From: a virus
IMG/VR virus record: IMGVR_UViG_3300001472_000091
Coordinates: 1-30,567 of that record
Length of the DNA stretch: 30,567 nt
Reading direction: 5' to 3' (one strand)
The notes under the pieces were generated by a model. The model had not been told where the DNA came from. It did no database searches and saw only the letters and a program-made list of their open reading frames with translations. A program made the position numbers and the translations under genes. Positions 1 through 30,567 of the stretch are shown piece after piece; position 1 is the first letter of the stretch; each line of letters starts with the position of its first letter.

Positions 1-440
1 CGGCCGCAAGACTTGTATCCGCCTTTACCGTCGGGGGCATTACAATCGACCCAGCCTTTCTTCTTGCCTTTGGCTCCTTTGCGACCAAACCAGTCACGGA
101 GGGAAGATTCTTTCCCAGATTCAGTTCCAGCTTTCTTTTTCTTTTTTGATTTCTTTTTTGATTTCTTCTTCTTTTTTTTCTTTTCCTCGAGAGTTCCTTC
201 ACCATAACCGCCGCCATATTCCCAATCGGGTTCATCCCAATGGTATGCCTTGGCTTCGTCAATATCTTCATCTAGCTCTTGGCCTTCTTCTGCTTTTACG
301 CAGTTGCGATATGTCTTTCCAAACATCTTCTTGGTCTTTCTCTTCTCGTGAGTCTTATAACCTTTTTGACATTTTTCATCGAGAACAGCTTCGAGCTCTT
401 CCTCTATGATTCGTTGTAAATCTTCTTTGGTTATGTTCAT
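1..440 (-). CDS. Lys-rich DUF5872-like phage protein, 3' end outside window
   Basis: The frame opens at ATG 440-438 and is still open at base 1, so at least 146 residues are seen and the C-terminus is missing. The start overlaps the stop of the upstream gene (ATGA), suggesting translational coupling. The N-terminus has an ITKEDLQRIIEEELEAVLDE segment that recurs in the neighbouring gene. After it come a GKTYRNCVKAEE stretch, an acidic Trp-containing stretch, a run of lysines at about residues 89-106, and a Trp-Val-Asp-Cys / Gly-Gly-Tyr-Lys-Ser-Cys-Gly segment. From memory the last part resembles DUF5872-type domains of marine phages. The Lys run suggests nucleic acid binding and a virion-internal role is possible, but both are inference. 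Confidence 0.75.
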   Translation of the reverse strand, partial: MNITKEDLQRIIEEELEAVLDEKCQKGYKTHEKRKTKKMFGKTYRNCVKAEEGQELDEDIDEAKAYHWDEPDWEYGGGYGEGTLEEKKKKKKKSKKKSKKKKKAGTESGKESSLRDWFGRKGAKGKKKGWVDCNAPDGKGGYKSCG

Positions 441-1153
441 TTTTTTTCTTGCGCCATTTTAGTTGCAGTTGCATACATTACGGACTTTGCATCAGAACCA
501 TAATCTTTTTTGAAACCTTTCATATTCTTCTTCATCCCCATTGCGAATTTTTCTTTTTGTTGCTTGTCCTTTTTGGTAAGCTTCTTTTCAGATAGGTCAA
601 CATCTTTATTATCGTCCAAGATGTAGTCACCATTTTGGTGCTTCTTTACTGACGGCATATCTTCAAGGGTCTTAAGGATGTCTTTCTCTTGTTCTTTCCC
701 AAACTCTTTGAAGAATGGATCGAGTCCTGCTGCTCCACCTTCGTCTCTGAGGATCTTTTCGATCTTCTTAGGGTCGACGTGGGTATAACCCTTTTTGGCC
801 ATGCTTGTGTGATCTTGCTTAACGTCAGCTGCATACTTCTTTCCGCTCTCAGGGTCGTACATGTCGTGCTTTTGGAACTCTTCCTCTAAGCCTTCCTTTT
901 TTGAGTTACCCCAGTTTTTGGCTCCAACCTTGCGGCACTTTACAAGAGCTCCGGAAGCATATGCGGAAGGCCAAACGTCATAGCGAGACTTTACCTTGTG
1001 ATAGCAGGCATCTTTCTTCTTGGCTTTTGCTTTCTTTTTCTTTTTGCGCTTCTTCTTTTTCGCAGCTTTTCGCTTCTTACCTTTCTTCTCATCAAGCACA
1101 GCTGTGAGCTCTTCTTTGATAATCTGAATTAAATCTTTGTTACTAATTTGCAT
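437..1153 (-). CDS. Lys-rich DUF5872-like phage protein
   Basis: A 238-residue protein when started at ATG 1153. An in-frame ATG exists 18 bases upstream (1171), but an AAGGAG ribosome site sits 4 bases before 1153, and that start aligns the N-terminus with the next gene downstream. The N-terminus (ISNKDLIQIIKEELTAVLDE) is followed at once by about 25 residues that are almost all Lys, Arg or Ala. A conserved block with the sequence KSRYDVWPSAYASGALVKC lies at about residues 55-73; I recall this block from many marine-phage DUF5872-like proteins. The C-terminal half is charged and lysine rich. It is a probable paralogue of the gene ending at base 1. The function is unknown; DNA binding inside the virion is a guess. 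Confidence 0.85.
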   Translation of the reverse strand: MQISNKDLIQIIKEELTAVLDEKKGKKRKAAKKKKRKKKKKAKAKKKDACYHKVKSRYDVWPSAYASGALVKCRKVGAKNWGNSKKEGLEEEFQKHDMYDPESGKKYAADVKQDHTSMAKKGYTHVDPKKIEKILRDEGGAAGLDPFFKEFGKEQEKDILKTLEDMPSVKKHQNGDYILDDNKDVDLSEKKLTKKDKQQKEKFAMGMKKNMKGFKKDYGSDAKSVMYATATKMAQEKK

Positions 1154-1181
1154 AACACTCCTTCGTTTCATATAAATAGTA

Positions 1182-1361
1182 TCAAGCGACCCATTTTAGA
1201 GCTCTTCTCAGGTGATATCTTATTTTTCCATCTCTCCATTGAACTGCGATAAATCCACTGGTTAAATTTTCGCGGACGACTATCCCCAATATATAATTTG
1301 GATTGCTTCGTTGAAGCCGGGAAGTCACAAGATCTGCGACCTTAAGGGGTCTTTGATCCAT
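1182..1361 (-). CDS. small SH3-like protein, unknown function
   Basis: A 59-residue basic protein from ATG 1361, with GAGTGG just upstream. A TTG start at 1370 would add three residues. The sequence has a ValAlaAspLeuVal-type first strand, a LeuGlyIleValVal strand and a final IleAlaValGlnTrp strand, the layout of a small SH3-like barrel that recurs in other short genes of this window (for example 20308-20514). It overlaps the end of the J-domain gene by 20 bases, so it probably shares its mRNA. No specific function can be given. Confidence 0.6.
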   Translation of the reverse strand: MDQRPLKVADLVTSRLQRSNPNYILGIVVRENLTSGFIAVQWRDGKIRYHLRRALKWVA

Positions 1362-1959
1362 CCCACTCAAACACTTGCTTTAGAAAGGCGCTGACCACCA
1401 TATCTATACAACCCTGATTTCCCTCACAGTTTTGCAAGTGCCAAGCATAGGTTGTCTTTTGTTTCTGAAGCTTCTCGGACATTCTTACCACATCTTTCTC
1501 TAGAGATGTATTCGCCTCTTCGTAGTTTGGAATGTCGATTTTATATCGATCTATGACGTCAAAGAGTTCGCCCCATTGTCCTTCATTCATCGCAACGGTT
1601 GCTCTTTGAAACGCATTGGTGAATTCTTCGTGTCTTGGGTCGGTTTGTCCAACCTTGTCTGGGTGTATTTTCTTGGCGACAGACTTAAATACATCTTTAT
1701 GTTTTTTTTGCTTACCCTTCACTTCAATTCTAGAATGGTCCTCTGGATATTCTATTTTTGTTGGACTGTTTATGATAACTTTCTTATTTTTGTCCTTCTG
1801 GAGATTATCTAGGTTAACGCCATTGTCTTCGCACCACTTTAGGTAGGTGCACTCAAAAGCTTCATTTGCCTCTCGCAATACTTCGTTATTGTATTCGAAT
1901 TCAGCTTCTAGTGAACGGAACTCATTTAAGAGCTTTTTGAATTTAAGTTTGTCCTTCAT
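1342..1959 (-). CDS. J-domain (DnaJ-like) phage protein
   Basis: A 205-residue protein. The N-terminal 60 residues are charged and helical. The middle has a J-domain-like segment, KSVAKKIHPDKVGQ, at about residues 91-104, with the diagnostic His-Pro-Asp tripeptide after a basic helix II, then a helix III-like stretch containing FTNAFQRATVAMNEG. The C-terminal third (about 145-205) looks like a coiled coil and contains two cysteines. J-domains recruit and stimulate Hsp70 (DnaK), so the protein may direct host chaperone to a phage target. No zinc finger or client-binding domain is seen. It overlaps the upstream gene by 17 bases and the downstream small gene by 20. Confidence 0.72.
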   Translation of the reverse strand: MKDKLKFKKLLNEFRSLEAEFEYNNEVLREANEAFECTYLKWCEDNGVNLDNLQKDKNKKVIINSPTKIEYPEDHSRIEVKGKQKKHKDVFKSVAKKIHPDKVGQTDPRHEEFTNAFQRATVAMNEGQWGELFDVIDRYKIDIPNYEEANTSLEKDVVRMSEKLQKQKTTYAWHLQNCEGNQGCIDMVVSAFLKQVFEWDGSKTP

Positions 1960-2863
1960 CAGAATCTAAATAGTCCGCAGACACTCGATTAGACCGAGAG
2001 CCTAGAAGAATTTCTTTCTCTGGTCTCTTGACGATTGTGGACCTCGAGGCACATAGAAAGTTTCTATATTCCTCCCAATTTCGGAGATTGTGGAAATCAT
2101 CAACTGGTATCTCATGTGATTTTTCCAAACTGAGAGGTTTAAATACTTTGTCCAATCCAAACCACCTAGCTGACCACATCTGAGATGGATCAAGGTAGAT
2201 TTCCTCTCCCCATGTAGAACCAGGCGGCTTTCGGCCGGTTCCTGTACGGATTATTCTCCTAAAGTCTAGCCACTCATCTTTGCCAAATGTAAACGACATG
2301 AAGTTGTTATCTCTCACTGTCTGTCCATTGAAGCTTATATAGCAATTCTTTTTGGAATTAATTATCCTTCTATGTTCTCGTAGCTGGTATGGGGAAAAGT
2401 ACCCATGAGGGAATGAAACATAATACTTAGAAGGTATCATCCAGTCAGAGATTCTCGCTAGAGTCTTGAAAGCAGTGACTGCTCCATGTATAACGGACCA
2501 TGATGTACAGTCTCTCTTATGCCTGTCTTTTGGATTGACTCCGACGTAATAAATTGGAATCCTTCTTCTAGAAACTCCAATGTTCCTATCGAATGTCCTA
2601 TGTGCCCAAACGGGATCTCCGCACCATCCGCCAAGTCTCTTTTTTATTATTGGAGCAAAGTCTCCATTAACAACAATCCAGATAGATTTACATCCAGCCC
2701 AAGCGCACTCTACAACGGCTGCTTCCAACAGATTGTAGTTCGCAGCAATAGGCATCATGCAATCTGGCCATGGTTGGTCAAAGTCGAATGTCTCATGTCC
2801 TGCGACTGGTATGATGCCGACTAAGTTCCTACTCTCTTCCGTAGCGTCTCTAGCGTTTTCCAT
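1943..2863 (-). CDS. degenerate sugar-nucleotidyltransferase-like protein
   Basis: A 306-residue protein; start ATG 2863 follows AGGAG. Residues about 15-80 follow the layout of NTP_transferase enzymes: a GlyIleIleProValAlaGly strand-loop, a ProTrpProAspCys-MetMetProIle segment, LeuLeuGluAlaAlaValValGluCys and AlaGlyCysLysSerIleTrpIleValVal. The usual signature loop (GxGTR followed by a catalytic Lys) is not present, so it may bind a nucleotide-sugar without normal pyrophosphorylase activity, or act on another substrate. The C-terminal half is Arg/Trp rich and unfamiliar. Similar proteins occur in marine myoviruses as far as I remember. It overlaps the upstream gene by 43 bases. Confidence 0.6.
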   Translation of the reverse strand: MENARDATEESRNLVGIIPVAGHETFDFDQPWPDCMMPIAANYNLLEAAVVECAWAGCKSIWIVVNGDFAPIIKKRLGGWCGDPVWAHRTFDRNIGVSRRRIPIYYVGVNPKDRHKRDCTSWSVIHGAVTAFKTLARISDWMIPSKYYVSFPHGYFSPYQLREHRRIINSKKNCYISFNGQTVRDNNFMSFTFGKDEWLDFRRIIRTGTGRKPPGSTWGEEIYLDPSQMWSARWFGLDKVFKPLSLEKSHEIPVDDFHNLRNWEEYRNFLCASRSTIVKRPEKEILLGSRSNRVSADYLDSDEGQT

Positions 2864-3600
2864 GGTTTCTCCTTTGCTTGTTCCATATTATATATCTCTT
2901 CAAGTGAATATTTTGGCCTTAACGATTGAGATGTTACTCTCCTAAAGAACTCTATCTTTGGTCTCTTATAATACCTCTTATTTTTGCGTTGCCATGCGAA
3001 CTTGCCGTTGATACCTGCAGACTTAAGCATGCGTAGTATCTTTATCATAGCTATACCTTGGCCATAGTCGGGACTTAAAAGTTGGTCCATGGTCATCCTA
3101 GAGGCTCCCACAAGGTCTTTTGTCTTGTTGTGTTCGACTCGGGGTGTTTTATATAAATTTAATTGATAAATGAAATCATCCTCAGGATCGATCAACATTG
3201 TCGAGTCATTCATGGACATTTCTCGAGTATCAAAGAAATCGTAAACATTAAAAATTTTTGTCTCCTTATCGAACCTGATGAGCTCATCGACGTGTAGGGT
3301 GACTCTTTTGTTTCCAATCGTTATGATGTTGACTTCTTTCTTGTATTTGCGAATATTGGATATCCTATTTGGACATATCATCAAAGAAGTCAAGCCAAGT
3401 GCAAAGGTTAAGTTATTATAAAGCTGCTTGGGGTCATCTGCGTTCATAAATCCAAAGTCGTAGTCCAGCAGTTTCAAATCGTGTCGAAATACATATTCGG
3501 GATCTTGCACTACGATCTTTGTCTGAGTTCTCCACGCATATAGTAGAGACTCTAGGGATCGACCAATGATTAACTTTGGTATCTTATGAGTCAAGATCAC
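2821..3600 (-). CDS. hypothetical phage protein, 259 aa
   Basis: I do not recognise this protein. The start is GTG 3600, with AAAGG-like bases nearby; no better ATG exists at the N-terminus. It is a mixed alpha/beta, basic protein. Notable segments are a HisValAspGluLeu motif after two beta strands at about residues 100-106, an acidic IDPEDD segment near 137, and a very basic region (RKNKRYYKRPKIEFFRR) at about 205-221. It overlaps the next gene downstream by 43 bases and the upstream gene by 17, so it belongs to one tightly packed unit with the nucleotidyltransferase-like gene. The basic region suggests nucleic acid contact, but nothing stronger. Confidence 0.7.
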   Translation of the reverse strand: MILTHKIPKLIIGRSLESLLYAWRTQTKIVVQDPEYVFRHDLKLLDYDFGFMNADDPKQLYNNLTFALGLTSLMICPNRISNIRKYKKEVNIITIGNKRVTLHVDELIRFDKETKIFNVYDFFDTREMSMNDSTMLIDPEDDFIYQLNLYKTPRVEHNKTKDLVGASRMTMDQLLSPDYGQGIAMIKILRMLKSAGINGKFAWQRKNKRYYKRPKIEFFRRVTSQSLRPKYSLEEIYNMEQAKEKPWKTLETLRKRVGT

Positions 3601-4405
3601 CTTTGCTATTTCTCTGCTTGATCAATTCTTCTGGTGTGTCGTAGCCGGTTGCTCCGTCGTCCCAAGCATTTTCGCCCTTGGCAAACCATTGTGGTTCCTT
3701 CTCGGTGCTTGGAGCCTCAGAGTCTGGGTCTTTGCTAAATGTTTTTCTCAATTCGTCTCTTTCTTCTATCATTTCAGACTTCATGAGTCCACGACCATCA
3801 GTAGACATCCACCAATCATTCATTTGACCATATAGACCTGATACCTTACCAGCTCCACCAACATATTTTTTCCCGAGTTCTAATTCAACAGACATCTGGT
3901 TACTAAAGAAAAAATTCAAGTAGTCTTCCCAGAAATGCTTTTCATATATGATATTCTTGTCTTTTTTTGGTAGTTTTGCAAAATCTTTTGATGTTAACTC
4001 AGAATAACCTCTTCCTTCGTAACTTATGTTTTCAAGTCTCTCTTCGAGTTCAATATAATATGATACAACTTGAAATCTTATAATCTTACGAACTATTTTT
4101 AGTCCAAACAATCTAAACCACCAAAATGTAACTCCAGAAGCCAATAGCGCTTTGACTTTCGACAAGGGGGTCTTATAGCCTCTAGTTCCCGTGGGTGGGA
4201 TATCTTCTTCTTCAAGGTCATCGATCAATTTTTGAAAATTTTTATTAATAAAAGTTTTCAATGAATCTTTAAATGTTGGATTGGTAGAGGTAAAGGTTTC
4301 TAGAAACAAATCCAAACTACCAGGCATTACTCCGATCAAATCATACAATCCTTTGTTGTCCTCAGATAGTAGCTTACTCTCATTTATAATTTTAACCTTA
4401 TACAT
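3584..4405 (-). CDS. hypothetical phage protein, 273 aa
   Basis: I do not recognise this protein. The N-terminus has an Asn-Glu-Ser-Lys-Leu-Leu-Ser-Glu segment ending in a Leu-X-Glu triplet at about residues 12-14, like the possible prohead-protease sites of other genes here. Residues about 84-108 hold a hydrophobic, Trp/Phe-rich stretch that could be a membrane-associated or buried helix. The C-terminal 60 residues are hydrophilic, acidic and probably disordered. The start at ATG 4405 overlaps the stop of the upstream small gene by 8 bases. A virion or assembly role is possible but not shown. Confidence 0.7.
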   Translation of the reverse strand: MYKVKIINESKLLSEDNKGLYDLIGVMPGSLDLFLETFTSTNPTFKDSLKTFINKNFQKLIDDLEEEDIPPTGTRGYKTPLSKVKALLASGVTFWWFRLFGLKIVRKIIRFQVVSYYIELEERLENISYEGRGYSELTSKDFAKLPKKDKNIIYEKHFWEDYLNFFFSNQMSVELELGKKYVGGAGKVSGLYGQMNDWWMSTDGRGLMKSEMIEERDELRKTFSKDPDSEAPSTEKEPQWFAKGENAWDDGATGYDTPEELIKQRNSKGDLDS

Positions 4406-4640
4406 CGTTGTTTAGTCCTTTTAAGAATTGTTCTGGTACCATTTTAAATAGTTCATTATCGATCTTAATATTGTAAGACCAAAATTCATTTGGAAAACCT
4501 GACTTTGTAGGCCAGTCGTGTTCAAACATCAATTGAGGCTCGGAAACTATAATTCCTAAGCCGTCGATTAGTTCACCAATAAAATCTTGACGGAACATGA
4601 CAAGGTCACCAATTGAAAACTTAGGTCCCTCGCAAATCAC
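4398..4640 (-). CDS. small SH3-like protein, unknown function
   Basis: About 80 residues. The N-terminus is uncertain: GTG 4640, or TTG 4652 or GTG 4649 further up, all inside the thyX 3' end; none has a clear ribosome site. The body begins with PheSerIleGlyAspLeuValMetPhe, then a GlyLeuGlyIleIleValSer strand and a Trp-SerTyrAsnIleLysIle strand. This is the Gly-Asp-Leu-Val plus turn pattern of the SH3-like mini-proteins seen again at 19928-20514. It overlaps thyX by about 20 bases, which suggests coupled translation. Confidence 0.6.
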   Translation of the reverse strand: MICEGPKFSIGDLVMFRQDFIGELIDGLGIIVSEPQLMFEHDWPTKSGFPNEFWSYNIKIDNELFKMVPEQFLKGLNNDV

Positions 4641-5325
4641 GATAAGCACCAATTGAATAAGGCCAGATTTCTTCTGCGATCTCTAAACATGATTTTGCTA
4701 CCTGTTGTATTTCCCATTGGGCACCTTCATGAGTGCGAAGGTCTATAAACTTAAGTAGGTTCGACAAGTTAACAGTTCCGTAATACTTCGCATAAAGGTT
4801 TTGAGGAAGAACTCCTCTCGCTTGCTCTCGACAAACTCCTTTAGCGATCAAATGGTTGAATAGATCCAACGCATGCTTGTGAAAAGCAACCATGGCGTCT
4901 GATGACTTAATGTAAGTGTCGGCAAACCGTGGTGTAATTACTGGATCAATCAAGCCATCTAGATTGGAAGCTTGACGGTTGCTCTCATGTTGAGTTCTGA
5001 AAGCCTTTGGTTCATAGAACTTCAGGTCAATTTCAGTGTATCGTCGTGAGATTTCATTGTAAGCCCAAGTCCGGTGTCTCATGTGCTGAGACCTTACGAA
5101 CATTGGAACTTCAAACATAAATGTAATCGAGTTGTGCTCGAATGGTGACGTGTGCCTATGCTTGATCAAATACTTAATCAAACCCTTATCTTTTTTAGTT
5201 AAGGGCTTGGTGTTATCTTGACCAAAGGACACACGAGCGGCATTAGCTATCATCTTATCATCTCCAACATGTTGGATATAAGAGACCTTGCCAATACCGT
5301 CTCCGTAAAGTTTTATTTCTTTCAT
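4621..5325 (-). CDS. thyX: flavin-dependent thymidylate synthase ThyX
   Basis: 234 residues, the normal length for ThyX. The enzyme makes dTMP from dUMP using methylene-tetrahydrofolate, FAD and NADPH. The family signature RHRX7S is intact at residues 83-93 (RHR, seven residues, then Ser in NEISRRY), and the HTSPFEH segment at 58-64 and the C-terminal LeuArgThrHisGluGlyAlaGlnTrpGluIle helix also fit the family. The start ATG 5325 follows GAGGA. It sits 28 bases after the stop of the 267-residue gene and is in the same unit as the GroES-like gene driven by the promoter at 6501-6529. With NrdJ it gives the phage its own dTTP supply. Confidence 0.96.
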   Translation of the reverse strand: MKEIKLYGDGIGKVSYIQHVGDDKMIANAARVSFGQDNTKPLTKKDKGLIKYLIKHRHTSPFEHNSITFMFEVPMFVRSQHMRHRTWAYNEISRRYTEIDLKFYEPKAFRTQHESNRQASNLDGLIDPVITPRFADTYIKSSDAMVAFHKHALDLFNHLIAKGVCREQARGVLPQNLYAKYYGTVNLSNLLKFIDLRTHEGAQWEIQQVAKSCLEIAEEIWPYSIGAYRDLRGT

Positions 5326-5353
5326 GATTCCTCTATATTTTTATTTTCTTACC

Positions 5354-6157
5354 TTAAGTCGTAATTGGACGCTTATTGTATAAGTCATCATCGCTCATCG
5401 GAGCGTTTGATGGATCATCCGAATAAAATGGAATTTGAAACTTCTTACCGGTTCTCGAAGAAGTAAATAGATTCGTTGCTTGTTGGACATTTGCTCCCGC
5501 AAGAACCATATCTCGTTCATCCTCAACATGATAGTCTGTGATGGCCGATGGATCATAGTTATAATCTCTACCGCTGAAGTGATTCGCTCTTAAGTTAAAC
5601 ATAGTAAAGGTCATCCAAATCTTGAAAGATCCTTGTGGTGGTTGAGACATGATGGAGTCAGGCGATCTGTCCTTGAAGTCTGGGTCTTCAAAATTTGCAT
5701 CGTAATCTGATAGGTTCGTTGCTTTCATTTTTTGACCAAACACAATCGCATCCTGTAAATACTTCTTACCTAGCCTAATCGCATCCATCTTATCGATATC
5801 AAAAACCAAAAAGCTTAATTCTGGTCCAAAATATTCTCCGTCAACTTCCATATACTCCAAATTTAAAGAGTCTAGGTCTTGTCTTAATTCGGCCATCTTT
5901 GCTGAATTATCCCAATCTAATTTAACATCATTGATTTGACGTCTAATCTTGCGGAATGATCCTTGATTTTTATCGTCGTTTGGATCTATTACTTTCGCAG
6001 GTGGATTTTCTGCTGTAATTATCGCAACGGTTGCAGGTCCACTTTCTGATTGTAGAGTGCCTAATAATTTATCCAAGTTTTGATCTGTAGAGCCTATTTG
6101 TGCTTCGCTTAAAACCTCGTATATCATTTTTTTTAGCTTTTTAGTTGTAAGTTTCAT
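5354..6157 (-). CDS. hypothetical phage protein with LTxxxLxxxI N-terminal motif
   Basis: 267 residues, function not recognised. The N-terminus, KLTTKKLKKMIYEVLSEAQ, matches the ITKxxLxxII-type leader of the two Lys-rich genes at the left edge, again ending with a Leu-X-Glu triplet (residues 16-18). The rest is acidic, with segments such as FGPELSFLVFDIDKMDAIRLG near 108-128 that suggest an alpha/beta fold, and a Pro/Asp-rich C-terminus. The start ATG 6157 overlaps the stop of the GroES-like gene (ATGA) and has GGAGAC upstream. If the leader is a capsid-targeting sequence this would be a packaged protein; that is inference. Confidence 0.75.
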   Translation of the reverse strand: MKLTTKKLKKMIYEVLSEAQIGSTDQNLDKLLGTLQSESGPATVAIITAENPPAKVIDPNDDKNQGSFRKIRRQINDVKLDWDNSAKMAELRQDLDSLNLEYMEVDGEYFGPELSFLVFDIDKMDAIRLGKKYLQDAIVFGQKMKATNLSDYDANFEDPDFKDRSPDSIMSQPPQGSFKIWMTFTMFNLRANHFSGRDYNYDPSAITDYHVEDERDMVLAGANVQQATNLFTSSRTGKKFQIPFYSDDPSNAPMSDDDLYNKRPITT

Positions 6158-6435
6158 TCTTCTAGTCTCCCGTAGACATAATTTTCTTTAACGACGTAAA
6201 TAGTCTCAGATCCGGCTTTTATCTCCTGAACCGTAGTTCTATCTGCTATGATCGAGTCTCCGATCTTTAATGAGATGGAGCAGTCTTCAGCCATACCTAT
6301 CACCTCTCCTATAATATATGGAGACTTGGGGGGTTGGTATTCTTCAGGCATCACAAAGAGTGGTGCTTCTTTGTCTTCTTTCTTTTCGTTCAACGGTAAG
6401 ATCCATAGGTGTCGGTTGTGTGGTTCAAAATGCAT
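6154..6435 (-). CDS. GroES-like co-chaperonin-type protein
   Basis: 93 residues from ATG 6435, chosen because GGAGG lies 4 bases upstream; a longer GTG start at 6459 would read through that ribosome site. The order of features follows GroES: an N-terminal HisLeuTrpIleLeuProLeu strand, an acidic loop, a TyrIleIleGlyGluValIleGlyMet strand, LysIleGlyAspSerIleIle, and a C-terminal TyrValValLysGluAsnTyrValTyrGlyArgLeuGlu that closely resembles the GroES end. The mobile loop region is Glu/Lys/Pro rich and unlike host GroES. T4 gp31 is a precedent for a phage protein that replaces GroES to fold the capsid protein. It is the first gene after the promoter at 6501-6529. Confidence 0.7.
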   Translation of the reverse strand: MHFEPHNRHLWILPLNEKKEDKEAPLFVMPEEYQPPKSPYIIGEVIGMAEDCSISLKIGDSIIADRTTVQEIKAGSETIYVVKENYVYGRLEE

Positions 6436-6453
6436 TTTTCCTCCAAATAAAAA

Positions 6454-6519
6454 AATCACAATATGTTATATTGGGAACAAAATTAACTGTTCTTGTTTAT
6501 AATATAACATATTGTGATT
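6454..6519. repeat. perfect 19-bp inverted repeat over promoter
   Basis: Left arm AATCACAATATGTTATATT at 6454-6472, right arm AATATAACATATTGTGATT at 6501-6519, with a 28-base spacer. The arms are perfect complements and stop abruptly on both sides. The right arm covers the -10 box and part of the spacer of the promoter, while the left arm lies in the 5' leader of the GroES-like gene. The transcript should begin near 6494, so RNA would not contain the right arm. This points to a DNA operator rather than an RNA hairpin. Confidence 0.85.
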
Positions 6520-6529
6520 GAGTTGTCAA
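6501..6529 (-). promoter_or_regulatory. sigma70-type phage promoter, GroES-like/thyX unit
   Basis: Minus-strand TTGACA (6529-6524), 17 bp, TATATT (6506-6501). It belongs to a family of eight similar elements in the window with ACTTGACAA around -35 and ATGTTATATTATA around -10. It lies between the Hc1-like gene and the GroES-like gene. Confidence 0.88.
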
Positions 6530-6539
6530 GTAAAAACTT

Positions 6540-6734
6540 TCACTTTTCTTCGTGAGATTTTTTTGCTTCTTGAATTACTGTTCGAACTTCTCTAAGTTCT
6601 TTTGAAGCCTCCATGAGAGTCTTTCGGGCTCTAGGGGCTGCAGATTTATAACCATATGACCCTGCTTCGATTTTGTCCAAGTCATCCATCACCTCTTTAA
6701 GATCATGAATAATTTTTTCTAATTGTTCTCTCAT
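6540..6734 (-). CDS. Hc1-like (histone H1-like) small protein
   Basis: 64 residues, almost all helical and charged. The central SerAlaAlaProArgAlaArgLysThrLeuMetGlu... segment (about residues 31-44), preceded by a Gly-Ser-Tyr-Gly-Tyr-Lys turn and followed by a second amphipathic helix ending in IleGlnGluAlaLysLys, matches the N-terminal part of Hc1-type histone-like proteins, which have AlaAlaGlyThrArgAlaArgLysAlaLeu at this point. The Lys-rich C-terminal tail of chlamydial Hc1 is absent. DNA binding or bending is therefore plausible but not certain. The start ATG 6734 follows AGGAG. It is the last gene of the helicase/NrdJ unit, ending 11 bases before the next -35 box. Confidence 0.6.
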   Translation of the reverse strand: MREQLEKIIHDLKEVMDDLDKIEAGSYGYKSAAPRARKTLMEASKELREVRTVIQEAKKSHEEK

Positions 6735-6746
6735 ACTTTTCTCCTG

Positions 6747-8603
6747 TTAAAATATATCACAGGCTCCACCGCCACATGCAATTTCACCCGACAGATCTGT
6801 CTCATCTGTTATTTCAATAACTAGGTCTAGGTCAACATTTTTGACCAACGAGAGCATCTTTTCATATGTCTCAACGTCACAGTCTTCATAAGGGGCTTGG
6901 ACGTAACTGCCCAAATCCATCGGGAGCACGCTTAGGCCATTGTAGACTCCACGGTTAGTCCACATCCACTCTCCAACAGTTTCCCACTCATCATCTTTGA
7001 TGCTTACTGTAGCTGAGACGTTGTGAGTGTTGTTCCCTTTCTTGTGGCCGGGCTTGATCCACTCACAAGAAACCTTTTTTACTCTCTCGAGCAAATCAAG
7101 TGCTGTTTCGTGGCGCGTTATTGCCCCTTCAGGAGCTTTTTGCGGCACAGATAGGATAGCAGTGTCGTGTGGTCTAAAGCGACAGTCCTCGATGAGCTCA
7201 GGCAGGTTATTGACGAGATACGAATAGATTGCTTCACCCTTTCCAACGCGAAGTCTTCTAATATAATAGTCATTGTGCCAAGCGTGAATTCCGCTTGATG
7301 TACCAAGAGTAAGAGAAGTTGTTCCTGCTGGTTTAACACATGTTTGTCGTGCAGCCTGATTGATACCGGTTTGCATTGCGACTTGACGGTTCATCTTTGA
7401 GATTTCCAAAGAGGCCTCAGTCATGTTTAACTCAAGCACACCGCCAGATGCAATGCCGGTCATTGAGACGCCGATGAGCGCATCTTTCTCGGTTGTACGA
7501 CGCCAGACAGGTCTAAGGTAATGAAAGTCCGTGTAGGACGCCTGAAGCGTTCCTATGAACGATGCTGCACGAGAGCGAGCATTTAACTCGTCTTGGGTGT
7601 TTACATCTGAGACGTTTATCTCAACCAAGTTGCAGAACTGGTTTGGTCTTAAACCAATCTCACAACATGGATTGCATCCCCAATCTTTATCATTGGAAAA
7701 GTAGAATCCGGGCTCTCCTGATCGAGACTCTTCGACACGCTTCCATAGACTCATGAAAGTTGGCTTATCAATTCTATGTCGCATTACGACTACAGAGTTG
7801 TTTGCTCGTCCTCGTTGAGGGTTGAGTTCCCACCATGCCCCTGCTTTTGCCGAGAGCATATCTTCGTCATCAGCACTGAATAGAGATATAAGGGCGGCGC
7901 GGCGAATACCCCCCGCCAAAACCGCATCCGCAATATAGCAGATGATATCATGAACCTCAATAGTAGTGAGTTTGTCACCGTTTTCTTTCGCATCTAAAAT
8001 TCCCTCTATTTTTACTAGACATTCTCTAAGTGGTTGTGGACCGGGTGCCTTACCACCGGATGTAACTAGTCTCGCACCTTTCGGACGGATGTCTGAAAAG
8101 TCAAAACGTAATCGGGATGTGCCTTTAAAGTAAGACATCATTAGAGCCTTCACGGAATCGGCCCAACCTTCGATAGAGTCTCCAACTAGAAACCTACGTG
8201 TTCGTTTTGATGATGGTCTATGTATCTCAGGGAGACTTTCTACGTGATGGTGTTGTACTGAATAGCCGACGCCTGTTCCTCCAAGCAGTAGGAACATGAT
8301 CTCTCCGAACACTCGGGGATCATCTGCAGGTGTGTATGCGCAATTAAAGATGCGGTTTGGAGAAACCTCAATTGGCTTTCCTCCGAACTGCATTGAACGC
8401 ATAGATGGTAAGACCTGCTTGTCGTAGACAAACTTATAGTTCTCACGAATTTCTTGTTCTAAACTGGGAAATTTTTTGATGTGCATTTGCATGTTTCTGG
8501 TAACTAATTCGTCCCAGTTCTCTCGGCGGTGTTCCTTTTCCATGTATCGTGCATACTTCATGTGGACGGTGATGTCCGATAAAATCTTCTTCTCTAAATC
8601 CAT
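6747..8603 (-). CDS. nrdJ: adenosylcobalamin-dependent ribonucleoside-triphosphate reductase (class II)
   Basis: 618 residues, a monomeric class II reductase that turns ribonucleotides into deoxyribonucleotides using coenzyme B12, with no need for a separate NrdB. Visible signatures are PheAsnCysAlaTyrThr (first active-site Cys, residue 88), AsnProCysCysGlu at 311-315 (radical Cys 313 and Glu 315, as NPCGE in the family), the LeuGlyGlyThrGlyValGlyTyr segment at about 106-113, and a C-terminal CysX4Cys pair (610, 615) that would reduce the active site. It is shorter than the Lactobacillus type enzyme (about 740), as in other phage versions. The start follows GGAG. The use of B12 means that host or environment must supply cobalamin. 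Confidence 0.95.
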   Translation of the reverse strand: MDLEKKILSDITVHMKYARYMEKEHRRENWDELVTRNMQMHIKKFPSLEQEIRENYKFVYDKQVLPSMRSMQFGGKPIEVSPNRIFNCAYTPADDPRVFGEIMFLLLGGTGVGYSVQHHHVESLPEIHRPSSKRTRRFLVGDSIEGWADSVKALMMSYFKGTSRLRFDFSDIRPKGARLVTSGGKAPGPQPLRECLVKIEGILDAKENGDKLTTIEVHDIICYIADAVLAGGIRRAALISLFSADDEDMLSAKAGAWWELNPQRGRANNSVVVMRHRIDKPTFMSLWKRVEESRSGEPGFYFSNDKDWGCNPCCEIGLRPNQFCNLVEINVSDVNTQDELNARSRAASFIGTLQASYTDFHYLRPVWRRTTEKDALIGVSMTGIASGGVLELNMTEASLEISKMNRQVAMQTGINQAARQTCVKPAGTTSLTLGTSSGIHAWHNDYYIRRLRVGKGEAIYSYLVNNLPELIEDCRFRPHDTAILSVPQKAPEGAITRHETALDLLERVKKVSCEWIKPGHKKGNNTHNVSATVSIKDDEWETVGEWMWTNRGVYNGLSVLPMDLGSYVQAPYEDCDVETYEKMLSLVKNVDLDLVIEITDETDLSGEIACGGGACDIF

Positions 8604-8627
8604 TACTTACTCCTGTAAATGTTTGTT

Positions 8628-9983
8628 TTATTTTCCTGCTTTCGCATATTTGTCTTTGAGCATTTGCAACGCATCCGACGTTGATTGCATTCTCTCTGCT
8701 GATTCGTCTCTGTCCAATATCTTGATGGTAACGTCAGACCAATCAACGAAAGCATCAAACACAAGGCCATCTGGGCCGTTCCGATTCTTCGCAACGAAAA
8801 GGCGGCCCTTGTTCGCTTGCTTGTCTTGCACAGTTCTCGATAGAGAAAAGATAAAGTCAGCAACGAAACACTTGTTAAACGCTTCAGAGATCGCTTCCAT
8901 AGTGATAACTTCAGCATTGAGACCTCCTCGGTTTGTTTGAGATGCAGTCCAACAAGGGATCTCATAAGACTGAGCAAGCCCACGAAGACCTTCGTAGGTC
9001 TCCTCTAACTCATGACGCTTCTCTCCGGTTGCCCGTGGAGGTCGCAATAAGTCGGCATAGTCAACCAAGATCATATCAGGCTCAATGCCTCTCTTCCGTA
9101 ATTTCTCAATGTGATTTTTGAGAGTTGAAACGGAAGCTGATTTGGTTGGATACTCTTTGATAATTAGAGTACCTTGAAGGTCTTTTACTTTATTGACGAT
9201 TTCTTTTTGTCTCTCTTTGTGTTCCTGAAGTGGTACGTCAGTTATACAGCAATCAAATCGTTGACCAACTGTCGTATCTTTAAGTTCCAAAGTGTAATAA
9301 ACGACAGTCTTGCCTTGCAAGAGAGCCTGTGTGGCCAAGTGAACGAGAACCATTGACTTTCCAGCACCTGTTGGAGCTACAACTACACCAAGTTCTGATT
9401 TGCCAAGGCCGCCCTTAACAATCTCATCCATTCGAGCCCATCCTGTTGAAATAGGATCTCTTGTTACAGATTCAAAACGCTTGAGTAGATCTTTACGGAA
9501 GTCATGACCAAAATTATTATCTGTACCAAGGACGAGTGCATCTTTGATAAGTTTCTCTATTTCCTCAAAGGAGGAAGACTTTAACAACGCTGCTGATTTC
9601 ATCATTGCTTGCTTTAAGACTTGTTTACGACAGAAATCAATAGATTTGTCCTTGATGAAATCAAGTTCTTCTACTCCGTCAGATGTATGAATACGAGCGT
9701 AGAACTCTCTCACATCTTTTTGCGTAGCTTTATCATGGTGATTTAATTCTGTTCGCAACAAAGTCATCATCACTTCGTTATTTGGATGAGTATTATATTT
9801 GTTGCGATAGTTAATCAATGTTTGTGCGAAAATTTGCAAATACTTCTTTTCAAAGAAGGTGATATCTAAAACTTCCGTAATTTGATCGAAAAATGGTCGA
9901 TCCTCCAACATGAGTTGGCATAAGTTTTCTTGAAAGTTTTTTCCGAAACGCATAAAGGTTTCGCTCTTGTTAAATTCGTTCAT
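8628..9983 (-). CDS. replicative DNA helicase, DnaB/gp41-like
   Basis: 451 residues. The hexameric helicase would unwind DNA at the phage fork. A helical N-terminal domain (about 1-160) is followed by the RecA-type motor: Walker A AlaProThrGlyAlaGlyLysSer at 203-210, a TyrThrLeuGlu motif at about 230-233, Walker B IleLeuValAspTyrAla at about 306-311, a Ser-Gln-Thr-Asn sensor near 347-350, and an AlaLysAsnArgAsnGlyProAspGly segment near 400 that carries the arginine-finger region. The start ATG 9983 has GGAGGACAA just before it. It is the first gene after the promoter at 10014-10042 and is followed 24 bases later by nrdJ. No matching primase gene is present in the window. Confidence 0.93.
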   Translation of the reverse strand: MNEFNKSETFMRFGKNFQENLCQLMLEDRPFFDQITEVLDITFFEKKYLQIFAQTLINYRNKYNTHPNNEVMMTLLRTELNHHDKATQKDVREFYARIHTSDGVEELDFIKDKSIDFCRKQVLKQAMMKSAALLKSSSFEEIEKLIKDALVLGTDNNFGHDFRKDLLKRFESVTRDPISTGWARMDEIVKGGLGKSELGVVVAPTGAGKSMVLVHLATQALLQGKTVVYYTLELKDTTVGQRFDCCITDVPLQEHKERQKEIVNKVKDLQGTLIIKEYPTKSASVSTLKNHIEKLRKRGIEPDMILVDYADLLRPPRATGEKRHELEETYEGLRGLAQSYEIPCWTASQTNRGGLNAEVITMEAISEAFNKCFVADFIFSLSRTVQDKQANKGRLFVAKNRNGPDGLVFDAFVDWSDVTIKILDRDESAERMQSTSDALQMLKDKYAKAGK

Positions 9984-10013
9984 TTGTCCTCCCAGACTTT
10001 TATCGGTTATATA

Positions 10014-10042
10014 ATTATAACCTATAACGGTTCACTTGTCAA
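10014..10042 (-). promoter_or_regulatory. sigma70-type phage promoter, helicase unit
   Basis: Minus-strand TTGACA (10042-10037), 17 bp, TATAAT (10019-10014): both boxes are perfect consensus. This copy lacks the ACATGT in the spacer that most of the other seven have, but keeps ACTTGACAAG. It lies between the exonuclease stop and the helicase start. Confidence 0.9.
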
Positions 10043-10048
10043 GTTTTT

Positions 10049-10999
10049 TCACTTATTTATTCTTCGAAACACCAACTGCAAGTCTGTGAAGTTGAGATGG
10101 CCGGCATCATCAACAAAGAGCATTTGTGTGAACTTTATTTTATTGAATGTTGGTTCGAAGTCATTGATTGCTTTTTTGATGATCTCTCGATTCATCGGCC
10201 TGATGTTTGGGAATTGTAATTGCATGATCGCATAGTTGTCTTTGATTAACTGCTCATCCTTTTGAATGTTCTCGTGGATCTTAAGCTTTTTTCCGACCAT
10301 CACACAGTCCTTTACAATATCTCCGACTTCATATTCGTCCTCTCTGATGAGATAGGGGAACCGCTTCGCAATAGTCTTAAGACCTGCTCCTTTGATCCCC
10401 GGTAAATTGTCCGACGAATCGCCAGCGATGGCTCGTGCTAATGCGAAGTTCTTTGGGTGAATCTTGAATTGTTCTACGACAGTTTGTTCAGTTACAATTT
10501 TTTTCTGAATTGGTCGGTAAATTTGAACATCATCTCGACATAATTGAAAAAAGTCTTTGTCACTTGATATGATTGTCTTTTTCCAACCGGCATACTTTGG
10601 ATGATTAATTACTAACGCAATAATATCATCCGCTTCCGTAAAGTCTGCAACAAGTTGGATCACAGGCATTTCATTTAGATATTCCATAAGTCTAATTTGC
10701 TGATATCCTTTATTGGCCTCTTCTTTGTCTTCAGGTATATCTATCATTCTTCGGTTGAATCTCACCGGTTTTCTTCCGCCTTTGTAGTTCTTGTTCATCG
10801 AACGTCGTCTCTGAGAGCCTTCATGGCCATCCCAGGCTATTATAACCTCATCAGCAGTAAAGTCCCTAGCTACCTTCTGAAGGCTCTTTAAGAAGCCTAT
10901 GGTGCCCCCGATGGGCATACCATTTTTGTCCAGCTGTGGGCTTATTACATAGCTACGCAAAAACATGTTCAGCGCATCGATTATTATTACATTTTTCAT
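10049..10999 (-). CDS. 5'-3' exonuclease / RNase H, FEN family
   Basis: 316 residues, the size of T4 RNase H. Such enzymes remove RNA primers and 5' flaps during lagging-strand synthesis. The acidic metal-binding residues are in place: Asp8 in ValIleIleIleAspAla, Asp57 in IleAlaTrpAspGly, GluAlaAspAsp at 122-125, SerSerAspLysAspPhe at 145-150, and GlyAspSerSerAspAsnLeuProGly at 193-201, which leads into the helix-3-turn-helix (GIKGAG) used to grip DNA. An Arg-rich arch region lies at about 64-84. The start ATG 10999 overlaps the stop of the AlaRS-like gene (ATGA) and shares its GGAGG ribosome site, so the two are on one mRNA. Confidence 0.94.
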   Translation of the reverse strand: MKNVIIIDALNMFLRSYVISPQLDKNGMPIGGTIGFLKSLQKVARDFTADEVIIAWDGHEGSQRRRSMNKNYKGGRKPVRFNRRMIDIPEDKEEANKGYQQIRLMEYLNEMPVIQLVADFTEADDIIALVINHPKYAGWKKTIISSDKDFFQLCRDDVQIYRPIQKKIVTEQTVVEQFKIHPKNFALARAIAGDSSDNLPGIKGAGLKTIAKRFPYLIREDEYEVGDIVKDCVMVGKKLKIHENIQKDEQLIKDNYAIMQLQFPNIRPMNREIIKKAINDFEPTFNKIKFTQMLFVDDAGHLNFTDLQLVFRRINK

Positions 11000-11859
11000 T
11001 TGTCCTCCAGACTTTTTATGAAATCAATATCTATTCCCATGGTGTCGAACCACCACTCGTTGGACTTGTCTTTAAACTTGGGTTTGTCCTTGTTTCTATT
11101 GTAGTTTTCTACAACCTTGTCTTGTCTCTTCTTCTCCTTAAGGTAGTGTTCATTATCCCAATCTGAACCCAATCTGTAGAGTTCCCTGAGAAGCTTGCGA
11201 AACACATAACCTTGCTCCTTGTTGCTTGGGTAATAACCAGAGTAAAGAAGCTTCTCGCATGCTTGGATTAGGATCTCTTCCCTTGTCTCTTCGTTATCTC
11301 CATTGACGAACATGTTAAGTCTTTGAAGACCAAATCCGACGTCAATGCACGTTCCAAGTGGGTTTACGATGTTTCCAATCTCGACGTCGTCCTTGAAGAA
11401 CTCTGTGCAGTAGCCACCAATTTGTCCATCGGTCCACTTGCACTCTTCATCTGGTCTGACTTCTACATCATAGTTTTCGTAAAGGCTTTTCCAATCCTCC
11501 ATCTTATCCGGATGGATGGTAACGTAATCTACTTTGATCCCTAGGGTGTCTTCGACGAACTCCATCCAAAAGTCAACTGACTGCTGAACCGTAAGAGTCC
11601 TGAAAGAGAATAACCCTATCATATCAAAATAAAGATAGTGTGTTCCATCACCTATCTCCTCAAGGTCATTGAGTCTTATGCATGACTGCACGTTTGCTAG
11701 TGTTCCCGTCTCTTCCGACTTAAACCTCTCTTTGAATTGCTGCATTCCTGCAGGGCAAAACAATGTTGTATTGTCGTAAGGCCGGACATTGTCGTCCAAT
11801 TGGAATTGAACTCCTTTGCTAGCACAAAAATTTCTATATAAATCAATTATATCTATCAT
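10996..11859 (-). CDS. stand-alone alanyl-tRNA synthetase-like catalytic domain
   Basis: 287 residues from ATG 11859 (GGAGG 8 bases upstream; the frame stays open upstream but has no better start). It follows the class II catalytic core of AlaRS in order: PheCysProAlaGlyMetGlnGlnPheLys at 34-43, SerCysIleArgLeuAsnAspLeuGlu at 59-67, PheAspMetIleGlyLeuPheSerPhe at 78-86 (family: FEMLGNFSF), GlyGlnIleGlyGlyTyrCysThrGlu at 145-153 (family: GPCGPCxE), and AspValGlyPheGlyLeuGlnArgLeu at 173-181 (family: DTGxGLERL). Substitutions are present in several of these. The editing and C-Ala domains (AlaRS is about 875 residues) are absent. It could charge tRNA weakly, or activate an amino acid for another acceptor. 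Driven by the promoter at 11879-11907. Confidence 0.8.
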   Translation of the reverse strand: MIDIIDLYRNFCASKGVQFQLDDNVRPYDNTTLFCPAGMQQFKERFKSEETGTLANVQSCIRLNDLEEIGDGTHYLYFDMIGLFSFRTLTVQQSVDFWMEFVEDTLGIKVDYVTIHPDKMEDWKSLYENYDVEVRPDEECKWTDGQIGGYCTEFFKDDVEIGNIVNPLGTCIDVGFGLQRLNMFVNGDNEETREEILIQACEKLLYSGYYPSNKEQGYVFRKLLRELYRLGSDWDNEHYLKEKKRQDKVVENYNRNKDKPKFKDKSNEWWFDTMGIDIDFIKSLEDK

Positions 11860-11878
11860 AATATGTCCTCCGTATGAT

Positions 11879-11907
11879 AATATAACATGTCTAAGGCGAC
11901 GTGTCAA
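11879..11907 (-). promoter_or_regulatory. sigma70-type phage promoter, AlaRS-like/exonuclease unit
   Basis: Minus-strand TTGACA (11907-11902), 17 bp, TATATT (11884-11879), with ACATGT next to the -10 box. It lies directly behind the UUCG terminator at 11920-11952 and about 20 bases before the AlaRS-like ATG. Confidence 0.9.
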
Positions 11908-11919
11908 GTAAAAAGGGTA

Positions 11920-11952
11920 AAAAAAAACCCCAACTCCGAAGAGAAGGGGTTT
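11920..11952 (-). terminator. rho-independent terminator with UUCG loop
   Basis: On the minus strand the RNA folds AAACCCC...GGGGUUU with an inner CUC-UUCG-GAG helix, followed by a run of U. It closes the 173-residue gene unit just before the next promoter. A nearly identical copy exists at 12565-12596. Confidence 0.9.
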
Positions 11953-12000
11953 ATGAGTAACTTCATCGGTGTCAAAGTCCCTAGCAACCTTCTGTTGGTT

Positions 12001-12522
12001 TCATTTTCTTACACCAATTAATTCTTTAATTGCTTCCACTATCATTTGTTTTAGTTTTGCTTCTGTGAGTTGAAATAAATTGTTCTCTTGCAGGTCTTTT
12101 CTTCTTTTCATTTTATCTTTTAGTTGTTTAATAAATTTATCAATTCTTCTCAAGATTTTTTCTCCATTACGGGCGTGGTTGGATAGCGCACCTGTGATCG
12201 CTGGGATCGTTCTAGGAATACCAGGCCCTCTATGAAAGTCGCCAACACTAAAGATAGGTGTTGGATTGGGATCATAATATTTTTCATTTGGATGGCTGAG
12301 TTGGATGCCCGGCACCCAGCTGTGGAAAATCCTAACTGCTATGTTTTTTCGTTCGTCTCGTGCTTTTTGCATAGCGGCGTCTAGTTCATCAACTCTTTGG
12401 TAGTAGTCCGGTCCTGGATTTTGGGACATGTTTGCCCATTCTTCGTAGACTTGTCTTACCACCTCTCTGTTTTCTTCAAGATCCATGATTGCTTGTTCAA
12501 TAACTTGTCTTTTTGGGTTCAT
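12001..12522 (-). CDS. hypothetical phage protein with C-terminal LTxxxLxxMI motif
   Basis: 173 residues, not recognised. The N-terminal half is a charged helical region (about 1-65). The middle is Pro/Gly rich with a GlyAspPheHisArgGlyProGlyIleProArgThr segment near 94-105, followed by a basic helix (RRIDKFIKQLKDKMKRRKD) at about 125-143. The last 22 residues, LeuPheGlnLeuThrGluAlaLysLeuLysGlnMetIleValGluAla..., resemble the N-terminal leader motif of the genes at 1-1153 and 5354-6157, but placed at the other end and without Leu-X-Glu. The start ATG 12522 follows GGAGAAC. It is bracketed by two near-identical terminators, and no promoter is visible in the 42 bases upstream, so it may depend on read-through. 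Confidence 0.7.
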   Translation of the reverse strand: MNPKRQVIEQAIMDLEENREVVRQVYEEWANMSQNPGPDYYQRVDELDAAMQKARDERKNIAVRIFHSWVPGIQLSHPNEKYYDPNPTPIFSVGDFHRGPGIPRTIPAITGALSNHARNGEKILRRIDKFIKQLKDKMKRRKDLQENNLFQLTEAKLKQMIVEAIKELIGVRK

Positions 12523-12564
12523 CGCGAGTTCTCCATTGATGATATTAAATAGTGCTTTAAAAAC

Positions 12565-12596
12565 AAAAAAAACCCCAACTCCGAAGAGAAGGGGTT
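12565..12596 (-). terminator. rho-independent terminator with UUCG loop, second copy
   Basis: Same fold as 11920-11952: AACCCC...GGGGUU stem, inner CUC-UUCG-GAG, then eight U on the minus strand. It follows the recA/uvsX stop by 19 bases. Confidence 0.9.
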
Positions 12597-12614
12597 CATG
12601 AGTAACTTCGGGAT

Positions 12615-13721
12615 CTAACCTTCTTCGTCCTCACCTTCAAGTCCAAAGTTCTTGCCTTCAGACTCAAATTTTCTTATGATTTCCTCATCCATGATGTCAA
12701 GCACAACAGAACGAAACTCTGGTTCTTGCAACTTGTTGATCCATTGCGACTTCTGGAATTTGAATTCCTTTCCATTCGCGTCATAAATCTTGTTCCAAGC
12801 TCCCGGCTTAAAGCGATCAGAACCTGAGACCCTTAGTGCTTCCAACCACGATTCTTCATCTTGAATTCCGACCGTATTTCCCCACAAGATCTTAAAGCCA
12901 CATGTGCGCCCCTCAGATCCGAAGCGAGACTTCTCAACCTTAACTTTTACCTCAGAGCCAATGCGAACACCGGTTCCATTAGTTACATAAGAAGCCTTCG
13001 CTTTTCGCTTTGTTAACCAAATGCGTAGCGAACAGAAATAACCGATTGCCTTACCGCCTGGAGCAATGTAGGGCGTGGTCATTGCCTCAGCAATGTTTGA
13101 AGTTATGTTGGTCTTAAGCTGATTAATCAACAACATTGTGCATTGGTGATCTGCTAACGGAATAATCAATTTAGGAAATGCTTTCGCAAAAATCCTTGGT
13201 TTCACGGCCATTGTTGACTGGGGATTAAAATCACTTTCCAACTCTTTCTCGGAAGAGGTAGCTGCGATTGAGTCCCAAATAAACAAAAATTTTGTCTCCG
13301 AATACTCCGTCATCAGGTCTTCAATTGTCTCAAGAACTTTCTCGACGGAAACTCCCTGAACATACATGAAGAGGTTTTCAATATCAACGCCAGAACTCAA
13401 TAGGAATGCCGGGTCAATAGCAGACTCCGCATCAAAGTAAATGACAAAATGGCCTTTCTTTTGTGCTTGCGCAGCAATTTGACAAGCCATGTAAGATTTG
13501 CCTGCTGATGATAAGCCGGCGATCTCAGTGGCTTTCCCAACGGGAATTCCAGCCATCTTACCTCGACAGATAATAGAGTCCAACCAGCGTGAACCAGTTG
13601 GAATCCATTCTGTGACAGCAGTAGGATTGTCTTCACTAAGGTTGTGTGCTATGTTCAGTCCAACTTTTTTATTGATGAACTTCTTCATAGAACTAATGTC
13701 AATCTTACCTGCTTTGGTCAT
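12615..13721 (-). CDS. RecA/UvsX-like recombinase
   Basis: 368 residues. It would form filaments on ssDNA and carry out strand exchange, driving repair and recombination-dependent replication. Walker A GlyLeuSerSerAlaGlyLysSer is at 69-76, a TyrPheAspAlaGluSer motif at about 94-99, Walker B PheLeuPheIleTrpAspSer at about 145-151, and a LeuIleAsnGlnLeuLys segment (L2-side Gln) near 197-202. An IleAlaProGlyGlyLysAlaIle segment near 217-224 fits the DNA-contacting region. The C-terminus is acidic (GluGlyGluAspGluGluGly), as in RecA regulators. The start ATG overlaps the stop of the preceding lipoprotein gene by one base (TAATG), which places it in the clpP-lipoprotein-lipoprotein-recA operon. 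Confidence 0.93.
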   Translation of the reverse strand: MTKAGKIDISSMKKFINKKVGLNIAHNLSEDNPTAVTEWIPTGSRWLDSIICRGKMAGIPVGKATEIAGLSSAGKSYMACQIAAQAQKKGHFVIYFDAESAIDPAFLLSSGVDIENLFMYVQGVSVEKVLETIEDLMTEYSETKFLFIWDSIAATSSEKELESDFNPQSTMAVKPRIFAKAFPKLIIPLADHQCTMLLINQLKTNITSNIAEAMTTPYIAPGGKAIGYFCSLRIWLTKRKAKASYVTNGTGVRIGSEVKVKVEKSRFGSEGRTCGFKILWGNTVGIQDEESWLEALRVSGSDRFKPGAWNKIYDANGKEFKFQKSQWINKLQEPEFRSVVLDIMDEEIIRKFESEGKNFGLEGEDEEG

Positions 13722-13915
13722 TACTCTTCACCTTCTTCAGAGCCTTCTTCGGTCTCCTCAGTCTCTTCTTCAGTTTCCTCTTCGGAACCTTCGGATGCCG
13801 TGTCTTCTACTTCTTCAGCAGTTTCTTCGGTTGTCTCTTCAGCATCTACTGCTGTATCTTGTTCTTCTTCTTTGTCGCCACAGGCCAAGAACATTGTTAT
13901 TAATAAACTAATCAT
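13721..13915 (-). CDS. small acidic lipoprotein
   Basis: 64 residues. The N-terminus MetIleSerLeuLeuIleThrMetPheLeuAlaCysGlyAspLys is a very short signal peptide ending in a Leu-Ala-Cys lipobox (Cys12), so a lipidated mature protein of about 53 residues is predicted. The mature part is nearly all Glu, Thr, Asp, Ser and Ala and must be disordered. AAGGAG lies 6 bases before ATG 13915. It is the second of two tandem genes of the same plan and may be a paralogue of the first. Phage lipoproteins such as T5 Llp block receptors against superinfection; that role here is inference only. Confidence 0.75.
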   Translation of the reverse strand: MISLLITMFLACGDKEEEQDTAVDAEETTEETAEEVEDTASEGSEEETEEETEETEEGSEEGEE

Positions 13916-14156
13916 TTGTTACTCCTTCGTTTGTATTAGTAGTTTTGGTTGAAGTCGAAGTGACTTCTGTTTTAGGTTGCTCAAGTGTGATAGCATTAAC
14001 ATCTTTAGCAACTTCGACTGTAACGTCTGCAGTTTTTTCATTAGTTGTCTCCTTCGTTTCTATTGTAGCAACTTCGGCTGCTGTAGTTGTGGAGTCTACA
14101 TTGTTTGTGACTTCCTTCTCTCCGCAAGCAAAGAGCATTGTTAGTAGTAACATCAT
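13908..14156 (-). CDS. small lipoprotein, Thr/Val/Glu-rich
   Basis: 82 residues. MetMetLeuLeuLeuThrMetLeuPheAlaCysGlyGluLys gives an 11-residue signal core with a Leu-Phe-Ala-Cys lipobox (Cys11). The mature chain is low complexity, rich in Thr, Val, Glu and Asn, with repeated ThrGluThr/ValGluVal pieces and no predicted fold. AAAGGAGG lies just before the double ATG at 14156; the start overlaps the clpP stop by 4 bases and the stop overlaps the next lipoprotein by 8. The missing positive charge in the signal n-region is unusual, yet both tandem genes keep the Ala-Cys-Gly-(Glu/Asp)-Lys junction, which argues that lipidation is selected. Confidence 0.75.
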   Translation of the reverse strand: MMLLLTMLFACGEKEVTNNVDSTTTAAEVATIETKETTNEKTADVTVEVAKDVNAITLEQPKTEVTSTSTKTTNTNEGVTND

Positions 14157-14764
14157 GTTACCTCCTTTAGTTTTATATCTAATTTTATATTTATTTCTAA
14201 TTTTGGCATACCAACTTTGTCGGCTAATCCAAGGTCAATCGCTTCTTTAGATTCAATGAACCAGTCGGCACGACCTTTCTCGTTTAACTGTTTGTTAAAC
14301 CATTTCTCTGACTTGTTTGAGTTTGCTGATAGGATTTTGTAAATCTTCTCATTCAAACGCTTCACCTCTTCTGCACTTGCTTGAATCTCCGAGTTCTTAC
14401 CCCATGAGGCGGAACTTACATCGTGGATCATCAATGTTGCGTCTTCTGTTATGTATCGATATCCTTCGGTTCCACAAGAGAACAGAATGACTCCACAACT
14501 CATAGCCTTTCCTTCGACTATGGTTGCTACCGGTAATTCAGAGTTCTTGATGGATGCGATCATACTCATGAGAGAGTAGACTTGACCTCCATAAGAATCA
14601 ATGATTACTGGAATAACAGATTGACCCGTATTGTGTGCCGAAGCCATCTTCTCTGCGAACTCCTTCGCTGATTTTTCATCAAACTTGTTAACTCTGATGA
14701 TGACCGGGCTGCTTCTTAATTCAACAGATTTTATATTACTGTCAATATTTCTTTTCCATAACAT
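14153..14764 (-). CDS. clpP: ClpP-like serine protease (S14)
   Basis: 203 residues from ATG 14764 (AAAGGAG 5 bases upstream; the upstream extension is rejected because it runs through a terminator). The catalytic triad can be placed: Ser89 in GlyLysAlaMetSerCysGly, His114 in AlaThrLeuMetIleHisAsp, Asp167 in AlaAspTrpPheIleGluSerLysGluAla. The GlyGly turn at 59-60 (SerTyrGlyGlyGln) fits the oxyanion loop. ClpP works as a barrel with an ATPase partner; none is seen here, so it may dock on host ClpX/ClpA or process phage proteins. It heads an operon with two lipoproteins and recA. Confidence 0.9.
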   Translation of the reverse strand: MLWKRNIDSNIKSVELRSSPVIIRVNKFDEKSAKEFAEKMASAHNTGQSVIPVIIDSYGGQVYSLMSMIASIKNSELPVATIVEGKAMSCGVILFSCGTEGYRYITEDATLMIHDVSSASWGKNSEIQASAEEVKRLNEKIYKILSANSNKSEKWFNKQLNEKGRADWFIESKEAIDLGLADKVGMPKLEINIKLDIKLKEVT

Positions 14765-14780
14765 GTTGTCTCCTTTAAAT

Positions 14781-14808
14781 AAAAAAGGCACCTGTAAACC
14801 CGTGCCTT
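14781..14808 (-). terminator. rho-independent terminator before clpP
   Basis: Minus-strand AAGGCAC (14808-14802), 10-base loop, GTGCCTT (14791-14785) followed by TTTT. The T-run ends only about 17 bases before the clpP ATG, so the terminator almost touches the ribosome site of clpP. No promoter of the window's common type lies between it and clpP. Confidence 0.8.
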
Positions 14809-14829
14809 CCTGCGGTTTATCGAAAAAGC

Positions 14830-16044
14830 CTAAGCCGCTTCTTCTTCTGAATTTTCCACTGCTAGTAGTGATTTCTCAAGTTCCAATATGAACTTAAAAT
14901 CCTCACTAGAAATCAGTCGATCAATTAGCAATGCTCTTCTGGAATTTCTACTGTTCATTCCCTTTATATTGCTTTGGTTAAAGAAGTAATATCCTGACTT
15001 CGATGGTTCAGAGTCGCCATTTTTATTTGCTTTTTCCAAATCTTTAAGATATTGAACGCTAGATTCACTAGAGAGTTGAGAGTCCACATTCTTGAATGCA
15101 TTAATCAAAGATTCATAATCAGAAATTACTATTTGATTGTCAACCATGTATTCAGCAACCATCAACAAGCCCCAAAAAGATTTTTGGGTGACTGACTTAG
15201 TCGAACTAGTTTTTGAATGCTTAACCAAGTTTGAAGTTAGACTTAATATGTTACTAAATCTGGTTCGAAAGTAAGGAGAATATTGTACTATGCCTTTATT
15301 TTCCTTTCCTTTTCCCAAATTGTAGAATTCATCCAACTTGGAGTCTCTAGCGTCTGTTTGATGCTCCTGCAGTGTTGCGATATATGCGATAGCTACCCAT
15401 TCTGTGTCTTGTGATCTCTGTATGTTAGTTTTCTTAAAACCAGCAATCTTTGGCCACATTTCTGCGATATCAGGTCGTTCCGACATTTTTCTGAAGTATT
15501 CAGATATTGGAGTATTTATCGCATTTCTCTTTTCTTGAGGATTCAGTGCATCTCCTGAGTTAATATTAACAAAGATGTCATGAAGACTTGAATATGAACA
15601 CTTGTGCATAATGGAAATAGAAATAGCAGTATCTCTAAGTGCATCTTGCAACCTTAACGGAAGCCCACTATAGTATTTGTTATTAATTCCAACTTCGGCT
15701 CCATCTGCATCAATGAAGGTGCCGATCAAAGTTAATTCATCATCAAAGAGTCTTCGCCACCCTTCAACTCGGTTTTGTCCATCGAGAGACACATAGTCCT
15801 TTCTAAGGCCTTGTACGAATTGATATTTCTGCTCAGAGACTAAGTCACCAGAATCTTCTGAAGCGATAAGTCCTGTTTCAACACTAGCCACAACAACTGG
15901 ATATGGTGTTCGACCTCTATTCGCAGACAATATGTATTGTCGACATGTGTGGTCTGACCAGCACGATCTTCGTTGGAAGGCTCGGTCGATGTGGATTTTG
16001 TGTGCTTCATTTTGAATGAAGTCTTTTGCTTTAAAATTTTGCAT
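14830..16044 (-). CDS. DUF262/ParB-like (GmrSD N-domain-like) protein
   Basis: 404 residues. The N-terminal 190 residues show the DUF262 order: an IleAspArgAlaPheGlnArgArg...Trp motif at about 18-29, TyrValSerLeuAspGlyGlnAsnArg at about 84-92 (family: DGQQR), then a CysSer...LeuHisAspIlePheValAsnIleAsnSerGly segment and LeuAsnProGlnGluLysArgAsnAla at about 168-176. DUF262 is related to the ParB nuclease/NTPase fold and forms the N-terminal part of the GmrSD type IV restriction enzyme. The DUF1524 HNH partner domain of GmrSD is not present; the C-terminal half is helical and unfamiliar. A role in phage DNA modification, in counter-defence or in host attack is possible. AGGAG-like bases precede ATG 16044. 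Ends 22 bases before a terminator. Confidence 0.72.
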   Translation of the reverse strand: MQNFKAKDFIQNEAHKIHIDRAFQRRSCWSDHTCRQYILSANRGRTPYPVVVASVETGLIASEDSGDLVSEQKYQFVQGLRKDYVSLDGQNRVEGWRRLFDDELTLIGTFIDADGAEVGINNKYYSGLPLRLQDALRDTAISISIMHKCSYSSLHDIFVNINSGDALNPQEKRNAINTPISEYFRKMSERPDIAEMWPKIAGFKKTNIQRSQDTEWVAIAYIATLQEHQTDARDSKLDEFYNLGKGKENKGIVQYSPYFRTRFSNILSLTSNLVKHSKTSSTKSVTQKSFWGLLMVAEYMVDNQIVISDYESLINAFKNVDSQLSSESSVQYLKDLEKANKNGDSEPSKSGYYFFNQSNIKGMNSRNSRRALLIDRLISSEDFKFILELEKSLLAVENSEEEAA

Positions 16045-16244
16045 TTCTGCTCCTATAATTTAATATTAAATGTTATTATCATTCATGTATTATTGTTTTT
16101 AATAACGCATAAATAAAATTTATTGATCTTAGCCGGCATTACCCGTTCCCATCGCACACCACGAGGAGGTTGATCTTGTGCGACATAAAGCCGTTCCTTT
16201 GATCACGGGGGAACGGCAAAACCCTAACAACACAGGAGGATATA
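16045..16244 (-). other. 200-bp non-coding region with two hairpins
   Basis: Between the SSB stop and the DUF262 gene. Reading the minus strand, a GCCGTTCC/GGAACGGC hairpin (arms 16217-16210 and 16197-16190, 12-base loop) is followed by a TCGCACA/TGTGCGA hairpin (16183-16177 and 16158-16152). Neither has a good U-run. The last 100 bases are very AT-rich and could hold a promoter for the DUF262 gene, but none matches the window's common type. A 15-codon ORF (16139-16186) overlaps the second hairpin. Confidence 0.5.
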
Positions 16245-17018
16245 TCAGTCTTCACTCATGAAAGCGGCGAATGCTTTATCCACGTCTGCTCCTGTTTTCT
16301 TTTTATATTGTTGAGTCTCATTGGAAGAGGACTCTGCTGAACCGTCGGAGGACAGGTAACCATCCAGCAGAGTTTGCACTTCTTCCGGAGTCTTGACATC
16401 AAACAAGTTGTCGATATCAGGAACGGAATCCAACAATTGTTGACAGTCTGCGATGCTGTCGTCACATAAGATAGATGGACGTCGGCGGGGTTGCAAGACT
16501 GTCTTTGGAAAAGAACCAGGTGTTCCGGGAATTGAATAAGTTAACTTAATATCAGTTCCTGTTTGAGAGTCAGTGATGTCTCCGTAGTCAGGATCCAATA
16601 CATAGCCCAAAAGGGTTTCATAAGCGGTCTTACCATAAGCCCAGATTTTTACACCGTCGGCTTCGTTTCCACGAACAAGAACAGGTGAATAATATCGCTT
16701 TCGAGCGAACATTTTCTTAGCTTCGTTTTTGAGGTTCTGGTCGTCACTTTGAACGCCATCCCTCCAAAGCTTTGATGCGAAATCACAGATGGCACATTCG
16801 CCACCGTCGTTTCGCTTGTTGCAGTAAATTCCAGGGTTCTTCCCTACATTGTAGTGAAAGTGGAACTCACGGAACGGATCGCCATCCGCTGTTGGTAGAA
16901 TACGAATCATTTGGTCACCAGCACTTGGTTTCCACATTGTACTCTTGCGTCCGGAGGATTTTCCACCGTTTTTTGATTGATCGAGCTTAGCTCGCATTGC
17001 ATTTAGATCTATAGCCAT
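16245..17018 (-). CDS. gp32-like ssDNA-binding protein
   Basis: 257 residues. It should coat ssDNA at the fork and recruit recombinase and helicase. The N-terminal basic leader (about 1-27) is followed by SerThrMetTrpLysProSerAlaGlyAspGlnMetIleArgIleLeuPro, the start of the gp32 OB-fold core, and a zinc site made of His (HisPheHisTyr, 53-56) and Cys66, Cys75, Cys78. The GluAlaAspGlyValLysIleTrpAlaTyrGly segment near 119-129 also fits the family. The C-terminus ends in AlaPheMetSerGluAsp after a Ser/Gln/Lys linker, like the acidic partner-binding tail of gp32. AGGAG precedes ATG 17018. It is the only gene between the promoter at 17120-17148 and the hairpins at 16152-16217. Confidence 0.9.
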   Translation of the reverse strand: MAIDLNAMRAKLDQSKNGGKSSGRKSTMWKPSAGDQMIRILPTADGDPFREFHFHYNVGKNPGIYCNKRNDGGECAICDFASKLWRDGVQSDDQNLKNEAKKMFARKRYYSPVLVRGNEADGVKIWAYGKTAYETLLGYVLDPDYGDITDSQTGTDIKLTYSIPGTPGSFPKTVLQPRRRPSILCDDSIADCQQLLDSVPDIDNLFDVKTPEEVQTLLDGYLSSDGSAESSSNETQQYKKKTGADVDKAFAAFMSED

Positions 17019-17119
17019 AATATACTCCTATATGGTTTGTTTATTTTATTGTGTTTTATCACTAAGGTAGGCAGGGTTTCAACCATACCCCCATTTGTAA
17101 TTCGTTTTTGTTATACTAT

Positions 17120-17148
17120 AATATAACATGTTTTGACTTGCTTGTCAA
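17120..17148 (-). promoter_or_regulatory. sigma70-type phage promoter, SSB unit
   Basis: Minus-strand TTGACA (17148-17143), 17 bp, TATATT (17125-17120), with AACATGT next to -10 and TTTTTAC before -35: the full family consensus. About 95 bases of leader separate it from the SSB ATG. Confidence 0.92.
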
Positions 17149-17227
17149 GTAAAAAGTTAAAGTTTTTTTCATAATCTCAAAAAAGTGTCGAAAAAAGTTT
17201 TTGAGATTTCTAGTTTTATAAAATTTA

Positions 17228-17311
17228 TGCTCGAGTAGGGATTTGAACCCCACAATTCTAACGTTATAGAGCGCCTGCCCACGTTAGTTATCTGCAACCG
17301 TACAGTCGAGC
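17228..17311 (-). tRNA. tRNA-like gene, non-canonical fold, anticodon unassigned
   Basis: 84 bases on the minus strand. The T arm is canonical (TGGGG, loop TTCAAAT, CCCTA) and the acceptor stem pairs GCTCGA with TCGAGC (the seventh pair is C/C), with A73 and no encoded CCA. The 5' half is abnormal: about 10 extra bases lie before the expected anticodon stem, no proper D stem can be drawn, and the most obvious inner helix is CTAACG/CGTTAG enclosing 18 bases. A weak GGCG/CGTT helix with an 8-base loop CTCTATAA is one possible anticodon arm (CTA or TAT), but I cannot choose. It may be a decayed or an alternatively folded tRNA. Confidence 0.55.
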
Positions 17312-17406
17312 TAATAAGGTGAAGAAAGAGGAGGTGGTTTGATTTCGCTCTCGATGATTTGAGGATCCTCATACGAAACCAACAATGTTATTATAAAAAT
17401 AATCAC
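17311..17406 (-). CDS. 31-aa membrane micro-ORF between tRNA genes
   Basis: GTG 17406 follows AGGAGG by 4 bases. The 31-residue product starts MetIleIlePheIleIleThrLeuLeuValSer, a short hydrophobic segment of about 10 residues, then an acidic stretch and a Pro-rich tail (LysProProProLeuSer). Its stop TAG ends on the first base of the tRNA-like gene. The ribosome site and the codons for the Pro run form a 12-base inverted repeat (17324-17335 and 17410-17421), which could occlude translation. It is too short for statistics, so support is the ribosome site and the membrane-like composition only. Confidence 0.4.
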   Translation of the reverse strand: MIIFIITLLVSYEDPQIIESEIKPPPLSSPY

Positions 17407-17421
17407 ATAACCTCCTCTTTC
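17324..17421. repeat. 12-bp inverted repeat bracketing micro-ORF
   Basis: GAAAGAGGAGGT at 17324-17335 and its exact complement ACCTCCTCTTTC at 17410-17421, 74 bases apart. In the minus-strand RNA the second arm contains the AGGAGG ribosome site of the 31-residue ORF and the first arm lies near its 3' end. Confidence 0.7.
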
Positions 17422-17479
17422 AAATCTCACGAATTCATCTTCCAAGGTTCTCTTATGGAGATTACTAGTCGTAAGAAAG

Positions 17480-17565
17480 TGGTACGCCAGGTAGGATTCG
17501 AACCTACGATGGGTGTTACCCGTCGCCTTAGAAGGGCGATACCATATCCACTAGGTGACTGACGC
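17480..17565 (-). tRNA. tRNA-Arg(UCU)
   Basis: 86 bases including an encoded CCA. Acceptor GCGTCAG pairs with CTGGCGT (two G-U pairs), D arm ACC...GGT, anticodon arm TCGCC-CTTCTAA-GGCGA giving anticodon UCU (reads AGA), T arm GTAGG-TTCGAAT-CCTAC, A73. The variable region is 15 bases with a 4-bp stem (GGGT/ACCC), a class II-like arm that is unusual for Arg. AGA codons are common in this window. Confidence 0.92.
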
Positions 17566-17570
17566 GTGCT

Positions 17571-17598
17571 AAAAAGCGGCCTTTTGGAAGGTAGCCGC
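17571..17598 (-). terminator. hairpin terminator, distal copy of tandem pair
   Basis: Minus strand GCGGC (17598-17594), 13-base loop TACCTTCCAAAAG, GCCGC (17580-17576), then TTTTT. It separates the 88-residue gene from the tRNA-Arg gene. Confidence 0.75.
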
Positions 17599-17627
17599 GA
17601 ACCTTTTATCAGCCTTGGAGGTTCGAT

Positions 17628-17658
17628 AAAAACAGGCCGCCTTTTGGTAGGTAGCGGC
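17628..17658 (-). terminator. hairpin terminator, proximal copy of tandem pair
   Basis: Minus strand GCCGC (17658-17654), 13-base loop TACCTACCAAAAG, GCGGC (17640-17636), CTG, then TTTTT. The loop differs from the distal copy by one base and the stem has a compensated C-G to G-C swap. Confidence 0.75.
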
Positions 17659-17679
17659 AAACCTTCAACCAACGGAGTA

Positions 17680-17946
17680 TTAAAACAATCTAATGCTTAC
17701 ATCACGAGATGAACTCGAGATAGTTCCAACTTGAGTGTTGGAGTTGAATGTGCGGTATTGTTGACGATCAATGTCCCACACGGTTTCATAGCCGGCTTTT
17801 AAGTTTCGTTCACGCAAGGTCATCGGGAATACACCATCTGGTGCTTCTGAAATGCGAACAAAGTTCATTGTTCGTTCAAATCCGGTTTGCGTTACGAAAG
17901 TGCCGGTGTATACGGTCATAGTGTTTGTGTTATTTGTGTTTGTCAT
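17680..17946 (-). CDS. small WYL_2-like (SH3/Sm-like) phage protein
   Basis: 88 residues. After a Thr/Asn-rich start comes TyrThrGlyThrPheValThrGlnThrGlyPheGluArgThrMetAsnPheValArg, then GluThrValTrpAspIleAspArgGln...ArgThrPheAsn and a final ValGlyThrIleSer strand. This order (exchangeable Gly-Thr-Phe strand, basic-rich Met-Asn-Phe strand, Val-Trp-Asp, Arg-x-Phe-Asn) matches my memory of the WYL_2 (formerly DUF2693) small proteins of large phages. The role is unknown, possibly nucleic-acid or protein regulation. It has GGAGG before ATG 17946 and its own promoter about 30 bases upstream. Confidence 0.72.
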   Translation of the reverse strand: MTNTNNTNTMTVYTGTFVTQTGFERTMNFVRISEAPDGVFPMTLRERNLKAGYETVWDIDRQQYRTFNSNTQVGTISSSSRDVSIRLF

Positions 17947-17977
17947 AATTCCTCCTAGAATATTGTTTGACTATTAT

Positions 17978-18006
17978 AATATAACATAGTTTTGATACCT
18001 TGTCAA
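17978..18006 (-). promoter_or_regulatory. sigma70-type phage promoter, WYL_2-like gene/tRNA unit
   Basis: Minus-strand TTGACA (18006-18001), 17 bp, TATATT (17983-17978), with TATGT in the spacer beside -10. It begins 19 bases after the stop of the 25-residue micro-ORF. Confidence 0.9.
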
Positions 18007-18025
18007 GTATTTTTTTAAAGTTTTT

Positions 18026-18103
18026 TTACTCTCTCTCATCAATCCATCGCCAAAATAAAGTAAAGCCGAAGATAAATAAAGAGGCCATTATTACTAATTC
18101 CAT
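18026..18103 (-). CDS. 25-aa single-membrane-span micro-protein
   Basis: ATG 18103 is preceded by AAGGAAAAC, and the frame ends at TAA 18028-18026. The product is MetGluLeuValIleMetAlaSerLeuPheIlePheGlyPheThrLeuPheTrp followed by ArgTrpIleAspGluArgGlu: one hydrophobic span of about 16 residues and a charged tail. It is the only frame between a consensus promoter (18131-18159) and the next promoter (17978-18006), so that promoter seems to exist for it or for a short RNA. Membrane micro-proteins of phages can affect lysis or host membrane processes, but no function is assigned. Confidence 0.6.
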   Translation of the reverse strand: MELVIMASLFIFGFTLFWRWIDERE

Positions 18104-18130
18104 TTTGTTTTCCTTATTTGTTATACTTAT

Positions 18131-18159
18131 AATATAACATGTTTAAGATGCCTTGTCAA
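18131..18159 (-). promoter_or_regulatory. sigma70-type phage promoter, micro-protein unit
   Basis: Minus-strand TTGACA (18159-18154), 17 bp, TATATT (18136-18131) with AACATGT beside -10. The TGA stop of the upstream 164-residue gene lies inside the -35 hexamer. Confidence 0.92.
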
Positions 18160-18650
18160 GTAAAAAGGCAAACTTTTTTTATAAAAGATTCATTTTCCCT
18201 AATTGAGTCCATCTTTACGGTGAACCAATCATCGTTTGTCTCGCCACCGTCTCTGACTCTCTCTGCCCACTCTATTTGAGTTGCGATGTATTGCCGTAAT
18301 TCTTCCTCAGTATCAAACAAGTAGCTTGAATAATCCATTCCATCCCTAATCGCTTTCTCATATTGGGGAAAGAGCTTGATCGCTGTCTGATAAACGCTTC
18401 TATAATGTCTTGCGTCTTGCAGGTGCGTCTCTTTACTAAATGAGACGTAAACCCTAGGTGAACCAAACTTTTCTTTTGTTTGTAGTACCGATATGTTTGA
18501 CAAGGGCATAATTTCTGTTGTGTAAGGTCTGTGTCTCGGACCTATCAGTGCATAGCCAATCCAGTTGGCGATAGTTCCTATTGTTCGAAAGTAGTCCTTG
18601 TGCTCTTCGCTTTGGCTACCCCACATGTTGTAGTAAATTTGGTCAGTCAT
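18156..18650 (-). CDS. hypothetical phage protein, 164 aa
   Basis: I do not recognise this protein. GGAGG stands 5 bases before ATG 18650. It is a mixed alpha/beta acidic protein with a Tyr/His-rich N-terminal third (TyrTyrAsnMetTrpGly...) and a helical C-terminal part with PheAspThrGluGluGluLeuArgGlnTyrIle near 112-122. Its stop codon TGA is part of the TTGACA -35 box of the next promoter, so the last codons are under double constraint. It overlaps the upstream SH3-like gene by 8 bases. Confidence 0.7.
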   Translation of the reverse strand: MTDQIYYNMWGSQSEEHKDYFRTIGTIANWIGYALIGPRHRPYTTEIMPLSNISVLQTKEKFGSPRVYVSFSKETHLQDARHYRSVYQTAIKLFPQYEKAIRDGMDYSSYLFDTEEELRQYIATQIEWAERVRDGGETNDDWFTVKMDSIRENESFIKKVCLFT

Positions 18651-18813
18651 TAATCCTCCAATGATCTTTGTTCCAAGTGATTCTGTTTATGTGAATTGAG
18701 ATTAAATCCCCAGTCACAAACTTTATTTGGACATCTACTCTTCTAATTCTGTGTATCTGTCCAAATAAATTTCTATTTGGACAATAAACAATGTCCATTA
18801 CTTTAATTTTCAT
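18643..18813 (-). CDS. small SH3-like protein, unknown function
   Basis: 56 residues from ATG 18813; a TTG start at 18831 would add six residues. The order LysIleLysValMetAspIleValTyrCys, PheGlyGlnIleHisArgIleArgArgVal, ValGlnIleLysPhe, and IleSerIleHisIleAsnArgIle is that of a small beta-barrel of the type repeated in this window. It is strongly basic, so nucleic-acid contact is possible. It overlaps the 65-residue gene upstream by 11 bases and the 164-residue gene downstream by 8. Confidence 0.6.
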   Translation of the reverse strand: MKIKVMDIVYCPNRNLFGQIHRIRRVDVQIKFVTGDLISIHINRITWNKDHWRIND

Positions 18814-19000
18814 TCTTCCGTATTTCCTCAAGTGTTTTGTTGAGCCGCAAAATGAGATTGCTCATTTCAAATATCTTATTCACAACATAATTTAATTCCT
18901 CTATCGGAGTTGCGGTATCGATTGCTAACCGATAAAGTATTTCAGCTTCAGATTGTAATAGTTTTTTCAACTGTTTTTTTATTTCTTGTTTCTGGTTCAT
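18803..19000 (-). CDS. small coiled-coil protein, unknown function
   Basis: 65 residues, entirely helical by composition: a Lys-rich first helix (GlnLysGlnGluIleLysLysGlnLeuLysLysLeu), a short ProIleGluGlu turn near 32, and a second helix rich in Leu, Ile and Asn. It probably forms a helical hairpin. GGAG lies 7 bases before ATG 19000. It opens a three-gene unit (with 18643-18813 and 18156-18650) that could be read from the promoter-like element at 19291-19319 inside the upstream gene. Confidence 0.6.
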   Translation of the reverse strand: MNQKQEIKKQLKKLLQSEAEILYRLAIDTATPIEELNYVVNKIFEMSNLILRLNKTLEEIRKNEN

Positions 19001-19116
19001 AATAATCTCCGATAGAATCTAAATATTTGTCGCAAGATGCAACTCTTGCTTCATTAATAATTATGATTTAAATATCCCAAGATGTCGAATTTCCGCAGAA
19101 TGTACGTATGTTAACG

Positions 19117-19926
19117 TTAAACCTCTTGAATGAAGTGAGTGTAGTGTTTGGCGTACAAATGACTTTCCTCAGATGAGCGCCAGATGGCGAATGAAGTTTC
19201 CCGGTTTCGTGCATTGTTCTCTCTAACGATTTGTTGGCATTTCGGTATGACTGTCTCATCTGCGTTTAAATCTTCTTCTTCTATATTAATATAATAACAT
19301 GTTTCAGTAATGTTGTCAAGTGAATAAAGTAACTTTTCATCTTCTGCATCAAAAGAACCAAATGATATTGTAGAGATTCTCGATATTTCTTTTTTAGAAT
19401 GAAGCCTATTAAAGTCTGCAGCCGTGTGTGAACAATACATGAGGTTTTGAAGAGTTGAATAGATAAAATAATTTACTTTTTCATAATAGTCCGTAACGGT
19501 TCCTGCACCAGCAATGCTCAATAGAGTCTTGTTGTCCAATATTAACATTTCTTCAATCATTCCTGATCGGACATATTCTTGAAGTACATTGAAATGAACC
19601 CTGTGTCTTAACTTTTCTTTCTTCGAACAGAACTCAACGTCAGGCACCAAATAACATACGGTTGTTTTAAAGCCCTTCAGTGCCTCTAGGACACGTAGTG
19701 ATGCACCAGCAACCTTACCGGACCCACAAACAAACAGGATGGCTTCATCGTGAGATTTGAGGCCTCTCTGTTTAAATCTGATTGTGGCTTCATCGTATTC
19801 TTCCACGGTACTCTTCTTTTCAATACCGTCATCTTCGTCAAGAATTATTATTTTATAATTCTTGGTATGTGGCTTGAAGAGTTTGGCTATATTTTTTCCA
19901 GCCTCTCCTAATCCTACTAAAATCAT
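19117..19926 (-). CDS. divergent tubulin/FtsZ-like protein
   Basis: 269 residues. The layout follows the tubulin superfamily GTPase: a nucleotide loop IleLeuValGlyLeuGlyGluAlaGlyLysAsnIle at 2-13 (family: VGLGQxGxN), a signature-like ValCysGlySerGlyLysValAlaGlyAlaSerLeu at 66-77 in the place of GGGTGSG, a CysTyrLeuValProAsp...GluPheCysSerLysLysGluLysLeuArg strand-loop, a LeuIleLeuAspAsnLysThrLeuLeu segment at 128-136 (family: IVIPNDxLL), and AlaAlaAspPhe at 169-172 where FtsZ has NLDFAD. The second Gly-rich loop is altered (no GTG), so GTPase activity is uncertain. A Rossmann-type dinucleotide-binding protein is the alternative. Phage tubulins such as PhuZ and TubZ move or centre DNA; a similar role here is inference. 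Confidence 0.55.
   Translation of the reverse strand: MILVGLGEAGKNIAKLFKPHTKNYKIIILDEDDGIEKKSTVEEYDEATIRFKQRGLKSHDEAILFVCGSGKVAGASLRVLEALKGFKTTVCYLVPDVEFCSKKEKLRHRVHFNVLQEYVRSGMIEEMLILDNKTLLSIAGAGTVTDYYEKVNYFIYSTLQNLMYCSHTAADFNRLHSKKEISRISTISFGSFDAEDEKLLYSLDNITETCYYINIEEEDLNADETVIPKCQQIVRENNARNRETSFAIWRSSEESHLYAKHYTHFIQEV
19291..19319 (-). promoter_or_regulatory. promoter-like element inside tubulin-like gene
   Basis: Minus-strand TTGACA (19319-19314), 17 bp, TATTAT (19296-19291) with AAACATGT beside -10, matching the family. It is inside the coding region of the tubulin-like gene, about 170 bases from its stop, and could serve the three small genes downstream. Confidence 0.7.
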
Positions 19927-19927
19927 T

Positions 19928-20134
19928 TCATTCTCCTATTTGTTGTGCGTATAATATTGGTATTGTAACTATCTTTTCTGAGGCAAAGACAAAAACTCTT
20001 ACTGATGGTAGGCTAATCTCATTTGGGTATGAAAAGACCTCTAAAACCATCGCAACATCACCATTCTTGTATCCGAAAAGCGAACGTTCATCCCATGGAC
20101 TACTAAAAATTGTTATGAGATCACCTTCTTTCAT
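19928..20134 (-). CDS. small SH3-like protein, unknown function
   Basis: 68 residues: MetLysGluGlyAspLeuIleThrIlePhe, then TyrLysAsnGlyAspValAlaMetValLeuGluValPhe, a ValArgValPheValPhe strand and a C-terminal helix. It is the third of three neighbouring mini-proteins with an N-terminal Gly-Asp-Leu-(Val/Ile) and a second strand after a Gly turn, the plan of an SH3/KOW-like barrel. It overlaps the upstream copy by 14 bases and lies one base before the tubulin-like ATG region. Confidence 0.7.
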   Translation of the reverse strand: MKEGDLITIFSSPWDERSLFGYKNGDVAMVLEVFSYPNEISLPSVRVFVFASEKIVTIPILYAQQIGE

Positions 20135-20339
20135 CTAATTCGCTCAACAGTTTCATAAAACTCTTCAGAACAGGATGTGTCTTACTATTATGGAGGAAAA
20201 ATACTTCATAAATTGGGTCTCGAGAATCTATTGTGCCGATCCTTACATTTCTCACCAATCCTATGTGGCCCGTAGTATATGTTGACCATGACCAATGAGG
20301 CAACGACTCAACTATAATTACTAGATCCCCTTTCTCCAT
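20121..20339 (-). CDS. small SH3-like protein, unknown function
   Basis: 72 residues from ATG 20339, chosen because GAGG lies 6 bases upstream; TTG 20351 would absorb that site. MetGluLysGlyAspLeuValIleIleVal is followed by ThrThrGlyHisIleGlyLeuValArgAsnVal and a TyrGluValPhePhe strand. It has the same plan as its two neighbours but low identity, suggesting old tandem duplication. It overlaps the upstream copy by 32 bases. Confidence 0.68.
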   Translation of the reverse strand: MEKGDLVIIVESLPHWSWSTYTTGHIGLVRNVRIGTIDSRDPIYEVFFLHNSKTHPVLKSFMKLLSELDERR

Positions 20340-20514
20340 TGAATACCTCAAGTTCCGTGTCCCACATTGGAACTTCTACCCCGTCACTCATAAATACCCA
20401 ATATAACCTAAATAGTTGTCCGACTTCTTCTATTTTAGTCACAATTCCAATCTCACCGTTCCTATATCCTGTTGTTTGACAATCAGAAAGGACAACCAAA
20501 TCACCAACTACCAT
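20308..20514 (-). CDS. small SH3-like protein, unknown function
   Basis: 68 residues: MetValValGlyAspLeuValValLeuSer, TyrArgAsnGlyGluIleGlyIleValThrLysIleGluGlu, PheArgLeuTyrTrpVal and a GluValProMetTrp segment that gives the clearest SH3-like pattern of the set. The start ATG 20514 overlaps the polymerase stop by 7 bases, so it is translated from the polymerase mRNA. The role is unknown. Confidence 0.7.
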   Translation of the reverse strand: MVVGDLVVLSDCQTTGYRNGEIGIVTKIEEVGQLFRLYWVFMSDGVEVPMWDTELEVFNGERGSSNYS

Positions 20515-21701
20515 GAAAACTCTTTTAGTTTCCCCAAACTCTTACCCATTGAGCAGTTAACCTTGAACTTGCCCAAGCGGGTGTTCCCAAATATTTCCTT
20601 TAATTCAGGGATGAGTCGTTTGTCGTCGGCATGAAGATCAATGATAACGCTATCGTGAACAATCGCAGTAACATGGGATCTTGTTGCCCTAAGGAAACCA
20701 GAAATTTTGATAAATCGTTCGAGTGTGTTATCAGAGGAACTTGATTGTAAAAGGTAATTGAGTGCTTTACTAGGGGTAGTTGCAATTGTTCTCCCGAATG
20801 GAGTGCTGACCATTTCACTTTCGGCGTCATAATATCTTTCCAAGAGTATTTCTCTATCGTAGTAATCTGATTCAATGGCTGTAGATTCTGGGTTGTAGAG
20901 CCAAGCGAATATTTTTGTTTTTGCTTCGTCTCGGCTAAGATCTTTTCGAAAAACGTTTTTGATGTTCCATTCATGAATATCCTCCTCTGGTTGTTCATGT
21001 TCTAACAATGCAAGCATTGTTCTAATCTCGGAAGCGTTGAAATCAAGTTCCAAGAACACATCATTGGTTGGATAGACGTGGTTTTTGAGTTCTGTCTTAA
21101 GATTTAATATTGGAAAAGAATCTTTCTTAGTTGTTAGTCGACCAGTAATTGTTCCAAACAAGTTGTAATCAATGTATGGGGTTGTTTCGCCAAATTGACT
21201 GTAAAGATGCTTTGCCTTTAAATCATCTGCAGATATACAATATAGAGCGAATGAATTAAGGTTGATTGGGTGTCGTTTCAATTCCTTTATGGCCGCTTGG
21301 GCGTTTTTTAATAAAGTGTAGTGTTCAGGTCTCTCGTAGTTATCAAAAATCCACTTGGTGATTTCATTCTTGGTGTCGAAGTAGTGAATCAAATGCTTCT
21401 GAGGTACGACATCGTAAAAGCAGACATCGTCAAGATCAATCTTCGATGTGATAAAGCTCTTGAAGTGAGACTTCATCAATTTACTAACAGAACTCCACCG
21501 TTCCCTTAAGAATTCTGGACATACAGAATCGAGTGATTTGCCCTCAACAAGCAAACTAGCGTAATCGACATCCATACCGAATAGGTGGTCTGAATATGAC
21601 CACGTTTTTGATATTCCTTCTGGAATTCTTTGCCAAATGAACTGACCGTCTAGGTAAGTTCCAGCACAATCTAATTTATTGTCTAAAAGTTGAAAAAACA
21701 T
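20508..21701 (-). CDS. family A DNA polymerase, polymerase domain only
   Basis: 397 residues, about the size of the palm/fingers/thumb part alone. Family A signatures can be read in order: PheGlyThrIleThrGlyArgLeuThrThr (family: TGRLSS) near 182-191, motif A LeuGluLeuAspPheAsnAlaSerGluIleArg near 216-226, a motif B-like ArgLysAspLeuSerArgAspGluAlaLysThrLysIlePheAlaTrpLeuTyr near 250-267, PheGlyArgThrIle near 302-306, and motif C ValHisAspSerVal near 348-352, where the usual HisAspGlu is HisAspSer. No 3'-5' exonuclease domain is present. GGAGG precedes ATG 21701. It is unusual to see this enzyme beside a T4-like replisome set, which normally has a family B polymerase. Confidence 0.85.
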   Translation of the reverse strand: MFFQLLDNKLDCAGTYLDGQFIWQRIPEGISKTWSYSDHLFGMDVDYASLLVEGKSLDSVCPEFLRERWSSVSKLMKSHFKSFITSKIDLDDVCFYDVVPQKHLIHYFDTKNEITKWIFDNYERPEHYTLLKNAQAAIKELKRHPINLNSFALYCISADDLKAKHLYSQFGETTPYIDYNLFGTITGRLTTKKDSFPILNLKTELKNHVYPTNDVFLELDFNASEIRTMLALLEHEQPEEDIHEWNIKNVFRKDLSRDEAKTKIFAWLYNPESTAIESDYYDREILLERYYDAESEMVSTPFGRTIATTPSKALNYLLQSSSSDNTLERFIKISGFLRATRSHVTAIVHDSVIIDLHADDKRLIPELKEIFGNTRLGKFKVNCSMGKSLGKLKEFSW

Positions 21702-21748
21702 CTGCAGGGTCCTCCGAAATGTGTTATAATAAGTGTGACGGTACTAAT

Positions 21749-21777
21749 AGAATAACATATCTCAACAGGCTTGTCAA
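21749..21777 (-). promoter_or_regulatory. sigma70-type phage promoter, polymerase unit
   Basis: Minus-strand TTGACA (21777-21772), 17 bp, TATTCT (21754-21749), with ATATGT beside the weak -10. It is the weakest -10 of the family. It starts two bases after the stop of the 383-residue gene. Confidence 0.72.
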
Positions 21778-21778
21778 G

Positions 21779-22930
21779 TTATTTGTGAAACTTTTTTTTG
21801 TAATAGGTCAGCGACCCTTCCTTGGTGTTGTACCTGTCTCTGAATTGAGATTCAATGAATTGCATTGCTTGTTCTGGTGTTATCGCAAACAATCTTATGG
21901 AGGTGTTGTGGATAGATCTCATTTCGGAATCAGAAAACGGAAAAAGTTCTTCCATATTTCTTATTTTAATATATAATAATAATAATATAATATAATCTAT
22001 ACTATTAATATTGTTTCTTTTAGATATATTAGATTTAGTTTTATTATTACATACATATACTTCCTTTAAATTCGGTCTTAGATAAACAAATGAATTGTAA
22101 GTATCAAGTAGGTATTGTGATAATAAGTCAAAGTCAAAATTGTTTGTTTTATAGTATTGCTTTTCGAATACTGAAGCAACAGTTAACAATGTATATCTTT
22201 CTCGAAACTTTGTTGTAGTTGGATGAGCTAAGTCAGACACCAGCACGCTGGGATTTTGGAGATTGACGGAAAATCCAAACTGTTTGGCCATATTCATAAA
22301 GAATGCATAGTTCGGTGAGTTTAGAATCGCACTTTCTTTATTAGCATCATTTGCGAAACCAACAGGAGCTAACTGTAAAGCTAGACCTGTGTTGAAGGCG
22401 GAGCTTTGTTTGGACTTCATGAAGCCTGAGAGAGTTATCTTTGAACCAATATCTTCAGTGAGAACATGTGCTTCGAAAAATTTCAAGAAAGTTTCGAATG
22501 AATCGATCTTCCTATCAATAGGGATCATTTTTTTCACGAGAAAATCATCCATGAATGAGGCCATGAAATCGGAATATCCTTTTATCGGGCTTTCCCAACC
22601 ACGAATAACAGTCAATTTTGATAGGTTAGGATCTTCATTGTTTATTAGACTTAGGTTTAAAGCGTTCTCATAGCGTATATACATCTCTTTGAATTGATCA
22701 CCAACAAAGTTCATGATTTGAAAGTCTTGATTGTGAAAGGTTCTTAAGAAAGACTCGTTCGCGATGACTGGATCAAGTTGCCTATTGACTCTTCCATAGA
22801 ATGACTTCTCGGCAAAATTAAAATCCACAACTTGAATCTCACTTGGGGAGAATGCATTGAGTTTGTAATTTGCTCTGTCAAAAGCTGTTTTGAGTGCTTT
22901 CGAATTATTGTTTCCTTTAAAGTTGCTCAT
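21779..22930 (-). CDS. hypothetical phage protein, 383 aa, probably virion-related
   Basis: I do not recognise this protein. It lies directly after the 1569-residue virion protein (10-base gap) and is the last gene before the polymerase promoter, so a tail or baseplate role is likely by position. The middle (about 150-250) is mixed; a hydrophobic IleAspTyrIleIleLeuLeuLeuLeuTyrIleLys segment lies near 314-325 inside a locally AT-rich region (forward 21960-22030 is almost only A and T). The C-terminus is Arg/Lys rich. No signal peptide. Confidence 0.7.
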   Translation of the reverse strand: MSNFKGNNNSKALKTAFDRANYKLNAFSPSEIQVVDFNFAEKSFYGRVNRQLDPVIANESFLRTFHNQDFQIMNFVGDQFKEMYIRYENALNLSLINNEDPNLSKLTVIRGWESPIKGYSDFMASFMDDFLVKKMIPIDRKIDSFETFLKFFEAHVLTEDIGSKITLSGFMKSKQSSAFNTGLALQLAPVGFANDANKESAILNSPNYAFFMNMAKQFGFSVNLQNPSVLVSDLAHPTTTKFRERYTLLTVASVFEKQYYKTNNFDFDLLSQYLLDTYNSFVYLRPNLKEVYVCNNKTKSNISKRNNINSIDYIILLLLYIKIRNMEELFPFSDSEMRSIHNTSIRLFAITPEQAMQFIESQFRDRYNTKEGSLTYYKKKFHK

Positions 22931-22940
22931 GATATAAGTA

Positions 22941-25900
22941 TTACGCCGTTGGATATTCTGTAGCTCTTACTTCGGAACCATCAGTATTTTTGTATACATA
23001 TTCTATCTCCCCGTTATTATAAGCGACTATCTCTAGAGGGATGTTTTTTCCACCGATATTTGTAAATGTGTTAGAACGACTTGTAACAACTCTCGTATCT
23101 CCATCTACAGCAGAACCTTGAAGGTTCGCTTGTTGATCAGTAGTTAGACTTACAACGCTGCTTGACGTAGCCGCAGCAGTTTGTGCACTTGGTGCTGGTG
23201 TAGATGTTTGTGCTTCTATTTCTTCTTGTGGAATGACCTGAACAAATGGTGCACCGCCCATAACTTCTTGTAAATCAACAATTGCTTTCTCACAGAATCT
23301 AGCATCTGCGGCGTTTTTGTTCGCGGCAGCATCGATACCAAATGTTTCAATGAGCAATTCATCACTGCTTTCCGGCACAGAATTGGACGGAGCAACAGAG
23401 TTGTTCTCTTTATCTCCAGAATAATAATGTTGAGCCTTAACGCTTGTTGTAAATGAACTAGGAGTAAGTGTTGTGGATACGCCGGTGATTGTGTGATACC
23501 CACCTATACCTAGAACGTTAGCAAGAGACCTTTTTTTCTCAAGCCCGCCGGTTCTAGGGTGTCCCAGTGCAGTCCCTCCAAAACCATATGGATTTAACCA
23601 TAGATCCATTCCCGGATAGAATAGTGTATTTCCAAACATCTCAATGGACACGCTATAAACTGAAGATAATTGTAATAAACCGTCAACACCATTGCGCATA
23701 AATCTAGCTTCGCGAACATATTGTAAATCTGTTTTTGAAAATTGAACTGTCTTTACCAGTCCCCTGTTTGATCCAATCTCAATATGAAATATCCCACTAC
23801 CAATGTCTAGTGCATAATCCCCGACTCCCTTGTGGCTTCTTGTTGATCCATTTGGGTTCAATATGATATAGTGAAAGAAGTTTTCAATCTTTGAATCACC
23901 AGCTGGGCTGCCCTCTAAAGGCAATCCCGCAGGCTGCACTGTATTTTCACCCTCAATATTTGAAGGCAACCTGTTGTCGTCAGTGTCTAAGATAGCGTTG
24001 GCTCTAGACACTCCAATTAGGCTACCGATCTTGTCTTCTTTGGTGTCTGAGTATGAAGAAAATTGTCCGGTTTGAAAAATCAATCTTTTTTCGATATCGC
24101 GATTAACACATGCCTCTAGCATCGCATTTGATACCAATGCGTTTGAAAGAGATCTGATAAAGTTCAAGATTGGAAAAGACCTTCGTGTGGATTTTTGACT
24201 TAGAACGTTGTCGACAAACCATCTAGAGAAAAATTCAACAGAAATTGGTATATGAGAGATATTAAATGAATTAGTCTGCGTTTCTTGGAATAATTGAAAT
24301 TCAAAAGATCCCAAGATAATCATCGTGTTTGCCAAACCTCTTGCCTTACCATTGTCTCTCTCTAGGTATAGAGAATCTAAGACCGTATAAAGCAAGTCTC
24401 CAAAGAAAAAATACTGAACAAGAGTGTCATTCTTGTCTGCGTCGTTAAAGTCAAACCCATTGCTGTTCTCTGGTAGTCTCGTGTTAAGTACAATACCTAA
24501 ATCTCCAGAGTTCGCATTGGCTTTGTCTTTGTCTAGTGCAACGGTGCCTAAAATATCGCACTCTCGGAAGTATCCATTGTCCAGAAACTGTCTCCGATGA
24601 TTGTCGTCTATAACACAGTTAAATATCTTATTATTTTTTTGCAACCTTTTCATGATAGAACTTAGTGATTGCTTCAACAGGACCTCTTCAATAGCAGCGA
24701 TTGTCTTTTTAGCATCAGTCAATTGATCAATGGTGCATTTTTTCGAGATAGCCAATTCATTTAGTTTCGTTTCGTTGACTAGTCTCTGATGTATCACTTC
24801 CGGCGTCGCCAAGGCATCATATCTCAGACTCTTAAGAGCAGTTTCAACATACGCTCTATATGTTAGACTAACTTCGACAGTCCCATCATTTTTAATATTA
24901 AAGCTGTGATCTATCATACATAAGTAGAATGACTTATTCATATTCTTGATTGCTGATCGGATGTTAGGTAAGTCGCTTCCAATCCCTTCGAGACTATCCG
25001 GAACATTATATCCAGTCTCCACCATAATTCTGTAAAAAGATGGGTCATACTGTCTCAAGCTGGTGACGGGTACTCCTTGTACGCGTTCATCATCGTCTGG
25101 TTCTGGTTGAACAATCAAGTCTACAAAACTAAAGGTATCTCCATTGTAAGACTTTCTCTCTCTAATGAAATCCGCGAAGCTCTGAAAAAACAAGGTCATG
25201 GTACCTTTAACATCATTTCTAGCTTCTGCTGGATTTGTTCCATTGAATTCTAAAGTGAAACTCTTAAGGCCAACACCATCTCCCTTGTCAAACTCAGCTT
25301 CCAAGAAAGATTGGACTTTTCCCTCCACTACCGTTCCACTTCTTCCTGCTTGAGGGTTTGTAAAGTTTTTACTTCTTGACAAGTCGGTATGCATCGGGAA
25401 TATAAACTCAGTTCTTTGCAACTTCCCGGCTGGATCATTTAGTACCTTATATAGTCTAAATTTTGGTACAAGTTGAGTCATAATATGAGGAGGGGCTTCA
25501 AATAGGTATTGGGATTTTTCTGAAGAAAAAATATTATTAATCAACTGCTCTTTGTTTTCTGAAGTCGCTCTCCAAAATCTACCACCGAATGGTTTTTCTG
25601 GGTTCGGCCCATCAGGATTTTCTGATGCTTGGCGATCTATTATGTGTTCCTCATAAGGTATTGCGAGCTTTGACATGTTCATCATTAAAGCGCATTGTTT
25701 GTAAAATTTTTGCCGGTCTTGGATCTGTTCATCTGTGAGCGTGGTTATGTCGGGTAAAGGTATATTGGCGAAAGCCTTTCCAATCGCATCATCAGCAGCG
25801 GCTTTGGCTGCACCAACATTGCTATCATCAAGAAAGTTCTCATCTCTACTTAATTCAAAAGAAAACCTATTCCACAACCTTAATCTTCTTTCAACATCCT

Positions 25901-27650
25901 TATCTATAGCGAAGATGGATAGTGTTTTTTTTAAAAATTCATCATCGGCTACTGTGGCTCTAAACGAGGCACCTACAGATTTACCATTCGCAAGCGCATG
26001 TATGGCATTCCCCAGGAAGTTTTGATATTTATTTAAAACCAGTCTTTCTAATCTATCTGACTGTGACCGTTCCGATGCTGCCTCATAAAGAGACTGGCCG
26101 AAACCAGCCAGCATAGCAAGGTTGAATGCGAGAAGGACACCCTTTAGGCTCACTATGAATCTTATGACCTTAGTTGCTCTCACTAATCTCTGAGTGTTTT
26201 TTCCTACCTTACCCATCTTGGTTAACTGTTTGAACGCGTTTACACTTATATTTCCCGTCTTCCACTTAGATGATCCCCCAAGTGGATATTGCTTGTTTAA
26301 GACCGTTAGCATTCTCCAAGCATTTATTTTGGTTACACCGTACTTGGTCATGATTGCGGCCGTACCTCCGACCAAAGTACTTGTGTTGATCTGCGGAAAC
26401 TCTACAGGTGTATCATCTTCCGCCTCGAACTCTTTTAAAAGTTTACCGGTCCAAAATGGCGTTTGTAAAACATCATAGTCTCCTTCGGGATCTGGATTAG
26501 AGAGTTTTATGAGCCCTGTGGCCTTGTCGATGAACTTGGACCTATTTTCTCCCAATTGTTCTCCAAATGCTGTCCAATAATCACTATCGAAAATAATTCC
26601 CCATGAGTCATAAAACTCACCACTGTAGAAGTTAAAAGGGTTTTTGGTAATATCCTTCCCCCTCAACGCTTTAGCTAAGATGTCGATCTGATCATCAGTA
26701 TAATATATCGCTGTATCTGGGTCTTGGTCTTCGGGGGGAGTTGTCTTTCCAAGTATTGTGGCCTTTGTGTTCCATTTTGTCAATTTTTTGAATGTTTCCA
26801 ATTTATCAACAGGTATGGTTGTGGCGTGAGTCACATTAACCGTTTTATATTCTTTGCTCAAATAAGCCTTATCTCCATCTATAATTATAGATAGTGGACC
26901 TTCGCCATCTCCAATTATTTCAAATAATTTGAATGCGCCCGTAACTGTAGGGAGCACCGAGACCGACGCACTAGCAACTTGTTGAATTTTATCTACTGCT
27001 GTGGTGTCCTTGGTTTCTCCTAGAAATTCAGGAGACAAACTAGTCTGCACTTGAAACCCAGTCTCTCTAGACGAGATAAGTTTATCGGATAGTTTTTCAG
27101 ACAATTTTAACTTGAAATCATCGTAGGTGTACCCTCTGTCTATGAGCGTTCCCAAGAATGTTTCTTTAAACAATTCTCCTACTGTTCCATTTTTCATAGC
27201 TTTTGTTATTGAGTCATTTATTTTGTTTTCTGCGATTTCGGTCTTGACCGGGTCGATTTTTTTTAAGATGATGTTGTTGTCGGTATCATAAGTAATGTAG
27301 TTTATCTTCTTGTCTGAGTAGACGGAGAGCAAAAGGAGTTCAAAGAATCCTCTATTGACCGGATTGTTCACATCTAACCCATCAGACAAGACCAACCAGT
27401 GGGAAACAGCATATTTGTAGTCTTCTTCATTTTCAAAATTTGGCCCAAAGATTGTGATTGCTCTGCCGGCTAAATAATCATCAATCGCCGTTTCTAGATC
27501 CGAGGTCATGTAATCGTCGATAAAAAACGGATTCAATAGCATGTTCTTTATGTCCACATTGATCAAGTTGGATGGTCCAGCAGATATTTTCTGCGGGGAA
27601 AATTTTCCCATTAAGAGTCCTTCTGTTCTCGTTCTTAGATTTGGGCTCAT
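22941..27650 (-). CDS. very large virion protein, probable baseplate/hub component
   Basis: 1569 residues. The start ATG 27650 overlaps the LysM-like gene stop (ATGA). A hydrophobic segment (LysGlyValLeuLeuAlaPheAsnLeuAlaMetLeuAlaGlyPhe) lies at about residues 500-520. The region near 1340-1410 contains IleGluMetPheGlyAsnThrLeuPheTyrProGlyMet and LeuGlyIleGlyGlyTyrHisThrIleThrGlyVal...PheThrThrSerValLysAla, typical of baseplate hub or tail-assembly beta domains as I remember them. The last 150 residues are Ala/Ser/Thr/Gln rich with a short C-terminal beta domain. The size suggests a fusion of several structural parts. The position between LysM-like and tape-measure genes supports a tail role; the exact part is unknown. 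Confidence 0.65.
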   Translation of the reverse strand: MSPNLRTRTEGLLMGKFSPQKISAGPSNLINVDIKNMLLNPFFIDDYMTSDLETAIDDYLAGRAITIFGPNFENEEDYKYAVSHWLVLSDGLDVNNPVNRGFFELLLLSVYSDKKINYITYDTDNNIILKKIDPVKTEIAENKINDSITKAMKNGTVGELFKETFLGTLIDRGYTYDDFKLKLSEKLSDKLISSRETGFQVQTSLSPEFLGETKDTTAVDKIQQVASASVSVLPTVTGAFKLFEIIGDGEGPLSIIIDGDKAYLSKEYKTVNVTHATTIPVDKLETFKKLTKWNTKATILGKTTPPEDQDPDTAIYYTDDQIDILAKALRGKDITKNPFNFYSGEFYDSWGIIFDSDYWTAFGEQLGENRSKFIDKATGLIKLSNPDPEGDYDVLQTPFWTGKLLKEFEAEDDTPVEFPQINTSTLVGGTAAIMTKYGVTKINAWRMLTVLNKQYPLGGSSKWKTGNISVNAFKQLTKMGKVGKNTQRLVRATKVIRFIVSLKGVLLAFNLAMLAGFGQSLYEAASERSQSDRLERLVLNKYQNFLGNAIHALANGKSVGASFRATVADDEFLKKTLSIFAIDKDVERRLRLWNRFSFELSRDENFLDDSNVGAAKAAADDAIGKAFANIPLPDITTLTDEQIQDRQKFYKQCALMMNMSKLAIPYEEHIIDRQASENPDGPNPEKPFGGRFWRATSENKEQLINNIFSSEKSQYLFEAPPHIMTQLVPKFRLYKVLNDPAGKLQRTEFIFPMHTDLSRSKNFTNPQAGRSGTVVEGKVQSFLEAEFDKGDGVGLKSFTLEFNGTNPAEARNDVKGTMTLFFQSFADFIRERKSYNGDTFSFVDLIVQPEPDDDERVQGVPVTSLRQYDPSFYRIMVETGYNVPDSLEGIGSDLPNIRSAIKNMNKSFYLCMIDHSFNIKNDGTVEVSLTYRAYVETALKSLRYDALATPEVIHQRLVNETKLNELAISKKCTIDQLTDAKKTIAAIEEVLLKQSLSSIMKRLQKNNKIFNCVIDDNHRRQFLDNGYFRECDILGTVALDKDKANANSGDLGIVLNTRLPENSNGFDFNDADKNDTLVQYFFFGDLLYTVLDSLYLERDNGKARGLANTMIILGSFEFQLFQETQTNSFNISHIPISVEFFSRWFVDNVLSQKSTRRSFPILNFIRSLSNALVSNAMLEACVNRDIEKRLIFQTGQFSSYSDTKEDKIGSLIGVSRANAILDTDDNRLPSNIEGENTVQPAGLPLEGSPAGDSKIENFFHYIILNPNGSTRSHKGVGDYALDIGSGIFHIEIGSNRGLVKTVQFSKTDLQYVREARFMRNGVDGLLQLSSVYSVSIEMFGNTLFYPGMDLWLNPYGFGGTALGHPRTGGLEKKRSLANVLGIGGYHTITGVSTTLTPSSFTTSVKAQHYYSGDKENNSVAPSNSVPESSDELLIETFGIDAAANKNAADARFCEKAIVDLQEVMGGAPFVQVIPQEEIEAQTSTPAPSAQTAAATSSSVVSLTTDQQANLQGSAVDGDTRVVTSRSNTFTNIGGKNIPLEIVAYNNGEIEYVYKNTDGSEVRATEYPTA

Positions 27651-27979
27651 CCTAACACCTCAAGTGCAACCGCAACATTCGTGGGAATCTTAATCTCGTC
27701 TCCTTCTGTGAGGTGAGCTTCCGTTGGAGTATTATTCAATTTTGCAATAATCCACCATAGAGATTGGTCCCCCATGTACTTCGAAGCTAAATACCAGAAC
27801 TTCTCGCCATTAGACCAATAGTGAGTAATCGTCGGGATTCTATCAATATCTTCTTGCGAAGGGTTTGACAAAACAGGCGTTGCGAATTGCTCTATTTCTT
27901 TCACTCCTCGATCTTCAAAGATTTTTTCATACATTTCATTTCTGTTTTTAGCTATTCTTCTTGAGTTAAGTCTTGACAT
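27647..27979 (-). CDS. gp53/LysM-like baseplate or tail protein
   Basis: 110 residues. A basic helical leader (about 1-30) is followed by IleThrHisTyrTrpSerAsnGlyGluLysPheTrpTyrLeuAlaSerLysTyrMetGlyAsp, SerLeuTrpTrpIleIleAlaLysLeuAsn, and GluGlyAspGluIleLysIleProThrAsn. This is the LysM pattern (Trp/Tyr...LeuAla..TyrGly...Trp-IleIleAla..Asn....GlyAsp.IleIlePro) found in T4 gp53 and many tail hub proteins; it usually binds other tail proteins, not peptidoglycan. It starts 2 bases after the upstream gene's stop and overlaps the giant virion gene by 4 bases. Confidence 0.8.
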   Translation of the reverse strand: MSRLNSRRIAKNRNEMYEKIFEDRGVKEIEQFATPVLSNPSQEDIDRIPTITHYWSNGEKFWYLASKYMGDQSLWWIIAKLNNTPTEAHLTEGDEIKIPTNVAVALEVLG

Positions 27980-27981
27980 AA

Positions 27982-28617
27982 TTAAGATCCTCCATCATAT
28001 GGGAACTTAGTGAATGTAGAAGTTACAGGCTCTCCACCAGTTGAATTCCATCCTAAGTCATATTCGTGTTGCGGTGTGAAGTCCAGAGATACGTTGTATA
28101 CTTTCGGGAAAAACTTTCCTTCTCTTTCCTCCCCTTCATTAAACATTCCCATGTCTATGACTGGTGTCGCACTGAATGAACCGATCCAACCTAATAGTCC
28201 TTTTTCGGAACCATTTTGAATTAAGTTTGCGAACTTTAATCGAACCAAAGGTGACTTCGCAAGAGACAGAGCATTTCTAGTGATAGTCGTCGTAGACCCT
28301 GACGGTGGTGCGATACTTGTGTGATAAGCAGGATACATGAACTGCTTTACTTTGTTTACTTTGGTCAAATTCTTTTTGGCCTCTGCGATATCCACCGCAG
28401 GCAAATCAAAACTCAAAGATATCTTCCTTGAGGTATTTTGGAATGTTCCAATTGGATCTTGGCGTCCATAGACTTGCTCTTCCGTCCAGTTCGAAGACAA
28501 ACTGTCGTTGAAGGATGTGATGAATGCGTAAAAATCAACACTCGCGCCTGGGATCACCCCTGAGATTTCAATCATTGCGCCTGATTTCGTCGCATAATTA
28601 TCAATATAACTCGTCAT
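27982..28617 (-). CDS. tail-tube/baseplate-type virion protein
   Basis: 211 residues. The central TyrGlyArgGlnAspProIleGlyThrPheGlnAsnThrSerArgLysIleSerLeuSerPhe segment (about 50-69) and the AspPheThrProGlnHisGluTyrAspLeuGly segment near 176-186 recall tail-tube-like proteins of the gp48/gp54 or tube-initiator type. It is beta rich, with no cysteine and no signal peptide. Position between the tape measure and the LysM-like protein fits a tube-to-baseplate connector. I cannot separate tube initiator from other tube-like proteins by eye. Confidence 0.65.
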   Translation of the reverse strand: MTSYIDNYATKSGAMIEISGVIPGASVDFYAFITSFNDSLSSNWTEEQVYGRQDPIGTFQNTSRKISLSFDLPAVDIAEAKKNLTKVNKVKQFMYPAYHTSIAPPSGSTTTITRNALSLAKSPLVRLKFANLIQNGSEKGLLGWIGSFSATPVIDMGMFNEGEEREGKFFPKVYNVSLDFTPQHEYDLGWNSTGGEPVTSTFTKFPYDGGS

Positions 28618-28627
28618 TTAATTCTCC

Positions 28628-30567
28628 TTAAACTGACATCGATGTGTTTGCAGCAACATCTTTAATATAGGCCTCGAACTGTTGCCCACCGGCTTCCAAA
28701 GTCAATTTCATTCCATCGAATACGTTGGACACATTTGCCGTTACGTTCGTGCTTGATGCCGCAATTTTCGCACCAGTCATGTCGAAAGCAGTATTGGAAC
28801 CAATCAGTGCAAGGTTTTGCAATGTTGACGTAACTTTTACGTCCGAACCCATTTTGGTCAGTTCCTGCATAGCTCCTCTAAACTTCGTTGCGATTCCTGA
28901 GAAGTCCGCATTTCCAATATCAGCCATTGCTTTGATTGTATCGGAGCCTTCACTGACCATTTTCGCATTTGATTCCGCCATTTTTGCCTTGCTATCCGCC
29001 ATGCTAGCTAAGGTCATTGCGATTCCACCACCAGCTAATACAAGAGCACCCAAGACGCCAGCGCCAATTCCAGTTGCAGCAACAGCAGTCACTGCGGCAG
29101 TCGCAGTAGCAATTCCTGCTCCAATACCTGCGATGGCTGGGCCAATTGCTGCTAGACCAGCCATCAAACCTCCACCGACTGCGAAGAGTGGCGCAATCAC
29201 CAAGATACCAGAGATAGCCAACGCTGCGGTCCCAAGAGCTTCTTTTGTTTCTTTGCTCATATTTTGGAATGCGTCCGTTAGATAATCGGCGATCTCCCCA
29301 AGTTTCTCTAGGGCAGGTTGGACCATTATGATTAATTCTGTTGCGAGATTCTGGAACTTATCCATTGTCTTGACGGTTCCCTGAACTGCATCGTCAAATT
29401 TTTGTTGTGCTGCAGCGTTGTTTTCCATCTCGGCAGCATTTGCTTCATAGTCAGCAAGGCTCATTGAAAAGATCCTATTTGCCTCGTTCATATCTGTGAT
29501 ACCTGCTGCGGCAGCAATTGATTTTTGAGTGAACCTGTCCATTTCTCCAAATGCTATACCTTGTGCTTGAACTTGTTGCACAAGAGTCTTCATTCTCTCA
29601 TCTTCCGTCATCATCAACATTTGAGTTGTAGACAATTGAGTACCAAGTAGTGCGTTGAAGTGTGCTGCGCCTTCTGCAGCTCCGGAGAATGTGTCAAACT
29701 TTTGAACGATCCCGAGCAAAGTTCCAACTTCAACCCCTGCAGCCTTAGCTTGAGCAGCCAAGCCTTTGAATACTTTGATCGAACCCTTTCCATATACAGC
29801 AAGCGTCTTTGATGCTGCGTTGAAGTCTTTAACGATCTTATCTGCACCAATACCCAGTTGAACACCAGCCATTGCTAGTTCTGTTTGAGTTTCGATTGCT
29901 TCAGTCGCACCCATGCCCATTATTTTAAATGCGTTCTCCATGAACTCTGCTGTATCTGAGGCACTAACTCCAAGTTTTTCCATTTGTGAAGTGGAAATTG
30001 CTAAGTCTGTCTGAGTCTGCTTTGATAGCTTGGCGAATTGAGATGTCCCCGCATTTAAGGCAATGATCGCATTTGCTGCACCATCCATCGAAACGCCAAG
30101 CAGGTTTCCTGCTCTCTGTGTGTCGTAGAGTACATCGTTAAATTTACCGACAGTTCCAGTTTTTGCTGCTAATGTCGCAAGACCAGCGTCAAATGCGTTT
30201 AAAACTTTCATTGATTCGGAGAAGATTTTGCTTCCGATGTTCATTGCGATATTTTGTAGTGAAAACATTGTCTTGAATTTAGCTTTAAAATCATCCAATG
30301 CAGCAAGTCCATCAGCCGAGGTGTCTTGAAACAATCTAAAAGTGCTTTCCATTTTTCCTACAAAGCTGTTGCTAAACTTGTCGGTAAGGCCAACAAGGCT
30401 GCCCATACCATCAACAAGATCTGATACACTCCTCTTGTGTTCTTCTGATAAATCATTAATCCTTGCTTGCTCCAAGGAGACTTCGTTATATTTTTCGATT
30501 AGAGTATCAAAATCAGCACCGAACCGACCAGTCAGAGAACCAATCTCTTCCCCTGCCTTTATTGCTT
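28628..30567 (-). CDS. tail tape-measure protein, N-terminus outside window
   Basis: The frame is open to the right edge, so the TTG near 30475 is not the real start: bases 30476-30567 encode a further 30 residues (AlaIleLysAlaGlyGluGluIleGlySerLeuThr...). At least 645 residues are seen. The chain is mostly helical, Ala/Met/Gly rich, with phage tape-measure-type repeats (AlaGlyAsnLeuLeuGlyValSerMetAspGlyAlaAlaAsnAlaIleIle) and a long hydrophobic block near forward 29030-29230 (Ala/Gly/Ile rich) that fits the membrane-penetrating part of tape measures. The stop lies 10 bases before the tube-like gene. Confidence 0.85.
   Translation of the reverse strand, partial: AIKAGEEIGSLTGRFGADFDTLIEKYNEVSLEQARINDLSEEHKRSVSDLVDGMGSLVGLTDKFSNSFVGKMESTFRLFQDTSADGLAALDDFKAKFKTMFSLQNIAMNIGSKIFSESMKVLNAFDAGLATLAAKTGTVGKFNDVLYDTQRAGNLLGVSMDGAANAIIALNAGTSQFAKLSKQTQTDLAISTSQMEKLGVSASDTAEFMENAFKIMGMGATEAIETQTELAMAGVQLGIGADKIVKDFNAASKTLAVYGKGSIKVFKGLAAQAKAAGVEVGTLLGIVQKFDTFSGAAEGAAHFNALLGTQLSTTQMLMMTEDERMKTLVQQVQAQGIAFGEMDRFTQKSIAAAAGITDMNEANRIFSMSLADYEANAAEMENNAAAQQKFDDAVQGTVKTMDKFQNLATELIIMVQPALEKLGEIADYLTDAFQNMSKETKEALGTAALAISGILVIAPLFAVGGGLMAGLAAIGPAIAGIGAGIATATAAVTAVAATGIGAGVLGALVLAGGGIAMTLASMADSKAKMAESNAKMVSEGSDTIKAMADIGNADFSGIATKFRGAMQELTKMGSDVKVTSTLQNLALIGSNTAFDMTGAKIAASSTNVTANVSNVFDGMKLTLEAGGQQFEAYIKDVAANTSMSV

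Follow-up and report, generated by a model that had tools for sequence, protein, structure and literature searches.

We find that the virus contig record IMGVR_UViG_3300001472_000091, analyzed here in its entirety (30,567 bases; hereafter the window), encodes a protein, TUB, that is predicted to adopt the tubulin/FtsZ fold, and that its gene is a core gene of a polA–TUB–SSB–RecA replication cluster in a large uncultured phage lineage. We favor the reading, with a probability of about 0.6, that TUB is a nucleotide-binding, probably nonhydrolyzing tubulin that the phages have redeployed to scaffold or regulate their DNA replication. In the mechanism that we propose, TUB would be coexpressed with the phage polymerase and would hold a guanine nucleotide without tubulin-type hydrolysis, the T7 acid that normally comes from the neighboring subunit being missing. 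Because this acid, and presumably tubulin-type hydrolysis with it, is absent, TUB would not be expected to build GTP-driven dynamic filaments. As a scaffold or regulatory subunit, static and held by its nucleotide, it would organize the phage polymerase, the single-strand DNA-binding protein (SSB), and DNA, whether by partnering the polymerase or by forming a short or nondynamic assembly at replication sites.

TUB occupies positions 19117 to 19926 of the minus strand, from an ATG at 19926 to a stop codon at 19119 to 19117 (included), and encodes 269 residues; the plus strand across the same interval contains many stops. A sequence-only reading of the window had placed a candidate divergent phage tubulin/FtsZ-like protein at these coordinates, which proved right. 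TUB is under strong purifying selection (pN 0.08 to 0.19 and pS 0.67 to 0.74 against five relatives, with synonymous sites near saturation). Together with the relatives found in IMG/VR, these values confirm that the open reading frame (ORF) is a real gene and not a chance ORF. The single TUB sequence recovered 12 relatives (of 22 stretches), the first TUB alignment 45, and a diverse TUB alignment at least 597 of 600 candidate stretches. Alignment A2 was built without L001 to L003, which are identical to the window protein, and without L036, which has a stop within the given frame; alignment A3 consists of 32 chosen TUB sequences. For conservation analyses, 151 sequences were gathered and partial ones dropped, and the resulting 146 unique sequences were reduced to 74 representatives at 70%. 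The family spans 266 to 299 residues by ORF calls, with a median pairwise identity of 39% among the 74 representatives. ORF lengths were counted from the first possible start codon, so true intergenic gaps may slightly exceed those given below. Contigs carrying the family reach 184 kb.

Cultured phages gave no match to the family when 50,697 phage records were queried with the window protein, L223, and L324. A pattern search of the genomes of 84,980 prokaryote species gave 153 matches, of which none was a relative. When the TUB profile was run against 60 sampled bacterial genomes, 11 weak matches, to FtsZ or otherwise, in 10 genomes were returned, 9 of which were confined to the first 42 profile positions, the site of the GxGxxG motif. 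Conversely, Escherichia coli FtsZ and phiKZ PhuZ, used as queries against viral contigs, recovered no relatives. One family contig, IMGVR_UViG_2684622992_000003 (L321), has an identifier from a different series than the metagenome contigs; we presume that it may be an isolate or single-cell genome, and it might reveal the host.

The AlphaFold2 model of the window protein, computed from a 42-sequence alignment, has a pLDDT of 89.5 and a pTM of 0.88. It consists of an alternating strand/helix nucleotide domain, a 21-residue core helix H7 (residues 147 to 167), and a second, C-terminal domain. Foldseek searches of the PDB with this model returned FtsZ 7ojb as the best match (E 7.5e-13, TM 0.65), and all 50 of the matches listed were FtsZ or TubZ. 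In VIA, the top match was CetZ 3zid (Z 23.4, rmsd 2.8, 248 residues aligned, 13% identity), accompanied by TubZ 4ei7 (Z 22.5, rmsd 3.0, 266 of 269 residues aligned), TubZ 2xka (Z 22.5), and FtsZ 2r6r (Z 21.5, rmsd 3.3, 260 aligned). A replicate model of L223, which is 30% identical to the window protein, reached a pLDDT of 91.4 and a pTM of 0.90 and matched TubZ in the Foldseek search of the PDB (E 4.2e-12), and CetZ (Z 24.8, rmsd 2.9, 259 aligned, 18% identity) and TubZ (Z 23.8) in VIA. Both models were produced by the same method, and their input alignments have seven rows in common. By entry title, all 50 of the matches listed for each model, in the Foldseek search of the PDB and likewise in VIA, were FtsZ, TubZ, CetZ, tubulin, or tubulin-containing assemblies. 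Across both models, 248 to 282 residues aligned with members of the tubulin superfamily at Z scores of 19.8 to 24.8 among the matches listed; the absence of a family, such as PhuZ, from the VIA results is not counted as evidence. BFVD gave eight matches to the window model at E ≤ 0.001, which include unnamed proteins as well as phage proteins annotated as FtsZ, as PhuZ, or as a cell division protein.

The models thus support a full tubulin/FtsZ fold for TUB, with nucleotide domain, H7, and C-terminal domain. The proposal of a divergent phage tubulin is borne out by the fold in both models and by their Foldseek and VIA matches, including the FtsZ and TubZ hits that the sequence-only reading had named as a check. 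Neither model shows the outcome that this reading had named as refuting, a Rossmann fold lacking the core helix; H7 and the second domain are present in both. A plain Rossmann enzyme, the candidate raised by weak TrkA_N, saccharopine dehydrogenase, and DEAD matches, is ruled out unless both models are wrong. That the tubulin assignment is wrong and TUB a Rossmann-type protein, as these and other weak Rossmann matches would have it, is extremely improbable given two high-confidence models in which both domains are tubulin-like, with best Z scores of 23.4 and 24.8 and only the tubulin superfamily among the matches listed. The models also depart from canonical tubulins in places. In the window protein the last strand (residues 256 to 263) is followed by six residues, without a C-terminal helix, and in the L223 model the strand at 265 to 272 is the last element, with no helix beyond it and only a tail of low confidence at its end. 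The stretch equivalent to T3 and H3 of FtsZ appears shortened, judged from an alignment gap and the lack of a long helix before residue 61.

The homology of TUB to tubulins rests on its predicted structure, sequence alone being insufficient. Scans of family members against Pfam, NCBIfam, and PHROGs gave weak matches, none convincing and most of them to nontubulin families. The best Pfam matches were DEAD (E 0.00021) and TrkA_N (E 0.0011), and another Pfam scan gave GARS_N at E 0.0087 versus Tubulin at E 0.052; NCBIfam gave Trm5b at E 9.6e-4 versus ftsZ at E 0.033, and the best PHROGs match had an E of 0.003. The Pfam Tubulin family was matched by 1 of 13 members in one scan (best E 0.22) and by 2 of 32 in another (best E 0.052). 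None of 10 family records contained a protein that matched the Pfam Tubulin model PF00091 at E ≤ 1, let alone above its gathering cutoff, compared with 13 of 14 controls. The diverse TUB profile, run against PDB sequences up to E 10, yielded eight matches, six of them to FtsZ (four) or tubulins (two) and the others to a carotenoid oxygenase and to a saccharopine dehydrogenase. The best had an E of 0.31, and profile positions 130 to 169 fell on FtsZ residues 157 to 196, placing the strand, T6, and H7 in register.

Profile–profile comparisons with hhalign gave a score of 33.0 for TUB against ten PhuZ proteins, above 100 column shuffles (mean 14.3, maximum 19.8) and the reversed alignment (18.5). 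Against 31 FtsZ proteins the score was 19.9, which is not significant (100 shuffles, mean 15.0, maximum 22.8; reversed alignment, 13.1). With a shallower TUB alignment, the FtsZ score was 22.9 (40 shuffles, maximum 21.4) and the PhuZ score 28.6, above all shuffles. The confident part of the TUB–PhuZ alignment covers only 31 to 32 N-terminal columns, and a generic GxGxxG motif could yield such a score. A sequence-only proof of homology to FtsZ was not reached, since the score of 19.9 lies within the shuffle range. This distance from FtsZ, and the fact that the gene is locked to polA–SSB–RecA, also speak against the idea that TUB, as a capping mimic bound to host FtsZ, blocks host cell division. 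A nonhydrolyzing subunit could poison a filament, and several phage proteins, among them P1 Icd, lambda Kil, and Rac KilR, are known FtsZ inhibitors, but we regard this role as very unlikely.

To read the nucleotide pocket, motif positions in TUB were mapped through the alignment and secondary structure, not through three-dimensional coordinates. The T1 loop, GLGEAGKN (residues 5 to 12; 19891 to 19914, minus strand), keeps the GxGxxG glycines in 96 to 100% of the 74 representatives (G5 100%, G7 100%, G10 96%); at N12, which corresponds to the second Asn position of T1, only 50% have Asn. In the T6 segment, DN (residues 131 and 132; 19531 to 19536, minus strand), N132 is present in 99%, and at the start of H7, YYEKVN (residues 147 to 152; 19471 to 19488, minus strand), N152 is conserved in 99% and Y147 in 93%. 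In tubulin and FtsZ, the Asn in T6 and the Asn or Asp at the H7 start contact guanine. A family signature, RSG (residues 120 to 122; 19561 to 19569, minus strand), lies at the end of the helix spanning residues 102 to 121 and is conserved in 99 to 100% of representatives, and R183 in 97%.

The phosphate and catalytic parts of the pocket have drifted. At the position of the T4 phosphate loop, GSGKVAGAS (residues 68 to 76; 19699 to 19725, minus strand), the GGGTGTG or GGGTGSG signature of active tubulin/FtsZ GTPases is lost; G68 is kept in 93% of representatives, G70 in 80%, and G74 in 70%, with no GTG. At the position of the T7 loop, AADFNRLH (residues 169 to 176; 19399 to 19422, minus strand), no acid is conserved in the family: the mapped positions are acidic in at most 59% (position 169, Glu and Asp together), D171 is Asp in 12%, and the nearest better acidic column is position 180, at 71%. 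The same procedure, applied to controls, recovered GGGTGTG, N207, D209, and D212 in 31 of 31 FtsZ proteins and the T7 Asp pair in 10 of 10 PhuZ proteins. From the kept T1, T6, and H7 residues and the lost T4 signature and T7 acids, we infer that TUB probably binds a guanine nucleotide and probably does not hydrolyze it in the manner of tubulins. The landmarks from which a tubulin had originally been proposed are all present (GLGEAGKN, GSGKVAGAS, LILDNKTLL at residues 128 to 136, and AADF at 169 to 172), and they fare unevenly in the family: the T1 glycines and N132 within LILDNKTLL are conserved and the T4-like loop partly so, but AADF was a lucky landmark that the family does not conserve. 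The remark that the signature loop lacks GTG extends to a T4 loop that is degenerate across all 74 representatives, and with this loop and nonconserved T7 acids an intact GTP-splitting pocket is not supported.

The near-invariance of the guanine-side Asn, set against the drift of the phosphate and catalytic parts, would also suit a monomeric sensor of a guanine nucleotide (GTP, dGTP, or ppGpp) that tunes the phage polymerase or the nucleotide supply, as would the ribonucleotide reductase and ThyX genes that the window carries in its replication cluster. However, base recognition leaves the conserved RSG and R183 unexplained and the ligand is putative, and we hold such a sensor to be quite unlikely.

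As a further alternative, TUB could form functional cytomotive filaments of the PhuZ or TubZ kind, which would position or segregate phage DNA with unusual catalytic residues. The fold is shared, TubZ is among the best structural matches of both models, the BFVD matches include PhuZ and a phage protein named FtsZ, and TUB is linked to replication genes. The catalytic T7 aspartate works across the subunit interface (PMC3678025), and the T7-dead PhuZ mutant D190A still forms stable GTP-dependent filaments (PMC4244570); the loss of T7 in TUB is thus compatible with filaments, albeit static ones. Against it, the 74 representatives lack both a conserved T7 acid and the T4 signature, whereas 10 of 10 PhuZ proteins keep both T7 acids, and no C-terminal helix follows the last TUB strand. 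In addition, a repeat scan found no iteron-like array, and no neighboring protein scanned with Pfam matched TubR. We therefore judge a dynamic filament to be rather unlikely. If TUB does polymerize, its filaments would form without T7 chemistry.

By the motif tests, TUB is not classed with the FtsZ, TubZ, or PhuZ families; its modeled fold makes it a branch of its own, and a degenerate one, within the tubulin superfamily. In PMC3678025 and PMC7824862, the phage tubulins described are PhuZ of jumbo phages and TubZ of c-st. PhuZ (the phiKZ gp39 family of nucleus-forming jumbo phages) shares with TUB a phage-encoded tubulin fold and the T1 glycines, and it is the higher-scoring profile partner (33.0 versus 19.9 for FtsZ). 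All 10 PhuZ proteins keep both T7 Asp residues and, within the G[AG][ST]G core of their T4 loop, G106 and G109, and PhuZ has a C-terminal helix H11 (PMC3678025); TUB lacks these features and the tail. TUB, and not PhuZ, is 266 to 299 residues long and located in a polA–SSB–RecA cluster. TubZ, found on Bacillus plasmids and in phage c-st, is among the best structural matches (4ei7 and 2xka), but the matched chains are about 400 residues long, compared with 269 in TUB. TubZ works with TubR and tubC; near the TUB gene, the repeat scan showed only promoter-like and short repeats, with no iteron-like array, and no Pfam match to TubR was found among the neighboring proteins. The archaeal CetZ, the top VIA match of both models, is a cellular protein with the tubulin signature. 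FtsZ gives the best Foldseek rows for the window model and the T6/H7 register in the PDB profile search, but all 31 FtsZ proteins have GGGTGTG, N207, D209, and D212, and TUB has neither these nor the C-terminal tail. In BFVD, the first-ranked match, at E 2.6e-11 and with a TM of 0.73 over the query, is A0A6J5RW92, an uncultured Caudovirales phage protein named FtsZ cell division GTPase, which has 452 residues and is 12% identical to TUB. A literature search that covered neither preprints nor most subscription papers returned jumbo-phage PhuZ and related work and nothing recognizable as the TUB family. The family would thus add another, widespread kind of phage tubulin, a replication-tied core gene that is apparently catalytically retired.

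Ahead of TUB lies polA (20508 to 21701, minus strand), which encodes a short, 397-residue family A DNA polymerase that is coinherited with TUB; the polymerase had been noted correctly in the sequence-only reading. Between the two genes are three small, overlapping SH3-like ORFs (20514 to 20308, 20351 to 20121, and 20134 to 19928, minus strand), which were recognized by sequence only in the subclade of the window. In Pfam, the first weakly matches a RecD-like helicase SH3 domain (E 0.001, under the cutoff), the second matches NifZ at E 0.056, and the third matches nothing. The next conserved gene downstream of TUB encodes a gp32-like SSB (16245 to 17018, minus strand), and the same module contains a RecA/UvsX-like recombinase (12615 to 13721, minus strand). 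A DnaB-type helicase, together with the ribonucleotide reductase and ThyX, is also encoded in the window cluster.

This arrangement recurs across the family. In the first 47 loci the order is polA (with up to three SH3-like ORFs), TUB, usually g88, SSB, and RecA, as far as the contigs extend. With polA as bait, TUB was present in 75 of 79 loci (from the best 80 of 98), and in the four loci without it (L192, L205, L212, and L244) the contig ends inside polA or less than 300 bases past it; polA is an independent bait, but the contigs are only partly independent, many of them having already been found through TUB. In 79 further loci (from the best 80 of at least 597), TUB was present in all 79, and polA lay upstream in 63 of the 64 with more than 1,300 bases there. 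The one exception, L290, has less than 2 kb of DNA upstream and resembles L288 and L289, in which 2,475 bases separate polA and TUB. Among the 63 pairs, polA and TUB overlap in 25, are at most 24 bases apart in 32 (overlaps included), are about 300 bases apart in 23, and are 0.8 to 2.5 kb apart in 8. The TUB–SSB distance is 17 to 765 bases, with a median of 86 (116 loci). Distance correlations in 68 complete sets, uncorrected for shared ancestry, were 0.86 for TUB–polA, 0.84 for TUB–SSB, 0.78 for TUB–RecA, and 0.77 for polA–RecA. This gene neighborhood is evidence of coinheritance of TUB and polA, not of interaction.

A promoter-like TTGACA-17-TATTCT sequence with a TG lies ahead of the polA–SH3–TUB series (21749 to 21777, minus strand), and similar sites precede polA by at most 200 bases in 27 of 34 loci, a raw count without a chance control; L176, one of these loci, is identical to the window. 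In all, the window contains eight TTGACA-(16–18)-TATxxT sites on the minus strand (first bases 21777, 19319, 18159, 18006, 17148, 11907, 10042, and 6529). All eight are in the coding orientation, with no such site on the opposite strand, and seven have TGTTAT before the end. One lies within the TUB gene, over the codons for LDNITETCYY.

In 96 aligned sequences, which exclude shorter ORFs and include one sister protein, the short PolA is 390 to 444 residues long. The motif A Asp, the motif B Lys and Tyr, and the motif C Asp are present in all 96, and the motif C His in 95; by column counts, 49 carry His-Asp-Ser in motif C and 22 carry His-Asp-Glu. In six family contigs of 102 to 184 kb, which may be incomplete, the short PolA was the only PF00476 match, and neither a T4-type sliding clamp (PF02916) nor a family B polymerase was found, T4 serving as positive control. 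The earlier suggestion of a T4-like replication context therefore applies loosely, to the gp32-like SSB, the RecA-type recombinase, and the DnaB-type helicase, and not to the clamp or the polymerase.

The nearest polymerase blocks are those of Flavobacterium phage immuto, Microcystis phage Mel-JY01, and an uncultured 484-kb phage, which share the replication order; a search with positive controls found no TUB in these three records. Phage immuto has both a full-length PolA (a 778-aa frame) and a short PolA. Used as bait in IMG/VR, the immuto short PolA picked 312 loci; none of the best 80 contained TUB, and 64 of these 80 have at least 900 bases downstream. In these loci (L346 to L425), a small protein directly follows the short PolA in 73 of 80, and the other seven end within 202 bases of polA. 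This protein, first seen at L174:1346-1801, has 151 residues in immuto, carries the motif HRKKESNTLYTIN, and has only a weak PHROG match (E 0.0075). It was found in none of 167 TUB-type loci scanned (L001 to L045, L171 to L172, and L214 to L333). The slot after the polymerase thus holds either of two proteins that look unrelated, as would suit an accessory role linked to the polymerase, and a different small protein in the slot of the sister lineage is what would be expected of a swapped accessory factor. A more specific version of the reading that we favor, in which TUB gave up its GTPase to become a fixed subunit of the phage replisome and the partner of a minimal (∼400-aa) family A polymerase in a clamp or accessory role, is one that we put forward tentatively, as possible but doubtful. 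If TUB binds the polymerase, it would be, to our knowledge, the first tubulin fold in a replisome.

Several other features of the window were recorded. Two proteins on the far side of polA, of 1,569 residues (22941 to 27650, minus strand) and 383 residues (21779 to 22930, minus strand), have no match in the 50,697 phage records, and their relatives adjoin polA in most family loci. A ClpP-type protease (14153 to 14791, minus strand; PF00574, E 1.3e-27) is encoded in the replication module and was recognized in some relatives only. A 303-residue protein (10996 to 11907, minus strand) matches class II alanyl-tRNA synthetase (PF01411, E 7.8e-21), its residues 26 to 144 falling on positions 8 to 134 of 552, and is far shorter than the model. 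A 101-residue protein (6154 to 6459, minus strand) matches GroES (Cpn10) weakly (E 0.026, below the cutoff). Finally, a tRNA-Arg (tct) gene (17480 to 17565, minus strand) has two direct repeats of 35 bases next to it, at 17571 and 17631.
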